DNA of 64,000 bases, taken from contig NZ_CP039892.1 in the NCBI RefSeq assembly GCF_005221325.1, forward strand, positions 6,849 to 70,848, written 5' to 3'. Below the pieces are notes generated by a model. The model had not been told where the DNA came from, did no database searches, and saw only the letters and a list, made by a program, of their open reading frames with translations. Of the stretch, positions 1 through 64,000 are shown one piece after another. A program made the position numbers and the translations under genes. The number at the start of each line of letters is the position of its first letter. The first letter of the stretch is position 1. The stretch is from Agrobacterium tumefaciens. GTDB taxonomy: Bacteria > Pseudomonadota > Alphaproteobacteria > Rhizobiales > Rhizobiaceae.

Positions 1-521
1 AGCGCATCGCGGAACCGGCGCGCTGCGGCGTCGGTGACGCGCTTTTCCTCGCGCTTCTGCCGCACGAGCTGGTCAAGCTCACGGTATCGCGCGATCAGCA
101 CCCGAAGGTCGATCCCGCAGGCATCGGAGATTTCACCTTCACCGTCGCGGATCGGGTAGCGTTTGAAATTCGCGCTGTCCTGCATGGTGATCAGGCCAGC
201 ATCGAACAGACGCGACAGGATGCGGCTCACGCGTCCAGGTGAGCGGTTAATCTCAAACCCAAGCTGATTGTTCGACTTGAAGACGATCGGACGTCCCGCC
301 TTGTCGAAAGCGTCCGCTTTCGCGGTGTTGATGATCGTCGTCAGAAGGTGGCTTTCTGTGCTGGTGACAAGACCAGTACAAGGCAGGTTCTGTGACAAAA
401 CTGCCAACTGGGCGCGCGTCACCGATCCGACTTCCGTCGACTGGGCCAGTCGCCGGAACTCAGCTCGCTCTTTCGTCATCCTGCGGCCGGTTGGCCGCTT
501 ATATGCAAGGGTTTCCCCCAT
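1..521 (-). CDS. repC: RepC-family plasmid replication initiator, C-terminal part beyond the window
   Basis: The minus-strand frame opens with ATG at 521 and runs off the left edge, giving 173 codons. The translated part carries a winged-helix region (residues about 70-115, containing the stretch RPIVFKSNNQLGFEINRSPG) followed by KRYPIRDGEGEISDACGIDL and LRVLIARYRELDQL. This is the order seen in RepC initiators of repABC plasmids: AT-rich origin recognition by the N-terminal domain, then a highly charged linker. RepC normally starts replication from an origin inside its own gene. Odd point: no repA or repB lies upstream (to the right), where they would normally be, so this is either a repC-only replicon or repAB sit elsewhere. 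Family call is firm; function of the missing C terminus cannot be judged. Confidence 0.85.
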   Translation of the reverse strand, partial: MGETLAYKRPTGRRMTKERAEFRRLAQSTEVGSVTRAQLAVLSQNLPCTGLVTSTESHLLTTIINTAKADAFDKAGRPIVFKSNNQLGFEINRSPGRVSRILSRLFDAGLITMQDSANFKRYPIRDGEGEISDACGIDLRVLIARYRELDQLVRQKREEKRVTDAAARRFRDA

Positions 522-619
522 TGTCCCGTCTCCTAAGTCAGGGACCAGACAAAGCTTCGCCGTTCACCGAAATGGTGTTTTTCTTATTGACTTTTGGGAG
601 GGGGTCTGCGAGAAAGATC

Positions 620-680
620 GTGCTAAAGAGTTTCTCTGACAGACCGCTTCCAGATTTTTTCGGGGAGCGGTTTTTCTTTT
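620..680 (+). ncRNA. Candidate ctRNA (antisense RNA controlling repC)
   Basis: Just upstream of repC and on the opposite strand there is a terminator-like hairpin: ACCGCT at 643-648 pairs with AGCGGT at 666-671, extended by TCC/GGG, and is followed by TTTTTCTTTT. A possible -35 box TTGACT lies at 587-592, though the -10 is poor. In repABC plasmids a short antisense RNA is made at exactly this place and orientation and represses repC translation. A transcript starting near 620 would be about 55-60 nt, the usual size. Position, orientation and hairpin are seen; transcription is inferred. Confidence 0.55.
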
Positions 681-1142
681 CTGGGCCGGTGTGATCTCCA
701 AAAATTCGGTTAGAATGTATGAGTCGGATCAGTATCTGATTCCGGTTAATTTCGATACATACCCTGATTACCCAACTTGGCGCAACAATGGTGCCTAAAC
801 CATTAGCGTGACGCGGCGTAAAAAACGCAAAAAGCGGACAAAACCGTTGTCTATCAACGGCTTTGATTGCTTTTTGCCGTCTTCATCAAAATTATCAACA
901 TTGCCAAATTGGTACAATTTGCCCTCTTCGGCCACCTTTTTAGGGTATTTCTTCCCACAGGGCGGGGAGGAGAGTTTGAGAGGAGGGGGGTAGGGCCTTC
1001 TCTCAAGAGGCGGGCGCGTCGAGCGACCGGCTCTATATCGGCCCCCACAATTACCCCCAAATTGCAGTAGATTTGCGAACGCGAAAGCGCCCGCCTTGGC
1101 TCGATGCCAGGGCGGGCGCAGCGGCACTTGATCTGGGGAGAA
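681..1142. other. Intergenic region without a convincing gene
   Basis: This is where repB would be expected beside a repC gene, but neither strand holds an ORF with good coding character. It contains several short palindromes (for example around 745-770) and a G-rich repeat at 961-1010, described separately. Confidence 0.5.
961..1010. repeat. G-rich intergenic repeat, copy 1
   Basis: The stretch has GGGGAGGAGAGTTTGAGAGG followed by a G6 run and then a C/T-rich part that can fold back on it. It matches the layout of stretches at 8477-8523 and 12737-12780 (G-runs, AGTTT(C)GA, G-runs, GGCT(C)CCCTC). This copy is the most diverged. Confidence 0.5.
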
Positions 1143-1325
1143 TCAAGCGGCCCGCATGTCGTTTTGCTCAATAAAGGACGGGGGAAGGTCGAAGGCATCT
1201 AGTGCCGTATCAAGAGCGGCTTGAACATCAGACCAATCCACATGTTCAGGGTCAGCAAGATACGCTTGGATCAGCTGGCAGCAGCAAGCGGCGGCTTTGG
1301 TCGGATCGGGAGCACGGTCGAACAT
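1143..1325 (-). CDS. Small hypothetical protein (60 aa)
   Basis: ATG at 1325 is preceded by GAGGAAATGAA, a reasonable ribosome site. The product is acidic and mostly helical with a Cys triplet (AACCC) near residue 14. It lies just upstream (5') of nothing obvious and downstream of the ParB-like gene on the same strand, with a gap of about 70 bp, so it could be the last cistron of that unit. No family recognised. Confidence 0.55.
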   Translation of the reverse strand: MFDRAPDPTKAAACCCQLIQAYLADPEHVDWSDVQAALDTALDAFDLPPSFIEQNDMRAA

Positions 1326-1394
1326 TTCATTTCCTCAAAAAATGGGGAAGCCGGTCACGCTGGAGGGACGTGACCGGCAGAAAGCAGCGGCGGG

Positions 1395-3302
1395 TTATTC
1401 CGCTGCCATCGGGAAATTGTGGGCATCATCGCCGGGTGTTTCGGCCTCAACGGCTTCTTCCGGCTTGAACCGGAGATTGGACGGCAACCAGTTTTTGCCC
1501 TTGACCGCGTTTTCAGCATACGCGGCGGCTTCGGCCTTCTTCATGCCGCCGATACCAGCGGCAAAATCTGCGCCGCGTACCTCGGCAACTGCCGCTTGAA
1601 TGCTGCCGCGATTGAGCATCGAGAAATAGCTGTCTGCGGTTGTTTCGAACCACTCGCGCATATCGACATCAAGAGTGCGGCCAACCATGCCAGCGTGAGC
1701 GATTGCCTCCTTTCGGAAGCTGTGTTTCGTCTCGACGGCGTTCAGCGTGTGAGCGGCTGCGAAGGCGAGCAGCCCCAAAAGTTCGTCTTGTCGAAGGTCA
1801 AGCAGATACTCCCAAAGGTCAGCCGGATTGCCGGGGATTTGATGGCCGTAGTTTTCGGCAATGCGTTCCCACTCGACAGCAGCGCGGCAAGCTTCGGGCC
1901 GTTTCATCGAGCCTTCAAGGCGCTGATGCGTGGTGCTGATTTCCAGAGCCGTCATTCCCTTTGCCCCGTACTGGCCGGGGTAAAGGACGTTCAACAGCAT
2001 GGCGTGAACAACGCTGACGAGGGCAACACCATGGTTATTCGCCAGTTCCACACGAAGGGCGGCGGTCTTCTGTGCCGTGAGGTCTTCGACCAATACCGCC
2101 GAATGGATCAGGCCCGCAGATTCGGGCTTGGCGTCATCACCCCTCTTGTCGCTGGCTGCATCGGTTGTCGGCTGCGCCTTCACGTCCTCGTCACGGATAA
2201 GGCCACGGACAATCGAGAGTTTGCCGTAGTGATCGATGGTGACATAGGCTCCCGCCGTCGCCTTGTCGTCGGCCAGAAATTCCTTTTCGCGGTTTTGGAA
2301 AACCTCCATCTGGTTTTCGACTTCGATCAACTCGGCCTCTGCGGCCTGATTGTCTTCCTCGGCGTCGATGATTGCCGCAAGTTCATCGTAACGAACGGAC
2401 AGCGCATCGAGCTTGGCCTGATCGTCGTCGCAAAGCTCGACGCTCTGCGCATACACGCGCGCCATGCTCCAGATATCGGGCTGTTGTGAAGCGCACTCCA
2501 CCCATTTCCAGCCCTCGGCGCGTACCGCCTCGGCTTGGGCTTCCAGCTTCTCGGCAACCAGCCTTTCCAGTAAACCGCTGTCGCAAGCGTAGCCGCCGCC
2601 ATTCTCGGAAAAAAGATCACGCCGAACCGGCCCACCTGCCGCCTCGTAAACGGAAAGACCGCCGATTAGCGTCAAGCGCTTGTCGTGGGCCGGTACTTCC
2701 TCGGCGGTCAGACGGCGCTTGATCGTTTGCGCATCACGGTCCCAACTGGTGAGGCTGTTCCACACTTCCACTTGCCTTGCGTGGTCGTCGGTGATCGTGA
2801 ACGCGGCAAGCTGCTCGAATTTCATTTCCTCGGCGCGGAATGCTTCAAACAGAACCGGCGCGACCTTCGCCAGCGCAAGGCGGCGATTGACGATGATTTC
2901 AGTCGTACCGAAACGGGCGGCGATATCCTTGATGGACTTGCCAGCGTCGGCCATGGCCTTGAATGCCTCGTACTGGTCGGCGGGGTGCATTCCCTCGCGC
3001 ATGACATTTTCCGTCAGGCTGATTTCGGTCGCGTCGGCCTCGGCCTTCACCATGGCATTGACGGCATAGTCGGCGGCGATATCGCCACGCTCGGCCAGCA
3101 GCAGCAGCGCAGCGCGGCGACGACCGCCAGCCGTCACCAGAAAGCGGCCCTTGGTCCCTTTGCGCACGACGATATTTTGGACCACGCCATTGGCAAGGAT
3201 GGACGCCGCAAGGGCTTCGACAGTCTCGCTGGTGTAGGTTTTGCGGACGTTCTTCGGGTCCGCATCAAGCTTATTGAGGGGGATGCTGATAATCTCGGTC
3301 AT
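1395..3302 (-). CDS. ParB/RepB-like DNA-binding protein (635 aa)
   Basis: The start at 3302 (product begins MTEIISIPLNKLDADPKNVR) is chosen because this is the typical first strand of a ParB N-terminal domain; the frame stays open 81 codons further but that part is not protein-like. Residues 1-110 form the ParB/Sulfiredoxin fold with a GGRRRAALLLL CTP-binding box and ENVMREGMHPADQYEAF, followed by a helix-turn-helix (about 125-160, DIAARFGTTEIIVNRRLALA). The remaining 450 residues, including an acidic helical section, are not typical of partition ParB, which is about 330 aa. Long ParB-like proteins of this kind are common on rhizobial conjugative plasmids. No parA partner is adjacent, so a regulatory or nuclease-type role is as likely as partition. 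Confidence 0.8.
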   Translation of the reverse strand: MTEIISIPLNKLDADPKNVRKTYTSETVEALAASILANGVVQNIVVRKGTKGRFLVTAGGRRRAALLLLAERGDIAADYAVNAMVKAEADATEISLTENVMREGMHPADQYEAFKAMADAGKSIKDIAARFGTTEIIVNRRLALAKVAPVLFEAFRAEEMKFEQLAAFTITDDHARQVEVWNSLTSWDRDAQTIKRRLTAEEVPAHDKRLTLIGGLSVYEAAGGPVRRDLFSENGGGYACDSGLLERLVAEKLEAQAEAVRAEGWKWVECASQQPDIWSMARVYAQSVELCDDDQAKLDALSVRYDELAAIIDAEEDNQAAEAELIEVENQMEVFQNREKEFLADDKATAGAYVTIDHYGKLSIVRGLIRDEDVKAQPTTDAASDKRGDDAKPESAGLIHSAVLVEDLTAQKTAALRVELANNHGVALVSVVHAMLLNVLYPGQYGAKGMTALEISTTHQRLEGSMKRPEACRAAVEWERIAENYGHQIPGNPADLWEYLLDLRQDELLGLLAFAAAHTLNAVETKHSFRKEAIAHAGMVGRTLDVDMREWFETTADSYFSMLNRGSIQAAVAEVRGADFAAGIGGMKKAEAAAYAENAVKGKNWLPSNLRFKPEEAVEAETPGDDAHNFPMAAE

Positions 3303-3650
3303 AGGTTTCGATCTCCAAATCTTCCCGTTTCCCTTGGGAGCAAGCCCCGCCAGTGGGCGAAGCCTCTGCCTGCGTTTCGCAGGATGTGCCCCCACATCCG
3401 GCGGAACGAAGGGGGAGGGCGTAGCCCGCTCCGTCAGGTCGCAGAGCGGGTCATGGGTCGGGAGGAGGGAAACACGGAAGGTTCGCCGCCCAGGCGGTGA
3501 AAGCCGTTTTTCCAGACGAGCGACAGCGCTTGCGCGCTTGCCCATTGGCGCGATCGGGGAGCTGTCGTAAGAGCGGATAGAAAAGATGAAATGTGCGTCC
3601 GCTTCTCGGACGCCCTCTTTTGATGCGAACCGGCAAGCCGGTTCACCGCC
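3303..3650. other. 5' region of the ParB-like gene
   Basis: No gene is seen in these 350 bases. The stretch is upstream of the ParB-like gene on the minus strand and ends where the 315-bp direct repeat begins, so it probably holds the promoter of that gene. No clear box could be picked. Confidence 0.4.
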
Positions 3651-3965
3651 GATCGATCTGCCCGCTGCGCTCCGAGTGATGTGCGCTCCGCTTACCGGGC
3701 AGCTCTAAGTTCAACTAGGTCGACCATATGAGGAAGAGCGGCCCATGGCCCGCATCGCTCGGATCAACCGGCGACAGGCCGGATCCGAGAAAGACGTTGA
3801 AGAACATCGGAGGTTTCAGCATAGCGCCGGCACGCCGACAGGCAGGGCCGGGAAACCGGGAATTCTCGACACGCTTTTTGCCGGAAAAAGGGACGCCACA
3901 GGAGGCTCAGCATAGCGACCCGAAGGGGGAGCCGGGACCGACTTCCCCCCGCAAAAACGTTCCGC
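3651..3965. repeat. Long direct repeat, copy A (315 bp)
   Basis: The sequence recurs at 18496-18809 in the same orientation with about ten differences. It begins GATCGATCTGCCCGCTGCGC and ends ACGTTCCGC. Inside are CTGCCCG...CGGGCAG enclosing two tandem TGCGCTCCG words, and CTCGGATC...GATCCGAG, so both copies can form two stem-loops. Copy A begins one base after the stop codon of the gene at 3966-4769. No protein is encoded in either copy with any support. Confidence 0.95.
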
Positions 3966-4769
3966 TTAGGAGAGTTTCACGACGTATTCAGGCTTCAGGG
4001 GAATGCCGGATTCCATATTCACGCAGCATGGAGGAATAGGGATAAGGCGACCGTCCTGCAAATGGCGGATATGGCCGCGCCTCCAATGGGGCCGGACGGT
4101 GTAGCTGCCTTCACCTCGCTTCGTCGCCGCGACCTGCTGGCTGGCCCGAACATCGATGACGATCATTGGGCCGATCGGCGCGCGACCTTTCTGCAGGCGC
4201 TGCTTGTTGAGCTTATGAGGCGCAGGCTCTTCGCGGCGAATTGCTTGCGGGGTGGCAAGCGCGCCGATCAGGGCAGCTGCCACCTCGAAACCTATGTCGG
4301 AAAGGCCTCTGGTAGATTCGTTTTTCATGTCGTTCGTCACGACCAGCTCGTGATTGCCGATGTCCTTTTGGCCGTGCTGGTTGACGAAGATAACGCCGTT
4401 GCGATGTTTGTTTTCGAACATCGTCCGGACATAGAGAGAGGCGGTCTTCCCATCGTTGCCGGCGACACGTTCGCAATGCGCGGCCATGTGAACGACCTCG
4501 GCACCAATCTTCTGATCCCAGGATATCCAGAATTCATCATGCGGTATGGGCGCTATCTGATTGTCCCAAAGCTCGTTCGAGAAATCGATGAACGTTTGCA
4601 ACGTATCGTCGGCCGTCTCCGGATCGAGGAAGCTGAACGAGAATTCGGCGCACGTCGCCGCACCGGCCTGAATATGCTTCACATAGGCGTCGAGAACACC
4701 GGGCGACCATGGCTCCATGGCCCGATATCTGCCTTCCTTGAAATGCTCGAGCGCTTGATAGAGCCTCAC
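3966..4769 (-). CDS. Unknown protein with C-terminal HWRRGH motif (267 aa)
   Basis: ATG at 4769 overlaps the stop of the upstream RepC-like gene by 4 bases (ATGA), so the two are translationally coupled. The N-terminal two thirds is a soluble helical domain without a recognised signature; the last 60 residues contain VRPHWRRGHIRHLQDGRLIP and end in YVVKLS. An (R/H)WRRGH box near the C terminus recurs in uncharacterised phage and plasmid proteins, and I associate it loosely with AcrVA2-like proteins, but this is recall without a search. Copy A of the long direct repeat follows immediately. Function unknown. Confidence 0.7.
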   Translation of the reverse strand: MRLYQALEHFKEGRYRAMEPWSPGVLDAYVKHIQAGAATCAEFSFSFLDPETADDTLQTFIDFSNELWDNQIAPIPHDEFWISWDQKIGAEVVHMAAHCERVAGNDGKTASLYVRTMFENKHRNGVIFVNQHGQKDIGNHELVVTNDMKNESTRGLSDIGFEVAAALIGALATPQAIRREEPAPHKLNKQRLQKGRAPIGPMIVIDVRASQQVAATKRGEGSYTVRPHWRRGHIRHLQDGRLIPIPPCCVNMESGIPLKPEYVVKLS

Positions 4770-5227
4770 GCCTTCAGTTCCTCGTATCTGGCGATCAATA
4801 TCCGAAGGTCAATGCAGTTGGAATGACCCACTTCAGCTGCGCGTTTTCTACGGCCGCCGCGATCGCCCATGATGGTGATCAGGCCAACAGCTTCCAATCG
4901 CTCCAGCGATCGTGTTACTTGCCTGGGTCTAAGGCGAAGCTCGGCACTAAGAACGACATTGTCGTCGAAGACGAAGGGTTTACCGGACCTACCCTTTTCC
5001 TCGTCAGCAAGCGCCGTCAGATGCGCAAGGACCTCGATTTGCTGAACCTCTAAAACGCCCTCAACTGGCTCCATATCGTCTACCAGATCGACAATTTGGA
5101 AGAACGGCACGGAACTGGGATCGGCGGCTTCAGCTCGCTGGCGATAACCCACCGCCTTGGCTTCCGCCTCGGCGCTCAAAACCCATTCGGCGTTCTTGAA
5201 ACGATTTTCGAAATCATCCGTCGTCAT
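4766..5227 (-). CDS. Small RepC-related winged-helix protein (153 aa)
   Basis: The ATG at 5227 (MTTDDFENRF) is preferred; an in-frame ATG at 5320 would add 31 residues of poor character and overlap the preceding gene. The C-terminal half reads as a winged helix (LSAELRLRPRQVTRSLERLE, then GLITIMGDRGGRRKR) and closes with NCIDLRILIARYEELKA, which closely matches GIDLRVLIARYREL in the RepC at 1-521. It therefore looks like a free-standing RepC DNA-binding domain ending where the RepC linker begins. It is followed by a coupled gene (3966-4769). It could be an origin-binding competitor, a regulator, or a remnant of a second replicon. Confidence 0.7.
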   Translation of the reverse strand: MTTDDFENRFKNAEWVLSAEAEAKAVGYRQRAEAADPSSVPFFQIVDLVDDMEPVEGVLEVQQIEVLAHLTALADEEKGRSGKPFVFDDNVVLSAELRLRPRQVTRSLERLEAVGLITIMGDRGGRRKRAAEVGHSNCIDLRILIARYEELKA

Positions 5228-5279
5228 GGCGCGGACAATACGCACCGGCTGACTTCCAATCAACGGGCGAAGCAGCCCG

Positions 5280-5483
5280 CTAGTGAGGGGTCCGAGTATT
5301 TGCCATGATATAAGCGGCAATCTGGAAAACTCGTTCTATTGCCTCGGTAATGTCCTGCGAGGCCTGTCTGATCTCAGGTTTTGCGGCCGGGTCATTCGCG
5401 ATGCCATGAAAACCCTCTCTCAGGGTTTCACATGGATCGGCAATCTCGCGCACCAGCGCCAATAATTGCTGTGTCGTAGCCAT
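5280..5483 (-). CDS. Small hypothetical protein (67 aa)
   Basis: ATG at 5483 follows CAGAGGCAAAAGAACC, a fair ribosome site. The product is a short helical protein with no recognised domain. It is 52 bp upstream of the small RepC-like gene on the same strand and is probably the first cistron of a three-gene unit ending at 3966. Confidence 0.5.
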   Translation of the reverse strand: MATTQQLLALVREIADPCETLREGFHGIANDPAAKPEIRQASQDITEAIERVFQIAAYIMANTRTPH

Positions 5484-5567
5484 GGTTCTTTTGCCTCTGG
5501 TCTGCCACTGCGTTTATCTAGAAGCCTATAGCATGGGTTGTTAAGTTATCCCTGCTGCAATGGCTAC

Positions 5568-6635
5568 ATGACGAAGCGCCCGCGCAGACCGCCGCAACCG
5601 CTCCTGAATGAGGAAAATGCGCCGCTGCAAAGCCGGCGCGTGAAGCGGCGTGATCCCGAACAGCCGCAACTCCTGTTTGACCCAATGCCGGCGCGGATCG
5701 AACCTTGCCTTGCCAAGCTGGCGGCAAGACCGCCAAGCGGGCCGCAATGGTCATGGGATATCAAATGGGATGGCTACCGGATCGCGGTTCATCGGGAGCC
5801 GAACCGGGTCCGCGTCCTCACGCGCGGGGGCCATGATTGGACTTATCGCTTTCCAGGCATCGAAGCGGCCGCGCTTGCGCTTGGGCCGGCGACGTTCATC
5901 CTCGACGGCGAAGCTGTCATGATGGACGAGCAAGGGCGATCGGATTTCGGTCTGCTGCAGGCCACCCTTGGGGGCCGAGGCAGTAAAACGCCGGCAGGAC
6001 CGGCCGTGATGATTGCATTCGATTTGCTCTATCTCGACGGGCACGATCTGACGGGCACCGAGTTTTCGACACGCCGGCATCTTCTCGATGATCTCTTAGA
6101 AGGCGAAACCGGGAGCATTCGGCTATCGGAAGAATTTCACGCGGATCCTGATGTGCTGATCGAGCATGCTTGCAAGCATGGTCTTGAAGGCATCATCGGC
6201 AAAAATCGGGACCAGCCGTATCGATCTGGCCGTACCGGCGACTGGATCAAGATTAAATGCGTTCAGCGCGAGAGCTTCGCGATCGTCGGCTTCGAACCTT
6301 CGAGGGCAGCGCCCGACGGCTTCGCAAGCCTGCTCCTGGCTGCCCTGAACGGAACAGAATACGTTTACGTTGGCAGCGTGGGGACGGGCTTTAGGGAAGC
6401 GCAGGCGCGGTCGCTGCGAAAGCAGCTCGACAAGCTTGCGCGAACGAAGGTCTCGCCGATCCGGTTCGGCAAAGGGCGCGTCGCGACCGCGCCGGGCCTG
6501 ATTGCCGAGATTGAATTTCGCGGTTGGACGAATGACCGAAAGCTGCGCCATGCGGCATTCAAAGGCATTCGTGAAGAGGCGGATGCAGGGGATATCTTTT
6601 CACTTCAGGGTGATGAGACTGACGAAGGCTTGTGA
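5568..6635 (+). CDS. ATP-dependent DNA ligase, LigD ligase-domain type (355 aa)
   Basis: Seals nicks in DNA by ATP-dependent adenylation. The start at 5568 (MTKRPRRPP) is taken; a frame opening at 5538 adds ten unlikely residues. The nucleotidyltransferase motif I is KWDGYR with the active-site Lys at about residue 66; further motifs are ILDGEAVM, FDLLYLDG, EGIIGKN and the motif V segment WIKIKC, followed by an OB-fold. Unlike full LigD it has neither the 3'-phosphoesterase nor the primase/polymerase domain, which matches the stand-alone LigC-like ligases of rhizobial plasmids linked to Ku-dependent end joining. No ku gene is nearby. It stands alone, divergent from the gene at 5280-5483. Confidence 0.9.
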   Translation: MTKRPRRPPQPLLNEENAPLQSRRVKRRDPEQPQLLFDPMPARIEPCLAKLAARPPSGPQWSWDIKWDGYRIAVHREPNRVRVLTRGGHDWTYRFPGIEAAALALGPATFILDGEAVMMDEQGRSDFGLLQATLGGRGSKTPAGPAVMIAFDLLYLDGHDLTGTEFSTRRHLLDDLLEGETGSIRLSEEFHADPDVLIEHACKHGLEGIIGKNRDQPYRSGRTGDWIKIKCVQRESFAIVGFEPSRAAPDGFASLLLAALNGTEYVYVGSVGTGFREAQARSLRKQLDKLARTKVSPIRFGKGRVATAPGLIAEIEFRGWTNDRKLRHAAFKGIREEADAGDIFSLQGDETDEGL

Positions 6636-6739
6636 CGCCTGCAATCCGATAATGAAATCAGGCTCCACGACATAATGACGTGGCTCTCCTCCGGTCGTGG
6701 CGAACCCCATCCCCCTTATGCGTCACGGCCGGACAGCGC

Positions 6740-7003
6740 CTAATGGATGGTTCCGGCTTCGGCGGGCCAGCGGTCAAGCGAAATGAACCGGCCTCTGTTC
6801 TTCAGGCACGCGACAATATCGAGCAACAGGTGATCGCGCGGCCCGAATTCCTCTAGTATGGCCTCGATCTTTGCATTGGCGTCAGGTCGATCGAGATCGA
6901 TCACGCAAAACATGTCGTCACCGATCGCCGCGATATCAGGACTGGCATCGATTAGGGCATCAACGAGCTGCGGCACGTCAGCGGCGGTCTTCAGTTTTGG
7001 CAT
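6740..7003 (-). CDS. Small hypothetical protein (87 aa)
   Basis: The ATG at 7003 is chosen because AGGAGA lies six bases upstream; the open frame extends seven codons further. The product starts MPKLKTAADVPQLVDALIDA and appears to be a small soluble alpha/beta protein. No family recognised. Confidence 0.6.
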   Translation of the reverse strand: MPKLKTAADVPQLVDALIDASPDIAAIGDDMFCVIDLDRPDANAKIEAILEEFGPRDHLLLDIVACLKNRGRFISLDRWPAEAGTIH

Positions 7004-7063
7004 ACGGTCTCCTGTTTTACCCATCTTGGCAGCGAGCGTAGCCGGGGTCCAATAGCAAAAGTG

Positions 7064-7303
7064 TTAGGTTCTCGGGGTGTTTTTACGGACAGAGGCAATA
7101 AGTTCCTCCAGATCGGCATTCGAATTTGAAGCCAGCATGAGGTTATCAGCGACCTCGATAATCGCCGCCAATACCTCCGCGTCTGTCCAGCCGCGCTGCA
7201 CTGCATCCTCTACCAAATCCTGCAATGGCGTCTCAACAGACATTTGACAAACAATGTGCCGGTTTTCAGCACTACCAGCCGGGGGCTTTGGAAAATTAGT
7301 CAT
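7064..7303 (-). CDS. Small hypothetical protein (79 aa)
   Basis: ATG at 7303 directly follows a GAGGG. The C-terminal 55 residues (ETPLQDLVEDAVQRGWTDAE and onward) are an amphipathic helical domain. It lies 60 bp upstream of the 6740-7003 gene on the same strand and may be co-transcribed with it. Confidence 0.5.
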   Translation of the reverse strand: MTNFPKPPAGSAENRHIVCQMSVETPLQDLVEDAVQRGWTDAEVLAAIIEVADNLMLASNSNADLEELIASVRKNTPRT

Positions 7304-7622
7304 CCCTCAAAAGTAAGTTGGTGCCCCTAGAAATCTAGGGGCTGTCCGAAAGCGGACATTTCATCTGATAGCCCTTGAAATTCCAAAGCCTCTTACCGAA
7401 ATCCATGGGTGAGCGCGGTGCAAAATTCCCGCTCGTTAAACAACGGCCCCGAATACGGGGAGTCGTGCCGAGGACTGGCATCGGGACGGCCAACAAAGTG
7501 CAGTGCAGAAACAAAGTGTTGTCTACGCGTCAGAGCCGATAACTTGCTCATGACAGCCGTCTCCGCCGAGAAACCAGTCATTTCGGCCATGAGCGGTCAG
7601 CGAACGCAGCGCTTTCAAACAC
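7304..7622. other. Intergenic stretch, nothing recognised
   Basis: No ORF with coding character or ribosome site and no repeat is seen. It contains the promoter regions of two divergent small genes. Confidence 0.4.
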
Positions 7623-7850
7623 ATGATCGAGGCCGATATGGATTGGAAATCCGTCTTGGCTCAAGCGATCGCGTGGTTGAAAGCGACTGTTGCAAGTTCG
7701 CTATTCATCCTCGCCGTTTGGGCCTTCTCATACACCGCGTTATTCAAACCCAACGATATCCAGCTTGGGGCGTTCAGCATCTTTATGAAAGCTACGTTCG
7801 TTAAGCCTGAAACACCGCCTTCTCGTGCGCCGGAGGCCGCCGATCGGTAG
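7623..7850 (+). CDS. Small membrane protein (75 aa)
   Basis: The product has one hydrophobic segment at about residues 22-42 (VASSLFILAVWAFSYTALF) and a Pro-rich tail. A perfect terminator hairpin follows 23 bp after the stop, which supports transcription through it. The start is uncertain because ATGs at 7623 and 7638 are both possible and neither has a strong ribosome site. Confidence 0.45.
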   Translation: MIEADMDWKSVLAQAIAWLKATVASSLFILAVWAFSYTALFKPNDIQLGAFSIFMKATFVKPETPPSRAPEAADR

Positions 7851-7873
7851 TTGCCGTTCGGGATCACGACAGA

Positions 7874-7900
7874 AAAGCCGCGCCCGTGGGGCGCGGCTTT
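7874..7900. terminator. Bidirectional rho-independent terminator
   Basis: A perfect 12-bp stem AAAGCCGCGCCC/GGGCGCGGCTTT with a three-base loop lies between the convergent genes 7623-7850 and 7904-8101. The minus-strand reading ends in TTTTCTG. Confidence 0.75.
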
Positions 7901-7903
7901 GCC

Positions 7904-8101
7904 TCATTGAGGCAATTTTGCATTTCCGGCCTTGCCATCGAGTTCGACCTGATAGCTCACCTCGACCTTGGCGATGAGCGGAAGCATGACGGCGATGGAG
8001 ATTTTAAGTTGGCCCTTGTGGGCCAACTTCGCGATTTGCCGGTTGATGAACTGGCGAAGGCGGCGGCCGGTTTTCTGGCAGAAGGTTACGAGCGTTTTCA
8101 T
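7904..8101 (-). CDS. Small conserved-type protein (65 aa)
   Basis: ATG at 8101 is preceded by AAGGAGGATCACCTC, one of the best ribosome sites in this part of the window. The product starts MKTLVTFCQKTGRRLRQFIN, is basic in its first half and then has a hydrophobic stretch (ISIAVMLPLIAKVEVSYQV). A decayed inverted copy of this gene with its leader lies at 8261-8467. Function unknown. Confidence 0.65.
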   Translation of the reverse strand: MKTLVTFCQKTGRRLRQFINRQIAKLAHKGQLKISIAVMLPLIAKVEVSYQVELDGKAGNAKLPQ

Positions 8102-8260
8102 GAGGTGATCCTCCTTGGTGGTTGTGCGTAATCGCAAAGCTCGAATACGGCAGGAACCGCCGAGTGCATCGCGCAGCGATCGCAACGGAGCGAAGCGAAG
8201 TGGAGAACCCCTTGGGGTTGCACGCCAAGGCGGGGCCTGACGTATCGTGCGCAGCATTAG

Positions 8261-8467
8261 ATTACGTACAACCACCAAGGAGGAGGAGCCGGCGAACGCG
8301 GCCTTCGTAGCCCCGGCCGTCGCCTTTGCCTTCAACCGGCAAATCGCGATCCGACCGCCAGGGCGGATCTCCATCGCCGTCATGCTGCAGCGGTGGTGAG
8401 TACACATCAGGACATCTCCGGCCGGAAATGCAAAATAGCCTCAATGAGCGCCCCGCTTGCGGGGCGT
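8261..8467 (+). pseudogene. Decayed inverted duplicate of the 7904-8101 gene
   Basis: Positions 8261-8283 are the reverse complement of 8110-8132 with one mismatch, including the AAGGAGG leader. Downstream the copy keeps AACCGGCAAATCGCG and ATCTCCATCGCCGTCATGCT in the same order as the intact gene. Its 3' end (GGCCGGAAATGCAAAAT, GCCTCAATGA) and the following GC hairpin also match the 3' end and terminator of the original. The start codon and part of the middle are lost. It is clearly a non-functional inverted duplication of about 200-260 bp. Confidence 0.8.
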
Positions 8468-8476
8468 CTGTCTTGA

Positions 8477-8523
8477 GGGGGAAGGGGAGTTTGAGGGGAG
8501 GGGCCGAAGGGGGCTCCCCTCAT
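8477..8523. repeat. G-rich intergenic repeat, copy 2 (G-quadruplex motif)
   Basis: Runs GGGGG (8477-8481), GGGG (8484-8487), GGGG (8495-8498) and GGGG (8500-8503) with loops of 2, 7 and 1 bases satisfy the G-quadruplex pattern on the plus strand. A GGCTCCCCTC segment follows that can pair back. Same layout as 12737-12780. Confidence 0.65.
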
Positions 8524-8594
8524 GGCACTTGCTCGCCGCTCAACACGGCCGTGGATTGGCCTCGTTGAGTTCAAGAGACGAAAGGCAGCGCCGA

Positions 8595-9617
8595 TTAGCG
8601 CGATAGAAATCTCTTCAAGCTCCAGCCGGCCTTCAAAATGTAGGGCGGGAGAGCAAGCGAATAGTGCCCACAATCGACGTTCATGACGTGAGGTGACGTC
8701 CCGGCATCTTTAAGCTTTTGCAGGAAACTGCCTGACAGCTCGGGCAGGACCACCGTATCGCGCTTCGCAAGTACGACATGGAGGTCTAGGCTAGGCCGCG
8801 CCATGCGATCAGCAAAATTTTCCATGTTGAGCGGTGCCCATGCCCTCCTCAGATCACTTACCCCCATATGAGGGGCTAAGCTTTCGCGGATTGATCGGGT
8901 AGCGCGCCCAGTCCAGACCATGTCTGCGAGGCTCCCGGCCGTCAAAAACAGCGACGCTTTTGATACCGCGTGGTCGTGGGTCGCCACCAGTCCTGCGACC
9001 CAGGAACCGAGGCTCATACCGAGAACCGAGATCTTCCGATAACCCTGGCGTTCCAGCCAACGAATGATTTTTCGGCCATCCCAGACAGCTTGCCGTAGGG
9101 ATTGGAGCGTTCGACCGAGATTGGCGCTCAAAATATAATCGGCATAAAAAGATCCGGGTCTGCTGCGCTCAAAGTGGTAGGGCATAGCAACTTCAACCAC
9201 GGTTATGCCAAGCCTGGAGAAAATCTTGGCAATCTGGTCATTGCGAGTGGTCGCATTCCAGTGATGGAATATTACCATGGCCTGATTGAGCGATCCGCTT
9301 TCGGTGACCTTCGCCCAAACCGTGTTGTTTTCTTCTACATCCGTGGACAGGTCCGATGGAAATTTCAGCCATCCATTCTCGTACGCGAAGCCGTTTTCGC
9401 CTGCGCTCGGTGGCTCGAAAAACCGTGGATCTGCTACGGCCAGGTCGGCAAGCCGGCAAAAATCGTCGAACGTCGCGGCATGCTGCGCCTCTGGAAAGGC
9501 CAGCTCAGCACCGAGACCGAATGCCGTGTTCTTTTTGGCTTCGTCCCCGCGTCGGGCCCGGCGTTCGTCCCAACCATCAAGCCAACTATGATACACGTTG
9601 ATTGCTTCCAATGTCAT
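8595..9617 (-). CDS. rcgR: RcgR-type alpha/beta hydrolase (340 aa)
   Basis: The product is a soluble alpha/beta hydrolase with nucleophile elbow GMSLGSW and a C-terminal catalytic-type His in NVDCGHYSLALPPYI. The start at 9617 (MTLEAINVYHSW) gives a 32-bp overlap with the upstream membrane-protein gene, a sign of coupling; an earlier frame start at 9704 is unlikely. The pairing with an HTH-membrane protein matches rcgR/rcgA of rhizobial plasmids, which have been linked to conjugation control; database names call RcgR a putative quorum-lactone hydrolase. The fold is seen; the substrate is inference from recall. Confidence 0.7.
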   Translation of the reverse strand: MTLEAINVYHSWLDGWDERRARRGDEAKKNTAFGLGAELAFPEAQHAATFDDFCRLADLAVADPRFFEPPSAGENGFAYENGWLKFPSDLSTDVEENNTVWAKVTESGSLNQAMVIFHHWNATTRNDQIAKIFSRLGITVVEVAMPYHFERSRPGSFYADYILSANLGRTLQSLRQAVWDGRKIIRWLERQGYRKISVLGMSLGSWVAGLVATHDHAVSKASLFLTAGSLADMVWTGRATRSIRESLAPHMGVSDLRRAWAPLNMENFADRMARPSLDLHVVLAKRDTVVLPELSGSFLQKLKDAGTSPHVMNVDCGHYSLALPPYILKAGWSLKRFLSR

Positions 9618-11175
9618 TTTGCCGCCAGCGTCCAAACTCCGGATCAAAAAGGGCATATGTCGCCAGCAGCGTTGCGGAACACAAAAGGATCGTAAACCCG
9701 TCAAAAGCGTCGATTAGCAGGTATGTGACAAACAGCGCCACCACGACGGCCGTCATTCTCCAAAGGGGCAAGTGGAAGCGCTTTCCGAAACAAATGGAGC
9801 CATACAAGAATCCTACACAAGACGAGATGGCGACGAGCAGACTACTGAAATGGGTAGGCATTCTGTAGTTGAAGCCACTACCGTCATCGCCAGTCATAAT
9901 CAGAACTGATGACATGTCCTCAACGAACCAGGTCAGGATGTCCTCGCCGTTGGAAGCCAGGTAGGCACTTTGAGCCTTCATGCAGATTGCGACCAGAACT
10001 CCAAGAGCAGTGCAACGGAAAATTCCTTGCATCACCCTGAAAGTGACAGCGGCGGCCACTCGCTCGAAATCGTCAGCCCGCAGCTTGGTCGTGTCTTCAA
10101 TGGTCCGCAAGTCATGAAGGATCGTATGGAGCAGGATAAGCCCGGCGAACAGCAGGTAGAAGCAAATGCACATGTAAAGGTATGCAAGTCCCGAAAATAC
10201 GATGGACAGAGGGACAGAAACCACATCAGGGCGGATGATCGCCAAAGTGCCCCAGCTTGTCGCGTAGTCGTCGCCGCCGTTTAGCAGTGGTATCAGATTA
10301 ACTGCAATCCATTGGATAACACCCGCAAAGACCACGCATATGACGAGAACCGCCCAATACGAATAGGAATAGGCGGTTAGGTTGCGCGCCCAATCGCGTG
10401 CACTCTCCTTTTGGTCTATAGGTCCAGACAGCAGCAGGCGACCTTCGCCTTTCCAATAGATCACCAGCTCAGTCACGAGCGCGAAGAACACTGGCAACAG
10501 AACCATGAAAAGGAAGGTCCAGTTTGGCGCCCAAAGGAACCCAACTTGTTTAACGACCCCATCCGACCGGGCGTAGGTGACGCTGTGAATGCCCAAGATA
10601 TATGCCATGAAGCCGAGAGCGGAAGCGCCTGCAAAAACGGTCGCCGGTAAGTTCAAAGGCGACCCAGCCGTGAAAACCGTTTCAGAAAGCCTGCCAAGAC
10701 CGAACGAGCGTTTTTCCTCGGACCCTTCACCTTGCGCCGCGTATACGATTGGCCCGGGCTCAGCTTCGTCCCTTGTGAAGTCCGGAACGCGTTGGCGAGG
10801 ACCATCGGGCTTCTTAGAACCCCGACGTTTTGCGACCAACCGAGCTTGGGCGGCGGTAAGCTCCAGTTGCCACTCACTCGTCTCTAACGGATCGTCGCAC
10901 CCAAAAATCCTCGCCAGCCAGCGAATATTCGGCGCGCTAACGCCCTTGTCATTTTCTTGAAACCAAAGCTGAACCGTTCTCAGATCCACGCCTATACTGT
11001 TGGTGTCAATCTGCGAAATCGCCTCTGCCAGTAGCTCGGGAGTCCATGAACCCGAAGGGAACCCGCTACTGTCCAACGGCCGTCCTGCACCCGCAGCAGC
11101 CAGGTGCTTGAACAATTCCTTGAAATCCCGCCCATCCTTCGGAGGGGGAACAAAAAATTTCCCGTTTTTTTCCAA
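9586..11175 (-). CDS. rcgA: RcgA-type HTH/membrane protein, putative transporter (529 aa)
   Basis: Starts with TTG at 11175, since no ATG lies in a suitable place. Residues about 25-105 resemble a helix-turn-helix domain (ISQIDTNSIGVDLRTVQLWF), followed by a basic linker and then seven or more hydrophobic segments from about residue 175 to 515. This layout (cytoplasmic DNA-binding-like head on a polytopic membrane protein) is what is annotated as RcgA family putative transporter in rhizobia. It is co-transcribed with the hydrolase gene that overlaps its 3' end. The gene is divergent from 11292-11669, with about 115 bp between. Confidence 0.65.
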   Translation of the reverse strand: MEKNGKFFVPPPKDGRDFKELFKHLAAAGAGRPLDSSGFPSGSWTPELLAEAISQIDTNSIGVDLRTVQLWFQENDKGVSAPNIRWLARIFGCDDPLETSEWQLELTAAQARLVAKRRGSKKPDGPRQRVPDFTRDEAEPGPIVYAAQGEGSEEKRSFGLGRLSETVFTAGSPLNLPATVFAGASALGFMAYILGIHSVTYARSDGVVKQVGFLWAPNWTFLFMVLLPVFFALVTELVIYWKGEGRLLLSGPIDQKESARDWARNLTAYSYSYWAVLVICVVFAGVIQWIAVNLIPLLNGGDDYATSWGTLAIIRPDVVSVPLSIVFSGLAYLYMCICFYLLFAGLILLHTILHDLRTIEDTTKLRADDFERVAAAVTFRVMQGIFRCTALGVLVAICMKAQSAYLASNGEDILTWFVEDMSSVLIMTGDDGSGFNYRMPTHFSSLLVAISSCVGFLYGSICFGKRFHLPLWRMTAVVVALFVTYLLIDAFDGFTILLCSATLLATYALFDPEFGRWRQNDIGSNQRVS

Positions 11176-11291
11176 CGGCTTGCAAGCTCTGATTTCGTTT
11201 CGTTTCGTTGGGTTTCGTATCCTATCGTGCCTTCAATCACAAGCAATGCTCTACCCGTGCCCGCAACTTGAACGGTGAGGCATTTCTAATC

Positions 11292-11669
11292 ATGATGTAT
11301 TCTTCGTCATCTAGTTCGCAGTCATCCCGCGACTGCACTCCCAGTATTTTCGATCACGAGCTTTCGCAAAACGCCAACCTGAGTGAAATGATCGAGCATC
11401 ATATTGCCGCGCTCCGTGCGATCGCAGACGCTGCTCGCCGGATGAACAAAGGCGGAGTGATCGGAAGCGATCTGATAACAATTTCCCGGAAGGAAGCAGC
11501 CACAAGGCTGGCGATAATCAATTATAGCCCCACGTGCGACGAAGAAGAAAACGATAAGCTGACCTACATGGCAGCCTACATCATTGCGACCGGCAAAGCC
11601 CTGACAGACCCGGAAATGAGTTCTGTTCTGGACGGATCTCGGGAGCGGAGGACCGGCCTATCTTCCTAG
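11292..11669 (+). CDS. Small plasmid protein, paralogue of 42882-43211 (125 aa)
   Basis: ATG at 11292 (followed by a second ATG) is chosen over an upstream frame start at 11208 because the N terminus then becomes a Ser-rich tail of normal length. The C-terminal part TRLAIINYSPTCDEEENDKL and TYMAAYIIATGKALTDPEM aligns with ARLSIVLHEPSDRAEQDRKL and EYLAAFILSTRGPLDPMEM in the protein at 42882-43211. These two therefore form a small unnamed family on this plasmid. It is divergent from rcgA. Function unknown. Confidence 0.65.
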   Translation: MMYSSSSSSQSSRDCTPSIFDHELSQNANLSEMIEHHIAALRAIADAARRMNKGGVIGSDLITISRKEAATRLAIINYSPTCDEEENDKLTYMAAYIIATGKALTDPEMSSVLDGSRERRTGLSS

Positions 11670-11743
11670 TAGGCCATGCTCTTCCAATTCGGAGGTTGCC
11701 GGCACGCTGGTGTGCCGCTGGATGCGGCACGCAAGAGATCTCG

Positions 11744-12178
11744 TTACCAGCCTAGATCAGTCTCTACGAAATCATTGCCCTTATAGGCAATCTTGAGCCG
11801 ATAGGCGCGGGCGCAAGCATAGGTGAAGCAATCGCCCAAATTGAGCTTTGCGGGATGATTGACGATCTTGCCGAACTGCTGAGCCGCATCGAGCGCCTTG
11901 GATCCAACATCGCCAGTTATCATCGCTTCCTTGGCCTCCAGGTCAGAAGTGAACTGATCGACCATCTGGCGGGCCTTCGCTAGCATTTCAGGGGTTGCGG
12001 GCTTGTCGCGGCCTATGGCCTCCGCCATGCGCCGCGTCAGCGCCATAGCCGCCTCCATGCGAACCACTGCCGATACGTAGAATGCGCCTTCGTGCTGATC
12101 GAGCCTGTCCATCAGCTCGCCGGCGTCTTCTTCCTCGGCAAGAATGGCGACGATGACAGATGCATCAATGAACAGCAT
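11744..12178 (-). CDS. vapC: VapC-type PIN-domain toxin (144 aa)
   Basis: PIN-domain ribonuclease of a type II toxin-antitoxin pair. The sequence starts MLFIDASVIVAILAEEEDAG with the first catalytic Asp in FIDAS; further acidic residues are in VVRMEAAMAL (Glu) and LNLGDCFTYACA (Asp), the usual PIN set, and the length is normal. The ATG at 12178 overlaps the stop of the antitoxin gene by one base (TGATG), so the start is firm. Antitoxin first, toxin second, with autoregulatory palindromes ahead of the pair. Confidence 0.9.
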   Translation of the reverse strand: MLFIDASVIVAILAEEEDAGELMDRLDQHEGAFYVSAVVRMEAAMALTRRMAEAIGRDKPATPEMLAKARQMVDQFTSDLEAKEAMITGDVGSKALDAAQQFGKIVNHPAKLNLGDCFTYACARAYRLKIAYKGNDFVETDLGW

Positions 12179-12423
12179 CAGTCTTCGCCCCACATTTCGT
12201 CGGTCTCGCGCTTATGGTCGCCGGGCGCGAACGGTCCCGCAGCGCGGGCCAACTCAAGCGATTTCGATAGACGTTCGCGAATAGGCCGATTGACCTTCCG
12301 AAGCGCGATCTCGCGCCGCAGCGCCATCTTCACCGCGTCGGTCTTCGTCGTTTTCGTCAAGGTGACTAGCTCGGCCGTAAGCTTGTCCACCTCTGGATCT
12401 TTGATGAAAAGTGCCATGTCCAT
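12178..12423 (-). CDS. vapB: VapB-type antitoxin (81 aa)
   Basis: The product starts MDMALFIKDPEVDKLTAELV, the ribbon-helix-helix-like start typical of VapB/PSK antitoxins that pair with rhizobial VapC, and continues TKTDAVKMALRREIALRK; the C-terminal part is charged and would wrap the toxin. ATG at 12423 has GAAGGAT just upstream, which lies inside the palindromic operator, so binding of the antitoxin would also hide the ribosome site. An ATG two codons later is an alternative start. The toxin gene follows at once. Confidence 0.85.
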   Translation of the reverse strand: MDMALFIKDPEVDKLTAELVTLTKTTKTDAVKMALRREIALRKVNRPIRERLSKSLELARAAGPFAPGDHKRETDEMWGED

Positions 12424-12463
12424 ATATCCTTCGAAGGATATAAATATATCCCAGAAAGGATAT
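12424..12463 (-). promoter_or_regulatory. vapBC operator, two palindromes
   Basis: ATATCCTTCGAAGGATAT at 12424-12441 is a perfect palindrome; ATATCCCAGAAAGGATAT at 12446-12463 has the same arms. Centres are 22 bp apart, two helical turns, as expected for cooperative VapBC binding. Confidence 0.85.
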
Positions 12464-12481
12464 CCAATCAATGATCGGGGG

Positions 12482-12715
12482 TTATGCGGCGTCGTATTTG
12501 TTGCCTTCACCGGCCATGAGCCAAGCCGGATTGACGTCATGAATCTCGTGCAATCTGCGAAGAAAAGCAAACGGCATTTCTGCCGCGCCGTCTTCATAGG
12601 ACGCGTAGGATTCCGGCGACACGCTGAGCATCATCGCAAAGCCGGTTATAGATTGTCCGGATTCGGCCCGCACGTTAGCAAGCCGGGACCCCATCTGTTC
12701 GGTAGTGCTTTTCAT
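12482..12715 (-). CDS. Small XRE-type helix-turn-helix regulator (77 aa)
   Basis: ATG at 12715 follows AGAAGGAAAAAGGC. The product carries a Cro/CI-like helix-turn-helix (MGSRLANVRAESGQSITGFA, then SPESYASYEDGAAEMP) that nearly fills it. A G-quadruplex-type repeat lies in its 5' region. It lies upstream of vapBC on the same strand, but the operators between them suggest separate control. Confidence 0.75.
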   Translation of the reverse strand: MKSTTEQMGSRLANVRAESGQSITGFAMMLSVSPESYASYEDGAAEMPFAFLRRLHEIHDVNPAWLMAGEGNKYDAA

Positions 12716-12736
12716 GCCTTTTTCCTTCTCTCGGGT

Positions 12737-12780
12737 GGGAGGGGAGTTTCGAGGGGAGGGGAAAGGGCTCCCCTCGTCCG
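12737..12780. repeat. G-rich intergenic repeat, copy 3 (G-quadruplex motif)
   Basis: GGG, GGGG, GGGG and GGGG runs between 12737 and 12761 are separated by loops of 1, 8 and 1 bases, followed by GGGCTCCCCTC. It shares AGTTTCGAGGGGAGGGG with the 8477 copy apart from one base, and sits in the leader of the HTH gene. Confidence 0.6.
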
Positions 12781-12818
12781 AACCTGGGCCGCTCGATGCG
12801 GCTCGGGGTCGGCGCCCC

Positions 12819-13085
12819 TCAATTGATCGGCGCGGATCTCGTTGCCATCTTTGAGAACGCCCGCGCTATCGTGTGAAAGTCCTCTTCGTAGAGCGTTAGA
12901 CGCTTATCGGTGTTGAGATGCACTGCGTCTGCCAAGTCCATTTCCTCGGCCTTGTCTGCTCCCTTCAGCGTCACGATAGCGCGGCCCTTCTGAGGTCGAT
13001 CAGGATCAGCGGAGCATTCGAAATAGGTTTGAATGTCGTCCATGACATATCCAAACCCTTCAAGGGATTTTGGTTTATCGGTCAC
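12819..13085 (-). CDS. Small hypothetical protein (88 aa)
   Basis: The product starts MTDKPKSLEGFGYVMDDIQT and contains CSADPDRPQKGRAIVTLKGA. No known domain is recognised. It is the most downstream member of a same-strand series of plasmid genes from 15786 to 12482. Confidence 0.6.
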   Translation of the reverse strand: MTDKPKSLEGFGYVMDDIQTYFECSADPDRPQKGRAIVTLKGADKAEEMDLADAVHLNTDKRLTLYEEDFHTIARAFSKMATRSAPIN

Positions 13086-13158
13086 TGATCGTCTCTTTCC
13101 AAAAAGTTAGGGCCAGTTTCGAGAAACCGGCCCTTCAGGACAAGCATAAAATCGATAG

Positions 13159-13464
13159 TTAGCGAACCAAGCCCAGCCGCTCGCCAACGCTCGGCGGCGT
13201 CGGCGTTCCGGCCTCCTTGGTCATGGCGACGATGGTTTCATGGCTCAAGCCGGAAACCTCGTAACCCTTGGCGCGGGCCGTCTCTATGAGGATTTCGAGG
13301 CTTGGATATTCTTCCAAGAAACCGCCCAACCAAAGGGCGCTTTCGTCGGTTTCCTCGTCTGGAAACGCCGTGAGGAAAAATGATCGCAATGGCGGATCAT
13401 ATCCGATAACGGCGTTTTCGTCGGTCTTGCTACTGCTTTTTACGGTGACGGTGTGACGGCTCAA
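13159..13464 (-). CDS. Small hypothetical protein (101 aa), TTG start
   Basis: The open frame extends far upstream over another gene, but a TTG at 13464 preceded by AGAGGAACGACA lies just after the 13511-13846 gene and gives MSRHTVTVKSSSKTDENAVI. The C-terminal part ILIETARAKGYEVSGLSHET is a helical segment. I chose TTG because it has the only ribosome site in the gap. Function unknown. Confidence 0.6.
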   Translation of the reverse strand: MSRHTVTVKSSSKTDENAVIGYDPPLRSFFLTAFPDEETDESALWLGGFLEEYPSLEILIETARAKGYEVSGLSHETIVAMTKEAGTPTPPSVGERLGLVR

Positions 13465-13510
13465 TGTCGTTCCTCTCGATAACAGGGCCGCGCTTGGCGC
13501 GGCCCTCGGT

Positions 13511-13846
13511 TCACTTGAACAGCGGCATTGTCCGCTTTTTGGTGAGGTCGGCCCGGGCGGCTTCGAACTCGTAACCGTCCCAATCTTCCCAAGCTTCCCA
13601 CCCTTTCGGGGTCGCGATCCCGTACCAGACGCGCACCCGTACCTTATCCCCTTCGAGATTTTCGACAATCTCGACGGTATGGGTCCCGCCCAATCCGGAC
13701 GGGATATCGTAAACCTCGACGCTGCGACCGGTGGAACGTCCCGGCGCTGGCTTGCCTTCGCAGGTGTCGCATAGGTCTTCGCCTCGCGCCCCCTTCTCGC
13801 TTTCCCAAAAGCTGCCGCCGCAGCGCATGCAAATGGATTGCACCAT
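13511..13846 (-). CDS. Zinc-ribbon protein of unknown function (111 aa)
   Basis: ATG at 13846 has AGGAGG seven bases upstream, so it is preferred over a frame start at 13906. The N terminus has CMRCGG and, 18 residues later, CDTCEG, a four-cysteine zinc site; the rest is rich in beta-forming residues (KVRVRVWYGIATPKGWEAWE). It probably binds nucleic acid or a protein partner, which is inference. It lies 10 bp after the 13857-14306 gene. Confidence 0.7.
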   Translation of the reverse strand: MVQSICMRCGGSFWESEKGARGEDLCDTCEGKPAPGRSTGRSVEVYDIPSGLGGTHTVEIVENLEGDKVRVRVWYGIATPKGWEAWEDWDGYEFEAARADLTKKRTMPLFK

Positions 13847-13856
13847 GGTCGGCCTC

Positions 13857-14306
13857 CTAGAACCGGAAATGAGTGAACAGGCCTTGATTGGCGCGGTGGC
13901 TGGCAAGCGCGTATGCGCAAGCCTGAGCCAGAAAATCCGCCTCCGGCTCTATCGGCATCCGCTTTGACCGCTCAATGATATCGGCGGTCAAGTCCTCGTC
14001 GCTGGTGCCAACATGCATATTTCCGACGATCCAGCGGAGCTGCGCGACAGGAATGCGCTCGTCATATCTGACGGGCAGGACGGAAACCGTACCCTTGCGG
14101 GTGCTGGCGGCGTCACCGGCCTCCTTGGCTTCCTTCTCGGTCGGGAAATAGGCTTTCACGTGCTGGCGGCGCTGCGCGTCCGCTGCACTCATGAATGCGC
14201 GTTCCTGTCCCTCGACGACATAGAGCGACCAATCGGCGGCATTGCCGCCGAATGCCGGGTCTTTGTCCCCCCAAAATTCCATGACGGTGAAAATCTGCTC
14301 GGTCAT
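13857..14306 (-). CDS. Hypothetical plasmid protein (149 aa)
   Basis: ATG at 14306 follows GAGAGGTTTTGAC. The product starts MTEQIFTVMEFWGDKDPAFG and contains an RRQHVKAYFPTEKEAKEAGD segment. No family recognised. It is flanked closely on both sides by genes of the same strand and is probably in one transcription unit with them. Confidence 0.65.
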   Translation of the reverse strand: MTEQIFTVMEFWGDKDPAFGGNAADWSLYVVEGQERAFMSAADAQRRQHVKAYFPTEKEAKEAGDAASTRKGTVSVLPVRYDERIPVAQLRWIVGNMHVGTSDEDLTADIIERSKRMPIEPEADFLAQACAYALASHRANQGLFTHFRF

Positions 14307-14333
14307 GTCAAAACCTCTCGATGATGGGAAGGG

Positions 14334-15341
14334 TCAGGCCGCAGCAGGTGCGGCGCCGGTTTTGGAAAGGACGGTTTTCGCGGCGTATCGGCCCGCCTCG
14401 TTCAGATGGCGTTGCCATACGCCTTGCGATGGCGACCAGCGGAAGCCATGCCCTTTCAAGATGCGGCGGGTTTCCTCGTCCGGCTTGCCGGGGAACACCA
14501 GTTGGATGCGTGCAGCCTCGGCGTTTTCCTTCACCTCGACCTTACCCGCCCCCGTTTCCACTTCGCTGGAACGGTCGCCGCGTTCCTTCATCTTGGACAG
14601 GTGAGAAAGCCGCTTTTGCATGCGCCGCAACTCGGCGCGGGTGTTGGTCGTGTCGAAAGAACGGCGGCGCTGCCAAGAGGTCAACGCGACGCCGCGAACA
14701 GCCCGCGCCTCGTCCATTCCGGTTTTTGCCATGACTTCAGCCAGAATTTCCGCCTCAGTCGCTCCCTTCTTTTCCATCCGGCGAATTATCACGTTCGCGG
14801 CCTTCATCCGGTCTATGGAAAGGGCCAGGGCCTCAATTCGCGATGCGATGCGCTGCAATGCCTCGGGGTCGCCGGATCGTATCGGTTCGCCGTCCGCACC
14901 ATGCGGATAGGCTTTCCGCCGTACCGACTTGCGGGCGCTCTCAATGTGGGCGCTGATATCGGAATAACGGACGTCCGAAACCTTCATCCGCTTTTCGTTG
15001 CGAGCAACGGGAAAGCGGGCGGGGCCGGTAATCATCCAATTGGCGCAACGGCTCTCCGCTGCCCAATATTTGCGGGTCAGGGCAATATGCCGTGCAGCGA
15101 ACGTGCCGATTTCCTCGCCGGGAATGAAGTTTGGAGCCTCGGCCCAAAGCTCCATGACGAACCGGCCGAAATCATTCAACCGCTCGGCCAGTGCTTCGAT
15201 TTCCCGCAAGGCGCGGCGCTCTGGTGTGTGGGTCAACCAACTGAAATTGTGCTCGATACCCTTCGCCGCGATTTCCGCGACGAAGGTATCAGCAACAGCT
15301 GAGAAAACGCCGTCTTCGACAACTGCAAACGTGGGGCGCAT
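14334..15341 (-). CDS. Plasmid protein with C-terminal GFRWS/WQR domain (335 aa)
   Basis: ATG at 15341 lies one base after the stop of the preceding gene (TGATATG); an in-frame start at 15737 would overlap that gene wholly. The middle is strongly helical and charged, with RRMQKRLSHLSKMKERGDRS near residue 245. The end reads ILKGHGFRWSPSQGVWQRHL, a short fold recurring at the C terminus of large plasmid and phage proteins (some fused to methyltransferase or DUF3560-type domains). A role in plasmid establishment is possible but not shown. Confidence 0.7.
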   Translation of the reverse strand: MRPTFAVVEDGVFSAVADTFVAEIAAKGIEHNFSWLTHTPERRALREIEALAERLNDFGRFVMELWAEAPNFIPGEEIGTFAARHIALTRKYWAAESRCANWMITGPARFPVARNEKRMKVSDVRYSDISAHIESARKSVRRKAYPHGADGEPIRSGDPEALQRIASRIEALALSIDRMKAANVIIRRMEKKGATEAEILAEVMAKTGMDEARAVRGVALTSWQRRRSFDTTNTRAELRRMQKRLSHLSKMKERGDRSSEVETGAGKVEVKENAEAARIQLVFPGKPDEETRRILKGHGFRWSPSQGVWQRHLNEAGRYAAKTVLSKTGAAPAAA

Positions 15342-15342
15342 A

Positions 15343-15786
15343 TCAGTTCCCCCGCTTGATAACGGTCGGCGTGTGGCGCTCGATCCGGGTTTGCATGCCG
15401 ACCAGCGCACCGGCCAGAATAAGACCTGCTGCGGCGTTATCGTCCATGTCGGCAAACACCGGATCAAGGACCGGCTTGCAGCATTGGAAAGCCATTGCGG
15501 CATCTTCCAAGCTGATTTGAGGAGCGGCGAAGTCCGCGCCCATAAGCACGATCTTTCCGGCCAGCGGCTGCGGGTAACGTTTGAAAATGGAAAATTCAGT
15601 GAGGCCGTCGCGCAAACCTTCCTCGTCAGTGACAAGGCTATGGAATGTGTCGAACGGGATAACCTGCACCAGTTCGCAGCCAATGAGCGTATAGGTCTGA
15701 GCGAACGCGCTGCGCGCCTCGATCTCGACGGCCTCAATAGTCGCGGCCTTGGGGTCCAGCAGATAAACGGTTGCGGTTTTGGTCAT
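15343..15786 (-). CDS. Hypothetical plasmid protein (147 aa)
   Basis: The product starts MTKTATVYLLDPKAATIEAV and is a soluble alpha/beta protein; no domain recognised. ATG at 15786 follows GAGAAAGGGCTAGACT. It is the first gene of the minus-strand series and is coupled to 14334-15341. Confidence 0.65.
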   Translation of the reverse strand: MTKTATVYLLDPKAATIEAVEIEARSAFAQTYTLIGCELVQVIPFDTFHSLVTDEEGLRDGLTEFSIFKRYPQPLAGKIVLMGADFAAPQISLEDAAMAFQCCKPVLDPVFADMDDNAAAGLILAGALVGMQTRIERHTPTVIKRGN

Positions 15787-16143
15787 AGTCTAGCCCTTTC
15801 TCGGTTCAGCGAAGCGGTTTTCTCGTGCCCGTCGCGGGCAGGAGCCCCGCTCCTGCTCCCGAGTTCGCGCGGAGCAGCGGGAGAGAGGGTGGCAAGGGAA
15901 CAAAAACGGAGGGGGTTCACCCGCCCGAGGCGCAGCCGAAGGGGCGGCGCAAAGCGCCGATCCTGCACGAAGGAAGGACGGGGAGACCGTTTTTTTCCCT
16001 TGTGAGGGAGAGACGGGCAGCGTCCTCTTTCCCTCAACCAGACAGATGGAGAGACGCCATAGGCGTCACCGTTATTCTATTCTTAGCCCGATTGCGCCGC
16101 GCCAGCGGGCGTTCTAAGCATCGATCAGCTGGAGGACATTTCT
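15787..16143. other. Intergenic region with GC-rich stem-loops
   Basis: No gene is seen. It holds GC-rich inverted repeats (CCCGTCGCGGGC and GGAGCCCCGCTCC around 15828-15852) and must contain the promoters of the divergent genes 15786 (minus) and 16144 (plus). Confidence 0.45.
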
Positions 16144-16545
16144 ATGACGATCGCCGCCCTTGCGCTGGCCCTTATTGCGGCCTTCCCTGTGCCCGTTTAT
16201 GCCGAGATCGATGGAAATGACGGCCATAGTCTTTGCCGCGCGCGAAACGGTTCGAGCATGATGCTGGGCTACGTGATGGGATGGCTGGAAAAGCATAACG
16301 CTGATGCCGAACTGTTTGATTTGGCCGCTGGCACCATCGGCAACGCCGATGTTAGAAAGCACATCCGTTCTTACGCAGGCCAAGCAGGCGCGGCGCGCTG
16401 TATTCCTGATAACACGACAATTGAGCAGGTGACGGATGTGCTTTGCAAGTTCCTGGATAGTAACCCAGAAATGCGAGTAGAGCCGCTGAACAATCTGATG
16501 AACTATTCGCTCAGGCGCACATGGGAATGCCCGATTCCGGGGTAA
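16144..16545 (+). CDS. Exported Rap1a/Tai-like protein (133 aa)
   Basis: GGAGG lies upstream of ATG 16144. The first 20 residues form a signal peptide (MTIAALALALIAAFPVPVYA). The mature part has the Rap1a/Tai layout: an early Cys in HSLCRARN, the helical GYVMGWLEKH segment, CIPDNTTIEQVTDVLCKFLD, and a final Cys. Family members with known roles are periplasmic immunity proteins against T6SS amidases, but orphan copies are frequent on rhizobial plasmids and their role is unclear. No effector is adjacent. Confidence 0.65.
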   Translation: MTIAALALALIAAFPVPVYAEIDGNDGHSLCRARNGSSMMLGYVMGWLEKHNADAELFDLAAGTIGNADVRKHIRSYAGQAGAARCIPDNTTIEQVTDVLCKFLDSNPEMRVEPLNNLMNYSLRRTWECPIPG

Positions 16546-16918
16546 GCTGCCCGTCCTGATACGAAAAGGCCGCCCTGCTGCTACAACAGAGCGGCCCCGC
16601 CGGCACATGGCAGGAAGGGCTAGCGACCTGACACGACCTGACTTGATGTTACGTGCAATATGGTTCGCAAGCGCTCAAGTGTAAATGGCTGGCATGATAC
16701 CAAAATGGATCAGATTTCTCAGATCGAGCGGCATCGCCGCGATGCGCAACCGATCGTAACCCCTTGGGCTAAGACGCTTTCCAAGCGGCTTAGTGCCGCA
16801 GGCATAGAGCGGGGTCGCGAAGCGATGCGCCAAATTTAACACCAAACACTTGTTTGTGGGTTCTCATCACACACCCAATTCGGTTACACATACGCGAAGA
16901 TTACAACATGGTAAGGTA
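16546..16918. other. Intergenic region
   Basis: No supported gene. A short hairpin-like GGCCGCCCTGCTGCTACAACAGAGCGGCC-type inversion (arms GGCCGC and GCGGCC) after 16568 may be a terminator of the Rap1a-like gene; the run 16840-16910 is AT-rich and likely holds the promoter of the next gene. Confidence 0.4.
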
Positions 16919-17398
16919 ATGGCAGGTCCTTCTATTGAAAATTGGGTCGATCATCTCGGCCTGAAAGAGATTCAAGATCCCGACATTGATAAACCGGTGT
17001 ATCGCAAGCCATATAACGGCGCGGTTCCTCTCAACGCAGAAGTTGAGGACAAAATCAGCACTAGCATTCGGGTGGCTCGCGACAAGCGGTCCTTGTCTCG
17101 CTCTAAAATTGCTCCCCTGCTCGGTCTAAGCGACGCTGTTTATCAACGCTACGAAACCAGCACTTCCCGTCTTACCGTCCTCAGATTGATCCATATTTGC
17201 GAAGTTCTGGGCGCTACCCCGGAAGAGCTACTTGCGCCGGCCGCCCCCCATCTTTGGGGCGATAATGAAGATCACTCGCGACTGATGCGCGATACCATCT
17301 CCCAAATCCGGCAGCTCGATCACGAAGGTTTGGAACAGATTTACAAGCTGCTGGCCTCGATCAATCAGAAGGCCTCGAACACGAAGGCGGACCGCTGA
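16919..17398 (+). CDS. XRE-type helix-turn-helix regulator (159 aa)
   Basis: The start at 16919 (MAGPSIENWVDHLGLK) is chosen, with AAGG just upstream, over a frame start at 16850. A Cro/CI-type HTH occupies about residues 48-105 (SIRVARDKRSLSRSKIAPLL, then SDAVYQRYETSTSRL). The C-terminal 45 residues are helical and could dimerise. It lies upstream of the Mrr-type nuclease gene and may control it. A GC stem (17406-17423) follows the stop. Confidence 0.75.
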   Translation: MAGPSIENWVDHLGLKEIQDPDIDKPVYRKPYNGAVPLNAEVEDKISTSIRVARDKRSLSRSKIAPLLGLSDAVYQRYETSTSRLTVLRLIHICEVLGATPEELLAPAAPHLWGDNEDHSRLMRDTISQIRQLDHEGLEQIYKLLASINQKASNTKADR

Positions 17399-17559
17399 GA
17401 TAGTGGCGCGGCGATAGCCGCGCTGCTATTTCGGTCTCAGTGAGTTGGATCGCTGTGGCCGCCTAGACCGGCCAGCTTCACGCAGGATCGCCACGTTGCC
17501 AACCACTCTCAATCCTATCGAAACCGAAGCCGCCACAGGCGTCCATAGGAACCGGCTGC

Positions 17560-18117
17560 ATGCAGCCGCATGAAATGGTCATTGTCGCGGCCGCCGCCAT
17601 TCTTGCGGCCGCTCTGCTGTTGCGACGGCTGCTGCGGCCGTCTGGCCGCGTGCGCCGTCACCGCCGCAAACAGGACCAGGCTCGCCGGGTCCTCGAAAAG
17701 ATCAACACCATTCCGAACATGCCGCAGCGGCTCGCCTACCTTCGCAAGATCAACCCGCTCACATTCGAGGAGCTTCTATTGGAAGCCTTCGAGCGGCGCG
17801 GGCACCAGGTCACGCGAAACACCCACTATACGGGCGACGGCGGCATAGATGGCGCGGTCATCATTGCCGGCGAAACATACCTCCTGCAGGCCAAACGCTA
17901 CGGCAAGCACATCAACCGCGCCCATGTCGCGGCCTTCAGCGCCGTACTTGCGGCGAAACGCTGTAGCGGTATTTTCATTCACACCGGCCGCACTGGCGCC
18001 GGTGCGAAAGAGCTTGCCGGCCTCGATCGCAATCTGACGATCGTCAGCGGGCAAAGGCTGCTCGACTTTCTCAATACGGGCGATATCGAGAAATACAGCG
18101 ATCACGGCAGGACCTGA
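17560..18117 (+). CDS. Membrane-anchored Mrr-type restriction endonuclease-like protein (185 aa)
   Basis: One N-terminal membrane segment (residues 5-22, EMVIVAAAAILAAALLL) is followed by a basic stretch and an Mrr_cat-type nuclease domain: LTFEELLLEAFERRGHQV, then the catalytic GDGGIDG (Asp) and YLLQAKRYGKHI (Gln-x-Lys), the standard set for this fold. Such proteins cut DNA, in some cases modified DNA; a membrane tether would restrict it to DNA at the envelope. The next gene, an HTH regulator, starts three bases after its stop. Confidence 0.85.
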   Translation: MQPHEMVIVAAAAILAAALLLRRLLRPSGRVRRHRRKQDQARRVLEKINTIPNMPQRLAYLRKINPLTFEELLLEAFERRGHQVTRNTHYTGDGGIDGAVIIAGETYLLQAKRYGKHINRAHVAAFSAVLAAKRCSGIFIHTGRTGAGAKELAGLDRNLTIVSGQRLLDFLNTGDIEKYSDHGRT

Positions 18118-18119
18118 AG

Positions 18120-18488
18120 GTGACGAGTAACAACACGCCGACGGACGAAGACGCCAAGATAGGCGAGCGCATTCGCAAGCGTCGCGAGGCGTTGAAGGTG
18201 ACGCGCAAGGACTTCGCGGCCGCCTTCTCGATCAGTCCGGGCCAGATCTCCAAATACGAGCTGGGCACGAACCGCGTGCCAGCTGACCGGATCTATAAGT
18301 TTGCCGATTACCTCAAGGTGCATGTGACCTACTTTTTTGCGGATTTCGTGAGCGTCGAGGAGGTTGACCGCCTCACGGCGTTCGTCGGATCGCCGGAAGG
18401 GGTCGAGCTGAACACGGCATTTCTGCGTATCGGAAGTGCCACGACGAGAATATCGGTCGCCGCTCTGGCGGCCGCGATCGGCGGCTAA
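18120..18488 (+). CDS. XRE-type helix-turn-helix regulator, GTG start (122 aa)
   Basis: GTG at 18120 is used, almost touching the stop of the Mrr gene, with GAAGG in the preceding bases. Residues 12-70 are a classical HTH (GERIRKRREALKVTRKDFAA, then SISPGQISKYELGTNRVPAD); the remainder is a helical tail. Coupling with the nuclease gene suggests it regulates that gene or is part of the same device. Copy B of the long direct repeat begins 7 bp after its stop. Confidence 0.8.
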   Translation: MTSNNTPTDEDAKIGERIRKRREALKVTRKDFAAAFSISPGQISKYELGTNRVPADRIYKFADYLKVHVTYFFADFVSVEEVDRLTAFVGSPEGVELNTAFLRIGSATTRISVAALAAAIGG

Positions 18489-18495
18489 GGCAATA

Positions 18496-18809
18496 GATCG
18501 ATCTGCCCGCTGCGCTCCGAGTGATGTGCGCTCCGCTTACCGGGCAGCTCTAAGTTCAACCAGGTTGACCATATGAGGAAGAGCGGCCCATGGCCGCCAC
18601 GCTCGGATCAACCGGCGACAGGCCGGATCCGAGAAAGACGATGAAGAACATCGGAGGTTTCAGCATAGCGCCGGCACGCCGACAGGCAGGGCCGGGAAAC
18701 CGGGAATTCTCGACACGCTTTTTGCCGGAATAAGGGACGCCGCAGGAGGCTCAGCATAGCGACCCGAAGGGGGAGCCGGGACCGACTTCCCCCGGCAAAA
18801 ACGTTCCGC
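18496..18809. repeat. Long direct repeat, copy B (314 bp)
   Basis: Same sequence and orientation as 3651-3965 with about ten substitutions or single-base indels (for example AACTAGGTCGACC there, AACCAGGTTGACC here). The flanks on both sides differ between copies, so the boundaries are sharp. It lies directly after the HTH gene. Confidence 0.95.
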
Positions 18810-18874
18810 GTGCAGTAACAAAACCTACACCAACGCCAGGTAGAGAGCCGCTATAGGGGTTATAGGGGTTCGGA

Positions 18875-19480
18875 ATGTTAGCAGACGTCGAAAAAATCAT
18901 TGCTGCCTTCGGCAAAACTGGTCTTGCGGTCGCCGCAACGGCAATCATAGTACCCGCTTTGTCGCTCGGCTCAAAACTTATTAAGCTGAAAAGCACGACT
19001 GAGTTGGCGCGGAAGGATCGCGAAGCTAAATTCTTCAGCAAAGAATGGGCGAAGACCGCTCTTTTGCAATTAGAGTTCGAACGAGCTTTCGGTACGTCCG
19101 CAACCGTTCCAGAAATCAAAGCAATTCTAGCGCATGAAACTGATATTCTGGGGATGGCGCGTGCTTTTGGTCGCGGCTGCGCGCATGTAGAATGGGACGG
19201 CACTTGGTTCAGTTTCAACGAACCTGGTGCCTTTGACCGTCAGCGTGTACGCGCATCATGGTTCTTCGTTCTTACCGCGCTATGCGCTGTAGCAGTACCT
19301 ATCGTCGCCGTCTGGTCATTCCTTTTGGGAGAGAAGGGTCTGGTGACGATCGGCGTCGCTGGAACACCATTGATGCTGATGGCTGCCTATATCCAGTTTC
19401 GTGACCTACTTGCCTTTAACGCCGCACGCCAACTGGTGAAAGGGAAACCCCAGCCCAGCGGAAATCCACCGGCGTCCTGA
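18875..19480 (+). CDS. Membrane protein of unknown function (201 aa)
   Basis: Hydrophobic segments are at about residues 16-32, 129-150 and 157-176, with a cytoplasmic-type charged region between the first and second (residues 38-125). The start MLADVEKIIAAFGKTGLAVA is the only reasonable one. No family recognised. It lies between copy B of the direct repeat and the SOS operon. Confidence 0.6.
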   Translation: MLADVEKIIAAFGKTGLAVAATAIIVPALSLGSKLIKLKSTTELARKDREAKFFSKEWAKTALLQLEFERAFGTSATVPEIKAILAHETDILGMARAFGRGCAHVEWDGTWFSFNEPGAFDRQRVRASWFFVLTALCAVAVPIVAVWSFLLGEKGLVTIGVAGTPLMLMAAYIQFRDLLAFNAARQLVKGKPQPSGNPPAS

Positions 19481-19549
19481 TTTCTCGCAGTGGCTGCAGC
19501 GAAAATTAGTATCGCGTAATCTTCCGTCTTGATTTTCGCTGCGCTATGT

Positions 19550-19564
19550 GTTCCCTATTTGTTC
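19550..19564 (+). promoter_or_regulatory. LexA (SOS) box
   Basis: GTTC-CCTATTT-GTTC fits the alphaproteobacterial LexA operator GTTC-N7-GTTC exactly and lies 33 bp before the umuD start, as expected for a DNA-damage-induced operon. Confidence 0.85.
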
Positions 19565-19596
19565 CTTTCGCTTGCGTATCGTGGAAGGTATCCGGA

Positions 19597-20026
19597 ATGC
19601 TCGCCGCCCTGAAAATCGAGGCAGAAGTCTATGTGCCTCTCATGCTCCCTGGGCTGTGCGCGGGCTTTCCCTCTCCTGCAGATGACTACATTGAGGAATC
19701 TATCGACCTCACGCGACTGCTGATCCGCAATCCGCCTGCGACCTTCCTGTGGAAGGTCGACGGCAATTCTATGCGAGATGCCGGCATTTTCGACGGTGAC
19801 CTGATCGTGGTTGATCGGAGCGTCAGGCCCGTCGACGGCGATATTGTCGTTGCCAGTTCACGGCGAACGTTCGCTAAAGCGCCTCCGCATGAACGGCGGT
19901 CGCCCGCGGCTGATGTTCGAGAACCCGGACATGCCGCTCTTCGACCTTCCGGAAATCGCGGAAGTCGAAATCTGGGGCGTGGCACTGTGCAATGTCCATT
20001 GGCTGCGTCCGAGGAAGCGGACATGA
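19597..20026 (+). pseudogene. umuD: Frameshifted umuD-like gene
   Basis: Starts [20 protein letters not shown] after GGAAGG. The reading frame shows the UmuD cleavage region ([14 protein letters not shown]) and catalytic Ser in [12 protein letters not shown]. After DGDIVVA it jumps to another frame at about 19856, where the rest of UmuD follows: [20 protein letters not shown] (catalytic Lys in LKRL) and [11 protein letters not shown], ending at 20026. One extra base near 19855-19858 explains the shift. Ser and Lys are thus in different frames and the protein cannot be made whole, unless by frameshifting or if the base is a sequencing error. Confidence 0.85.
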
Positions 20027-21294
20027 CCTCGTTCGCGCTGATCGACGGCAACTCATTCTATTGTTCCTGCGAGCGGGTCTTTGACCCGAAAATCGCCAAG
20101 CGCCCGGTCATCGTCCTATCCAACAATGACGGCTGCGCCGTCGCAAGAACGCCGGAAGCCAAGGCGCTCGGGATTGGCATGGGTGAACCGTACTTCAAGA
20201 TCCGCGATCTCTGTCGCGATAACGATGTGGCGGTCTATTCCAGCAATTTCACGCTCTACGGCGACATGTCGGCACGCCTGAACACGATCTATCGGCAATG
20301 GTCGCCAGATGTCGAAGTCTATTCGATCGATGAAAGCTTTCTCGATATGACCGACATCCGGCCTGTCGATCGCGCCACCTTCGGCCGCGATCTGCGATCC
20401 CAGGTCCAGCAATGGACCGGGATTCCGACCTGTGTTGGCATTGGCCCGACAAAAACGCTCGCCAAGTTCGCCAACCATGTGGCGAAGAAGAATGCGGAGC
20501 TTGGCGGCGTTTGCGATCTGACGGATGCTAAGGTCCGGCAAAGCTGGCTCGATCGTATCGAGGTAGGCGAAGTGTGGGGCGTGGGTGCCACCTCTGAACG
20601 CAAGCTGTTTGGCCTCGGCATCGAGACGGCCGGGGACCTGGCCCGCGTAGATGCGCGGCTTGCCCGTAATCTCCTGAGCGTCGTTGGCGAACGCACGGTA
20701 TTGGAGCTGCAGGGCATATCATGCCTGCCGCTCGAGGACGTGCCGCCACAGCGGAAAGGCTGCGCCGTGACCCGTTCCTTTGGAACGCCGGTCACGGATC
20801 TCGCCGGAATGCTCGAGGCGGTTTCCGCCTATGGCATGAGGGCAGGGGAGAAGCTGCGCCGGCACGGCCTCGAAGCGACCCACATGGCCGTGTTCATGCA
20901 CACGTCGCGCTTCAATCAAAAGGACAAGCCGCACTCGGCGCAAACGACGGTGCATTTCGCTGAAGCATCGAACGACTCGTTCGATCTGATCCGCGCCGCC
21001 CAAAGCGGCGCGCGCAAGATCTTCAGGAACGGCCATCGCTACGCGAAGGCCGGCATCATCATGAATGATCTTGTCCCGGCACGATCGCAGCCGCGGCCTC
21101 TGTTCGACGCACGCGACCGCGACCAGTCGGACAGGCTCATGGCTGCGCTGGATGCAGTGAACGGCAAGTTCGGGCGCGGCTCGCTTATCCCGGCCTCGGC
21201 CGGCATCAAGCGAGACTGGCAGACGAAGTTCGATCGCCGCTCGCCGCGCTACACCACCAACGTCAAGGAGCTGCCTATCGCCACGGCACGATGA
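20023..21294 (+). CDS. umuC: Translesion DNA polymerase V subunit UmuC (423 aa)
   Basis: Y-family polymerase. ATG at 20023 overlaps the end of the umuD reading frame (ATGA). The product begins [20 protein letters not shown] with the first catalytic Asp, has [10 protein letters not shown] with the Asp-Glu pair, then helix-hairpin-helix ([20 protein letters not shown]) and little-finger domains, and has normal length. It copies damaged templates at the price of mutations. It is in the LexA-boxed operon with umuD, imuA and a small zinc-finger gene. Activity without intact UmuD' is doubtful unless a chromosomal copy complements. Confidence 0.95.
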
Positions 21295-21298
21295 GACA

Positions 21299-22045
21299 AT
21301 GACCAGGAACGTAAACCCGGAAATTCTCGCGGACCTTCAGGAGCGGATCGACCAGATTGCGGGCGGGTCCGCGAAAAAGCGGCCGCATCTCCCGTTCGGA
21401 GTAGACGAGATCGACGCTCGCCTACCAGGCGGCGGGCTTGCCTATGGCTGCACCCATGAAATTGCAGGGGGTGGAGCGGACGCAGTGACCGGCGCGGTTT
21501 CGTCCCTTTTCGCGGCGGGTATCGCCGCCAGGACGAAAGGGCCGATCATCTGGTGTCTGCATCGATCGGACATTTTCGCGCCGGCGCTTCAACAGGTCGG
21601 GCTCGATATGGGCCGCGTGATCTTTGTCGAGACCGACAAAGAAGAGACGGTTTTGGAGAACGCCGAAGAGGCCCTTCGCTTCGGTGGCATTGGCGCTGTG
21701 ATCGCGGAAACAGTACGCCTGCCCATGGTGGCATCGCGACGCCTTCAGCTCGCCGCTGAGCAGACCGGTACGCTTGGCCTAATCGTCCGGCGCTGGCGCC
21801 GGCAAACCGAAGCAACCGATTACGGCCAACCGACCGCATCCGTGACGCGCTGGCGCGTGTCGTCGATGCCATCTGAGCCGCTTCCGGTTCCAGGGCTCGG
21901 CCGGCCACGTTGGCTGATCGAGCTGATGCGATCGCGAGCGGGTGAGGCGTTTGATGTCGAAGTAGGGGCCTGCGACGAGGCGGGGCGTATGGCAAGCATC
22001 GATCGGCATCAGAACGACTGGCCGGAATGGAGAATGGCGCAATGA
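21299..22045 (+). CDS. imuA: ImuA-like (RecA/SulA-fold) mutagenesis protein (248 aa)
   Basis: Four bases after umuC. It begins MTRNVNPEILADLQERIDQI and carries the ImuA-type core FGVDEIDARLPGGGLAYGCT, IIWCLHRSDIFAPALQQVGL and GLIVRRWRR, a RecA-like fold without a clean Walker A. In alphaproteobacteria ImuA normally works with ImuB and DnaE2 in SOS mutagenesis. Here it is joined to umuDC instead, a combination typical of rhizobial plasmids. It may recruit UmuC to the replisome; that is inference. Confidence 0.8.
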   Translation: MTRNVNPEILADLQERIDQIAGGSAKKRPHLPFGVDEIDARLPGGGLAYGCTHEIAGGGADAVTGAVSSLFAAGIAARTKGPIIWCLHRSDIFAPALQQVGLDMGRVIFVETDKEETVLENAEEALRFGGIGAVIAETVRLPMVASRRLQLAAEQTGTLGLIVRRWRRQTEATDYGQPTASVTRWRVSSMPSEPLPVPGLGRPRWLIELMRSRAGEAFDVEVGACDEAGRMASIDRHQNDWPEWRMAQ

Positions 22046-22278
22046 CGAGGCCGCGGCTGAAGGATTATCGCGCGGAAAAGATCGATATGGATTGCCGGCG
22101 CTGCGATCGGTACGGCGTCTATGACCGCAAAGCTCTGGTGAAGAAGTTCGGGGCGTCGATCGAGTTTGTCGAGATCCGCCGTCGACTTGCGATTGGCTGT
22201 GATCGGCGCGGATCCGACAAATGCGAAGCACGCTTCCCTTGCCTTTTGGACCGCGGCGTGCTCATTGAGCCGAGATAG
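22042..22278 (+). CDS. Small cysteine-rich protein of the SOS operon (78 aa)
   Basis: ATG at 22042 overlaps the imuA stop (ATGA). The product begins MTRPRLKDYRAEKIDMDCRR and has CRRCDRYGVYDR and later CDRRGSDKCEARFPC, which suggests a zinc-binding fold. Tight coupling with imuA suggests it belongs to the SOS operon. No named family recalled. Confidence 0.65.
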   Translation: MTRPRLKDYRAEKIDMDCRRCDRYGVYDRKALVKKFGASIEFVEIRRRLAIGCDRRGSDKCEARFPCLLDRGVLIEPR

Positions 22279-22528
22279 TAGAAAGCGTGAGGCGCGTTTC
22301 TCCAGGCTTAAATAGCGCGTTTTCCGAAAAAACGCCGTCAATTGGTCCACAAGGGTCACGTTCATGGACTACTTTAGGTCCATATATGGACGCCGCGAAA
22401 TTAGAATAACCTGCTGTTTTTAAAAATGAATTTACCACATCCTTTTCGACGTTCTGCAAAACTGTCTCTAGATAAGATCGTTGGAGAAAGCTTATTTTTT
22501 GGCACGATAAAATTTCGGAGCCAGAAAA

Positions 22529-22660
22529 ATGGAAGCGGTTATCGAGTTAGTAAAAATCATTGCGGGCCTTTCGCCTGATAAATTCATGCCAATTGTGAGC
22601 TTGAGTGGCATCGCACTCGCGGCATTCGCGATCTATGTGATTCAGAAAGGGAGGGGGTAA
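22529..22660 (+). CDS. Very small membrane protein (43 aa)
   Basis: ATG 22529 follows CGGAGCCAGAAAA. The product begins MEAVIELVKIIAGLSPDKFM and has one hydrophobic segment at about residues 20-37 (PIVSLSGIALAAFAIYVI). Its TAA overlaps the ATG of the next gene (TAATG), which is strong support for coupled translation. Function unknown. Confidence 0.6.
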   Translation: MEAVIELVKIIAGLSPDKFMPIVSLSGIALAAFAIYVIQKGRG

Positions 22661-23391
22661 TGAAGTCACGTCGGTTGGAGTGGGTAAAATTTCCCACACA
22701 TTGGATCGAGGCCAAAGGGCTGAAATCGATGAAGTGGTCTGCGGGCGTAGGGTCAGCCAACATTGCGGCCTTGCTGGCCTATATTGCGCTCTCACATCAG
22801 CTGGAAGGTGATGTTGAAGTGCTAGGCTCTAGGCCTTCCGAAGAATGGGGGCGGGTTCGGATGACTTATGACGCGCTGACCACCGCGACGTCGATCAGTC
22901 GGACGAAACTTTCGCAAGGATTGCAGGTACTCGAGCAGTTCGACTTGATTAAACGAGATCGCCGCTCACAGAGTACATACGATATTTGTGGTTATGATCC
23001 CTTTCAAAGCTGGGCGAAGCTTCCATGCCGGTTCTTGTATCGCGGCGATGTAATCACTGCTTTTCGCGACTTCCAGCTGAGGAAGGCTATAGAGCTGCAC
23101 GCGTTGAAGATGTACCTTCTTCTTGTGTCGCGAAGAGACCGGCGTTCTAACCTCGTCAACATCAGCTACAATACGATCATGGAATATGCTGGGATCCCGC
23201 GTCAAAACATCCGCCCTGCAATAAACGTCCTCTTATATGCGGGGCTAGTTCATATTGAGAAGGTACAGAGCTGGGACCACGACGGCGTTGCCAACGCGTA
23301 TCGCTTGGCACACGTTGATTCGTATATCCATCCCGCAACTACCTTCGGCACTGAAGCACCGGATATAACTGATTACGAAATATCAGTTTAG
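22660..23391 (+). CDS. Winged-helix protein, replication-protein-like (243 aa)
   Basis: The product starts MKSRRLEWVKFPTHWIEAKG, followed by a helix-turn-helix of MarR/Rep type (MTYDALTTATSISRTKLSQG, LQVLEQFDLIKRDRR) and a second winged-helix part (NISYNTIMEYAGIPRQNIRP). Two consecutive winged helices resemble plasmid initiators or primase-associated factors, but no Rep family could be named. It is coupled to the 43-aa membrane protein upstream. Confidence 0.6.
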   Translation: MKSRRLEWVKFPTHWIEAKGLKSMKWSAGVGSANIAALLAYIALSHQLEGDVEVLGSRPSEEWGRVRMTYDALTTATSISRTKLSQGLQVLEQFDLIKRDRRSQSTYDICGYDPFQSWAKLPCRFLYRGDVITAFRDFQLRKAIELHALKMYLLLVSRRDRRSNLVNISYNTIMEYAGIPRQNIRPAINVLLYAGLVHIEKVQSWDHDGVANAYRLAHVDSYIHPATTFGTEAPDITDYEISV

Positions 23392-23419
23392 CAGTTGCCT
23401 TAAAGTGGGAACAGGACAT

Positions 23420-23635
23420 TTAACGGACCCAACGGCTCACGAAAATAACAATGGCCCCTAAGGCGAAGACAGGCAGAGAATAGGCCAGTGCCGAAGGATA
23501 TTTCCACGGCCAGGTCGGGATATTGCTGCAGCCGCCTGCCCCAGAAAGGCCGCAGGCCAGCCCTGAGACAAAATACCAGAAGCCAGCTGCGAATACGCAG
23601 ATGGTCATTCCTGAAAAGAGAAAGACGCGCCTCAT
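23420..23635 (-). CDS. Small two-segment membrane protein (71 aa)
   Basis: The ATG at 23635 (MRRVFLFSGMTICVFAAGFW) is chosen so that the protein begins with its first membrane helix; a second follows at about residues 45-65. A cysteine-containing loop (LACGLSGAGGCSNIPTWPW) lies between. No ribosome site is obvious. Confidence 0.45.
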   Translation of the reverse strand: MRRVFLFSGMTICVFAAGFWYFVSGLACGLSGAGGCSNIPTWPWKYPSALAYSLPVFALGAIVIFVSRWVR

Positions 23636-23678
23636 GGCGCGACAATATCCGAGAGGCTGAAGAAAGATAGAGCCGCCC

Positions 23679-23843
23679 TCAATGGGGCGGCTCGGCGGCA
23701 ATCAGCGCTTCGAAAGCTGCCTCTTCCTCGGCTAGCTTTGCCTCGGCCCTCGCGATCTCGGCTGCGATTTCGCGGCGCTCGGCCTGGTCGATAGATGCTG
23801 TAAGTTCGGCACGCAGTTCCTGGATGTGATCGTAAGTGGTCAT
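23679..23843 (-). CDS. Small coiled-coil protein (54 aa)
   Basis: ATG 23843 has AGGAGCTGACG upstream. The product (MTTYDHIQELRAELTASIDQ and on) is a continuous charged helix with Ala/Glu heptads, probably a coiled coil. Small proteins of this kind are common on rhizobial plasmids. Confidence 0.6.
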   Translation of the reverse strand: MTTYDHIQELRAELTASIDQAERREIAAEIARAEAKLAEEEAAFEALIAAEPPH

Positions 23844-24070
23844 CGTCAGCTCCTTTGAATGAAAACAAAGGTCGCCAACCGATAAGGGAGGGGCTGGGTC
23901 AATGACGGCCAAAGGCCGCCTCCGGGGCGTGGGGGAACCGATTTCGTTGCGCAGCGGCGAAATTGGCGGGACCGCGCATCATTGACGCAGGTCTTTCCGT
24001 TCGGTGTAATTGGGCCATGTTGAGAGAGATAAAACCTCTCCGTATTCCGCCCTCTTATCTTCGATCTGCT

Positions 24071-24283
24071 ATGACCATCACGCGCCAGACCCTTCGATAT
24101 CATGCCGCCCCCAGCCGGGTTTATGCCGACACATGGACTGTGATCGACATCTTCACCGGCCTTCCGATCGTCGTTGGGGGCATCGTCATGGACTGCCTTT
24201 CGGCCGAACACGTCAACGAAATGGTCGATGAGCTGAACTACGAGGATCTGGATATGCGCGGCAAACTTCGGCCCGACGCCTGA
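24071..24283 (+). CDS. Small hypothetical protein (70 aa)
   Basis: The product starts MTITRQTLRYHAAPSRVYAD and contains WTVIDIFTGLPIVVGGIVMD. The next gene starts three bases after its stop. The start is uncertain: the frame opens earlier at 23963, but that part is poorly protein-like. Confidence 0.5.
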   Translation: MTITRQTLRYHAAPSRVYADTWTVIDIFTGLPIVVGGIVMDCLSAEHVNEMVDELNYEDLDMRGKLRPDA

Positions 24284-24285
24284 CC

Positions 24286-24645
24286 ATGACGCTATTCTAC
24301 CGCTCCTATCTGATCACTTTCGGGATTCTGCTCGGCGCAATCGCGGGCTTCGTCATCTATCTTGATCAAACCGGCGCGATCGCGCTGCATTGGGGCTTCA
24401 CGGCGCTGGCTGCTATTGCCGTCGTCGCTGGCTTGATCCTCTTCCTGACGGGCGCGATCGGGAAGCCGGCGACGGTGGACCGATGGGCTGACAGTGCATC
24501 TTGCAACGCCGAAGGCACGGCTTACGTGGCGCTGCTGGCCCTGCCGGTCTACGGGCTTCTTTGGTTCTTCAGCGGGAGCGACCGGACTTCCACAAGACCT
24601 ATTACCGAAATGCGAAGAAAACGGGCAAAGCGGCGTAGGCCATAA
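24286..24645 (+). CDS. Membrane protein of unknown function (119 aa)
   Basis: Three hydrophobic segments (about residues 8-25, 34-56 and 78-94) and a basic tail RRKRAKRRRP. It is coupled to the preceding gene and convergent with the TIR gene. No family recognised. Confidence 0.6.
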   Translation: MTLFYRSYLITFGILLGAIAGFVIYLDQTGAIALHWGFTALAAIAVVAGLILFLTGAIGKPATVDRWADSASCNAEGTAYVALLALPVYGLLWFFSGSDRTSTRPITEMRRKRAKRRRP

Positions 24646-24664
24646 GTCGTTTAGGCGTTAGGAT

Positions 24665-25708
24665 TCAATGTGCTTCCAGCTTTGCACGCAGATCCCGGAG
24701 TTCCTGTCTTTCGCGAGCAGATTTATACAACTCGCTTAGTAGGAGATCGGGTTGGAAAGGCTTGTGCACAAGGTAGCCGATTGGCCGCGGCTCTCTAAGG
24801 AGGAGGTCGTGATGAGCCGTGACAATGATGATGTCACAATCGATAGTCTCTGAAATCTCTATGAGCATCTGCTTCCCGTCGGTCCCATCCTTGAATTGGA
24901 TTTCCGACACAACGAAATCGGGAGCATGGCGCACCGCAAGTTCGAGTCCTTCGGCACCATTTTTCGCGACACCCACAACCTTGAAACCAGCGTCGATAAG
25001 CAGATTTTCGAGATCGAGCGCGATGAGCGGTTCGTCGTCGATGATCAAAACACGCCCCGATCCAGTCAGCTTCTCAAGCTTACCTCGCGCAACAGCTGTT
25101 TCTGCCTGTTGTTTTGCCAGCTTCTCGGCAAGCTCTCGTAGTTCCCGGTCCTGATTTTCTATTCGGGCTTCAGCGTTTTCCAGTATGGTCCTTTCAACGA
25201 GAGACCGCCCTGGTAGTAAGTCGAGGACCTTCGGCAGCTGCTGCTTCCACCTTTCACGCTTCTCGTCCCAAGTCTGGGGCGAACGGAACTCAAGGCTTCC
25301 CTCCGTCAAAGCATGAACGATAAGTTCGCGAAGCTTCAATAACCCTTCGGGTTTTGTGATCTCCCACGACTGGGTTAGGCCCAACGTTCGAGTAACGTCG
25401 GTGTAGTCGACCGGAGGGATTACGATCGGAAGTGCCTGATGAGAGCGAACCCAAGTTGCCCCAAGCTCCATAAGACAAAAAGGCCGTTCCAAATAGGCAG
25501 CTGACATGAGAATGATCACCAACGCCGGCTCATCAATCTTGTTTTTGATGTACTGGTTGAAGTCGGAAGCGAACGGGATATCGTGGCCTCCTAGACTGGA
25601 GCAGAAAATTGTCCGCTCCGGCACCCCTACCGCCTCTTTGAGGAAATCAACAAGTAGGCGAGCTAACGCCTGATCGGCCGTAGCATGACTGATGAATATC
25701 GTTGGCAT
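24665..25708 (-). CDS. TIR domain fused to a pseudo-receiver domain (347 aa)
   Basis: ATG 25708 has GGAG upstream. Residues 1-135 form a TIR domain (start MPTIFISHATADQALARLLV) with the catalytic-type Glu81 in SAAYLERPFCLMELGATW; bacterial TIRs of this form cleave NAD or make signal nucleotides. Residues 170-215 are a coiled coil. Residues 218-335 are a response-regulator receiver fold (VLIIDDEPLIALDLENLL): the acidic pair is D224/D225, Thr297 and Lys316 are kept, but the phospho-acceptor Asp is Glu269 (APDFVVSEI). Such D-to-E changes often mimic the phosphorylated state. The natural reading is a signalling or anti-phage NADase with a locked regulatory domain. No partner gene is evident. Confidence 0.85.
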   Translation of the reverse strand: MPTIFISHATADQALARLLVDFLKEAVGVPERTIFCSSLGGHDIPFASDFNQYIKNKIDEPALVIILMSAAYLERPFCLMELGATWVRSHQALPIVIPPVDYTDVTRTLGLTQSWEITKPEGLLKLRELIVHALTEGSLEFRSPQTWDEKRERWKQQLPKVLDLLPGRSLVERTILENAEARIENQDRELRELAEKLAKQQAETAVARGKLEKLTGSGRVLIIDDEPLIALDLENLLIDAGFKVVGVAKNGAEGLELAVRHAPDFVVSEIQFKDGTDGKQMLIEISETIDCDIIIVTAHHDLLLREPRPIGYLVHKPFQPDLLLSELYKSARERQELRDLRAKLEAH

Positions 25709-25773
25709 GTTCGCTCCGCGCACTTTTTCGTCGCGGAAAATAACGTTGTTCCCGATTCGATTTCTACACAGAT

Positions 25774-26058
25774 TTAGTGCCGAGTTGCCGAAAGATCCTG
25801 GTCGACCTCGGATAGAAGCCTCACAGCTTCAAGCACGGTTGCGGCCGCGCCTTCGAGATCGTCGGCGATCACGGCATGATCGCGCTCGATGCGTTCGCCC
25901 AGCTGGTCCATATCCTGCCAGCGATCGTAGGCAACAGCGCGTGAGGCCAGCGCCCTGAACCGCAACGCCTTGCTTAATTCCTGAAGAACCGCGTCACGCT
26001 CAGAGGCGTCCATATCTGAAAATACCTTGCGGCTCTGACCGCGCAGCTCCTGTGCCAT
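25774..26058 (-). CDS. Small helical hypothetical protein (94 aa)
   Basis: ATG 26058 (MAQELRGQSRKVFSDMDASE) is preferred because AAGGAG stands eight bases before it; the frame opens as far back as 26313. The product is all-helical and highly charged. No family recognised. Divergent from 26209-26616. Confidence 0.55.
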   Translation of the reverse strand: MAQELRGQSRKVFSDMDASERDAVLQELSKALRFRALASRAVAYDRWQDMDQLGERIERDHAVIADDLEGAAATVLEAVRLLSEVDQDLSATRH

Positions 26059-26208
26059 ACGCTCCACTCCTTGGCCAACTCCAGTGAAACAACTCAGCGC
26101 TGACACGGGTTCCGTCACATTATTCATGGTTTCTAATGTATTAATGCGAGATTGACTATAATTCCTATGGAACAATGACATATCGCTCCGCAGGGATATG
26201 TCCTGCAC

Positions 26209-26616
26209 ATGAGCAAACATGATGATTGGCTTAAAGCTGCAGAAGATGCCTGCAGCTATCGACGCATGTACGCGTTGGCCTTGGAAATTTCGATCGAAAC
26301 CATCGATCCGCAACTGAAGGCGGCTGCGGATGGGGTGGTGGAAGTCTTGAAGGATGTCGTTGGCTTAGCTCTTGCGAGCTCGGACATCCTAAAGGAAGCG
26401 CGGCGGCGCTTTACAGTCCTAACAAACGCCTTAGCCGGCGCTCCTGAAATGGAACAGTTTGTCACCTCTGCTGGTTCTCCTGCGGAACAGGTAGAGGAGC
26501 TGTTATGTCAAATTCTGGAAAAGGTCGCGAGCAGGACCGCGCACGAGTTGCCGGCAATCAGGACCATGAGGTCCGATATGAAGCCGACAAGGAGGGCGTC
26601 TCCAAGGGGATGGTGA
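26209..26616 (+). CDS. Hypothetical helical protein (135 aa)
   Basis: The product starts MSKHDDWLKAAEDACSYRRM and stays helical for about 100 residues. The last third overlaps the DUF3606 gene in another frame and loses protein-like character there (SDMKPTRRASPRGW), so the true gene may be a fusion-free short form, or the overlap is real. No good ribosome site. Confidence 0.4.
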   Translation: MSKHDDWLKAAEDACSYRRMYALALEISIETIDPQLKAAADGVVEVLKDVVGLALASSDILKEARRRFTVLTNALAGAPEMEQFVTSAGSPAEQVEELLCQILEKVASRTAHELPAIRTMRSDMKPTRRASPRGW

Positions 26617-26684
26617 AGGACACCATCAAGGAAGTCGGCAATAGCCGGGAGAAGGTCGAGAACGAGCTGGATCGTAAAAAGTGA
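26505..26684 (+). CDS. DUF3606-like small protein (59 aa)
   Basis: ATG 26505 has AGAGGAGCTGTT upstream. The product starts MSNSGKGREQDRARVAGNQD and has the typical VRYEADKEGVSKGMVKDTIK and VGNSREKVENELDRKK ending of the DUF3606 family, small basic proteins of unknown function common in Rhizobiales and often induced by stress. Confidence 0.7.
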   Translation: MSNSGKGREQDRARVAGNQDHEVRYEADKEGVSKGMVKDTIKEVGNSREKVENELDRKK

Positions 26685-26690
26685 GACATC

Positions 26691-26888
26691 ATGTCCGTTC
26701 ACCCCCTCGAATTCCTTTCACTTGCGTCGAGCCAGATGGTGCGCAGCGCAGTCAGACAACAGTCCGGCTACCAGCCGCCAGAGAGTGATGGCGCGTTTGC
26801 GCTCCTGCTCGATCGATTGGCCCAAGCGGAAAATGGCCTGGGCCGTACCGATATCAGGGCAACCAGCCCTTGCCGGGAAAGTGAATAG
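26691..26888 (+). CDS. Small hypothetical protein (65 aa)
   Basis: Starts six bases after the DUF3606 stop and is followed by a terminator at 26974, which fits a short transcript. The product begins MSVHPLEFLSLASSQMVRSA. No domain recognised. Confidence 0.4.
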   Translation: MSVHPLEFLSLASSQMVRSAVRQQSGYQPPESDGAFALLLDRLAQAENGLGRTDIRATSPCRESE

Positions 26889-26973
26889 TGCTCATATGCG
26901 GGTAAGCGGTTGCGCCCACTGTCCCCCGGGCGCCAGCTGTTCCCCTCTGGAGGTTTCGACCTTCCAATTTTAA

Positions 26974-27000
26974 GGGCCGCGATCTCGCCGGCCCTTTTTT
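26974..27000 (+). terminator. Rho-independent terminator
   Basis: Stem GGGCCG (26974-26979) with CGGCCC (26989-26994), loop of nine, then six or more T. It ends the plus-strand genes before the convergent SRAP gene. Confidence 0.75.
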
Positions 27001-27001
27001 C

Positions 27002-27685
27002 TTACAACGAATTGACCAGCGGCTTCTTCGTATCGGTCCCGTCGTAGCGCGACGAGTTAACGTCTCGGCCGACGCGGTGAAACACCAGGTCATCATCAAT
27101 CTGGTGATCGAGCAACAGTGCTTTGGCGTCCTTTCCCTGAAGGTCAGTATCAAGCCAGTCGTCGTAGCTACTCTGGTCGAGGATCACTGGCATCCTCGTA
27201 TGGATATGCGCGATGTGCTGAACGGCCGGCGCGGTGATTATGGTACAGCTGGTTACGCCAAGCTTTTCGTTGTGCGCCCAGAGGCCGGCAAAGGAGAACC
27301 CTTTGCCTTCCGGCATCTGCAGCAGCCATGGGTCTTTTTTGCCGTCCTCGGCATTCGTCGTCCATTCGAAATACCCATCAGCCGGGATGAGACAGCGCTT
27401 CGACTTGAACGGTTCACGGAACGCGCCAGAGGTATCGACAGTCTCGATGCGGGCATTGAACATCGTCGCCTTCGGCATTTCCTTGGCGAAGAACGGCACG
27501 AGCCACCACCGGCCGTAATCGACCTCAAGCGCGCCGGTCTTGTCCTTATGGGCAAAATAAACGCTCTGCGTGGGCGCGATGTTGTATTGGGGCGGCATGT
27601 TGGATGGTGGCGGGGCAGCGTTGTGGATGCTGTAGAGCGCGTGGATCTCTGCCCAGGTCATTTCATTGGTAAACCGTCCGCACAT
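27002..27685 (-). CDS. SRAP/HMCES-type SOS-associated protein (YedK family, 227 aa)
   Basis: ATG 27685 has AAGGAGAGACCGA upstream and places Cys2 directly after Met1 (MCGRFTNEMTWAEIH), which the family needs: Met removal exposes Cys2, which links to abasic sites in single-stranded DNA. Other family marks are QYNIAPTQ, FNARIETV, KRCLIPADGYFEW (the Glu/His set with HIHTRMPVIL). Such genes are frequent on plasmids, where they may protect single-stranded DNA during conjugation or SOS. Confidence 0.9.
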   Translation of the reverse strand: MCGRFTNEMTWAEIHALYSIHNAAPPPSNMPPQYNIAPTQSVYFAHKDKTGALEVDYGRWWLVPFFAKEMPKATMFNARIETVDTSGAFREPFKSKRCLIPADGYFEWTTNAEDGKKDPWLLQMPEGKGFSFAGLWAHNEKLGVTSCTIITAPAVQHIAHIHTRMPVILDQSSYDDWLDTDLQGKDAKALLLDHQIDDDLVFHRVGRDVNSSRYDGTDTKKPLVNSL

Positions 27686-27757
27686 TCGGTCTCTCCTTTT
27701 TGAGCTGGAACGATATGTCAAAATCTCTGTTCCGTCGAAAAAACGAACGGTGTTGGT

Positions 27758-27994
27758 ATGGCGCGATACTACTTTCAAATCCGAAACAATGGTTTGCTCG
27801 AAGAAGATCAGGAAGGAACAGAACTAGCCTCAGACGACGCAGCACAACTTGAGGCAATAGCAGGCGCGCGAGAGGTCGTTGCAGATCGGGTGAAACGGGG
27901 CGAGACGATCGGAACCGATGCGTTCGAGGTCGTGAATGAGCGTGGCGAGTTGATCCACACGCTACCGCTCCGGTCGGTTCTAAAGTTGACCTGA
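27758..27994 (+). CDS. DUF6894-type small protein (78 aa)
   Basis: The product starts MARYYFQIRNNGLLEEDQEG and has the pattern of the small rhizobial MxRYYF family (DUF6894): N-terminal beta-strand, then D-x-x-G-x-E-L and a long helix (EAIAGAREVVADRV). Function unknown; these proteins occur in many copies in Rhizobiales genomes. It is divergent from the SRAP gene with 72 bp between. Confidence 0.75.
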   Translation: MARYYFQIRNNGLLEEDQEGTELASDDAAQLEAIAGAREVVADRVKRGETIGTDAFEVVNERGELIHTLPLRSVLKLT

Positions 27995-28135
27995 GCATAA
28001 AGCATGGAACGATGTCACGGCCGACGTGTTGAATCCGCAAGCGGGTCGATGAGCGACCGAAGATGGACCTACCCGGCGTGATGACCTGATGGCGATTTGC
28101 AGACGCTCCACCGCTGCAATGAAGGAGATAAGAAC

Positions 28136-28327
28136 ATGAGTTCGACAACCGACAAGATTTCCGGCAAGGCTAACGAGCTGACCGGCAAGGCCAAGCAGGC
28201 CGTTGGTGACGCGACCGACAATCGCAGCATGGAATCCAAGGGCGCAGCCCAGGAAGCCAAAGGCGATGCGCAGCAGGCTAAGGGCCATGCGAAAGACGGC
28301 GTGAAGAGTGTCGTCGACAAGGCCTAG
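28136..28327 (+). CDS. CsbD-like stress protein (63 aa)
   Basis: GAAGGAGATAAGAAC precedes ATG 28136. The product has the CsbD form: repeated GKANELTGKAKQAVGDATDN and KGAAQEAKGDAQQAKGHAKD, highly hydrophilic and low complexity. CsbD proteins accumulate under stress or stationary phase; the mechanism is unknown. A strong terminator follows. Confidence 0.85.
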   Translation: MSSTTDKISGKANELTGKAKQAVGDATDNRSMESKGAAQEAKGDAQQAKGHAKDGVKSVVDKA

Positions 28328-28356
28328 CAGCTAATGTGCCTCCCAGCACGGACCCT

Positions 28357-28382
28357 GGCCCGCTCAGTGAGCGGGCCTTTTT
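28357..28382 (+). terminator. Rho-independent terminator after the CsbD gene
   Basis: GGCCCGCTCA / TGAGCGGGCC stem followed by TTTTT at 28378-28382. It also covers the 3' end of the convergent gene at 28364-28585. Confidence 0.8.
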
Positions 28383-28585
28383 CGTGAAGATCCCAACAAT
28401 TCATCAATCGCGGCTTTAGCTCGCTCCAGGCAAACCTCCGGCCCTTCTAGCCGTGACGCCTCTGGCCGACCTGCGGGAAAGGACATCACAGCGTTTCCGC
28501 CGGGCGGCGTCACCACAGCAAAATGGTCACCCGGACTGTAGATGGCGATCCGGTGGTTTTTGTAATGTTCAATATGGGCTGGCAT
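28364..28585 (-). CDS. Small hypothetical protein (73 aa)
   Basis: ATG 28585 (MPAHIEHYKNHRIAIYSPGD) is chosen with AGGTGGAACGAT upstream; an ATG at 28633 would add 16 residues. The protein looks like a short beta-rich domain (FAVVTPPGGNAVMSFPAGRP) with a helical tail. Function unknown. Confidence 0.5.
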   Translation of the reverse strand: MPAHIEHYKNHRIAIYSPGDHFAVVTPPGGNAVMSFPAGRPEASRLEGPEVCLERAKAAIDELLGSSRKRPAH

Positions 28586-28665
28586 ATCGTTCCACCTGCA
28601 AATCTGCACATTGCTCTCAGAGAGAAATCGCATGATTTTTGTCTTCCGATCTAGGAGGACGAACC

Positions 28666-29496
28666 ATGATTGACGCGAATCCATACCGCGAGGACGACCC
28701 CGATCTTCTCGAAAATACGAACTTGCCGAAGAGTTTCGTCAGGCGTCTACGCAATGCCTACTATACTAGGTTGTCAGACTTTGACGAGCTGACCGACATT
28801 CAGATGTTGCGTGAGCCCGGAATCAGCAAGCGGATAATAAAGGCCGTAAGGACTGAACGGCAACTTGCGCAAGGCGTATTGGCTTATGGTCCGCCACAGG
28901 AAGAGGTTATGGTGAAACCGGCTTTCGATGAGAACTTTCACCTCTCTGAGGCCGGTCATTTTATAGCGACCGCAGCAATGTATGTTCGATCGGCTCGAAT
29001 TATACGGGAAAGCGAGCGATGGGATTATCAATCCTCAATGCTCGCACGTCCGACACTTCATTTGCTATCGCACGCCATAGAGATGCTTCTCAAATTCCCT
29101 TTGATCTATGCAGGAAACACGCTCGAACAGGTGAAAAAGAACTACGGCCATCGATTGATCGATCTTTGGCGCGAGGACGAGAACCGACATATTCGAGAAA
29201 CGGTCAAAGCGCACGCCCAGAAGCATTGGACCTACGCCCGCGACAGCGGCAAATGGCCGAATGATGACTTTTCACCTAATCCCGTCGAGGTCGTTGACAA
29301 AGCCCTCCTGCAACTCGGTCGCCTTAGCACCAAGGATACATCGTTTGCGCTCAAATATATCTACCCTGAAAAAGAGCCCGCACCGCGATCGGCGTTCTTG
29401 ATTGACGTGTTCGGTGACACGATCGAGGACGGGGTGGGCAATCCTCGATCTCTTCTTCAGGGGTTGACGCTCGAACAAGATCTCGATCCAAGGTGA
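28666..29496 (+). CDS. HhH plus HEPN-like protein (276 aa)
   Basis: ATG 28666 has AGGAGG seven bases upstream. Residues 15-60 resemble a helix-hairpin-helix or RNA polymerase alpha-CTD-like fold (LPKSFVRRLRNAYYTRLSDF, then LREPGISKRIIKAVRTER). Residues 120-190 have a helical core with THLLSHAIEMLLK-type and NYGHRLIDLW segments (first is preceded by RP) reminiscent of HEPN-like four-helix proteins; an R-x5-H (RETVKAH) follows. HEPN proteins are often RNases in defence or toxin systems. The HEPN call is weak. Immediately left of the resolvase-bounded island. Confidence 0.5.
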   Translation: MIDANPYREDDPDLLENTNLPKSFVRRLRNAYYTRLSDFDELTDIQMLREPGISKRIIKAVRTERQLAQGVLAYGPPQEEVMVKPAFDENFHLSEAGHFIATAAMYVRSARIIRESERWDYQSSMLARPTLHLLSHAIEMLLKFPLIYAGNTLEQVKKNYGHRLIDLWREDENRHIRETVKAHAQKHWTYARDSGKWPNDDFSPNPVEVVDKALLQLGRLSTKDTSFALKYIYPEKEPAPRSAFLIDVFGDTIEDGVGNPRSLLQGLTLEQDLDPR

Positions 29497-29600
29497 TCTT
29501 TCTCGCCCACTGGTTCAATAGGGTTGCTCCTCTGCGCCTAGCCAATTAGAGTTGTCGTTTCATATAATGCGCCTAGCTCGTTAGCTAGGCCCATTGGACT

Positions 29601-29735
29601 ATACTCACGCTGGCCCCTCAGAGCCCGATAATGTTGGCGCAGTGACATCGCGCAATCGAGGCAACGGATTTCTGTTCCACCTCGATCAATCAGGCGCGCA
29701 TGTGCCACTTGCTCGGGACTGAGCGCATCTGGCGG
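29601..29735 (-). pseudogene. Decayed 3' end of a serine resolvase gene
   Basis: Read on the minus strand it gives PPDALSPEQVAHARLI in one frame and IEVEQKSVASIAR in another. The intact resolvase at 41605-42162 has PPNALSPEQVAHARQLIEAE and EQKSVTSIARLF at the same place. A frameshift and an internal deletion separate the parts. It is therefore the C-terminal helix-turn-helix of a related resolvase, in the same orientation as the intact copy about 12 kb to the right. Confidence 0.85.
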
Positions 29736-29851
29736 CTCGAATCAGAAGCCATTGATCTTTAGTGGCGGCCTAGTTCGACCGAAATCACTGTCCTGACACA
29801 GCCGAACATAAAGATCCCTTTGCGGCTTCGTCCACAACCCAGAGAAAGCAA

Positions 29852-29867
29852 TTAACGTCGCGTTAAC
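29852..29867 (+). promoter_or_regulatory. CtrA-binding box upstream of the PBP gene
   Basis: TTAA (29852-29855), seven bases, TTAAC (29863-29867) fits the full alphaproteobacterial CtrA site TTAA-N7-TTAAC without a mismatch. It lies about 100 bp before the PBP start. CtrA controls cell-division genes in this class, so the plasmid gene may be cell-cycle controlled. Confidence 0.6.
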
Positions 29868-29964
29868 CAACCGACGGTAACAATTTTCCCGTGCAAGCTA
29901 CCCTACGCACAATTACGTCCAGCTTTTGAATGCCACTTAAATCTCATATTGCGGATTGTTTTGA

Positions 29965-31725
29965 ATGTCTGTCATCTCTCGCATCATGGCTATCAAAACA
30001 AGGGGCCACGTTAATGCTTCCGCCAAAGGTGCGAAGCACTTTCGCCATCAGGGTATCGTGATAAAGCGCCAAGCGAACGCCCGCCAGCGCTTGGCCATCC
30101 TAATCGGCGCATTCGCCGTGATGTTCGTGGTAATCGGAGGTCGGTTGATCCAGTATGGGATCGCCAACCCTATTGTAACTGGGTCTATACCTCCCCAAAA
30201 CGCGGTAGCCTCGAGACCGGACATCATCGACCGTAATGGCGAGCTTCTTGCTACTGATCTTAACATGGTCTCCTTATATGCGGACCCACGCAAAATCGTC
30301 GATCCCGACGAGGTAGTAGAAAAGCTAGCGGCCGTTATCCCCAATCTCGACTGGGGTGACACACATAAGAAGCTTCGTTCCAAGACTGCCTTCCAATGGC
30401 TTCGGCGCCAACTAACCCCTCGTCAGCAGGCGGACATCTTGGCCCTCGGCATTCCGGGCGTAGGCTTCCGTCCCGAAAAGCGCCGGTTTTATCCTGGCGG
30501 GGTCACCGCTTCCCATATCGTAGGTCATGTGAACGTCGACAACCAAGGCCTCGCAGGCATGGAAAGATATCTGGACCAACAAGGCTTTTCCGACCTGCGT
30601 GATGCAGGCATGACGAGCAATATCCCGCTCGAGCCGGTTAAGCTGTCGATCGACGTTCGCGTGCAAAGCATTGTTCGCGATATCGTCCAGAATGCTATGA
30701 CGAACTACAAGGCTGAGGCTGCGGGCGCGGTTATCATCGATGTGGAAACTGGCGAGATCCTCGCGATGGCGTCCGTCCCGGATTACGATCCGAACCAGCC
30801 GTCACGCACCCTTGCCGATGGTAGTATTGATAAAGAATACGAGAAGGGTTGGTTCAACCGCATCAGCAACGCGACGTTTGAAATGGGATCGACCTTCAAG
30901 AGCTTCACGCTTGCCATGGGCTTGGACGAGGGAAAAATCAATCTGAACTCGGTCGTGGACGCCTCAAGGCCTATTCGCATGGGCGGCTTTACCATTAAGG
31001 ATTTCAAGGGCAAGAACCGCCCTTTGTCCATTCCTGAAGTTTTCCAGTATTCGTCAAATATAGGCACAGCCGCGGTCGCTGACCGAGTCGGGATCGAGGG
31101 TCATCAACAATTCCTGACCAAGCTCGGCCTTCTCAGCAAAGTTGAGACAGAAATGCCCGGCGTAGCTATTCCGACGCAACCCCGCGTCTGGAAGAAGATC
31201 AATTCGGTTACCATCTCGTTCGGGCATGGTGTCGCTACTACCCCGCTACAAACCGCCGTTGCGGCCGCTGCGCTGATGAACGGCGGCGACCTTATTCCAC
31301 CGACATTTCTCACCCGCTCGAAGGATCAAGCAGATGGGATCAAAAAGAAGGTCATCAGGGACCAAACCAGCGCTGACATGCGTTATCTTTACAACTGGAA
31401 TGGTTTGAAAGGTTCGGGCCGAAGCGCTCAGGTCGAAGGCTTCCATGTCGGAGGCAAGACCGGAACAGCTGATAAGGTCATCAACGGTCGTTACGCCAAA
31501 GACATAAATTTCAACGCCTTTGTTGCCGCATTCCCTATGGATAAACCCCGATACGTAGCGCTTTCGATAATCGATGCGCCGATCTCAGGCGAGCATGGGG
31601 GCCGCACGGCAGCCTCGACGGCCGCTCCCATGATGAAGCAGATCATTGGCAGAACGGCTGCGCTCTTAGGCGTTACGCCGAGGTTCGGCTCTCCTGACGC
31701 CCAGAGCCTACTTGTAAATTATTGA
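29965..31725 (+). CDS. Class B penicillin-binding protein, FtsI/PBP3 type (586 aa)
   Basis: Septal peptidoglycan transpeptidase. A membrane segment at about residues 42-62 is followed by the PBP dimerisation domain (RPDIIDRNGELLATDLNMVS) and the transpeptidase: Ser309 in GSTFKSFT, SSN at 364-365 (YSSNIGT), K498-T-G in GGKTGTADK. All catalytic motifs are intact. The segment before the KTG box (MRYLYNWNGLKGSGRSAQVE) appears to differ from usual rhizobial FtsI. A second ftsI on a plasmid is unexpected; its 3' end overlaps the ADIC synthase gene by 53 bp. Inference: a beta-lactam-like-insensitive copy that protects the producer. Confidence 0.9.
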   Translation: MSVISRIMAIKTRGHVNASAKGAKHFRHQGIVIKRQANARQRLAILIGAFAVMFVVIGGRLIQYGIANPIVTGSIPPQNAVASRPDIIDRNGELLATDLNMVSLYADPRKIVDPDEVVEKLAAVIPNLDWGDTHKKLRSKTAFQWLRRQLTPRQQADILALGIPGVGFRPEKRRFYPGGVTASHIVGHVNVDNQGLAGMERYLDQQGFSDLRDAGMTSNIPLEPVKLSIDVRVQSIVRDIVQNAMTNYKAEAAGAVIIDVETGEILAMASVPDYDPNQPSRTLADGSIDKEYEKGWFNRISNATFEMGSTFKSFTLAMGLDEGKINLNSVVDASRPIRMGGFTIKDFKGKNRPLSIPEVFQYSSNIGTAAVADRVGIEGHQQFLTKLGLLSKVETEMPGVAIPTQPRVWKKINSVTISFGHGVATTPLQTAVAAAALMNGGDLIPPTFLTRSKDQADGIKKKVIRDQTSADMRYLYNWNGLKGSGRSAQVEGFHVGGKTGTADKVINGRYAKDINFNAFVAAFPMDKPRYVALSIIDAPISGEHGGRTAASTAAPMMKQIIGRTAALLGVTPRFGSPDAQSLLVNY

Positions 31726-33622
31726 CGGCCAAGCTCAGATGCGGGTCAGCCTCTACGCGCGCAATACGCTCCAGTTCGGTTGCGAGAAGGCTTGTCCCCG
31801 CCAAGCTCAGTACAGATTCCGGGTGGAATTGCATCGCTGAAAAGAAATCACCTCGCAGGGCGTGAACCTGACCGGTTGTTACATCGCGAGCCACACTGAC
31901 TGACATGCCGGCCGTGCAGAAGGAATCAAACGAGCAGCGAGCCGCGAAAGTATTGTAAAACCCTACCACTGCGCTGCGTCCGAAGTAGTCAATCTCGCGC
32001 TGCACGCCTTGGTTCGGGTGGGGCAACCTCTCGACTTTTAATCCCAGATACGCGGCTAGGATCTGATGGCTAAGGCAAACTGCCAAGAACGGCGTTCTGT
32101 CCGCGATGCACCTGGTCAAAGCGTGTTTCATGTGGACCACGCGTGAATCTCGGTCATCCAACGGATTTCCAGGACCGGGCCCCAAAAGCACAAGGTCGGA
32201 TTGCTCGTAACCGGTCCTCCATTGACTGGCAGGAAGCACTTGAGGTTCCAGTCCTAGTGCTTGCAACTGGTGGGCCAACATTCGTGTGAAATCGTCTTCC
32301 GCATCGAGGACAAGAATTCGCTTTCGTGCCAATCTAGTGGACTGTAGTCGGGCACCACCAGACAACCAAAAGCTAGCTACTCGGTTATTCCTCTCCCGTA
32401 GCGCGGCTTGTATCCGGGCGTCATGACCGATCGTATTTCGTGCTGCTCCGAGAAAAGCGTTGAGCAAGCCATTTGCTTTCGCTGTCGTCTCCGCAGCCTC
32501 AGCCATCGGATCGGAGTGGCGAACGATCGTAGATCCGACCGAAATTTTTACGCGTCCACCGGGAGCAATATCGGCGGTCCTGATTAAGATCGCCGAGTCC
32601 AGCGCTTCTTCGCCAGCCTCATCTACGCCCAACAGCGCGGTAACTCCGGCGTAATAGCCGCGTCCTTTTGGCTCATATTTGGCGATCACCCTGCAGGCGT
32701 TCTTGATGGGACTACCTGTGACAGTGGGCGCCAGCAACGTGTCACGCAAGAGCGTCGATGCTCCGGCTCGCGTGTTTCCCTCGATATAGTACTCTGTATG
32801 AGCGAGCTTCGACATCTCCTTGAAATAGGGGCCTTTAAGCCGCCCCCCTGTCTCACAGAAGCGGCCGAACATCTTAAGCTCTTCATCCGCAACCATGAAA
32901 AGTTCGTCAGTTTCTTTTGGGTCGTTGAGGAAGTCGAGGGCTTGATCGACTTGGGGACCGCTTGCGGGATAACGATATGTCCCGCTGATCGGGTTCATCG
33001 TCGCCACTCCGCCGATCAAAGTTATCTGCTGTTCCGGACTAGCCCCAATAAATGCACGACCTTCGAGCCAGATCATAAATGTCCAGTACGCCCCCGACTC
33101 CTTGGCCAGGAGCTCACTAAACAGCGAGAGCGCGTGGGCTTTGGAAAAGCCTTCGATGTCTGCGTAGAGGGAGCGCGACAAAACGAAATTGGACCCTTCC
33201 CCCCGGCCGATCTCGTCATCAATTATTTTCTGAGCTGTTGCCGCGTAGGCTTCATCGCTGAGGTCGAAGCCTATTCCACGAAGGTCCACGGGAACTTTGG
33301 GTATCCGAGCCACGGTTTCCGCGACGGACAGCACTTCGTGATGCGAGATTTCAATTGCCTGCAAGGCTTCGCCGTCATCTTGATAATCGAACCCTACTTC
33401 GCGGACCTGTCTGTAGGGGATCATGACCAGGTACTTCAGCAGAGGTGTGCTCGCCGACAGATGCGAAGTTGCCGAGATTTCTTCCAATTTGGAGAAGGAA
33501 ACGCCATGGCCGGACACGACATCGACCGCTAAATCACTATCGGGCGACTTGCGCCTGGCAATCAGCGCGAAAGACGCGCTTGATCTTGTGTCTATAAGCT
33601 TTTGTAAAAGTGTCGACTGCAT
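31673..33622 (-). CDS. PhzE-like ADIC synthase (TrpE-TrpG fusion, 649 aa)
   Basis: Converts chorismate and glutamine to 2-amino-2-deoxyisochorismate. ATG 33622 has AGAGAGG upstream. The chorismate-binding half (to about residue 410) has NPISGTYRYPASGP, DELFMVADEELKM and TVTGSPIKNACRVIAKYEPK; the glutamine amidotransferase half (from about 435) has the nucleophile Cys in FLAVCLSHQILAAYLG and the His-Glu in MQFHPES. Length and arrangement follow PhzE rather than anthranilate synthase, which would release pyruvate. No phzD, phzF or other phenazine gene is present, so the product is not an ordinary phenazine. Last gene of a five-gene minus-strand operon. Confidence 0.85.
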   Translation of the reverse strand: MQSTLLQKLIDTRSSASFALIARRKSPDSDLAVDVVSGHGVSFSKLEEISATSHLSASTPLLKYLVMIPYRQVREVGFDYQDDGEALQAIEISHHEVLSVAETVARIPKVPVDLRGIGFDLSDEAYAATAQKIIDDEIGRGEGSNFVLSRSLYADIEGFSKAHALSLFSELLAKESGAYWTFMIWLEGRAFIGASPEQQITLIGGVATMNPISGTYRYPASGPQVDQALDFLNDPKETDELFMVADEELKMFGRFCETGGRLKGPYFKEMSKLAHTEYYIEGNTRAGASTLLRDTLLAPTVTGSPIKNACRVIAKYEPKGRGYYAGVTALLGVDEAGEEALDSAILIRTADIAPGGRVKISVGSTIVRHSDPMAEAAETTAKANGLLNAFLGAARNTIGHDARIQAALRERNNRVASFWLSGGARLQSTRLARKRILVLDAEDDFTRMLAHQLQALGLEPQVLPASQWRTGYEQSDLVLLGPGPGNPLDDRDSRVVHMKHALTRCIADRTPFLAVCLSHQILAAYLGLKVERLPHPNQGVQREIDYFGRSAVVGFYNTFAARCSFDSFCTAGMSVSVARDVTTGQVHALRGDFFSAMQFHPESVLSLAGTSLLATELERIARVEADPHLSLAVNNLQVGSGRQESRTSA

Positions 33623-33641
33623 GATCAACCTCTCTATGAAA

Positions 33642-34616
33642 TCATCCGCTCAACAGTTGAATCGAAATTCTGCGTAACAGCGTCGGCTGAACAGGCGTTA
33701 TCACCCCCGATCCCTTTGCCCACGAGGACAGATTGTCTATTACGAGCTGCCACATGGCTTCGCGTGTCCGTGTGGTTGCCGATGCCACGTGCGGTTGAAG
33801 GACCACATTTTCCAAGCTCAAGAAGGCTGGATTGATTGCGGGCTCATGAGCGAAAACATCGAGACCCGCTCCTTTGATCGACCCACTGCTCAATGCTGCG
33901 AGCAACGAAGCCTCGCAGACCACACTCCCACGCGAGACGTTGATCACGTATCCATTTTCGCCGACCGCACTGAGTATGGAAGCGTCAACCAATTTGTCGG
34001 TCGAAGGACCGCCCGGTATTGCCAGCACAAGTATGTCTACGTCTCTCGCGATCGAAAGGAGCGAGCTATGATAGAGGAAAGGCAATTCTGGCTGAGGATT
34101 GCGCCCATGGTAGGAGATTTCGACGTTGAACGCAGTTAGTCGACGCGCAACCGCCTTTCCGATCGCGCCCATACCGACAATACCAACCTTCTTTCCCTGC
34201 AAGCTCTCTCCAGTCAGCGGATACGGCCTTGAAGACCAAAGCCCCTGACGGACGAATGCATCGGCAGCTGGTATTTGCCGAAGCGTAGCGATCATGAGGC
34301 CAACGGAGAAGTCGGCAACGTCTTCGGCGTGAACCTTGGGCGTGTTGGTGACCGTAATTCCACGTCTCCAGGCAGCCTCGACATCTATGCGGTCATAACC
34401 CGCTCCAAAGCCGACGATCACCTCCACAGCCGGCATCTGATGAAGCAAATTGGCGTCTATGGTTCTATTACCGGAAGTGTCGGAACCGGAGATTATAGCA
34501 CGGGTCTCATGACCGGAGGCCAGCTGAGAAGATAGGCAAAACTGACCCCCAAGCCTGTCCTTTACCCAAGGCGGAACATCATCTGCGACGAATACCTCTA
34601 TCTTTCGCTTCTTCAT
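33642..34616 (-). CDS. D-isomer-specific 2-hydroxyacid dehydrogenase (324 aa)
   Basis: Reduces a 2-oxo acid to the D-hydroxyacid with NAD(P)H. ATG 34616 overlaps the stop of the upstream gene (ATGA). The Rossmann motif is VGIVGMGAIGKAVARR; HGRNP after the second strand suggests NADPH preference. The catalytic Arg (NVSRGSVV), Glu (FAHEP) and His (LQPHVASAT) are all kept. Nearest forms are glyoxylate/hydroxypyruvate and hydroxyphenylpyruvate reductases. In the cluster it may reduce an oxo acid produced by the neighbouring flavin oxidases. Confidence 0.85.
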   Translation of the reverse strand: MKKRKIEVFVADDVPPWVKDRLGGQFCLSSQLASGHETRAIISGSDTSGNRTIDANLLHQMPAVEVIVGFGAGYDRIDVEAAWRRGITVTNTPKVHAEDVADFSVGLMIATLRQIPAADAFVRQGLWSSRPYPLTGESLQGKKVGIVGMGAIGKAVARRLTAFNVEISYHGRNPQPELPFLYHSSLLSIARDVDILVLAIPGGPSTDKLVDASILSAVGENGYVINVSRGSVVCEASLLAALSSGSIKGAGLDVFAHEPAINPAFLSLENVVLQPHVASATTRTREAMWQLVIDNLSSWAKGSGVITPVQPTLLRRISIQLLSG

Positions 34617-35866
34617 GCGAACCGCTCCGCCGAGTAGGGCGTTGGATCTGTAAAAGGTCTCAGGCCCTTGACCATTTGCGCCAACAGGCGTCCGGATGCT
34701 GCTGCAAGCGTCAGACCGTGATGGGCATGTCCAAAGGCGAACCATAATCCACGCCGATGGGGGCTTTCCCCGATTACAGGCAGCATGTCAGGTAAGCAGG
34801 GTCGGCTTCCGACCCACGGAACTGCCTCGATCTGCTCCCCAAGCGGAAAGAACCTTCTCGCTAAAGGGATAACGCGGGCGAGTTGGACATTCGACGCGGC
34901 AGCATCACGAGCGGCGAACTCTACGCCGGTATTGAGGCGGATGCCTTCCTCCATGGGAGAAAGGCTGTATCCGCCGTCAGCATCTGATGTCGAATGATGA
35001 AGCTGGGCTCCCGGCTGCGCATTGAAATGCACCGCATAACCGCGTTTGACAAAGAGAGGGATTTTAATCCCGAATTTTCGTAATAGATCATCTGCCCATG
35101 GCCCCAGGCAGACAATAACCTTATCCGCGGTAACCCAACCGTTCTCCGTCTTCACTGAATATCTCCCGTCCGGATCGAGTGTCAAAGACGTCGCATCCGC
35201 CTTGACGAAGTGACCGCCGTTTTTGAGAAAGAGCCGGAAGTAGGCCTCAGTGAGCTTCAGGGGGCTGGAAAGACTAAGCTGATCAATCAGCCGAACCGCT
35301 CCGACCGGTCTAGCAAGAAGGTGAGGTTCGAGACTGAGAATTTGTGCCGGGGATAGAATGTCTGCGCTGACACCATGACTTTTGAGGCCACCGATCTTTG
35401 CTACGTAATCCTTGAACGAAACCTCGTTTGTGAAAACACGCGTCCAGCCCTTGGGACTGAATTGCTCAGATACGCCGGCCAGTTCAGCCAATTCCATGTG
35501 TGCATCGACACTCGCGGCGAATAAGGGAATATTCGCTGTCATGGTACGTCGCGCGGATGCCGGCGCGCTCTTATGCCAGTATTTAACCAAGGCTGGGGCT
35601 AGGTGCCCCAGGGCTGAGGTTTGGTAGACGCAGTCGCGCCGACGGTTAGAAGCGTATCCAAGGATCGACCGGACATCTCTTGGGAAGAGGATAGGCGAAA
35701 AGCCGTCCGGCTGAATTAGTCCAGCATTGCCGTATGAAGTTTTAAGACCGGGAGATGCCTCCCGATCGATCAGCGTCACTTGGAAGCCTTCACGTTGAAG
35801 CTGAAGCGCGTTGCACAACCCCACAATTCCTGCCCCAAGCACTGCGATTTCAGTCTTTTCGCTCAT
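34613..35866 (-). CDS. DadA-like FAD-dependent D-amino acid dehydrogenase (417 aa)
   Basis: Starts MSEKTEIAVLGAGIVGLCNA at 35866 with GAGGCG upstream; the frame runs on to 35950 without support. The FAD dinucleotide motif is GAGIVG at residues 10-15. The C-terminal part (WVGSRPCLPDMLPVIGESPH and FGHAHHGLTLAAASGRLLAQ) is the DadA/DAO FAD-closing segment. Oxidises an amino acid to an imino/oxo acid; the substrate cannot be told. Coupled to the hydroxyacid dehydrogenase downstream. Confidence 0.85.
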   Translation of the reverse strand: MSEKTEIAVLGAGIVGLCNALQLQREGFQVTLIDREASPGLKTSYGNAGLIQPDGFSPILFPRDVRSILGYASNRRRDCVYQTSALGHLAPALVKYWHKSAPASARRTMTANIPLFAASVDAHMELAELAGVSEQFSPKGWTRVFTNEVSFKDYVAKIGGLKSHGVSADILSPAQILSLEPHLLARPVGAVRLIDQLSLSSPLKLTEAYFRLFLKNGGHFVKADATSLTLDPDGRYSVKTENGWVTADKVIVCLGPWADDLLRKFGIKIPLFVKRGYAVHFNAQPGAQLHHSTSDADGGYSLSPMEEGIRLNTGVEFAARDAAASNVQLARVIPLARRFFPLGEQIEAVPWVGSRPCLPDMLPVIGESPHRRGLWFAFGHAHHGLTLAAASGRLLAQMVKGLRPFTDPTPYSAERFA

Positions 35867-35906
35867 AACGCCTCGACGTAATGGACCAATATCTGCCGGC
35901 CTGTCC

Positions 35907-36923
35907 TCAGGCAGCGGACGCGGCGAGCCATTTCGCTGCACGCTTTTCACTCAGGAACGACCTGAGGGTTTCTGTTGCAGGTCTCTCATCGTACAGAATC
36001 TGGAAGACACACTCGGCAAGTGGCATCTCTATGCCGGCAATTTCAGCGAGCTTTCTACTGGCAAAGACGGCGTTAACGCCTTCGGCGGTTTCGTTTGCTG
36101 CATCTAGCGCCGCAAGAAGATCAGGGAGCTTTGCTCCATTGGCGATATCCACCCCGATCATGTGATTTCGAGAGTGCTTACTTGTCGAGGAAAGGAACAC
36201 CTCTCCTATATCAGCGAGACCGCCTGAACTATCGGGCCTCGCACCCAGCCTCTTTGCCAGGGCCTGGATTTCGGAAAGCCCAAGTGAGATAATATAGGAG
36301 CGTGCGTTGTCTCCAAGGTTGATTGCCAGTCCGGCTGCGATCGCGACGATGTTCTTGACGACACTCAGCGCCTCGATCCCCTTCAGATCGGTGCTACCGA
36401 ATACCTTGAGCGATTGACTTTCGAGGTGGTTACGGCCCACGTTTATGGCATCGACATCCTCAGCTGCCACCAGAATAGCAGTCGGCGCGTCGTCCATGAT
36501 ATCGGTCGTGATGTTCGGGCCAGATATGATCCCGACTCGATTACTTCTCAGCTCTTCACGTATGACGCCCGACATGAAGCGATATGTCTCGATCTCTACG
36601 CCTTTCGTCGCCGATAACATCACCGAGTTTCCCTCGAAGCTGTCGCGTGCGAGGCGGGCTGTCTCCGCTACACTCCCGGACTTTACCGCCATAATCACCA
36701 AGCCAGCTCCGTTTAAAGCCTGCTCAATGCTTTCGGTTGCGGACAGCTCATGAGGAAGCCCGTAGGATGTGAAATGAAGCGGGTGCCTATGCTCTTTATT
36801 TATTGAGGCAACGACTTCTGGTCTCTTCGACCACAAAACCGTGTGGATTTCATTTTTGGCGATGCGTGCCGCAAGCGCGGTTGCCATCGTGCCGTCCCCA
36901 AGGACAACAGCATGTTGTTTCAT
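35907..36923 (-). CDS. GpsA-like NAD(P)-dependent glycerol-3-phosphate dehydrogenase homologue (338 aa)
   Basis: The product begins MKQHAVVLGDGTMATALAAR (Rossmann G-x-G-x-x-A). It keeps the GpsA set of catalytic residues: Lys in LSVVKNIVAIAAGLAINLGDN, then GGLADIGEVF and SRNHMIG. The core follows GpsA closely, so it may truly act on a glycerol-3-phosphate/DHAP-like substrate or on a related 2-oxo phosphate. A second gpsA inside a flavoenzyme cluster is unusual. It lies 40 bp after nothing else but the downstream DadA-like gene, same strand. Confidence 0.8.
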   Translation of the reverse strand: MKQHAVVLGDGTMATALAARIAKNEIHTVLWSKRPEVVASINKEHRHPLHFTSYGLPHELSATESIEQALNGAGLVIMAVKSGSVAETARLARDSFEGNSVMLSATKGVEIETYRFMSGVIREELRSNRVGIISGPNITTDIMDDAPTAILVAAEDVDAINVGRNHLESQSLKVFGSTDLKGIEALSVVKNIVAIAAGLAINLGDNARSYIISLGLSEIQALAKRLGARPDSSGGLADIGEVFLSSTSKHSRNHMIGVDIANGAKLPDLLAALDAANETAEGVNAVFASRKLAEIAGIEMPLAECVFQILYDERPATETLRSFLSEKRAAKWLAASAA

Positions 36924-36994
36924 GACAATGCCTATCCGTTGCCCCAGCTCCTGCAGGAGCGTGGTAGCTAAACGCCTGTTTTGTGGAGAGCCAG

Positions 36995-37021
36995 TGAGAC
37001 CACCCCGCAGGGGTGGTCTCA
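36995..37021 (-). promoter_or_regulatory. Perfect 12-bp intercistronic stem-loop
   Basis: TGAGACCACCCC / GGGGTGGTCTCA with a three-base loop lies 7 bp after the ThiO-like stop, within the 105-bp gap before gpsA-like. No T-run follows on the minus strand, so it is more likely an mRNA-stabilising or attenuating element than a terminator. Confidence 0.6.
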
Positions 37022-37028
37022 GCGCAAA

Positions 37029-38519
37029 TCACGCAACGTCAAACTGCAACCGGTTATCCTGAAGGGCCGGCGTTTTGTTGCTGTAGACGTCGTAGTAAGC
37101 ACGAAGTTTGCGTCTCAGCCACTCATTGTCAGACATGCAAACCAGGACATCCGGCGGCGGCGTGATCGTCCCGTGCAGGTCGTTGAGGGCATCCTGATAT
37201 TTCGTCGTCAGGAGATCAGCAATGCGCGCCGGCCAACGGGTAGAAACACGCCACTCCGCCTCAAATCCCACAGCCAGGGCGTGCTCAACAGCGGTCGCAA
37301 TGATCGCGTCCCTTCGTCCGCTTTGTATCGGCGCCCGAACCGGCGCAAAGGAGTCGAACAGTGGGTCGTGCTTTCCATCGATGAGCGCGTCAGCCACGCG
37401 ATCGGCCAAGAAAGGCGACTGATGGAACCCGTCGCGGTAAGTTCCTGTCAGCATCCAGATACGGCTATCCGGAATAGCGCCGATCAGTGGGAAACCATCA
37501 ACCGGAACTGGCCTGTTGCCGACGTTGACGGCTAGCACCCCGCTAGTACCAAAGCCAGCGTGCATCTGTCGCATTGCCCGTTCAAGCAGAGCATGCAAAT
37601 CCGGAACATGCGCAAAAACTTGGGGCTTTTCCTGAATTTTGTTCGTCGCACCAACGTATATTCCATCTTCGCGAGGTACCGCGTGAAGACCGCACGCAAA
37701 CGCACGATTCGGCGTCCGTATGACACTGGGCGGCGGGGGTACGACGCCGTGGCTCAAGAGAACAGATGCCCCGTACCCGCTTGTTACTGGCGGAACATAT
37801 GGTCCAACGTCTGGCAGTGCTGAAGCCAGAAGCTCATGGCTGAGCGCCCCAGCTGCAAGCACAAGGTGTTCCCCAACAACGCTTTTACCGTCGCCAAATT
37901 CAACAGATGCGACCGAAGTCGCCCCCTTTGAAATGACATTCTCAACCGTACCGTCAATCAGTATACCACCGGCATTTACGAACGCCTTTTCTAGCGTTCT
38001 CATGTAAACCGGGGTTATGATCGAATGCTCATCAGGAATGTGGAGGCCCTGGAATGGGCGATTGCCACCCTGCGCGGTTACCCAAGGAACTTCATGACCT
38101 TCGAGCTGCTGAAAGCTGCGACCGTACTTGGTAAGGGCTTCCCGAATTGCCACGAAATTTTCTGTATCGACAGCGTCTGTACCACCGCCATTCAAAATAA
38201 TTGTTGTGCCATCTTTCCGTCGAAGGGCGTGGCTTTCGCCGGCCATGCTTACGATTTCATCGCACCAACTGTCCCATACGTCCGTAGCTGCGATATCGAG
38301 CTCTAACTTCTGCCGACCATGGGAGCTCGACAGGAGGTCGCGCGTGACTTCACCGAAGGTTCCATTCATTGCGCCTGCAGCCTGGGAGGCGCTGAAGCGT
38401 CTTGTTGAAGGGCCGATCACGGCAACCCGCTGGCGACGTTGCGTGAGGCGAAATCCGAGCGCCAACCCCAGGGCGCCATTTCCGACAATCACAGTATCAA
38501 AAATTGCCACATCATTCAT
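37029..38519 (-). CDS. ThiO/DAO-type FAD-dependent oxidoreductase (496 aa)
   Basis: ATG 38519 (MNDVAIFDTVIVGNGALGLA) is taken after AAGGCTT; the frame opens at 38642 but without protein character. The FAD motif is VGNGALG at residues 12-18; later parts PVTSGYGASVLLSHGVVPPP, DGIYVGATNKIQ and NVGNRPVPVDGFPLIGAIPD match glycine oxidase-like enzymes. An unusual extra C-terminal section of about 110 residues (from SFAPVRAPIQSG) lacks a recognised domain. It is the first gene of the minus-strand operon, divergent from the PaaK-like gene. Confidence 0.8.
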   Translation of the reverse strand: MNDVAIFDTVIVGNGALGLALGFRLTQRRQRVAVIGPSTRRFSASQAAGAMNGTFGEVTRDLLSSSHGRQKLELDIAATDVWDSWCDEIVSMAGESHALRRKDGTTIILNGGGTDAVDTENFVAIREALTKYGRSFQQLEGHEVPWVTAQGGNRPFQGLHIPDEHSIITPVYMRTLEKAFVNAGGILIDGTVENVISKGATSVASVEFGDGKSVVGEHLVLAAGALSHELLASALPDVGPYVPPVTSGYGASVLLSHGVVPPPPSVIRTPNRAFACGLHAVPREDGIYVGATNKIQEKPQVFAHVPDLHALLERAMRQMHAGFGTSGVLAVNVGNRPVPVDGFPLIGAIPDSRIWMLTGTYRDGFHQSPFLADRVADALIDGKHDPLFDSFAPVRAPIQSGRRDAIIATAVEHALAVGFEAEWRVSTRWPARIADLLTTKYQDALNDLHGTITPPPDVLVCMSDNEWLRRKLRAYYDVYSNKTPALQDNRLQFDVA

Positions 38520-38860
38520 AAGCCTTGGAACTCCATAAATATTGCTTGAACCTAGCGTCACCCCCGCAAGCGGAGGGGAAACTGAGCGGTATCTGCGCCA
38601 AATCGGTTCTCCGCAGCTATGCCCGCGGAGCTCATTCACCATGCTTTAGAGAAGTGGAGCCTCCCCATATTTAAGTTTGCATCGCATCATAGGTGTACGA
38701 TTTCGGTTTGCGACGCAAGCGCGAAAATACTACTTTTGATTGGTGAGTTGGAATTTTTGATATTGCCATTCCGAAAGAAATGATCAAAGCTTATGTTCAA
38801 CCGGCGCGATTACGTCGTACGATCATCTCTTCGCAACTCACCTAAGGAGATGCGAACGCG
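38520..38860. other. Divergent regulatory region of the island
   Basis: This AT-richer region must contain the promoters of both the minus-strand operon and the plus-strand PaaK-like/monooxygenase genes. A GC hairpin CTCCGC...GCGGAG and another CCCCTCCGC/GCGGGGG lie in the leader of the ThiO-like gene (about 38565-38640). No transcription factor gene is in the island. Confidence 0.5.
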
Positions 38861-38947
38861 ATGACACCGGAATTCGCGTTATGGATAAATATTTGTATTT
38901 ATATCAACATGTTATCGGATCGCATTGATGGTGGTGATATCAAATAA
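38861..38947 (+). CDS. Possible leader peptide (28 aa) ahead of the PaaK-like gene
   Basis: ATG 38861 lies 11 bases after AAGGAG; the stop at 38945-38947 is inside the next gene, so reinitiation or coupling would be natural. The peptide begins MTPEFALWINICIYINM. No ribosome site is seen for the PaaK-like gene itself, which supports a coupling role. Weakly supported. Confidence 0.35.
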   Translation: MTPEFALWINICIYINMLSDRIDGGDIK

Positions 38948-40157
38948 CGCGGACCTTGCCTCCGCAAAGATTTGCGAGATAGCGAGCCGTTTCAATCTCG
39001 ATCATATTCTAAATAACACCAAAGGTAGCAACCGGTCCCTGAGAACGGTCCTAGACCAGTTCCCGGTAATTACAAAGCAGGGTTTAGTACAATTCCGCGA
39101 AGATAACGCTGAAAGCTATCTCGAAGAGGCGCTGCTGTTTGCGGAAACCTCAGGCACCACTGGGGTCCCACTGCAAATTCCTCGAACCAAATTCGATCTT
39201 GTCAGCGGTGTAGCAAATTACTGGCTTGCCTATAAAAGATATCTCAGTCCAGGGCGTGATCGAGTGGCATTTTTCCACCCGTCATTTCTAAGCCCACTCA
39301 GAGATCTTACCGTGAGGACTTTACAGGATCACGACATCGGAATCATGACGGTATTTCCGATACCGAACCTGTACACCTACGACAGAATTCATGCCGCGTT
39401 GGTTAACAACAGGGTAACAACATTGATGAGCTCTCCTTCGAGCATTCATCAAATCCTCTACAACTTTTATATGCTCGGCCTAACTTTCCCTTCGTCCATA
39501 GAGCGGATCTTTGTGACTGGAGAGTATTTCAGCCGCAGCCAAGCCAACAACATTAAGCGCTTGATTGGCCGCGATCTTGAAATTGTGCCTATCGTGTATG
39601 GTGCCAACGAGATCGGCATGATGATGTACGGCGATGCTGATTTAACCTATCAGGGTTTCACGGCCGATTTTGTGTTTGAGAGCGTCCCAATCCCAGATTA
39701 TTCAGAGCATATCTCAGCTCTGCCTCTCGGTGCGCATCTAGGCGAGTTATTGGTAACGAGTCTGACGCGCTCCGCTATGCCTATAATCAGGTACGCAACA
39801 AAGGATCTTTTCGTCTTCACACCTGCTGTCAACGGCTCGTGGCGCTTCAATCATGTAGGTAGATCCGAAAACCTTCCGCTAAACTTGCGGACACGGAATT
39901 TGATCGATGATGCGATGTACTCTCTCGATCATCCAGTTTTCCATTTCAAAATCCAACTTTCGACAGAGGGGTCGGGACTTGCGGTTCAGGTCCTTCAGTC
40001 AGAGAAGGGCGCAAACTCGGTTTCTTCAATCATTGAAAGACTGGGGCAGATCGTCCCCGATCAACCGATAGCGATTGAGAACGAATATGCTGGCGGTTTC
40101 CGTCTTGGAGAATGCGTATCCAAGATCAGTCGTTTTGCTGTCGCCGCTTGCCCTTGA
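38928..40157 (+). CDS. PaaK-like adenylate-forming enzyme (409 aa)
   Basis: Activates a carboxylic acid with ATP. The phosphate-binding loop is ETSGTTGVPLQIPRTK at about residues 68-83; other parts IYGANEIGMMMYGDAD-type (VYGANEIGMM) and RYATKDLFVF correspond to the A5 and A7 motifs of phenylacetate-CoA ligase-like proteins. Length is that of the short PaaK/CapK group. The ATG at 38928 is chosen; a TTG at 38925 is adjacent. The gene is AT-richer than the rest of the plasmid. It may activate the ADIC-derived acid for amide or thioester formation. Confidence 0.8.
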   Translation: MVVISNNADLASAKICEIASRFNLDHILNNTKGSNRSLRTVLDQFPVITKQGLVQFREDNAESYLEEALLFAETSGTTGVPLQIPRTKFDLVSGVANYWLAYKRYLSPGRDRVAFFHPSFLSPLRDLTVRTLQDHDIGIMTVFPIPNLYTYDRIHAALVNNRVTTLMSSPSSIHQILYNFYMLGLTFPSSIERIFVTGEYFSRSQANNIKRLIGRDLEIVPIVYGANEIGMMMYGDADLTYQGFTADFVFESVPIPDYSEHISALPLGAHLGELLVTSLTRSAMPIIRYATKDLFVFTPAVNGSWRFNHVGRSENLPLNLRTRNLIDDAMYSLDHPVFHFKIQLSTEGSGLAVQVLQSEKGANSVSSIIERLGQIVPDQPIAIENEYAGGFRLGECVSKISRFAVAACP

Positions 40158-40190
40158 GATGGTCGCGCGAGCTTCGTCAATTAGGAGGAT

Positions 40191-41546
40191 ATGATGACTA
40201 CTCGCACTGGTGAAATGCATCTTGGCGCATTCCTTTATTTAACCGGTCATCACGTTGCTGCATGGCGACACCCTATGACATGGGCCGGGGACACCTTCTC
40301 CCACTATGCCGATTTCACTAGGAAAGCCGAAGCTGCAAAGTTTGATGCGATTTTTATAGCCGACATCGCCGCTGTTAGATTGGATAAAGCTGAGGCCGCT
40401 GCTCACTCAGCCCATAGTGGTATCTCACATTTTGAGCCGCTGACCCTGCTTTCCGCACTTGCGGTCGTAACACAACGCATCGGCCTGATCGGTACAGGCT
40501 CAACATCCTTTAACGATCCCTACAATTTGGCGCGCCAGTTTGCCTCGCTTGACCATCTTAGCAATGGACGTGTCGGCTGGAACGCTGTGACCTCATCCGA
40601 TCCTAATGCAGCCCCCAACTTCGGGCATGCACAGCACATAGAACATTCGGACCGATACCAACGAGCAGAAGAATTCGCTGACGTCGTGCTGAAACTGTGG
40701 GACAGTTTTGACGATGATGCCTTCACTCGTAACCGTGAAACCGGTGAATATTTCGATCTCGGGAAAATGCATGCAGCTAATCATAAAGGCACCCATTTTT
40801 CTGTTGCCGGCCCGTTGAATATCCCTCGCTCTAGTCAGGGCCGCCCTGTCGTAGTTCAAGCTGGCTCATCCGACGCTGGAAAAGACCTGGCAGCCCGGAC
40901 CGCCGAAGTGGTTTTCACCGTTCAGTCGACTCTTGATGGTGCGCGAAGCTTTTACAGTGACGTAAAGTCGAGGGCTGCCGCATACGGGCGAAATCCAGAA
41001 AAAATAAAGATAATGCCTGGGCTTCTCCCGATAGTCGGAAAGACACGCGAAGAAGCGCAAGGCAAATATGATGAACTCCAGTCTCTTATATCACCTGAGG
41101 TTGGATTAAGCCTCTTGGAAGGACTGGCCGGTCGAACAATTAAACTCTCAGATTTTCCACTGGATGGTCCACTACCGGAACTGCCACCGACAAGTTTTCA
41201 AAAAAGCAGGCAAGCTGTTGTACTAGAGGTCGCCCGTCGAGAAAATCTCACTATCCGGCAACTTTATCTTCGACTAGCTGGGTCAAGAGGTCATTTGACT
41301 GTGATCGGAACGGCTCAAGACGTCGCCGATCAAATGCAAGCATGGTTCGAAGACCGTGGTGCTGACGGTTTCAACGTGATGCCTGCCACCATCCCAGGGG
41401 GTCTGGACGACTTCGCTGAGCTTGTCATTCCTGAGCTTCAACGCCGAAAGCTGTTCCGGGTAGACTATCAAGGCGAAACGTTACGCGATCACCTCGGGCT
41501 TGACTTCCCGGAGCCAATAAGAGCGTCAAGAAAAATATCGGCCTAA
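40191..41546 (+). CDS. Luciferase-like flavin-dependent monooxygenase, NtaA/SnaA/DszA family (451 aa)
   Basis: FMNH2-dependent monooxygenase of the bacterial luciferase-like group. TTAGGAGG precedes ATG 40191 (a second ATG follows at once). Family marks are HLGAFLYLTGHHVAAWRHP, the NtaA-type WAGDTFSHYADFTRKAEAAK, FEPLTLLSALAVVTQRIGL, HLSNGRVGWNAVTSS and VVQAGSSDAGKDLAARTAEV. Members cleave C-N or C-S bonds, do Baeyer-Villiger reactions or N-oxidise. It follows the PaaK-like gene by 33 bp and is the last gene of the island. Confidence 0.85.
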   Translation: MMTTRTGEMHLGAFLYLTGHHVAAWRHPMTWAGDTFSHYADFTRKAEAAKFDAIFIADIAAVRLDKAEAAAHSAHSGISHFEPLTLLSALAVVTQRIGLIGTGSTSFNDPYNLARQFASLDHLSNGRVGWNAVTSSDPNAAPNFGHAQHIEHSDRYQRAEEFADVVLKLWDSFDDDAFTRNRETGEYFDLGKMHAANHKGTHFSVAGPLNIPRSSQGRPVVVQAGSSDAGKDLAARTAEVVFTVQSTLDGARSFYSDVKSRAAAYGRNPEKIKIMPGLLPIVGKTREEAQGKYDELQSLISPEVGLSLLEGLAGRTIKLSDFPLDGPLPELPPTSFQKSRQAVVLEVARRENLTIRQLYLRLAGSRGHLTVIGTAQDVADQMQAWFEDRGADGFNVMPATIPGGLDDFAELVIPELQRRKLFRVDYQGETLRDHLGLDFPEPIRASRKISA

Positions 41547-41604
41547 GCCGGAAAACCGTTCTGCAGTAGAAGTTGGGTAATTTCCGCCGAACCATCAAGT
41601 ATCC

Positions 41605-42162
41605 TCATTCTGGCCCGTTCAGAGCACGGTAAAGCGTTGCTCGATGAACACCGAACAGCCGCGCGATCGAGGTGACAGATTTCTGTTCTGCCTCGATCAG
41701 CTGCCGGGCATGTGCGACCTGTTCCGGACTTAGCGCGTTTGGCGGTCCGAAACGAACACCGCGGGCTTTCGCAGCCGCTCGCCCGACGCTTGTTCGGTCC
41801 AGGATCAACGAGCGCTCGAAATCCGCTATGCCGGCGAAAACAGTCATGATCATCTTCCCGGCAGGGGAAGTCGTGTCGGCCCAGGGCTCGGCCAAAGAGC
41901 GAAGGCCGGCTTCCTTCTCTTTGATCCGATCAACGATATGGAGTAGGTCGCTTGTCGATCGAGCCAGACGATCAAGCCGGGTGACGTTAACAACGTCACC
42001 TGGTCGAAGGTGATCGAGCATTTTTGCTAACTCCGGCCTGTCTTTTCGAACCCCTGATACCTTCTCCTCAAACACCCGCTTGCATCCGGCAGCCAGCAGG
42101 GCGGCGCGCTGTTGTTCGAGATCCTGCCCTTGTGTCGAAACTCGCGCGTAAGCGATGTGCAT
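41605..42162 (-). CDS. Serine resolvase/invertase, Tn3-resolvase type (185 aa)
   Basis: The catalytic domain begins MHIAYARVSTQGQDLEQQRA with Ser9 in the RVST motif, followed by VNVTRLDRLARSTSDLLHIV and ERSLILDRTSVGRAAAKARG, and a C-terminal helix-turn-helix (SVTSIARLFGVHRATLYRAL). Length normal. A res-like site lies directly upstream. No transposase gene is in the window. The decayed copy at 29601-29735 marks the other side of the island. Confidence 0.9.
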   Translation of the reverse strand: MHIAYARVSTQGQDLEQQRAALLAAGCKRVFEEKVSGVRKDRPELAKMLDHLRPGDVVNVTRLDRLARSTSDLLHIVDRIKEKEAGLRSLAEPWADTTSPAGKMIMTVFAGIADFERSLILDRTSVGRAAAKARGVRFGPPNALSPEQVAHARQLIEAEQKSVTSIARLFGVHRATLYRALNGPE

Positions 42163-42186
42163 ATGCTGTCCCCTTGTCGCAAATCA

Positions 42187-42290
42187 TGTCGCAAATCATT
42201 TAGCATTTGCGACAGACTTATGCGACACCGAAAACCGTTGAACTGCCGCTCATCGCCATAGTGTCGCATTACTTAGGAATTATGCGACAC
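42187..42290. other. res recombination site of the resolvase
   Basis: TGTCGCAAAT (42187-42196) and ATTTGCGACA (42205-42214) form a perfect inverted repeat around 8 bp; GTGTCGCAT (42261-42269) and ATGCGACAC (42282-42290) form a second subsite. A further half-site TGTCGCAAAT is at 42175-42184. This is the structure expected for a resolvase res site. Confidence 0.8.
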
Positions 42291-42881
42291 CATGCCGCCG
42301 ATTCATAAGGCGACAACCTCAGCGGCAATCACATCATGAAAGCCATTGGACGATAAGCACAGCCGCAACCTGTACCGTTACATGAAACGCCACTGCGGCA
42401 AGAAGATTCACAAGAGATGAAATGGCCATTCGAACTGGGCCTCCATATGAGAGACCTCGGGCTCACCAGCGCTGGCCCTGAAGCGGGCCGGCAGACCCGA
42501 GGTCAAACTCGGATGAAGACATGAAGCGAGCGTTGGCGGCCGGTGTTGCATCCGCTCGACAACAATAAGATGGGTGCAGCGAAGCTGCCTCGCAATACCC
42601 TGTGAATGAACCAACCTCAGAAAAAATCAACGTAATGAGAGGGGAGAAAGGCGCTTAGCCCTCTCTCCCCCACAAGCACTAAACCGGTCTCCCCATGCTT
42701 CGGCCTTCGGCCTGCAGCACTGCTGCGCTGCCCTGCGGGTGGGTGATCCCCCTCCGGTTTAGCGCTTGTCCCCCTCTCTCCAACTGTTCCGCACGAGCTC
42801 GGGAGCAGGACCGGGTCCTGCCCTCCCTTCGATTTGGGAGGTCAAGCGGCCATGGCCGTTTGCTGAGCAAAGGGACAAAAG
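42291..42881. other. Gene-poor stretch between res site and small gene
   Basis: No supported gene. It shows an inverted repeat GACCTCGGG/CCCGAGGTC (about 42453-42502) and a G/C-rich inversion GAGAGGG/CCCTCTC (42637-42667), resembling the G-rich repeats elsewhere. A short frame ending YMKRHCGKKIHKR near 42419 may be a gene fragment. Confidence 0.45.
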
Positions 42882-43211
42882 ATGAGAGAAACGAACGATC
42901 CAGGCACATCACTGGTGGAAAAGATGGAACGCCATCTAGCAGCGCAACGGGTGACGACGAGGGTTGTGAGGGAGTGGGATGAACGTCGTGCCTCTGAAGA
43001 GGTGAATGCCGTTCTCTACGCGGGTGCCATATCAACCGCTTCCCAAGCGGAAAGGGAAGCCCGCCTCTCGATCGTGTTGCATGAGCCGTCAGATCGAGCG
43101 GAACAGGATCGGAAGCTTGAGTACCTGGCCGCGTTCATTCTATCGACGCGGGGGCCGCTGGATCCCATGGAAATGGAAATGATAGAGCGAATTGCTGACC
43201 GCCAGATGTGA
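42882..43211 (+). CDS. Small plasmid protein, paralogue of 11292-11669 (109 aa)
   Basis: The product begins MRETNDPGTSLVEKMERHLA and ends in ARLSIVLHEPSDRAEQDRKL / EYLAAFILSTRGPLDPMEM, shared with 11292-11669. A weak ribosome site GGGACAAAAG precedes the ATG. Function unknown. It lies upstream and to the left of the conjugation region and is convergent with 43240-43665. Confidence 0.6.
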   Translation: MRETNDPGTSLVEKMERHLAAQRVTTRVVREWDERRASEEVNAVLYAGAISTASQAEREARLSIVLHEPSDRAEQDRKLEYLAAFILSTRGPLDPMEMEMIERIADRQM

Positions 43212-43239
43212 AAGAGGGGGCCAAAGCCCCCCTCACACA

Positions 43240-43665
43240 TCAATAGTTGGTCGCCACCCATTCACCAGAAGCAGACTGACTATAGCCGATCACTCGGTTG
43301 ATGGGCTGTGCGGCCGGAGTGAACTTGATCGCGGTCACACAGGAAACACCTGGGCCTGGCGAGCTTTTGTCGCAGTCACCCAAGTTGATGGTAAGTTGAT
43401 GTTCGGCTCCGCGTGTTCTCATCGGGTTAGAAGAATACGCTTTCCGATATGCGGCCAACGCTTCAGCCTCGCTCGGCACGACAAGCGCCGGAGGAGGGGG
43501 AGGAGGAGGCAATAAAGACGGGTCCGCTGCGATAGCCGCCACGATCTCATCTTGCGTCGGTGCGCGAACCTGCGGTTCAGCTTCAGGCATGAACACATAA
43601 GTTCCACCGGCACCAGCGATGATGCCGGCTCCAGTCGCAAGAACAACAATAATGTTCTGGTTCAT
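43240..43665 (-). CDS. Membrane-anchored hypothetical protein with Pro-rich linker (141 aa)
   Basis: The product starts MNQNIIVVLATGAGIIAGAG: an N-terminal membrane anchor (residues 4-22), a polyproline stretch (LLPPPPPPPALV) and a C-terminal domain with Cys in LGDCDKSSPGPGVSCVTAIK. Layout suggests a periplasmic domain. It is the most distal gene of the minus-strand set beside the virB operon, so it may be a conjugation accessory protein; no family recognised. Confidence 0.6.
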   Translation of the reverse strand: MNQNIIVVLATGAGIIAGAGGTYVFMPEAEPQVRAPTQDEIVAAIAADPSLLPPPPPPPALVVPSEAEALAAYRKAYSSNPMRTRGAEHQLTINLGDCDKSSPGPGVSCVTAIKFTPAAQPINRVIGYSQSASGEWVATNY

Positions 43666-43674
43666 CAATCAGGG

Positions 43675-44247
43675 CTACAGGTTGAGGTTAAACCAATGGC
43701 TCTGCTTAACGCCTTGATCGTTCGGGATGTCAAAACGATAAGGGTCTTTACGCAGCGGACGGGGCTGCGACACCTGAACCATGCAGCTGTCGTTATTATC
43801 GTTATTTCCACCGAGGCTGCGAACTGTGACGTTGGTGCGTTCGTTTTCACGAGTGTTGCCGTACAACGTACGGAATTCTGCGCGGTTGCGGCATTGATTT
43901 ACGGTTTTGGTGCACATGTTTCCACCACCAAGGCCACCTAGCCGGCGACCACCATTCCCGTCGTCAGAATTGGATACCTGAAACCCGGCAGGGCAATCCT
44001 CATAAGGCTCGTAGGCGGGTTTCCCGGCTTTTGCCTCGTGGCAAATCGGCCACGAAAAACCTGGCTTCTTCATAGCCGAAATCAGTTTTTTCATAGGCGG
44101 AACGCAGTACGCAACACCCTGCCAAGAGGGGCTGGATGACGCCGCGCATAGCAGAACCTGGCATCCCCACGATGCATCTTGAGCCTTGACTGATGGAGCC
44201 ATTGCAAGGGCCGCAACTGTCGCGGCGGCGAAATACATTGCTTTCAT
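43675..44247 (-). CDS. Exported Cys-rich protein near the T4SS (190 aa)
   Basis: Starts MKAMYFAAATVAALAMAPSV at 44247, a signal peptide cleaved near residue 22 (VKAQ). The mature part has about nine Cys (WGCQVLLCAASS, YCVPP, ICHEA, DCPAGF) and a Gly-rich loop. The pattern resembles exported proteins of unknown function that accompany VirB systems. Follows 44270-44653 by 22 bp on the same strand. Confidence 0.65.
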   Translation of the reverse strand: MKAMYFAAATVAALAMAPSVKAQDASWGCQVLLCAASSSPSWQGVAYCVPPMKKLISAMKKPGFSWPICHEAKAGKPAYEPYEDCPAGFQVSNSDDGNGGRRLGGLGGGNMCTKTVNQCRNRAEFRTLYGNTRENERTNVTVRSLGGNNDNNDSCMVQVSQPRPLRKDPYRFDIPNDQGVKQSHWFNLNL

Positions 44248-44269
44248 ATCGGGTGTCCCTCTCAATCGA

Positions 44270-44653
44270 TCATGCGGAAATCGCCGGCTCGACCACGGCA
44301 GTCTGGGCCGGAATAGGAAGCTGTGGTTCGCGATAGGCGGCGAAGATCAATGCCGCGACGACAGTGCAGGCGGCGAACCACAAAATGCCCACGCGATAGA
44401 GCAATGGTCGGTTCGGGATATCCCTGCACACGGCAGCAAAAGCGAAGAAGCCTACGAGATAGCTGTCGAAAGCCAGATGTCTCGGTTCGTGGTAGATCAC
44501 CGAGACGACGAGGAACGCGAGTGCAACCGGGGCATGGATCCACCACACCCGCTCGCACGGAATGATCAAGGCGAGCGAAAAAGGGATGACGAGCAATAGC
44601 CCTGCCAATGGATCGGTAGCGATCGAATTCGCAATATGGGCGAGATCCGGCAA
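44270..44653 (-). CDS. Polytopic membrane protein, TTG start (127 aa)
   Basis: Four hydrophobic segments (about residues 14-34, 38-55, 65-80 and 87-107). TTG at 44653 is used directly after the stop of the SNase-like gene (TAG-TTG). No family recognised. It belongs to the minus-strand accessory operon of the conjugation region. Confidence 0.6.
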   Translation of the reverse strand: MPDLAHIANSIATDPLAGLLLVIPFSLALIIPCERVWWIHAPVALAFLVVSVIYHEPRHLAFDSYLVGFFAFAAVCRDIPNRPLLYRVGILWFAACTVVAALIFAAYREPQLPIPAQTAVVEPAISA

Positions 44654-45346
44654 CTATCGGTCTATCCTCTTCGGCTTGTTTCTGGCATCAGCGAATGGTG
44701 GTGAGATTTCGCTTCGACGTTCGGCAAGAAGCACAAAATCTGCCATGGGTCGGCGGTTGACTGTTTTATCTACCGCCTTCCGGCGCCACTCGTTCATATC
44801 GAGAACGTAAGTGCCCCACATGCCATAGCGGGCAGCCATCGCGTCTGTTTGCAGATCAAGATAGCGCTGGCTGGCATAGGGGCTGTCAACGCGTGCCCAA
44901 CCAACCCGGAGCATTTCAGCAGCGATGTCGCGTCCTTTGACCGTACATTGTGCGAGCGGAATGCCATCATTGCCATAAACGAGTGTCGTGCATTCGGTCA
45001 CTCTGTTGCCGATCGTGCGCTTCAGCCACGCTTTTGCAAGCGGCCCACACGGCACAGGCATTGGCGATTTTGTCTTGTCACGATCCGACCACTCCGGATC
45101 ATACCCCCACTGCGGAAGCTCGCAGGCGTCGACATTCGCAAGTCTGACTTTGTATCCTCTTCCAAGAGTCCCGTACCAAACTGTGCGACCATCGAGAACC
45201 GTGACAACGCCTTTGAAGATAGGCAGTCGAACAGGTGCGACCTCGGTGCGAGCTGCACTCTGGGAGTTCCAATATTGAAGGTCAGCAGCCATTGCGGGGG
45301 ATGCGAGGCCAGCAATCAGGGTCGCTATTGTGATGGTTTTCTTCAT
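44654..45346 (-). CDS. Secreted SNase-like protein 1 (230 aa)
   Basis: Starts MKKTITIATLIAGLASPAMA with a cleavable signal peptide. The domain from about residue 55 has KVRLANVDACELPQWG, which fits the SNase core V-R-L-x-G-I-D-x-P-E in Arg, Asp and Glu, and DIAAEMLRVGWARVDS for the last helix. The second catalytic Arg, usually in YGR, is absent (NDGIPLAQ). Overlaps the previous gene by ATGA. Probably a periplasmic nuclease-fold protein with altered or no activity. Confidence 0.75.
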   Translation of the reverse strand: MKKTITIATLIAGLASPAMAADLQYWNSQSAARTEVAPVRLPIFKGVVTVLDGRTVWYGTLGRGYKVRLANVDACELPQWGYDPEWSDRDKTKSPMPVPCGPLAKAWLKRTIGNRVTECTTLVYGNDGIPLAQCTVKGRDIAAEMLRVGWARVDSPYASQRYLDLQTDAMAARYGMWGTYVLDMNEWRRKAVDKTVNRRPMADFVLLAERRSEISPPFADARNKPKRIDR

Positions 45347-45879
45347 TGGGCTGCCTTCTGCGCGCGCTGATTTGCTTCGCGGCTCAGCGCGATCGACGGA
45401 TGCTGCACGTCCTTGAACTGCCAAAGACCGGCTTTATTCTGCTGCGCCATCTGCTCAGCGACAGAATATGGAACGTGATACGGGAGACCGTCGGTCTTCA
45501 ATGCTGCAAAGGCGTAACCGCTGCTCACCAGAACTTGGGCCAGGTCAAGGCGCTGGTTTCCTACGGTGGCGTAGCAGATCACATAAGAGATGTTGTTGGT
45601 CTTCGCGACGGGCGCGCAAATCGGCTTCGTATCTTTGATATACGCCGCGAGAACAGCTAGAGACGCCTCACCGCAATCCTTCTGGTTGCCATGAGCGTCC
45701 GTATAGTTCGTTCCACGCAAGCACGACTGGATGCCGTACAAACGGAAGCGTTCGCCGTTTGAAACCCAGGTATCACCGGTTTCGAGCGTGATACCCGGCT
45801 GAAGATCAAAATAGCCTTCCGGGGCCGCCAGCGATGAGGTCGGCAGCAAGGCCGCGATAACTAACGCGACCTTTCTCAT
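45343..45879 (-). CDS. Secreted SNase-like protein 2, degenerate (178 aa)
   Basis: Signal peptide MRKVALVIAALLPTSSLAAP. The core RFRLYGIQSCLRGTNYTDAH has Gln where SNase has the metal-binding Asp (GID), and a Cys. The final helix (DLAQVLVSSGYAFAALKTDG) is kept, and the YSVAEQMAQQNKAGLW end is typical of TNase-like domains. The catalytic residues are not conserved. Overlaps both neighbours by ATGA. Confidence 0.75.
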   Translation of the reverse strand: MRKVALVIAALLPTSSLAAPEGYFDLQPGITLETGDTWVSNGERFRLYGIQSCLRGTNYTDAHGNQKDCGEASLAVLAAYIKDTKPICAPVAKTNNISYVICYATVGNQRLDLAQVLVSSGYAFAALKTDGLPYHVPYSVAEQMAQQNKAGLWQFKDVQHPSIALSREANQRAQKAAQ

Positions 45880-46484
45880 TGAGCCTTGACCCGAGGATCG
45901 GCCCACATGCCAAAGTTCCCTTTTACACCGATCTGCTCGGCCTCTTGAAGATCGGGGCGCTCAAACGAACCGTCCTGCTTCTTAGTGAGGCGAACAGCAC
46001 CGAGAGAGAGAAGCTGCTCTTCCAAGTTATCGACACTGTCCAGTGAGCCGGGGTAATTATAGTAGCCGTAGCACGTTGCGTTCTGCGTCGGGGCACTTTG
46101 CTCACTCAGAAAGGCTCGGCAAAACAAAACCTTTGGGCTTTGCAACATAGTCTGTAGCTGCGTCACTCCGAAATCTTCGCAGGTGCCGGCATAATCTTCC
46201 TGCCGGTTAACGAGATCCCCTTTGCACGGCTGTATACCGTAGAGATGCAGGGTGGTTTTCTCGTCCACTTTGAAGTCCGTGGGCGAAACAGCCTTGAAGC
46301 CGGTGGCCGTAGCAAAGCCCTTCCGGTTCACGGCTTTACCACCGCCGTCATAATACTCGACTACAAGAACGGTCTTGCCCGGAGAGGCGAGGGACCGAAT
46401 GTAATCCTTGTTGATTGCGGGAGCCGCAAACGCCTGTGTTGCCAATACGCAACTAGCGAGTGCGGTAAGGATGGTCCTATTCAT
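45876..46484 (-). CDS. Secreted SNase-like protein 3, degenerate (202 aa)
   Basis: Signal peptide MNRTILTALASCVLATQAFA. The core TTLHLYGIQPCKGDLVNRQE again has Gln in place of Asp followed by Cys; the end VKGNFGMWADPRVKAQ is the usual TNase tail. It is the first gene of the operon, divergent from virB1 with 159 bp between. Three related genes in a row suggest duplication and divergence. Confidence 0.75.
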   Translation of the reverse strand: MNRTILTALASCVLATQAFAAPAINKDYIRSLASPGKTVLVVEYYDGGGKAVNRKGFATATGFKAVSPTDFKVDEKTTLHLYGIQPCKGDLVNRQEDYAGTCEDFGVTQLQTMLQSPKVLFCRAFLSEQSAPTQNATCYGYYNYPGSLDSVDNLEEQLLSLGAVRLTKKQDGSFERPDLQEAEQIGVKGNFGMWADPRVKAQ

Positions 46485-46643
46485 GTTTCTAGCCCTAACC
46501 ATCTTGGTACACCGGGATTCCCTTGCAAAAGGGGGTTTATCACTGGTTCGAAAACTTGTAAGTCTGAACCAAATCGGTATCTTGCAGACACCAACTTAAT
46601 CGGTTTTCGTTGCAATCACAACACCGTTGGTCAGGTGGGGACG
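46485..46643. promoter_or_regulatory. Divergent promoter region of the virB operon and SNase-like operon
   Basis: The only gap wide enough for the promoters of both operons. No clear inverted repeat or known box was picked. Confidence 0.5.
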
Positions 46644-47621
46644 ATGTTAAAAAGGGCTAGGATTACAAGCTTTCGCAGCAAGAAAGCCTTGGTTGGATCG
46701 GCGCTTCTCTCGCTGTATGCGTCGCACCACGCCTATACCCAAGATGGGGGTATAAATACCCAATCTCTCAACAATACCAACGTTTCCACACAATCCGAGC
46801 AAGCGGTACTTGCAACGAATTTTGCGGCCAGATGGGGTGACGAACCAAGCGCGACAAAAGAATTCGTGCTTGGCAGAGATGGAGTTGTGAAGGATGCTCG
46901 GGCCGCCGAAACGGCCGAAAACCCGCAACGGCTCAACAATTCGAATGTATCTAAAATTGGCGCAGAGACGAGCGCCTATTTTCACGTCATCGAGGAGGAG
47001 GAGGCTCCTCCGGTTACCGGCCGACCAACCGGTTCACTTAGCCAAATTGGGGTAGTAGGACCAGACGACCAGCAGATTTCCGGCGTCGCCAAATGCGGCC
47101 CGTCGCCGCTATCGCCCGACGAAATCAAAGCTTTGGTTGTATCGACAGCCAAAAGGCATGGCGTCGACGAGGCCTTTGCAACGGCGATTGCCTGGGCGGA
47201 GAGCAGGTTCGATCAGGACCGCAATTCACCCAAGGGCGCTCGCGGTCCTATGCAGTTGATCCCCGGCACAGCCGAACGGTTCCGTGTTGCCGATGTCTGT
47301 GATCCTGCACAGAACATCGAAGGTGGTGTGAAGTATCTGCGCTTCCTTCTTGATGAGTTCCAGAACCCGTTGCTTGTGGCGGCTGCATACAACAGCGGAG
47401 AGAACCGAATTTACGAATATGGCGGCGTGCCTCCGTTCCAAGAGACGGTCGGCTATGTCGCAAAAGTAGTCAATTTTCAGCTTGGCCTTCCAATGCCCTC
47501 GGGCAAGCGGAAAGCCGGAAATGTCGTTCGCGATGTAGCGGCGACCAATTCAGACGGCGGTGCTGGGGTCATCGCTGTGCAGAAGTCCGGCAAGTTTGTC
47601 GGCGGCGTGATGCATTTCTAA
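46644..47621 (+). CDS. virB1: VirB1-type lytic transglycosylase (325 aa)
   Basis: Opens the peptidoglycan for T4SS assembly. ATG 46644 has GGTGGGG upstream; the frame begins earlier without support. A weak signal segment (ALVGSALLSLYASHHAYTQD) is followed by a long low-complexity linker, and then the SLT domain from about residue 155: catalytic Glu in AIAWAESRFDQDRNSPKGAR, GPMQLIPGTAERF, and AAAYNSGENRIYEYGGVPPF. First gene of the virB operon. Confidence 0.9.
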   Translation: MLKRARITSFRSKKALVGSALLSLYASHHAYTQDGGINTQSLNNTNVSTQSEQAVLATNFAARWGDEPSATKEFVLGRDGVVKDARAAETAENPQRLNNSNVSKIGAETSAYFHVIEEEEAPPVTGRPTGSLSQIGVVGPDDQQISGVAKCGPSPLSPDEIKALVVSTAKRHGVDEAFATAIAWAESRFDQDRNSPKGARGPMQLIPGTAERFRVADVCDPAQNIEGGVKYLRFLLDEFQNPLLVAAAYNSGENRIYEYGGVPPFQETVGYVAKVVNFQLGLPMPSGKRKAGNVVRDVAATNSDGGAGVIAVQKSGKFVGGVMHF

Positions 47622-47631
47622 GGAGAGATAG

Positions 47632-47994
47632 ATGAAGAACATGGTTCCGGACGCACAGTCCACGGCATTCAAGACGATCGCCCTGCTCGGCACTTTTGCC
47701 ATCCTTCAGGTCGTAAGCGCTGATCTGGCGATGGCGCAGGGCACAGGCGGCGGAAGCGGTGGAGCATTCGGCCCGCTTCAAACTGCCGTTCAGATGATTG
47801 TCGACTTCATCACCGGCCCGTTCGGTCGTCTGATGGCGATCATTGCAGTTATCGGCCTCGGCTTCCTTGCCTTCGCCGGCCGCCTTTCTTGGTTCACGGC
47901 TGGTGCGGTCGTCATCGGTATCGGCCTTGTCTTCGGCGCTCCCGCGATCGTTGACCAGATGATTTCGTCTGTCGGCGGAAGCGGCGGCAACTAA
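47632..47994 (+). CDS. virB2: VirB2 major pilin (120 aa)
   Basis: A long leader ending in LAMAQ (cleavage around residue 35) precedes a Gly-rich stretch and two hydrophobic segments (about 55-75 and 80-105), the VirB2/TrbC layout. AAGGAGAGATAG precedes ATG 47632. Confidence 0.9.
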   Translation: MKNMVPDAQSTAFKTIALLGTFAILQVVSADLAMAQGTGGGSGGAFGPLQTAVQMIVDFITGPFGRLMAIIAVIGLGFLAFAGRLSWFTAGAVVIGIGLVFGAPAIVDQMISSVGGSGGN

Positions 47995-47995
47995 A

Positions 47996-48295
47996 ATGAG
48001 CGAGTTTCAGGACGAAAAGCCCACGCTTACGCCACTGGTGATCGGGTTGACCCGATCGCCAACGCTTTGGGGCGTGCCGTATATGGCTGTCGTCCTGATC
48101 GTCGGCGTGACCATCATCGGATGGCTCGCGACAAATCACCTTGCGGCTCTGCTCATTGCGCCCGTCGCTTACCTCGCCCTTTTCACCATTTGCACCTGGG
48201 ACGCCAAGATCCTCGATGTTCTGCAGGTCACATCACGCAAGACGCCGCGCACTCCAAACAAGAAATTTTGGGGCACCAACTCGTACGGACCATAA
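47996..48295 (+). CDS. virB3: VirB3 inner-membrane component (99 aa)
   Basis: Starts two bases after the virB2 stop. Begins MSEFQDEKPTLTPLVIGLTR with RSPTLWGVPYMAVVLIVGVT, a hydrophobic hairpin and the cytoplasmic WDAKILDVLQVTSRKTPRT tail, typical of VirB3. Confidence 0.9.
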   Translation: MSEFQDEKPTLTPLVIGLTRSPTLWGVPYMAVVLIVGVTIIGWLATNHLAALLIAPVAYLALFTICTWDAKILDVLQVTSRKTPRTPNKKFWGTNSYGP

Positions 48296-48298
48296 CGC

Positions 48299-50755
48299 AT
48301 GCTGAAAGTCGTCAAAGAAGAACTTGGCTTTGGAAAGGTCGCTGGCAGTGAGCGGCCTATGTCCGTTCATATTCCCTATATGCGCCACGTGTCCGATACT
48401 GTGATCAGCCTCGAAAATGGTTCGCTGATCAGTGTCATCAAGCTCGACGGCCTGTTTTTCCAGACGGAGGATCAAGCGGAACTGAACATGCGTTCTGTGG
48501 TGCAAAACACCATGATCCGCGCGCTTGGATCCAGCCGTTACTCCCTGTGGTCAACGGTTATCCGCCGTGAAGTTGAGACAGAAATCGGCGGCGCTTTCGA
48601 TCAGTCATTCTGCGAAGCTCTCAACGACCGCTATATGGATCAGCTGCGCAAGAAGCGCATGTTCACCAATGAGATCTACCTAACGATCGTGCGTTCTGGA
48701 ATGCGCGGCGCATTGGGTCTTGGCGACTCTCTCAAGAGGATCTTCACGCAGTCGAACAAGGATGCAAAGGCTCAGGCTACCCGCGAAGACGTGACCGACC
48801 TCGAAGAGCTGATCGGCAACATCGTGCGCGAGCTTGGAAAATATGGCGCTCGCCCCCTCGGTATCACTTACCGCAAAAAGTCGGATGACACCGCCCGGGT
48901 CGAGGGTCAGGAAGACGAAAGCAAGGGCGAACCCTATTCCGAACCCTGCGAATTTTTCAATTCCATCCTGACCTGCGGCGTACCCCGGAAAATGCGGCTT
49001 CCTCGCATGGGTATCCGTAATTTCGTGGGTACATCGCGGCTCCATTTCTCGAAGAGAACGCTTCAGGCACAGGGCCCGGTAGACGAAGACAACCGATATG
49101 CAGCCCTGTTGTCGATCAAGGAATATCCGCCGTTCACGGGGCCGGGCATGCTGGATGGCCTCCTGCAGGTCAATCACGAGTTCATCCTGACGCAATCTTT
49201 CACGTTGGCCGACAAGCCAATTGCGCAGGAAAGGATCACCCGCCTTCAAAGACAGATTCGCGCGTCGGACGAGGCCGGCAGCTCGGTCGAATCCGACATC
49301 AATTTCGCGCTGGATAGCATGATGAATCAGGAGGCCGTTTTCGGCTTCCATCATTTTTCGCTGCTTTGCGTGAACCGTGATTTGGAAGGTCTTAGCCGTT
49401 GCGTGTCCGAGCTTGGCGCTTGCCTAACGGACATGAACATCAACTGGCTTCGCGAAGACCTCAATGTAGAGGCCGCTTTTTGGGCTCAGCTGCCGGGAAA
49501 TCACTCGTACATCGCTCGCAAGGCAATGCTCTCAAGCTCGAATTTCTCGGGCCTTTCCTCGATGCACAATTTTGCCAGCGGACAGGCTGAGCGTACCCAT
49601 TGGGGCCTTCCGATCACGATCTTGGAAACCACGTCGCAGACCCCGTACTGGTTCAACTTTCACCGTCGCGACATCGGCCACTTCACTGTAACCGGACCGA
49701 CAGGCTCGGGTAAAACTGTTGGCTTGAGCTTCCTGCTGGCTCAGGCCATGCGCGTATCACCTACCCCTCGCGCTGTCTTTTTCGATAAGGACCGCGGAGC
49801 GGAAATCTTCGTTCGTGCGATTGGCGGCTCTTACGAGATTTTGTCACCGGGAACGCCTACCGGCTTCAATCCGCTGCAACTGCCAAACAATGGCCCGAAC
49901 CGCGAATTCTTACAACGGCTGCTGAAATCCATGCTCGGCGGCCGTGATCGCGACTTTACCCAGGAAGATGAAGACACGCTTGAACGCGCGATCATTCGCC
50001 TGATGGAAGAGCCTGCGGCTCAGCGCAATCTTACGAACCTTGCAAACCTGCTCGTAGGTCGGTCAAGGGCGGATGCAAACGACTTGGCCGCGCGTATGCG
50101 CCCCTGGATCGAAGGCGAAAAGGCATGGCTTTTCAACGCTCAGCACGATGTATTGTCGTTCTCTGGTCGCAGCGTTTTCGGGTTCGATATGACAAACATC
50201 CTCGGCAACGAGGAATTGCGCACTCCCGCGCTGATGTACCTGTATCACCGCCTTGACGAGTTGCTCGACGGTAACCCGGTCATGTTCTTCATGGACGAAG
50301 GCTGGCAACTTCTCATGGATGAGACGTTTAGCCACTTCATTGTCGATAAGATGAAAACGATCCGTAAGCTCAACGGTATCGTAGGATTCGGCACGCAGTC
50401 AGCGGCCGACATCACAAAATCGAAGGTATCTCACACGTTGATCGAGCAGTCCTCGACGAACATCCATTTCCCGAACCCGCGTGCGGATGAAGAAAGCTAC
50501 ATCAAGCGGTTCGGGCTGACGGTGAAGGAATTCAACTTCATCAAAAATACCCCGCCAGAGAAGCGAACCTTTCTCATCAAGCACGGCAATGACTCCGTCA
50601 TCGCTCGGCTCGATCTGTCGAGCATGCCTGATCTTGTGAAAGTTCTGTCGGGCCGCAAGGAAACGATCGAAGAGTGTGCCGCACTTCGCGCACAGTATGG
50701 AGACGAGCCCGAAAACTGGCTGGCAAAATTCTGCGGATGGGAGAAGGCTGAATGA
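48299..50755 (+). CDS. virB4: VirB4 ATPase (818 aa)
   Basis: Large T4SS ATPase that supports pilus assembly and transfer. Walker A is FTVTGPTGSGKTVGLSFLL at about residues 465-475; Walker B is VMFFMDEGWQLLMDE at about 660. The N-terminal CagE/TrbE/VirB4 domain is complete and length is normal. ATG 48299, four bases after virB3. Its stop overlaps the next gene (ATGA). Confidence 0.95.
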   Translation: MLKVVKEELGFGKVAGSERPMSVHIPYMRHVSDTVISLENGSLISVIKLDGLFFQTEDQAELNMRSVVQNTMIRALGSSRYSLWSTVIRREVETEIGGAFDQSFCEALNDRYMDQLRKKRMFTNEIYLTIVRSGMRGALGLGDSLKRIFTQSNKDAKAQATREDVTDLEELIGNIVRELGKYGARPLGITYRKKSDDTARVEGQEDESKGEPYSEPCEFFNSILTCGVPRKMRLPRMGIRNFVGTSRLHFSKRTLQAQGPVDEDNRYAALLSIKEYPPFTGPGMLDGLLQVNHEFILTQSFTLADKPIAQERITRLQRQIRASDEAGSSVESDINFALDSMMNQEAVFGFHHFSLLCVNRDLEGLSRCVSELGACLTDMNINWLREDLNVEAAFWAQLPGNHSYIARKAMLSSSNFSGLSSMHNFASGQAERTHWGLPITILETTSQTPYWFNFHRRDIGHFTVTGPTGSGKTVGLSFLLAQAMRVSPTPRAVFFDKDRGAEIFVRAIGGSYEILSPGTPTGFNPLQLPNNGPNREFLQRLLKSMLGGRDRDFTQEDEDTLERAIIRLMEEPAAQRNLTNLANLLVGRSRADANDLAARMRPWIEGEKAWLFNAQHDVLSFSGRSVFGFDMTNILGNEELRTPALMYLYHRLDELLDGNPVMFFMDEGWQLLMDETFSHFIVDKMKTIRKLNGIVGFGTQSAADITKSKVSHTLIEQSSTNIHFPNPRADEESYIKRFGLTVKEFNFIKNTPPEKRTFLIKHGNDSVIARLDLSSMPDLVKVLSGRKETIEECAALRAQYGDEPENWLAKFCGWEKAE

Positions 50756-51849
50756 GAAAAAGTCCCACTCTGGTGCTGCTCGCTGCAGCTCTTTCAATGA
50801 GCGCCCCAGGCGCAGGCTATACACAGGTTCCAATCACCGACGCTGCCCTTACGGGTTCTGATGCCGGCCGGAAAGGCACAACAGAAAAGATTGAGGAGAC
50901 GGACAAAAAACGTCACACGGTCAGCACCAGTGTTACCTGCTCGATGTATAAAAAGGGCAAGGGTGGCGATGCACCGTCTGCGGCACAAGCGAACCCGGAA
51001 ATTGTGGGGTTGGTAAAACGCGTCGCGGCCGAAGAAGGCGTTGACGAAACGCTTTTCATGTCGCTCGTCTATCAGGAGAGCCGTTTCAATCCTTGCGCGA
51101 AGTCTCCGGTAGGAGCAACCGGGCTTTCGCAGCTTATGCCGGGAACGGCAAAGGATCTTGGTGTCGACCCGCACAATGTCGAAGACAATCTGCGTGGCGG
51201 CGCTCGTTATCTGAAACAGCAGCTTAAGCGTTTCAACGGAAATACGAACCTTGCGTTAGCGGCCTACAACGCAGGTCCTGGGAACGTCCAGAAATATGGC
51301 GGCATTCCGCCGTTCAAGGAAACGCAGGGCTACGTCGCCAGCATCACCAAACAGTGGATGCCCCAATTCGGCGGCGCTGACACATCGAATATCCCGATGA
51401 ATTACGGTGGCGGAACCACCGGATACAGCGGCGCTCGCGACACCTCAATGAATGCCATGGCAACAAGCCAGTCCATCACGGAAAGCAGTGGCAACGTCGC
51501 ATCGTGGATGCAACAGCTCGGCCAGATGCAGACCGGGACAATCCAAGACAGTTGGGACCAGAATTCCGGCGCACGCAACGCCAATCTCGAGATGATGAAC
51601 CAGGTCATTCGCCTCGGCGCGACCATGGCAGAATTGATCAATTCCAAGAACGCCATGAACCTCAGCGAGCGTTCAGGTGCCTCCCGTACCAATACCCCCA
51701 AGAAGGATGAGAAAGACAAAGAAACTGTCGATCTCTGCAATGCCCAGCAAACCCCCGAGCAAAATCTTGAATGGAATGAAGCCGAACAGGCTTGTGTCCA
51801 GAAGAGAGCAAGGGCGTCCGAAACGAAACTGATGTTGAGTGCTCAATAA
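50752..51849 (+). CDS. Second SLT lytic transglycosylase in the virB operon (365 aa)
   Basis: Signal peptide MRKSPTLVLLAAALSMSAPG; then PITDAALTGSDAGRK, a start resembling VirB5-type proteins; a Cys pair; SLT domain about residues 85-215 with catalytic Glu in LVYQESRFNPCAKSPVGATG, LSQLMPGTAKDLGV and LAAYNAGPGNVQKYGGIPPF. A 150-residue C-terminal helical part (with MNQVIRLGATMAELINSKNA) resembles minor-pilin or TrbJ/VirB5-like regions. A second transglycosylase between virB4 and virB5 is unusual and may be a VirB1/VirB5 hybrid. Confidence 0.85.
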   Translation: MRKSPTLVLLAAALSMSAPGAGYTQVPITDAALTGSDAGRKGTTEKIEETDKKRHTVSTSVTCSMYKKGKGGDAPSAAQANPEIVGLVKRVAAEEGVDETLFMSLVYQESRFNPCAKSPVGATGLSQLMPGTAKDLGVDPHNVEDNLRGGARYLKQQLKRFNGNTNLALAAYNAGPGNVQKYGGIPPFKETQGYVASITKQWMPQFGGADTSNIPMNYGGGTTGYSGARDTSMNAMATSQSITESSGNVASWMQQLGQMQTGTIQDSWDQNSGARNANLEMMNQVIRLGATMAELINSKNAMNLSERSGASRTNTPKKDEKDKETVDLCNAQQTPEQNLEWNEAEQACVQKRARASETKLMLSAQ

Positions 51850-51862
51850 AAGGAGAATTGCC

Positions 51863-52561
51863 ATGAAAAAGACGATCCTAACGGCGTTTTCGCTGGCTCT
51901 GGCTTCAACCGCATATGCTCAGGTCCCGACGATCGACAATGCCAACCTGAAAATCGCTCAGGAAACCTCGAAAACCACGACGAACATCCTTGATACAAAC
52001 AAGGAGGTACTGAAGACCGTCGAAGAAACCCTCAAGGCCGTCACTGGTGACCGTGGCAGCGTGCAAAGCCCGATGCAGAACCTTGCGGTTGGCAACGGTT
52101 TCAGTGTGTCTCAGATGCCGTCGTTTGACAGCATCATGGGCGGCGGCGTGCCGAACTTCGGCGGCATGGGCGGCGATATCGGCAAGATCGCTTCGACATT
52201 CCTCAATGGCTTGCAGCTGGTCAAAAACCTTTCTGGCAAAGCAGACAGCAACTTTGCCGGCGATAAGTCCTATGAGGAAGTGATGAACACCGTTCTCGGT
52301 GTTGCGGCCCTCGTGACAGGATCCAACCAGGCTGTGCAGCAGCGCACACAGGCTTTCACCCAGGCCGGACAACAGATCGGCAAGGCGGAAGACATCAAGG
52401 GCTCGATCGACCAAAACACGCAGCTTCAGGTTCAGTCCGGCCTTGTGCTGAACGAAATGATCGGCGTGATGAACGGTACAGTTCAATCGCTCAACGCTCA
52501 GAACCAGCAGCGCCTTGTTGATATCTCGAACTCCAAGAAGGCGATGACCTACGGTGAGTGA
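51863..52561 (+). CDS. virB5: VirB5 minor pilin (232 aa)
   Basis: ATG 51863 has AAAAGGAGAATTGCC upstream. Signal peptide MKKTILTAFSLALASTAYAQ, then VPTIDNANLKIAQETSKTTT and helical repeats, a Gly-rich loop (MGGGVPNFGGMGGDIGK), and the final helical bundle (LNEMIGVMNGTVQSLNAQNQ). This is the general form of VirB5/TrwJ tip adhesins. Confidence 0.85.
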   Translation: MKKTILTAFSLALASTAYAQVPTIDNANLKIAQETSKTTTNILDTNKEVLKTVEETLKAVTGDRGSVQSPMQNLAVGNGFSVSQMPSFDSIMGGGVPNFGGMGGDIGKIASTFLNGLQLVKNLSGKADSNFAGDKSYEEVMNTVLGVAALVTGSNQAVQQRTQAFTQAGQQIGKAEDIKGSIDQNTQLQVQSGLVLNEMIGVMNGTVQSLNAQNQQRLVDISNSKKAMTYGE

Positions 52562-52781
52562 CGCATACTCTTTTTATGCCAAACTGGCTTTTGCAGCGAC
52601 CGTAGCAGCCGGCCTTGCCGGCTGCGCCGGCGCTCCAAAAGAAAAGACGGCCCCCTGCAAGAGACCGGCGAACCTGACATCGTTCGTAGAAGACCCGCGT
52701 AAAGACTGCGGTTCGATGACGAGTGTTAACGGCGATCCGTCAGCTGCGCTCGCTGCAATCGACACGATGGCGGCCGAATAA
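52554..52781 (+). CDS. Small lipoprotein, VirB7/Eex position (75 aa)
   Basis: GTG start at 52554 overlaps virB5 by 8 bases. Lipobox LAGC at about residues 21-24 (AAGLAGCAGAPKEK). The position between VirB5 and VirB6 is where VirB7 or entry-exclusion lipoproteins lie. The mature part (PCKRPANLTSFVEDPRKDCG) has two Cys and resembles TrwH/Eex-like small lipoproteins. Which of the two roles applies cannot be told. Confidence 0.75.
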   Translation: MSDAYSFYAKLAFAATVAAGLAGCAGAPKEKTAPCKRPANLTSFVEDPRKDCGSMTSVNGDPSAALAAIDTMAAE

Positions 52782-52795
52782 GGAACTGACGCGGC

Positions 52796-53824
52796 ATGGA
52801 AGATTTCCTCGGGGGTCTGCTCGATCGTATCGAACAGACCGGACAAAATTTCACTCAGCAGGCTTATGGGGTAGTTGGCGGGCAGGTTGCGCCGCTGCTC
52901 ACCGTGATGCTGATTGCGTATGTCGCGTACTATGGCTTGCAGTTGATCATGGGCACGGCGCGGGTGAGCGTAGGGGAAATCGTGAGCCGAGTGGTCCGCA
53001 TGACCATCATCGTCGCGTTCGTCAGCTCCTGGGGCAACTTCAACACGTATTTCTATAGTTGGCTGAGCAATACCCCCGAAGATGTGGGGCGAGCGATTTT
53101 GAATGTCAGCAACACCGGGATCACTGAACCGACCAACGGTCTTTCGATGATCTGGGAGACAGCCAACAAGGCTGCGGGTGCCTTCGCAGAACAGGCGGGC
53201 TACTTCTCTGTTTTGCCTGCTATGGTGGGTTTTCTGATCATGGCGTTGACGGCCATCTTCATCGCCATTGCTTTGGCGATCCTGCTCCTGGCGAAAGTGA
53301 TGATGTGGGTGCTGTTGGGAACGGCCCCCATCTTTATTGCCTGCCTTCTCTTTGCGCCCACCCGTAGCTACGGGATGGCTTGGTTTCAGAGCGTGCTCAT
53401 GTACGCCCTTATGCCTCTGTTCGTTTACGTCATTGCCGCGTTTCTTATCTCTGCGATGGATCCCGAACTGACCAAGGTAACGGCCGCAGCGGACCAGCGT
53501 AGACTCCAGTTGGACGATGTCGCTGCATTCCTACTCCTATGCGCAGCCGGAGCATTTGTTCTCTTCAACATCCAGACACTTGCGCAGGGCATCACTGGCG
53601 GTGTGTCAGCAGGTATCGGGCAGATAGCACGCGCCGTTGGCGGCGTGACAGGCTTGAGCGCACCAGCAGCGATGCTAACCGGCGCGCGCAGCGCAGCCGG
53701 GACAGCAGGGAAAATCGGCATGGACGCTCGCGAGAGGACACATGCCGGAATGCGGGAAAATATACGGAATTCAAATGCGAGTGCGATGCAAAATCGCATC
53801 AGTAGCAACAGCGTGCCGAAGTAA
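52796..53824 (+). CDS. virB6: VirB6 polytopic inner-membrane channel component (342 aa)
   Basis: Begins MEDFLGGLLDRIEQTGQNFT. Hydrophobic segments at about residues 30-50, 60-78, 138-160, 165-190, 200-222 and 240-258, with the conserved Trp region (MGTARVSVGEIVSRVVRMTI) of TrbL/VirB6. The C-terminal 75 residues are hydrophilic. Its place before virB8 is standard. Confidence 0.9.
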   Translation: MEDFLGGLLDRIEQTGQNFTQQAYGVVGGQVAPLLTVMLIAYVAYYGLQLIMGTARVSVGEIVSRVVRMTIIVAFVSSWGNFNTYFYSWLSNTPEDVGRAILNVSNTGITEPTNGLSMIWETANKAAGAFAEQAGYFSVLPAMVGFLIMALTAIFIAIALAILLLAKVMMWVLLGTAPIFIACLLFAPTRSYGMAWFQSVLMYALMPLFVYVIAAFLISAMDPELTKVTAAADQRRLQLDDVAAFLLLCAAGAFVLFNIQTLAQGITGGVSAGIGQIARAVGGVTGLSAPAAMLTGARSAAGTAGKIGMDARERTHAGMRENIRNSNASAMQNRISSNSVPK

Positions 53825-53861
53825 CGGCAATCTGTTTCGAGAGGGATTTAAGGGCTAGACA

Positions 53862-54554
53862 ATGGCAGATAAGAATGAGGCTCTGCGGAGCTATTTTCAG
53901 GACGGGGACCGGTGGGAACAGGAAATCGTCAAAAAGGCGAAGCGTTCCAAATCATTCGCATGGTTCATCACCTTGATCATGAGCGTCATCGCCCTGATGT
54001 CGATCGGCTCGTTGATGATGCTGGTGCCGTTGAAGAGCTTTGAGCCCTACATCGTCGAGGTCGACAAGAACACAGGGTATGTTGAGGTCAAGACTGGCCT
54101 TACAAACGCCGGCAGTCTTACGGATCAACAGGCAGTCACCCAGGCAAACGTTGTACGATATATCCGCCATCGCGAAGGATATGATCCTTACAACATCCAG
54201 CAGAACTTCGGGATTGCCGCCCTCCTCTCGACCGGTGATGCGGCCCGGGAGCTTCAGGATTTGTGGAGTGCTGCGAACCCGAACAACCCCGGACGCAAGC
54301 TCGGCCGCAACAAAAAGATCACCGTCGACGTGAAGTCGGTCACGTTCCCGAATGCAAGCACGGCACTGGTACGTTTTTCCACGACTGAAAGCAGTGACAC
54401 GGACTCGATGACGCGACACTTCATCTCCGTAATCCGTTATCGTTATACCGACACCCCTCAGCGCAACGAATGGCGCTTCGAAAATCCGCTTGGCTTCCAG
54501 GTCTACAATTACCGTCGCGATCAGGAAACGGTCACGCCAGGAGCTGCAGGATGA
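53862..54554 (+). CDS. virB8: VirB8 assembly factor (230 aa)
   Basis: One membrane segment (residues about 33-56, FAWFITLIMSVIALMSIGSL) and the periplasmic NTF2-like domain with YIVEVDKNTGYVEVKTGLTN, VVRYIRHREGYDPYNIQQNF and NEWRFENPLGFQVYNYRRDQ. This is standard VirB8. Its TGA overlaps the virB9 ATG. Confidence 0.95.
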   Translation: MADKNEALRSYFQDGDRWEQEIVKKAKRSKSFAWFITLIMSVIALMSIGSLMMLVPLKSFEPYIVEVDKNTGYVEVKTGLTNAGSLTDQQAVTQANVVRYIRHREGYDPYNIQQNFGIAALLSTGDAARELQDLWSAANPNNPGRKLGRNKKITVDVKSVTFPNASTALVRFSTTESSDTDSMTRHFISVIRYRYTDTPQRNEWRFENPLGFQVYNYRRDQETVTPGAAG

Positions 54555-55363
54555 TAGGCCGACTGCTGATGACAGCGGCCTTCGTGGCCGCAATGATGAC
54601 TCACGCCTCGGCGGCTCAACAGCCTAAGCCGGGTAGCCTCGACGCTCGTGTGACGAGCGTCGTCTACCAGCCGAACAACGTGGTGAAAGTGTCTGCTACC
54701 TACGGGATCTCGACCATGATCATCTTCGATGAAGATGAGAAATTCGAAACGATCTCTCTCGGGGACAACGACAGCTGGCAAGTCGCACCCTCCGAGAAAG
54801 GCAACATTCTTTTCGTGAAGCCTATCGCAAAAGACGTGTCCACCAACATGAACGTGGTCACGAGTAAGCGTATCTACTTCCTCGAACTGAACGATTATGC
54901 TCCGACGGATGGTAAAAAGGTCTTCGGTATCCGGTTTGTTTACCCGGAAAAGGATCTCAACGCTTCTCTGCGAAAAGAGGCGGAGTTTCGGGCCGCAAAT
55001 CCGAACATCAGCAATATCGACAAAGAGAATGTGAATATCGATTACTCATTCTCCGGTGATCCGGCCTTGAAGCCCACAATGGTCTTCGATGACGGTAAAA
55101 AAACATTCTTCAAATTTCGGGCCGGTCGCGTGCCTGCAATCTTTACGGTACAGTCAGATTTCTCCGAAACTCTGCGCAACTTCCGCAAGGAAGGCGAATA
55201 CATCGTTGTTGATGGCACTGCCACGCAATACACCCTGCGTGATGGTGATCAGTGGACGTGCATCTTCAACCTTCGCAAGCCCGACTTCGCCGCTCCGGAT
55301 CCCGATATCATGGCGCCGAAACCTGATCCCGATGCGAGCAAGCGTAGAAGGAGCGGCAACTAA
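54551..55363 (+). CDS. virB9: VirB9 outer-membrane-complex component (270 aa)
   Basis: Start MIGRLLMTAAFVAAMMTHAS at 54551 (ATGA overlap with virB8) has a signal peptide. The body shows the VirB9 pattern: DARVTSVVYQPNNVVKVSAT, ILFVKPIAKDVSTNMNVVTS, and a C-terminal beta-domain with MVFDDGKKTFFKFRAGRVPA. Length normal. Confidence 0.95.
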   Translation: MIGRLLMTAAFVAAMMTHASAAQQPKPGSLDARVTSVVYQPNNVVKVSATYGISTMIIFDEDEKFETISLGDNDSWQVAPSEKGNILFVKPIAKDVSTNMNVVTSKRIYFLELNDYAPTDGKKVFGIRFVYPEKDLNASLRKEAEFRAANPNISNIDKENVNIDYSFSGDPALKPTMVFDDGKKTFFKFRAGRVPAIFTVQSDFSETLRNFRKEGEYIVVDGTATQYTLRDGDQWTCIFNLRKPDFAAPDPDIMAPKPDPDASKRRRSGN

Positions 55364-56574
55364 TGAAGCGTAGCCCCGAACTCGAAGCGATGGCCGCAGC
55401 TGACAATAGCGATGTCAGCAACCAGAACGCCAAACGCAACCAGACAGCCGGTATGGCTGCACTTCTCATATTCGGCGTGATTGCGGCCTACATGGTTCTT
55501 GCCACCTCTGGTGAAACCCCTCGGGATAATCCTCAGTCCGACGAGGAGTTTCAGACGACGACCTTCCGACCACCGAACTTTGTTCGCGATGGCGAGCAGG
55601 AGCCCGTGCAGGAAGAGCAGCCGATTGTTCAGCTGCCGCCACCACCTCCACCGCCGCCGCCTCCACAGACGGATACGACAACGTTCAATGTGCCGCCGCC
55701 ACCAGAGGTCGTTCAGCCTCCGGAAGCAGCTCCCGTCGAAGAGGTGTTTCCTGAGCGGTTCAAATCGAGGCTCATCACCTTGGACCAGAATCGCGGCGGA
55801 AACCCGAATGATTCCTTGACGGGCAACGGCGGCACACCGCTGACTGTGGCTGGCGAAGACCGGAATAGCCAATATCTTTCGTCTGCCAGTGCGATCGGTG
55901 ATCGCAGTGCGAAGGCACGTCAGATCAAGCGTATCGATGCCATGATCCCCGAGGGCACTTTGATACCCGGCATTTTGGAAACGGCAATTGTTTCCGACCT
56001 TCCGGGCCAGATTCGTGCGATCACCTCCCAAGATGTCTATTCCTTTGACGGGCGTCGGGTCCTGATCCCGACAGGCACGCGGTTGATCGGCGAGTATCAG
56101 TCTGAGGTGACACGCGGGCAAAAGCGCATCTTCGTCGTATGGACGCGCCTTATCCGTGATGATGGTGTTTCTGTCCGGCTCAACTCTATGGGCGCTGATA
56201 GCCTCGGTCGCTCTGGTCTTACTGGTCATGTCGACAACAAGTTCCGTGAGCGGTTCGGTGCCTCGATTTTGCTTTCGATCGTCGGCGGTGGCGCAAGCTA
56301 TCTGACGGGTTATGGCAGCGACTCCACTGCTGGATCTAATAACGATGATGCGCAACGCGCTTCCGAGCTGGCCCGCGAGACGATCGCTCAAACCTTCAGC
56401 GACATGGCGAACACCGTCCTGTCGGAAAATCTTCGGATTCCGCCGACGATAAGCGTCGCCCAGGGCGAGCGGATCTTCATTTTCGTTCGTCAGGACCTCG
56501 ATTTTAGCGAGATGTATGACGATCCTGTCACGGAAGCGATGAAGGAGATTAAACGTGAACGCGCCGGCAAGTAA
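55363..56574 (+). CDS. virB10: VirB10 energy-sensing channel component (403 aa)
   Basis: TAATG overlap with virB9. Cytoplasmic N terminus, one membrane segment (about 30-50), a long Pro-rich region (LPPPPPPPPPPQTDTTTFNV), then the beta-barrel domain: MIPEGTLIPGILETAIVSDL, RALTS-like segment IRAITSQDVYSFDGRRVLIP, and GTRLIGEYQS. Spans both membranes and links VirB9 to the ATPases. Confidence 0.95.
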   Translation: MKRSPELEAMAAADNSDVSNQNAKRNQTAGMAALLIFGVIAAYMVLATSGETPRDNPQSDEEFQTTTFRPPNFVRDGEQEPVQEEQPIVQLPPPPPPPPPPQTDTTTFNVPPPPEVVQPPEAAPVEEVFPERFKSRLITLDQNRGGNPNDSLTGNGGTPLTVAGEDRNSQYLSSASAIGDRSAKARQIKRIDAMIPEGTLIPGILETAIVSDLPGQIRAITSQDVYSFDGRRVLIPTGTRLIGEYQSEVTRGQKRIFVVWTRLIRDDGVSVRLNSMGADSLGRSGLTGHVDNKFRERFGASILLSIVGGGASYLTGYGSDSTAGSNNDDAQRASELARETIAQTFSDMANTVLSENLRIPPTISVAQGERIFIFVRQDLDFSEMYDDPVTEAMKEIKRERAGK

Positions 56575-57577
56575 CGCGACAGCTCATGATCCACACTACT
56601 TCCTGACACGCTCCCTAGAGCCGATCAGGAGGTTTTTGGACGATCCCAAGGTGGTGGAAATTGCCATAAACAAACCGGGCCATGTGTACGTGGAACGGTT
56701 TGGCTCCGATCACATGGAGCATCATATTATCGAAGAGCTGACGGCCGGTGAAATTGAGAACATAGGCGAGCGCGTTGCTGCGGCGACGAAGCAGTTTCTA
56801 AATGCTGCCAACCCTATATTGAGCGGTGCGCTTCCCACAGGGGAGCGCATTCAGGTCGTATTGCCGCCTGCGGCCGCTGATGGCGGCTCCATCACCATTC
56901 GAAAACAGGTAATCCAGAATTTTTCTCTCGAGGATTACCGGGACAATGGGTCGCTCGACAAAGTTGCTGTCGCGGTGGGAGGGTTGAGCGACGTCGATCG
57001 CGAATTGATAGGATATCTTCGGAACGGCGAGATTTACGAGTTCATCCATACCGCGATCACGAAACGCGTCTCTATCCTGATTAGTGGCGGTACATCTTCA
57101 GGAAAGACGACGTTCCTGAATGCGTGCCTAAATTCGGTCGATTTGAATGAACGGATTATCACGCTGGAGGACACCCGGGAGCTCTTTCCGCCACAAAAGA
57201 ACGTCGTCCATCTGCTCGCCTCTAAAGGTGGGCAAGGCACGGCCAATGTCACCTTGCAAAACCTCTTGGAGTCATCTTTGCGCATGCGGCCTGATCGCCT
57301 CTTTGTGGGTGAAATCCGCGGCGCTGAGGCTTTCCCGTTTCTGCAGGCGATCAATACGGGTCATCCAGGAAGTATGTCTACTCTCCATTCGGATTCTCCG
57401 AACGGTGCTTATGAACGACTAGTCATGATGATGGTGCAGGGTGGAATGTCCAGCGGGCTGAGCCGGGAAGATCTCCTATCCTACATTAAGATGGTTATTC
57501 CTATTGTCATCCAAGTGAGCCGAAATGGTGGGAAGCGTGGCATCTCCGAAATCTTATTCACGCGAGACGAAACATGA
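56555..57577 (+). CDS. virB11: VirB11 hexameric ATPase (340 aa)
   Basis: GTG start at 56555 overlaps virB10 by 20 bases. Walker A ISGGTSSGKTTFLNACL at about residues 175-182; Asp box TLEDTRELF; Walker B RMRPDRLFVGEIRGAEAFPF; His box TGHPGSMSTLHSDS. Standard secretion ATPase that drives pilus biogenesis and substrate transfer. Confidence 0.95.
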   Translation: MNAPASNATAHDPHYFLTRSLEPIRRFLDDPKVVEIAINKPGHVYVERFGSDHMEHHIIEELTAGEIENIGERVAAATKQFLNAANPILSGALPTGERIQVVLPPAAADGGSITIRKQVIQNFSLEDYRDNGSLDKVAVAVGGLSDVDRELIGYLRNGEIYEFIHTAITKRVSILISGGTSSGKTTFLNACLNSVDLNERIITLEDTRELFPPQKNVVHLLASKGGQGTANVTLQNLLESSLRMRPDRLFVGEIRGAEAFPFLQAINTGHPGSMSTLHSDSPNGAYERLVMMMVQGGMSSGLSREDLLSYIKMVIPIVIQVSRNGGKRGISEILFTRDET

Positions 57578-59643
57578 CACCGGGCTTGAAGGCCTTCTAC
57601 CTCGTTTTTTGCCTCGCCATTGCCTTTGCAATCTGGATGCTTGGCTATGGAGCCGGCCTGCAGCTGTTCTATGGTGACGGCCGTATTCTTGAGACTACAA
57701 TCACCACCAATCCTTTTGCGCCGATTCAGCAGTTTTGGGCATATAATAGCAGCCCGTCACTTCAGAGGGTTGCGCTCGGTTCGCTCGTGCCGGCTTTTCT
57801 GGTCGCGGGCCTGGTGGCGTATCTCGGCCTAAAGCCAGTCAGCAGCCCATTAGGTGATGCGGCATTTCAGGACATTGCAGCACTGCGCACCCGGAAATGG
57901 TTCGGCAAGAAGGGCCATATCTTTGGCCGCTTTGGCAAAAACATACTTCGTGCGAACGATGATCGTCATCATTTGATCATCGGCCCGACCCGATCTGGTA
58001 AAGGCGCTGGCTACGTTATCCCGAATGCACTAATGCACGAAGGGTCGATGATTATCACCGACCTCAAAGGAGAGGTTTTCAGGGCGACAGCGGGTTTTCG
58101 GAAGAAAAACGGCAGCCAGGTGTTCATGTTTGCCCCCGGATCGGAACGGACGAACAGCTATAATCCACTTGATTTCGTTCGGCCTGAACGCGGCAATCGC
58201 ACGACAGATATCCAAAATATTGCCAGCATCCTCGTGCCAGAAAATACGGAGTCGGAAAACTCGGTTTGGCAGGCGCTCGCACAAAATGTTATTGCTGGTG
58301 TCATCAGCTACGTTCTGGAGAGCCCATACTACAAGGATCGCCGAAACCTCGGCGAGATCAATTCGTTTTTCAACAGCGGCTCCGATCTTCAGGTACTGAT
58401 GAAGTACATCAAGGAGAAGGAGCCCTATCTTTCAAAATTTACAGTCGAGAGCTTTAACGCATACATTGCGCTTTCCGATAGAGCTGCCGCTTCAGCACTG
58501 CTCGATATCCAGAAAGCAATGCGACCGTTCAAGAACGAGCGGGTCGTCGCGGCAACAAACTTCACGGACATCGATCTCCGAGGCATGAAAAGAAGGCCCA
58601 TTACGGTCTATCTCGCACCCAATATCACCGACATCACCTTGCTGCGGCCTCTGCTGACACTGTTCGTTCAACAAGTCATGGATATCCTGACGCTGGAACA
58701 TGATCCGAACGCCGTACCGGTCTATTTCCTGCTCGACGAGTTTCGCCAGCTGAAGCGCATGGACGAGATCATGACCAAGCTGCCTTATGTGGCAGGGTAC
58801 AAGATCAAGCTCGCTTTCATCATTCAGGATCTAAAGAACCTTGATGAAATCTACGGCGAGACATCCCGCCACTCCTTGCTTGGTAACTGCGGCTATCAGC
58901 TGATCCTCGGCGCCAACGACCAGGCCACCGCCGAATATGCCTCAAAGGCTCTTGGCAAAAGGACCATCCGTTATCAGTCGGAATCTCGAACGATCGAACT
59001 TATGGGCCTGCCTCGCCGCACTAAGGTGGAACAGATCCGCGAACGCGATCTGATGATGTCGCAGGAAGTGCGGCAAATGCCGGAAGACAAGATGATTTTG
59101 CTCGTTGAAGGCCAGAGGCCGATTTTCGCGACGAAGCTACGGTTCTTCCAGACGCAGCCATTCAAGGGAGCGGAAGCCTACGCCCAAGCTCACATCCCGT
59201 CAGTTCCGGACATCGAGTATCTTCCACCCAAGCCCGTACCCGCAACGACTGCAGCGTACGAGAACGCTGGCAAGGAACAGGACGCGACCGAACCTGCGGC
59301 CCAAACAGTGGCCGCCACGCCCCCCGCTACGGAAGTCGCAAAGGCGCCGTCACAACTAGCCCCTCCTTCAAGCCCTGCTGCGCAAAAGCGTGTGGTCAAC
59401 GTTTCTGCATTGAAGCCGAAAAAGGTTTCGGCGGCCGATGGATCGGGTGAGGCCACGCCGAAGCCCTCCCCTACCAAAGCCATGGACGCGGCGAGAAAAG
59501 AAGAGATTGCATTGATCGCGCCAGCCGCCGCGAAAAAGGTTCATGAAAAAGCTATCGCCGCGAGCGCAGACAAGCCCGCACCTCGCCGGAAGGATATAAT
59601 GGCCGTATTCGAAGCGACCATCCCTGACCCTGAAATGGTCTGA
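57574..59643 (+). CDS. virD4: VirD4/TraG-type coupling protein (689 aa)
   Basis: ATGA overlap with virB11. Two N-terminal membrane segments (about 10-30 and 65-85), Walker A in IIGPTRSGKGAGYVIPNALM (about 136), Walker B VPVYFLLDEFRQL (about 382). The last 120 residues are Pro/Ala-rich (PATTAAYENAGKEQ and on) and unique. It brings the relaxosome to the T4SS. Confidence 0.95.
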   Translation: MTPGLKAFYLVFCLAIAFAIWMLGYGAGLQLFYGDGRILETTITTNPFAPIQQFWAYNSSPSLQRVALGSLVPAFLVAGLVAYLGLKPVSSPLGDAAFQDIAALRTRKWFGKKGHIFGRFGKNILRANDDRHHLIIGPTRSGKGAGYVIPNALMHEGSMIITDLKGEVFRATAGFRKKNGSQVFMFAPGSERTNSYNPLDFVRPERGNRTTDIQNIASILVPENTESENSVWQALAQNVIAGVISYVLESPYYKDRRNLGEINSFFNSGSDLQVLMKYIKEKEPYLSKFTVESFNAYIALSDRAAASALLDIQKAMRPFKNERVVAATNFTDIDLRGMKRRPITVYLAPNITDITLLRPLLTLFVQQVMDILTLEHDPNAVPVYFLLDEFRQLKRMDEIMTKLPYVAGYKIKLAFIIQDLKNLDEIYGETSRHSLLGNCGYQLILGANDQATAEYASKALGKRTIRYQSESRTIELMGLPRRTKVEQIRERDLMMSQEVRQMPEDKMILLVEGQRPIFATKLRFFQTQPFKGAEAYAQAHIPSVPDIEYLPPKPVPATTAAYENAGKEQDATEPAAQTVAATPPATEVAKAPSQLAPPSSPAAQKRVVNVSALKPKKVSAADGSGEATPKPSPTKAMDAARKEEIALIAPAAAKKVHEKAIAASADKPAPRRKDIMAVFEATIPDPEMV

Positions 59644-59648
59644 CGCGG

Positions 59649-60143
59649 ATGGATCAGGTAATACGATTTCCGAAGGGGAGAACGGGAGAACGGGTATTTT
59701 GTCCCGTTCTCAAGCTGTACTTTCCGACCGTCCTCCGGGTGACAGCGAAAAACTATGTGGCCTACAGCCTGATTTCGGACGCGAAAAATCATCCGGCCCG
59801 CTCGTCGTTTGAGCCTATATCCTGCCTTGAGAAGAACGATGCAATCTCGCTCGTTGTGCGCTGGCACAGAGATATTGATGCTGCAGACTCATACCTCGCC
59901 GCCCTGCGCGACACAGGTAAGGCTTTTCGCCACGACGGCATTCATCAGACAGATGGCGGATGTTTCACGTTGACGGAGCGCGAGACCCGCGCCGACTGGC
60001 CGTCGCCCATGATCTTCTACGTTGCGGAGCATTCGCCCGTCATGCGTCGTGGTCGGGTTGGACGTTGGGAAATCGGTGTGTCGATCACAGGCCGACAATA
60101 TGACGCCGGCATCACCAATGCCGCCGTCATAGAAGACGCTTAG
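59649..60143 (+). CDS. Hypothetical protein at the end of the T4SS operon (164 aa)
   Basis: Begins MDQVIRFPKGRTGERVFCPV five bases after virD4. It is soluble, with a VVRWHRDIDAADSYLAAL segment. No domain is recognised. Same strand and spacing suggest co-transcription with the virB operon. The last codons overlap the convergent small gene. Confidence 0.65.
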   Translation: MDQVIRFPKGRTGERVFCPVLKLYFPTVLRVTAKNYVAYSLISDAKNHPARSSFEPISCLEKNDAISLVVRWHRDIDAADSYLAALRDTGKAFRHDGIHQTDGGCFTLTERETRADWPSPMIFYVAEHSPVMRRGRVGRWEIGVSITGRQYDAGITNAAVIEDA

Positions 60144-60340
60144 AACGGCCAGAAGCTGGCGATATAATCCGCTGTCTGGGTCAGCCAGGCGGCGGTTGCG
60201 GTGTACCAGCCTAGAACTACCTCATAAGCATATGAGATAGCCCAAAGGGCTCCAATCAGGAGCATGGCATAGCCCATCAACTTGCCCGCACCCTCATCGG
60301 CCTTCGCATTATCGGCCTGGATCACATACTTATCAGTCAT
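60140..60340 (-). CDS. Small membrane protein downstream of the relaxase (66 aa)
   Basis: One or two hydrophobic segments (GKLMGYAMLLIGALWAISYA and WYTATAAWLTQ). Five bases after the relaxase stop on the same strand and so probably part of the mobilisation operon. Function unknown. Confidence 0.6.
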   Translation of the reverse strand: MTDKYVIQADNAKADEGAGKLMGYAMLLIGALWAISYAYEVVLGWYTATAAWLTQTADYIASFWPF

Positions 60341-60345
60341 CGGCC

Positions 60346-62880
60346 TTAACGGTCGCGATCGTCGCGATCACGCTCCCTCTGCTCGGTCTGTTCACGCTCA
60401 AGTTCCTCAAGACGAGGAACGTGCTGCTGTGCAGGATCCGTCCTGGTGGTTTCGCCACCCTTCAAGATTTCTCTCTCCTTATTTACACGATCCTGCTGCT
60501 TTTGAGTAGCCTCTATGGTGTCGGCTAGCTCATGCGCCTCGCGCTCGTCATTATGCGAACCCCTCTCGTCCTCGATCTCTGCTTGAAGATCGCGTTGTCG
60601 TTCATCGACAACATCTGTCGTCGCTGGTGTCTTGGCTGTGGTGTCGGTCTCAGCTCTGCCGTCCTCGCGATCCAACTCCTCGATCTTTGCTTTCAGTTCT
60701 GGATCGTCCTTAGCGATATCACGAAGATAGTCGTTACCTGCAACGGCCGTTTCTGCTGCCTGACGCAGTGAACGATCAAGGCCAGCTTTAAAGCCCTCCA
60801 AGTCAGTTTCAGAGAACTCGCCAGCCTCGACCCGCGCAATGCCCTCCCGATAATGTTCGACGTTCATCATCTTTTCATTGCCCGCCTCAACGGTCGCTTC
60901 ACCGTGCTTGTCTACAGCCTTATCGTATCGACTTGCGTCGTCAGCATCAGCACGGTTATCCGAAGCTTCGTCGCGAGGCACAGCCGACACTTGGACAGGT
61001 GCTGTCTCAGCCTCGGCAGTAGATGCGGGACGTTCAACGCGATCGCCACTCTCTTCCGCAACCTGTTCGGTCAGGCCACCATTGGCACGCAACGCCTCAC
61101 GCTCATTGATCTCTACGAGCTCGCGCCGAAGGTTCACGAATTCTCGGGCAGCCTCCGCTACCTCTTCATATGATGCTCGATCTTCAGTGCCTGCACTTCG
61201 CTCAAGCTTGAAAAGAGCCATTTCGACGTTCTTTTCATAGGCCTCGAACTCCGGCCTCGTCTGTTCCCGCATATCCTCTGCCTCCGAAATAAGTTCGTTC
61301 AACGCTACCATATTGGCCCGATAGTCCCCGCCGAAATCAGCCGAGATCACTGTGCCGCTATTGAATGCCTGCGGATCGGCAAGACCGGCCTGCAGCGTGT
61401 CGCGGAACTCGGCTGCATAAGCCACCGTCTGTCGATCGCCAGCCACCGCCGCGACCTTCTGCCAAGTCTCCTGCGCCTTGACGGAATATTGCCGGCTGCG
61501 CTGGCTCGATGCGACATTGCGCCGGCCGCTGCGCTTGGCGTCATAGCGGGCCTGCGCCGGCTCACTCGTGCCGACATGCTCCGTACGGCCATCCCGGTTC
61601 ACTGCCCGTACTTGATTGCGGGTATAGGCAGGGGCTGAAGCAAACTCGCGGCGATCGGTCATTTCCATATTGATGCCGTGGGCGCGCGCCTTTTCAGCCA
61701 TCACCTCGCGCCACTGGCGGAATGTCGCCGGGGTCGTCTCGACACGATCACCGGCCTCTGAGCGCATGGTGACGATCGCATGGGCGTGGACATGCGGACG
61801 TTTGCCCCCCTCCCCTGCTTCCTTGGTATCGGTTTCCGGATCGTGCATCGCAAAGACATAGCGATGACCTGCAAACTGATCGGCCAGGAAGTCACGCACC
61901 GCACCCTCGAATGCCGCCGCATCTGTTCCGGCGCGCGCCGACATGATGACGTGCATCACGTCGCGGCTCTTGCGGCTGTGCAGTTCGTCGCGCCATTCCT
62001 TTTGCACCAGGTCGCTGGCGGCCTTCTCGTCGGTCAGAACGCGGCCGCGATCGTCGCGGACTTCATCGCGCCGCTCGATCAGATCGCGGACCTTGGCCGC
62101 GCCATAGTCAACCCCATTGCCGTAGCCGCTGAAGGAGAAGGATGCAGAAGCGACGCCAGCGACTGCACTCGCATCGAAACGTTTCTGAACAATCCCGGCC
62201 GACTTGGCGTCGGCCGTCAGCCGTTCGCCCTGGCCGCTGCGCAATACGACATGCCCCTCAATGCGCATAGAACCGTCGGCGCGTTCCTCGACGGCATAGG
62301 CATAACGGCGATCACCAAACCCGCTCGATAGAACGCTCCGCACGCGCTCATGAAGCTCCTCGGCCGAACTGCCGGCAGCCACCTCGACGGCAAAACTGCC
62401 TATGTCGCGGCTCTCCGTCCGGTTCTGGAAAAGGTGATCCCAATCACCTCGGACACGCGCCAGATCTTCCCGGCCCTGCAGCTTTTCGCCGTTCTCATTT
62501 TCAACTTTCAGCTCTCCGCCACGAGACACGTAATTCAGCATGGAGCCGACACGCGCTCCAGCGCCATAAGACGCCATTTTAACCACGGCTGGCTGACTAC
62601 CTTTTGCCACGCTTGTGAGTCTCGTTTCCATCGAGCGGCCGGCGCCTGCGCTCTTGGCGCTCGATGTCGATATGCGCGGAAACTGCATCTTCGGGAGCCG
62701 GATTGGCTTCCCTTTCGATCCACCCCCGCCGCCACCGCGCCTGACTTCCTTGATCTGATGGACGTACTTGAACAGGCTTTCTTCGGATTCCTTCGCGTTC
62801 GAGCCGAGCGACATTTCGTGCAAAAGCGCCGCACGCTTCTGCGCCCATTCCGTCGTGAATGCTCCGAAGAAGAATTCCAA
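60346..62880 (-). CDS. Relaxase, MOBP-like (844 aa), TTG start
   Basis: Nicks oriT and leads the DNA strand. TTG at 62880 is preceded by GGGGAGGAATAGGC. After a basic Gly-rich stretch (GGGGGGSKGKPIRLPK) the relaxase domain has a Tyr in MLNYVSRGGEL, and the metal-binding three-histidine motif in GKRPHVHAHAIVTM at about residue 345. Long helical, highly charged C-terminal half (residues 450-844, many Glu/Arg), probably the T4SS signal region. The MOBP assignment rests on motif form; MOBQ cannot be excluded. Confidence 0.85.
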   Translation of the reverse strand: MEFFFGAFTTEWAQKRAALLHEMSLGSNAKESEESLFKYVHQIKEVRRGGGGGGSKGKPIRLPKMQFPRISTSSAKSAGAGRSMETRLTSVAKGSQPAVVKMASYGAGARVGSMLNYVSRGGELKVENENGEKLQGREDLARVRGDWDHLFQNRTESRDIGSFAVEVAAGSSAEELHERVRSVLSSGFGDRRYAYAVEERADGSMRIEGHVVLRSGQGERLTADAKSAGIVQKRFDASAVAGVASASFSFSGYGNGVDYGAAKVRDLIERRDEVRDDRGRVLTDEKAASDLVQKEWRDELHSRKSRDVMHVIMSARAGTDAAAFEGAVRDFLADQFAGHRYVFAMHDPETDTKEAGEGGKRPHVHAHAIVTMRSEAGDRVETTPATFRQWREVMAEKARAHGINMEMTDRREFASAPAYTRNQVRAVNRDGRTEHVGTSEPAQARYDAKRSGRRNVASSQRSRQYSVKAQETWQKVAAVAGDRQTVAYAAEFRDTLQAGLADPQAFNSGTVISADFGGDYRANMVALNELISEAEDMREQTRPEFEAYEKNVEMALFKLERSAGTEDRASYEEVAEAAREFVNLRRELVEINEREALRANGGLTEQVAEESGDRVERPASTAEAETAPVQVSAVPRDEASDNRADADDASRYDKAVDKHGEATVEAGNEKMMNVEHYREGIARVEAGEFSETDLEGFKAGLDRSLRQAAETAVAGNDYLRDIAKDDPELKAKIEELDREDGRAETDTTAKTPATTDVVDERQRDLQAEIEDERGSHNDEREAHELADTIEATQKQQDRVNKEREILKGGETTRTDPAQQHVPRLEELEREQTEQRERDRDDRDR

Positions 62881-62882
62881 GC

Positions 62883-63284
62883 CTATTCCTCCCCTCTCCG
62901 CTGATAGCCAGCGCGACGGGAAAGCCCTCTCAATTCGAGCATCACCGCACCTTGGATCGACTGGACGTTTTTCAGATTGAGGTCGATTTCGGCAGGATGG
63001 ACAACCTTGCCGCTGTTGATAGCACGCGCGACCTGGTTCAAATTCACCCCAATCTTGCGCATATCTTCCAGAAGAGCCGCCATCACCAGTCGGTCATCTC
63101 GGGTCAGAATCGGGCGAACGCCGGCACCTTCAAGCATCAGCGAACGGAAGAATGCGGAAACGCTCATGCCGGCTGCCTTGGCTGCAGCTTCGATCTTTTC
63201 ATGCTCAGCATCGGTCACGCGCACGTTTACAAGACGCCCTTTGCGCGCCTTGCCTGCTTTCGTGTCCAAACTGCTTTCACTCAT
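62883..63284 (-). CDS. MobC/TraJ-like relaxosome protein (133 aa)
   Basis: ATG 63284 (MSESSLDTKAGKARKGRLVN) is preferred; the frame extends to 63422. It contains a ribbon-helix-helix-like segment (LVNVRVTDAEHEKIEAAAKA, AGMSVSAFFRSLMLEGAGVR) and a MobC-type core RKIGVNLNQVARAINSG. Its stop lies three bases before the relaxase start. It would bind oriT and help the relaxase. Confidence 0.85.
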   Translation of the reverse strand: MSESSLDTKAGKARKGRLVNVRVTDAEHEKIEAAAKAAGMSVSAFFRSLMLEGAGVRPILTRDDRLVMAALLEDMRKIGVNLNQVARAINSGKVVHPAEIDLNLKNVQSIQGAVMLELRGLSRRAGYQRRGEE

Positions 63285-63450
63285 CTGCCAGAGGCCTTTC
63301 AGGAGCGGGCGACGGCCATCGTGGGCTTGTCCCTCGATAGCTGCAAAAATAATGTAAAACATTTTTGCGTATCCTGCCACCCTACATAACAGAATAATAG
63401 CCCCATATTTTGACCTATCCAACCCACGGATTTCCGCTGCTAACGCATCG

Positions 63451-63562
63451 GCTTCAAAGCATTGAAACGCTCACCAGGGTTCACCGCCAAAACCGCTAGA
63501 AAGCCCTTGGTCTGACAGTCGTGCTCATCCGCAAGGGACGCTGCGCTCTACGCCCTTGCGGC
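63451..63562. other. Candidate origin of transfer (oriT)
   Basis: CCGCAAGGG (63529-63537) and CCCTTGCGG (63553-63561) form a perfect 9-bp inverted repeat, followed by CTTACGCG. The CCCTTGCG..TTA core recalls the nick region of Agrobacterium-type oriTs. A second inversion GCTTCAA/TTGAAAC lies at 63451-63468. Position next to mobC supports the call; the nick site is not proven. Confidence 0.45.
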
Positions 63563-63632
63563 TTACGCGCGCCGGTCAAAGTCGGCCTTTACGCGGCTCC
63601 GGGGTTCACCACACGTTAGGACCACATCTGAA

Positions 63633-63658
63633 AAACACACGACTTAGATCGTGTGTTT
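63633..63658. terminator. Perfect inverted repeat, possible terminator or operator
   Basis: AAACACACGA / TCGTGTGTTT arms (63633-63642 and 63649-63658) around CTTAGA. On the minus strand it is followed by TTTTTC, so it could end minus-strand transcription entering from the right; it could equally be an operator. Confidence 0.5.
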
Positions 63659-63708
63659 AAAAACCATGGTTTTAGCCTATTTTCATTTTACACGATTATC
63701 ACACACGC

Positions 63709-63945
63709 TAGGTTCACATGGTATGGTAGTGAAGTATTGGCGCAGCATTTGGCGCATCGGCATTATCGTGTTGACACACCGCATCGCAGCACGGTACGCA
63801 ACTGTCCTGTGAACGTGGCGTGTTTGCGCTGCTAGTTTCAGTGCGCTATCAAAATGGCATGGTTAGCATTGTTCACACGCTATTAACTCATTCTACGTAC
63901 ATGGTGTGATTACGATGTCTCACACGCTGTATACCTACCGTGTGA
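63709..63945. repeat. Iteron-like TCACAC(AC)GCT repeats
   Basis: TCACACACGCTA (63709), TTCACACGCTATT (63872) and TCACACGCTG (63920) are repeats of one word; the last is part of an inverted repeat TCACACG...CGTGTGA (63920-63945). Further GACACAC/GTGTG words are interspersed. They probably serve a regulator or initiator encoded to the right. Confidence 0.5.
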
Positions 63946-64000
63946 AAACATGCGGGCATGCCAATTCCAAGAATCTCTTTGGGCTAGCAAAGGATCAAAA

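Follow-up and report, generated by a model that had tools for sequence, protein, structure and literature searches.

A rare, mobile rhizobial gene cluster, probably for a small molecule derived from chorismate and glycine, that is linked to a division transpeptidase gene

Results

A window of 64,000 nucleotides from Agrobacterium tumefaciens contains eight neighbouring genes that very likely form a rare, mobile biosynthetic cluster, whose product, judging from the encoded proteins, is probably a small molecule derived from chorismate and glycine. The whole account, in which such a small-molecule cluster is accompanied by a cluster-linked division transpeptidase, stands in our view at about even chances. 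An earlier note on this DNA had placed eight genes here and named their families; we found all eight open reading frames (ORFs) intact at or near those places, and the named families were confirmed. The features are as follows.

29965..31725, plus strand: FtsI-type class B penicillin-binding protein (PBP), 586 aa, PBP3b-like, with Pfam PBP_dimer and Transpeptidase domains
31673..33628, minus strand: PhzE-family protein, likely an ADIC synthase, 651 aa, with a phmmer match to PhzE 3r74
33642..34745, minus strand: HDH, D-2-hydroxyacid dehydrogenase family; the nearest NCBIfam model is glyoxylate reductase, with a score below the model cut-off
34613..35950, minus strand: DAO1, DadA/glycine-oxidase-like FAD oxidoreductase, from family matches
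35907..36923, minus strand: GpsA-like dehydrogenase, NAD-dependent, in which another residue takes the place of the Arg in the 'TRG' stretch
37029..38642, minus strand: DAO2, homologue of the Orf1-type FAD- and glycine-dependent N-formimidoyl/N-iminoacetyl transferase, matching 7xqa/7xxp
38643..38924, no strand: divergent intergenic region of 282 bp between the two operons
38925..40157, plus strand: PaaK/NatL2-type adenylate-forming enzyme of a small rhizobial subfamily, from Pfam AMP-binding and a fold match
40191..41546, plus strand: LLM, NtaA/DmoA-family FMN-dependent monooxygenase, matching TIGR03860, 3sdo and 1tvl

The PBP and PhzE ORFs lie tail to tail and overlap by 53 bp, and the unit sits on a 70.8-kb plasmid-like contig with VirB-type transfer genes. 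Neither an exporter nor an FMN reductase was found among the nine window ORFs scanned. The earlier note knew of no described cluster with this gene set, and none of the PMC matches listed, judged by title and start of the abstract, describes one.

A search for the gene neighbourhood, which the earlier note had proposed, showed that it recurs as a unit with the PBP included. Besides the window, two further rhizobial genomes, G017 (locus L035) and Rhizobium viscosum (G605, loci L053/L054), carry all eight genes with order and orientation unchanged; their proteins are 46-80% identical to those of the window, and pairwise identities among the three copies are 46 to 81%. The R. viscosum unit, located on a 2.4-Mb contig, has one additional gene between PBP and PhzE, an FMN reductase that scored above the cut-off of the MsuE model. 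At E<=1e-8, the 63 ORFs flanking the window unit gave no match in the DNA around the G017 and R. viscosum units, nor did the 53 flanking ORFs of R. viscosum give one around the G017 unit. The PBP, PaaK and DAO2 matches of R. laguerreae each lay on a contig of 76,717 bp, and we infer a fourth unit in this species.

The unit is rare in the genomes sampled. With a threshold of E<=1e-30, the PaaK gene turned up in 4 of the 39 genomes sampled for the genus, in 4 of 394 in a family sample and in 1 of 148 genomes of another genus, counts that take in PaaK relatives outside complete units. DAO2 had no match at E<=1e-100 in 242 genomes of genus g57, and a scan of 397 genomes from the order, which scored few candidates in each, recovered only the window's own protein at E<=1e-60. 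No near-identical copies were found on plasmids; the best DAO2 match among plasmid records was 42% identical, and the unit was therefore seen on no plasmid of the collection. PaaK relatives at 34-37% identity sit in other gene sets, and one locus, A47a, has PaaK and LLM without the rest of the unit. Between A47a and G017, dN/dS was 0.09 for PaaK (with dS near saturation) and 0.10 for LLM. Because A47a keeps both genes without the others and at low dN/dS, this pair may have a role of its own.

The first enzyme of the cluster is a full-length, two-domain homologue of the PhzE of phenazine clusters (PDB 3r74; phmmer E 1.9e-173, residues 17-622), in agreement with the PhzE-like ADIC synthase named earlier; its likely start is an ATG two codons into the ORF. 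Against the TrpE model it scored 134 bits, compared to 1305 bits for the host's own TrpEG. The protein is likely to make ADIC, a product that sequence does not separate from anthranilate. We set aside as a PhzE/TrpE discriminator the His aligned to TrpE His398: as we read the alignment, both enzymes keep it, which makes it uninformative. Within the GSP(I/L)E(N/S)A stretch, K or R in all three units occupies the position that is E in four PhzE proteins used for comparison (R. leguminosarum, B. ubonensis, G037 and 3r74). As the earlier note had observed, the phzD, phzF, phzA/B and phzG families are missing, both from the nine cluster-region ORFs and from 20 other window ORFs scanned. A normal phenazine cluster was thus rejected: PhzE is present, but the unit has none of these families nearby.

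The alignment of DAO2 with the Orf1 structures extended over nearly the whole length (E 1e-91). The homologues start some 40 residues further in, so the true start of DAO2 probably lies at about 38519. All four catalytic residues are kept: the NOS-bridge Cys281 and E426 of Orf1 as C317 and E461, and R342 and R368 of the glycine site as R377 and R403. In an alignment of 123 rows (121 distinct), for which the best 120 of 651 database matches were taken, every row keeps these residues at the aligned positions. This homology points to a glycine-derived amidine transfer, which we consider reasonably likely, and not to a generic C-N oxidation. Of the two FAD amino-acid oxidase-like enzymes proposed earlier, DAO1 stands as described; the generic oxidation of a C-N bond assigned to the second has to be corrected, since DAO2 is of the Orf1/formimidoyl-transferase type.

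According to an excerpt of PMC10156733, E312 and F316 of Orf1 favour the formimidoyl over the iminoacetyl product, and the F316A or E312A enzyme gives mainly N-iminoacetyl product. Window DAO2 has P347 and A351 at these two sites. The same P and A were found in all nine cluster-type rows, which represent seven distinct proteins; only one other row, P0034, shares the combination (10/123), and the remaining 113 rows have F (81) or L (32) at the F316 position. At the E312 position, conservation across the wider family is poor, with E in a single row out of 123, and the argument for iminoacetyl transfer therefore rests mainly on F316. Because both decarboxylation-steering residues are changed, DAO2 may transfer an N-iminoacetyl rather than an N-formimidoyl group, a call we regard as evenly balanced, and the predicted product is an ADIC-derived amine with an iminoacetyl (carboxy-amidine) group. 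DAO2 thus resembles Orf1/N-formimidoyl fortimicin A synthase (BD-12, a streptothricin-like antibiotic) in its catalytic residues and differs from it at the steering sites. The acceptor must also differ, and no aminoglycoside or streptolidine-type gene was found among the nine window ORFs scanned.

The PaaK-like protein matched Pfam AMP-binding just under the gathering score and belongs to a subfamily of 12 close proteins, itself included. Its predicted model matched PaaK, NatL2 and ClxA and showed an ANL fold with N- and C-terminal parts; because model confidence was middling, we used only the fold family. An ADIC synthase together with a PaaK-family AMP ligase is also what defines the likeness to the benzoxazolinate cassette (SgcD/SgcG/XsbC), in which ADIC is converted to 3-enolpyruvylanthranilate and cyclised by such a ligase; NatL2 and ClxA are among the nearest folds, and XsbC provides the precedent (PMC10098953, in excerpt). 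However, no SgcG/XsbA-type [Fe-S] FMN dehydrogenase was seen among the nine window and four R. viscosum ORFs scanned, and the Zn-binding Cys-His-Cys-Cys tetrad of XsbC/NatL2 cannot form in the window protein, because its only Cys residues are at 17, 397 and 409. No Cys or His is invariant in the alignment of the PaaK-like proteins. A benzoxazolinate-type pathway is consequently very improbable.

LLM scored 577 bits against TIGR03860 (cut-off 279.7), and its relatives include NtaA, EDTA monooxygenase, dimethyl-sulfide monooxygenase and YtnJ, which are catabolic or salvage enzymes. These relatives, and the PaaK-LLM pair that occurs alone on copper plasmids at low dN/dS, would fit a catabolic or detoxifying cluster in which LLM, the PaaK-like protein and the FAD enzymes degrade an amidine, N-alkyl or aromatic compound and PhzE was recruited otherwise. 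Yet a chorismate-consuming PhzE and an Orf1-type group transferase are ill-suited to a purely degrading pathway, and neither a transporter nor a regulator was found among the nine window ORFs scanned, so we hold this explanation to be improbable. The GpsA-like protein passed the NCBIfam models NF000942 (261.5, cut-off 257) and NF000940 (217.2, cut-off 202) and was below cut-off for the remaining GpsA models. The Arg of its TRG/MRG stretch, which contacts the substrate phosphate in human GPD1, is R in the three solved G3PDHs aligned; the window and R. viscosum proteins have S at this position and the G017 protein has A.

As the earlier note had supposed, the cluster PBP is an extra copy and not the sole ftsI: the host genome (G000) has three FtsI-type genes and eight transpeptidase-domain proteins, and the cluster PBP is 76% and 63% identical to the two chromosomal FtsI-type genes. 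It belongs to the same family as A. tumefaciens PBP3b, which an excerpt of PMC8546619 describes as a second, monocistronic FtsI homologue, synthetic lethal with PBP3a, whose deletion has little effect in laboratory culture. The cluster PBP differs from PBP3b in being the third such gene of its host, in lying tail to tail with PhzE and in sitting on a plasmid-like contig. Its motifs are STFK at residue 309, SSN at 363 and KTGT at 498. The earlier note took this copy for a resistant target and suggested a comparison with the chromosomal FtsI at KTG, and here the claim fell short: SxxK, SxN and KTG are those of the host chromosomal copy, and nothing marks insensitivity. From residue 220 on, 16 positions depart from the commonest residue, none of them inside the motifs, and an altered active site was rejected.

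The linkage of PBP and enzymes, also anticipated earlier, was found in all three complete units read, with an FtsI-type PBP at the PhzE end of each and tail to tail with PhzE in two; because the units share ancestry, these are not three independent events. Of the five FtsI-type genes of R. viscosum, two flank its unit, where 0.0023 copies would be expected by chance within 2 kb of the unit ends. No single exclusive clade of unit PBPs was seen in a quick tree with many open forks, in which R. viscosum copy A was joined, with full support, to a PBP encoded in a sugar-transport region of Sinorhizobium and not to the other unit copies.

The enzymes might instead make an ADIC/glycine-derived metabolite of unrelated function, for example a metallophore, a signal or a plant-active compound, with the PBP carried along by chance. 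PBP3b-type genes are common Rhizobiaceae plasmid cargo in varied contexts: 41 plasmid records have a PBP at 60-90% identity, and of nine such regions opened, eight have none of the seven enzymes and one has PaaK-LLM only. Copper islands hold PBP3b-type genes together with L,D-transpeptidases, the G017 unit itself sits in a copper island with a further PBP, and the active site is unchanged. Against a chance passenger stand the position of the PBP at the unit end in every complete unit, its tail-to-tail arrangement with PhzE in two of them, and the presence in R. viscosum of another PBP, a more distant relative, at the opposite end of the unit; we rate it a real, if minority, possibility. Producer self-protection by the extra FtsI-type PBP falls slightly short of an even chance. 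A resistant PBP3 target is only partly supported, given a linkage that recurs but a canonical active site, common clusterless plasmid copies and an R. viscosum copy that groups with a PBP from outside any cluster.

Discussion

The phenazine, benzoxazolinate and purely catabolic readings were set aside on gene content and membership tests. In the pathway that we propose, PhzE would form ADIC, a cyclic beta-amino acid, and DAO2 would oxidise glycine and attach it to the amino group of an acceptor derived from ADIC. The group so formed would be N-iminoacetyl, R-NH-C(=NH)-COOH, and not N-formimidoyl. The PaaK/NatL2-type enzyme would adenylate a carboxylate, leading to intra- or intermolecular amide or amidine closure. 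LLM, fed by an MsuE-type FMN reductase, would oxidise or cleave a C-N bond, and the glyoxylate-reductase-like, DadA-like and GpsA-like enzymes would adjust oxidation states. The linkage suggests that the product may attack PBP3, and the extra PBP would serve as a spare septal transpeptidase, protecting the producer by adding more target and not through any obvious change in the active site. Kasugamycin likewise carries a glycine-imine group; unlike the predicted product it is an aminoglycoside, and its pathway is not known to include a chorismate enzyme.

This scheme lays out a specific path to a new class of compounds, through an ADIC branch outside the phenazine, pyrrolobenzodiazepine and benzoxazolinate pathways, and DAO2 as a natural iminoacetyl transferase is a sharp one-enzyme prediction. 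The most far-reaching version, which we consider unlikely, holds that the product inhibits septal transpeptidases and is the first such inhibitor to derive from chorismate without being a beta-lactam: a ring made from ADIC, bearing a glycine-derived iminoacetyl (carboxy-amidine) group and closed by the PaaK-like enzyme. One or two extra FtsI copies would then confer immunity, and DAO2 would be a natural F316A/E312A switch. Transpeptidase inhibitors derived from chorismate are not known. If the PBP link does reflect immunity, the product would represent a novel type of FtsI inhibitor, and the cluster may also help to explain why extra PBP3b genes persist in some rhizobia.

Composition and conservation of the unit

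The window, which carries VirB-type transfer genes at 48-60 kb, is a 64-kb part of contig G000:C5 (70,848 bp) in a 6.1-Mb genome. Family models confirmed the earlier gene calls at 29965..41546: all eight genes are intact and belong to the families named. These are an FtsI-type class B penicillin-binding protein (PBP; 29965-31725, + strand), PhzE, a D-2-hydroxyacid dehydrogenase (HDH), a DadA/glycine-oxidase-like enzyme (DAO1), GpsA, an Orf1-type FAD enzyme (DAO2), PaaK and a luciferase-like monooxygenase (LLM). The convergent PBP and PhzE genes share 53 bp at their 3' ends, and the GC content of the unit is 53.7%, versus 55.8% for the window. Elsewhere in the window, one ORF (24665-25723, - strand) joins the Pfam domains TIR_2 and Response_reg, an unusual pairing whose TIR part matches PADLOC spbK, and a single 582-aa ORF (19546-21294, + strand) combines UmuD-like Peptidase_S24 and UmuC-like IMS domains.

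We found the eight-gene order, PBP facing PhzE-HDH-DAO1-GpsA-DAO2 and these diverging from PaaK-LLM, again in G017 (a genome of the same genus; locus L035) and in G605 (Rhizobium viscosum; L053/L054), the latter with an FMN reductase gene between PBP and PhzE. The G605 PaaK is 100% identical to the R. viscosum database protein P0012. Pairwise protein identity among the three copies is lowest for HDH (46%) and highest for LLM (81%), with the PBPs at 77-80%. None of 63 ORFs flanking the window unit matched the DNA read around the G017 or G605 units, and none of 53 flanking the G605 unit matched that read around the G017 unit. The latter sits in a copper island also present in pAtA47a_b. PaaK and DAO2 occur together in seven sources: the window, G017, R. 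viscosum and, by inference, contigs of 76,717, 55,265, 13,333 and 84,636 bp. A PBP is shown or inferred for four of the seven; for the other three none figures among the best 120 of 7593 PBP matches, a cut that is uninformative about its presence. The 76,717-bp contig, from Rhizobium laguerreae, appears to carry PaaK (P0006), DAO2 (P0030) and PBP (P0153). By eye, the spacers between the divergent PaaK and DAO2 genes in G017 (L035 5992-6368) and G605 (L053 13939-14372) have in common the stretches TTCTACC-TCACGAGAA and TGACTTGACAAA, which may be operator and promoter.

Rarity and partial units

At E<=1e-30, PaaK was detected in 4 of 39 genomes of the window's genus (the host G000, G011, G017 and G021), in 4 of 394 genomes of a family sample (G000, G011, G021 and G279) and in 1 of 148 genomes of genus g69 (G605). 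The matches in G021 and G279 are 34-37% relatives with another gene set around them. A search of ~5.8 billion proteins, in which matches must have exact words in common, returned 12 close PaaK members including the query itself. A search of 101 genomes for PhzE (E<=1e-60) gave three carriers, among them the source of the window; the third, G037, has no other unit gene in the 19.5 kb read.

Partial units were also seen. G011 carries PaaK-LLM without the other unit genes in the 19.5 kb read, and in pAtA47a_b (L042) the G017 copper island is present up to the PaaK start, with DAO2 to PhzE absent beyond; in both, a PBP lies ~9 kb past LLM. Between G017 and pAtA47a_b, dN/dS is 0.09 for PaaK (dS 1.54) and 0.10 for LLM (dS 0.24); on these ratios both genes seem to have been kept functional, and the difference in dS hints at a mosaic history. 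Such carriers may be non-producers in which a step that protects or modifies has been retained; alternatively, PaaK-LLM may act alone.

Several neighbourhoods were recorded alongside. Agrobacterium copper islands (L042 17982-31544; L009/L036/L037) hold intact PaaK-LLM minus the other unit genes, plus PBP3b and L,D-transpeptidases. Two rhizobial genomes (L038 1255-8756; L040 7174-14298) have a conserved set with a 34-37% PaaK-like relative, a putative SDR, a putative transporter and a gene whose product, by eye, resembles a nitric oxide synthase oxygenase. Plasmids of Burkholderia glumae (L043 12621-22015) and Robbsia (L044 12598-19396) have in common an operon of a PaaK-like relative, DUF3050, SDR and MFS genes, to which the B. 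glumae version adds an ATP-grasp gene.

Predicted chemistry

PhzE residues 17-622 match solved PhzE (E 1.9e-173), and the TrpE model scores the host's own TrpEG at 1305 bits versus 134 for the unit protein. The E of the motif GSP(I/L)E(N/S)A, present in the PhzE proteins of R. leguminosarum, B. ubonensis, G037 and 3r74, is replaced by K or R in the three unit copies. Of the earlier claim that the pathway starts from ADIC, the full-length PhzE homology stands and a start from ADIC is likely, with the sequence compatible with release of either ADIC or anthranilate.

The best model for HDH is glyoxylate reductase (209 bits, under the cut-off of 455), and those for DAO1 are D-amino-acid dehydrogenase and glycine oxidase, also below cut-off; the pair is suggestive of glycine/glyoxylate chemistry. 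GpsA exceeds two NCBIfam cut-offs (261.5 versus 257 and 217.2 versus 202 bits). An Arg of three solved G3P dehydrogenases, which we take to be their phosphate-binding residue, is replaced by S in the window, A in G017 and S in G605. A structural model gives PaaK a predicted PaaK/NatL2-type fold; XsbC and NatL2 have a Zn tetrad, whereas the unit PaaK does not. LLM is a clear NtaA/DmoA member. Its expected FMN reductase is present in G605 as an MsuE (241 bits versus a cut-off of 212.5), but none was seen among the genes of the window's unit.

Among solved structures, DAO2 is closest to those deposited as N-formimidoyl fortimicin A synthase (E 1e-91, followed by 9e-13 for the next match). They are the Orf1 structures of PMC10156733, which gives the codes 7XXP, 7XXR, 7XYL, 7Y0X and 8GRI. 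According to that paper, Orf1 oxidises glycine, which requires R342, and transfers it to an amine through a C281 N-O-S adduct, which requires C281 and E426; F316A and E312A each gave an iminoacetyl compound as major product with glycylthricin. Orf1 numbering was anchored on the labelled peptide AFAC281GLHLVPR and is borne out by 7xxp, an F316A protein, which has Ala at 316. We compared 123 DAO2 rows: the three unit copies and 120 database proteins, the highest-ranking of 651 matches (121 distinct, since two database rows duplicate the G017 and G605 proteins). The window's C317, R377, R403 and E461, at the Orf1 C281, R342, R368 and E426 sites, are invariant in all 123. A glycine-derived amidine transfer is well grounded. 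DAO2 differs from Orf1 in having P347 and A351 at the E312 and F316 sites. Both residues occur in the nine cluster-type rows (seven distinct proteins) and in P0034, and neither does in the other 113, where the F316 site is F (81) or L (32). Conservation at the E312 site is low (one row of 123 has E; most have G, S or R), and therefore the F316 position carries the iminoacetyl argument. From these residues and the mutant phenotypes of the homologue comes a sharp, testable prediction: DAO2 would be an N-iminoacetyl transferase, acting on an acceptor other than that of Orf1.

The linked penicillin-binding protein

PMC8546619 describes two FtsI homologues in Agrobacterium tumefaciens, PBP3a in the cell-division operon and PBP3b elsewhere, which are synthetic lethal. 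The window PBP is PBP3b-like, with 76% identity to one chromosomal copy versus 63% to the other. The earlier note had proposed it as the resistant target of the product. The linkage to the enzymes recurs, with a PBP at the PhzE end in all three complete units read, but the active site is unchanged and the motifs are canonical. From residue 220 onward, 16 positions set all three unit PBPs apart from the residue most frequent in a comparison set of 116 (12 of 128 rows were left out: four unit rows, G605 copy B, host ftsI, P0149-P0152, P0155 and P0162), and none of the 16 lies within the motifs.

In G605, a second, more distant PBP (57%) starts 192 bp past LLM, so that two of the genome's five FtsI-type genes flank the unit. 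With one of the five set aside as housekeeping, the number of the remaining four expected by chance no more than 2 kb from the unit ends is 0.0023 (Poisson P for >=2, 2.5e-6), an estimate that leaves out any preference of such genes for mobile DNA. A quick tree of low resolution joined G605 copy A, with support of 100, to P0235, which comes from a Sinorhizobium sugar-transport region, and placed P0153 among the copies of R. leguminosarum; as read from its branching, the unit PBPs thus do not form one exclusive clade in that tree. PBP matches occur in 707 plasmid records, 41 of them at 60-90% identity. When nine plasmid PBP regions were opened, eight held none of the seven unit enzymes in the fetched stretch, and the ninth, pAtA47a_b, held PaaK-LLM. 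On the Agrobacterium plasmid pAt15955 (L060 2430-10761), PBP1A adjoins a PBP3b-type gene, with a D-Ala-D-Ala-ligase family gene nearby. That the PBP is the product's target is plausible but unproven.

Taken together, the unit is a genuine biosynthetic cluster, small and conserved, beside which an additional FtsI recurs, and it is undescribed in the literature searched.
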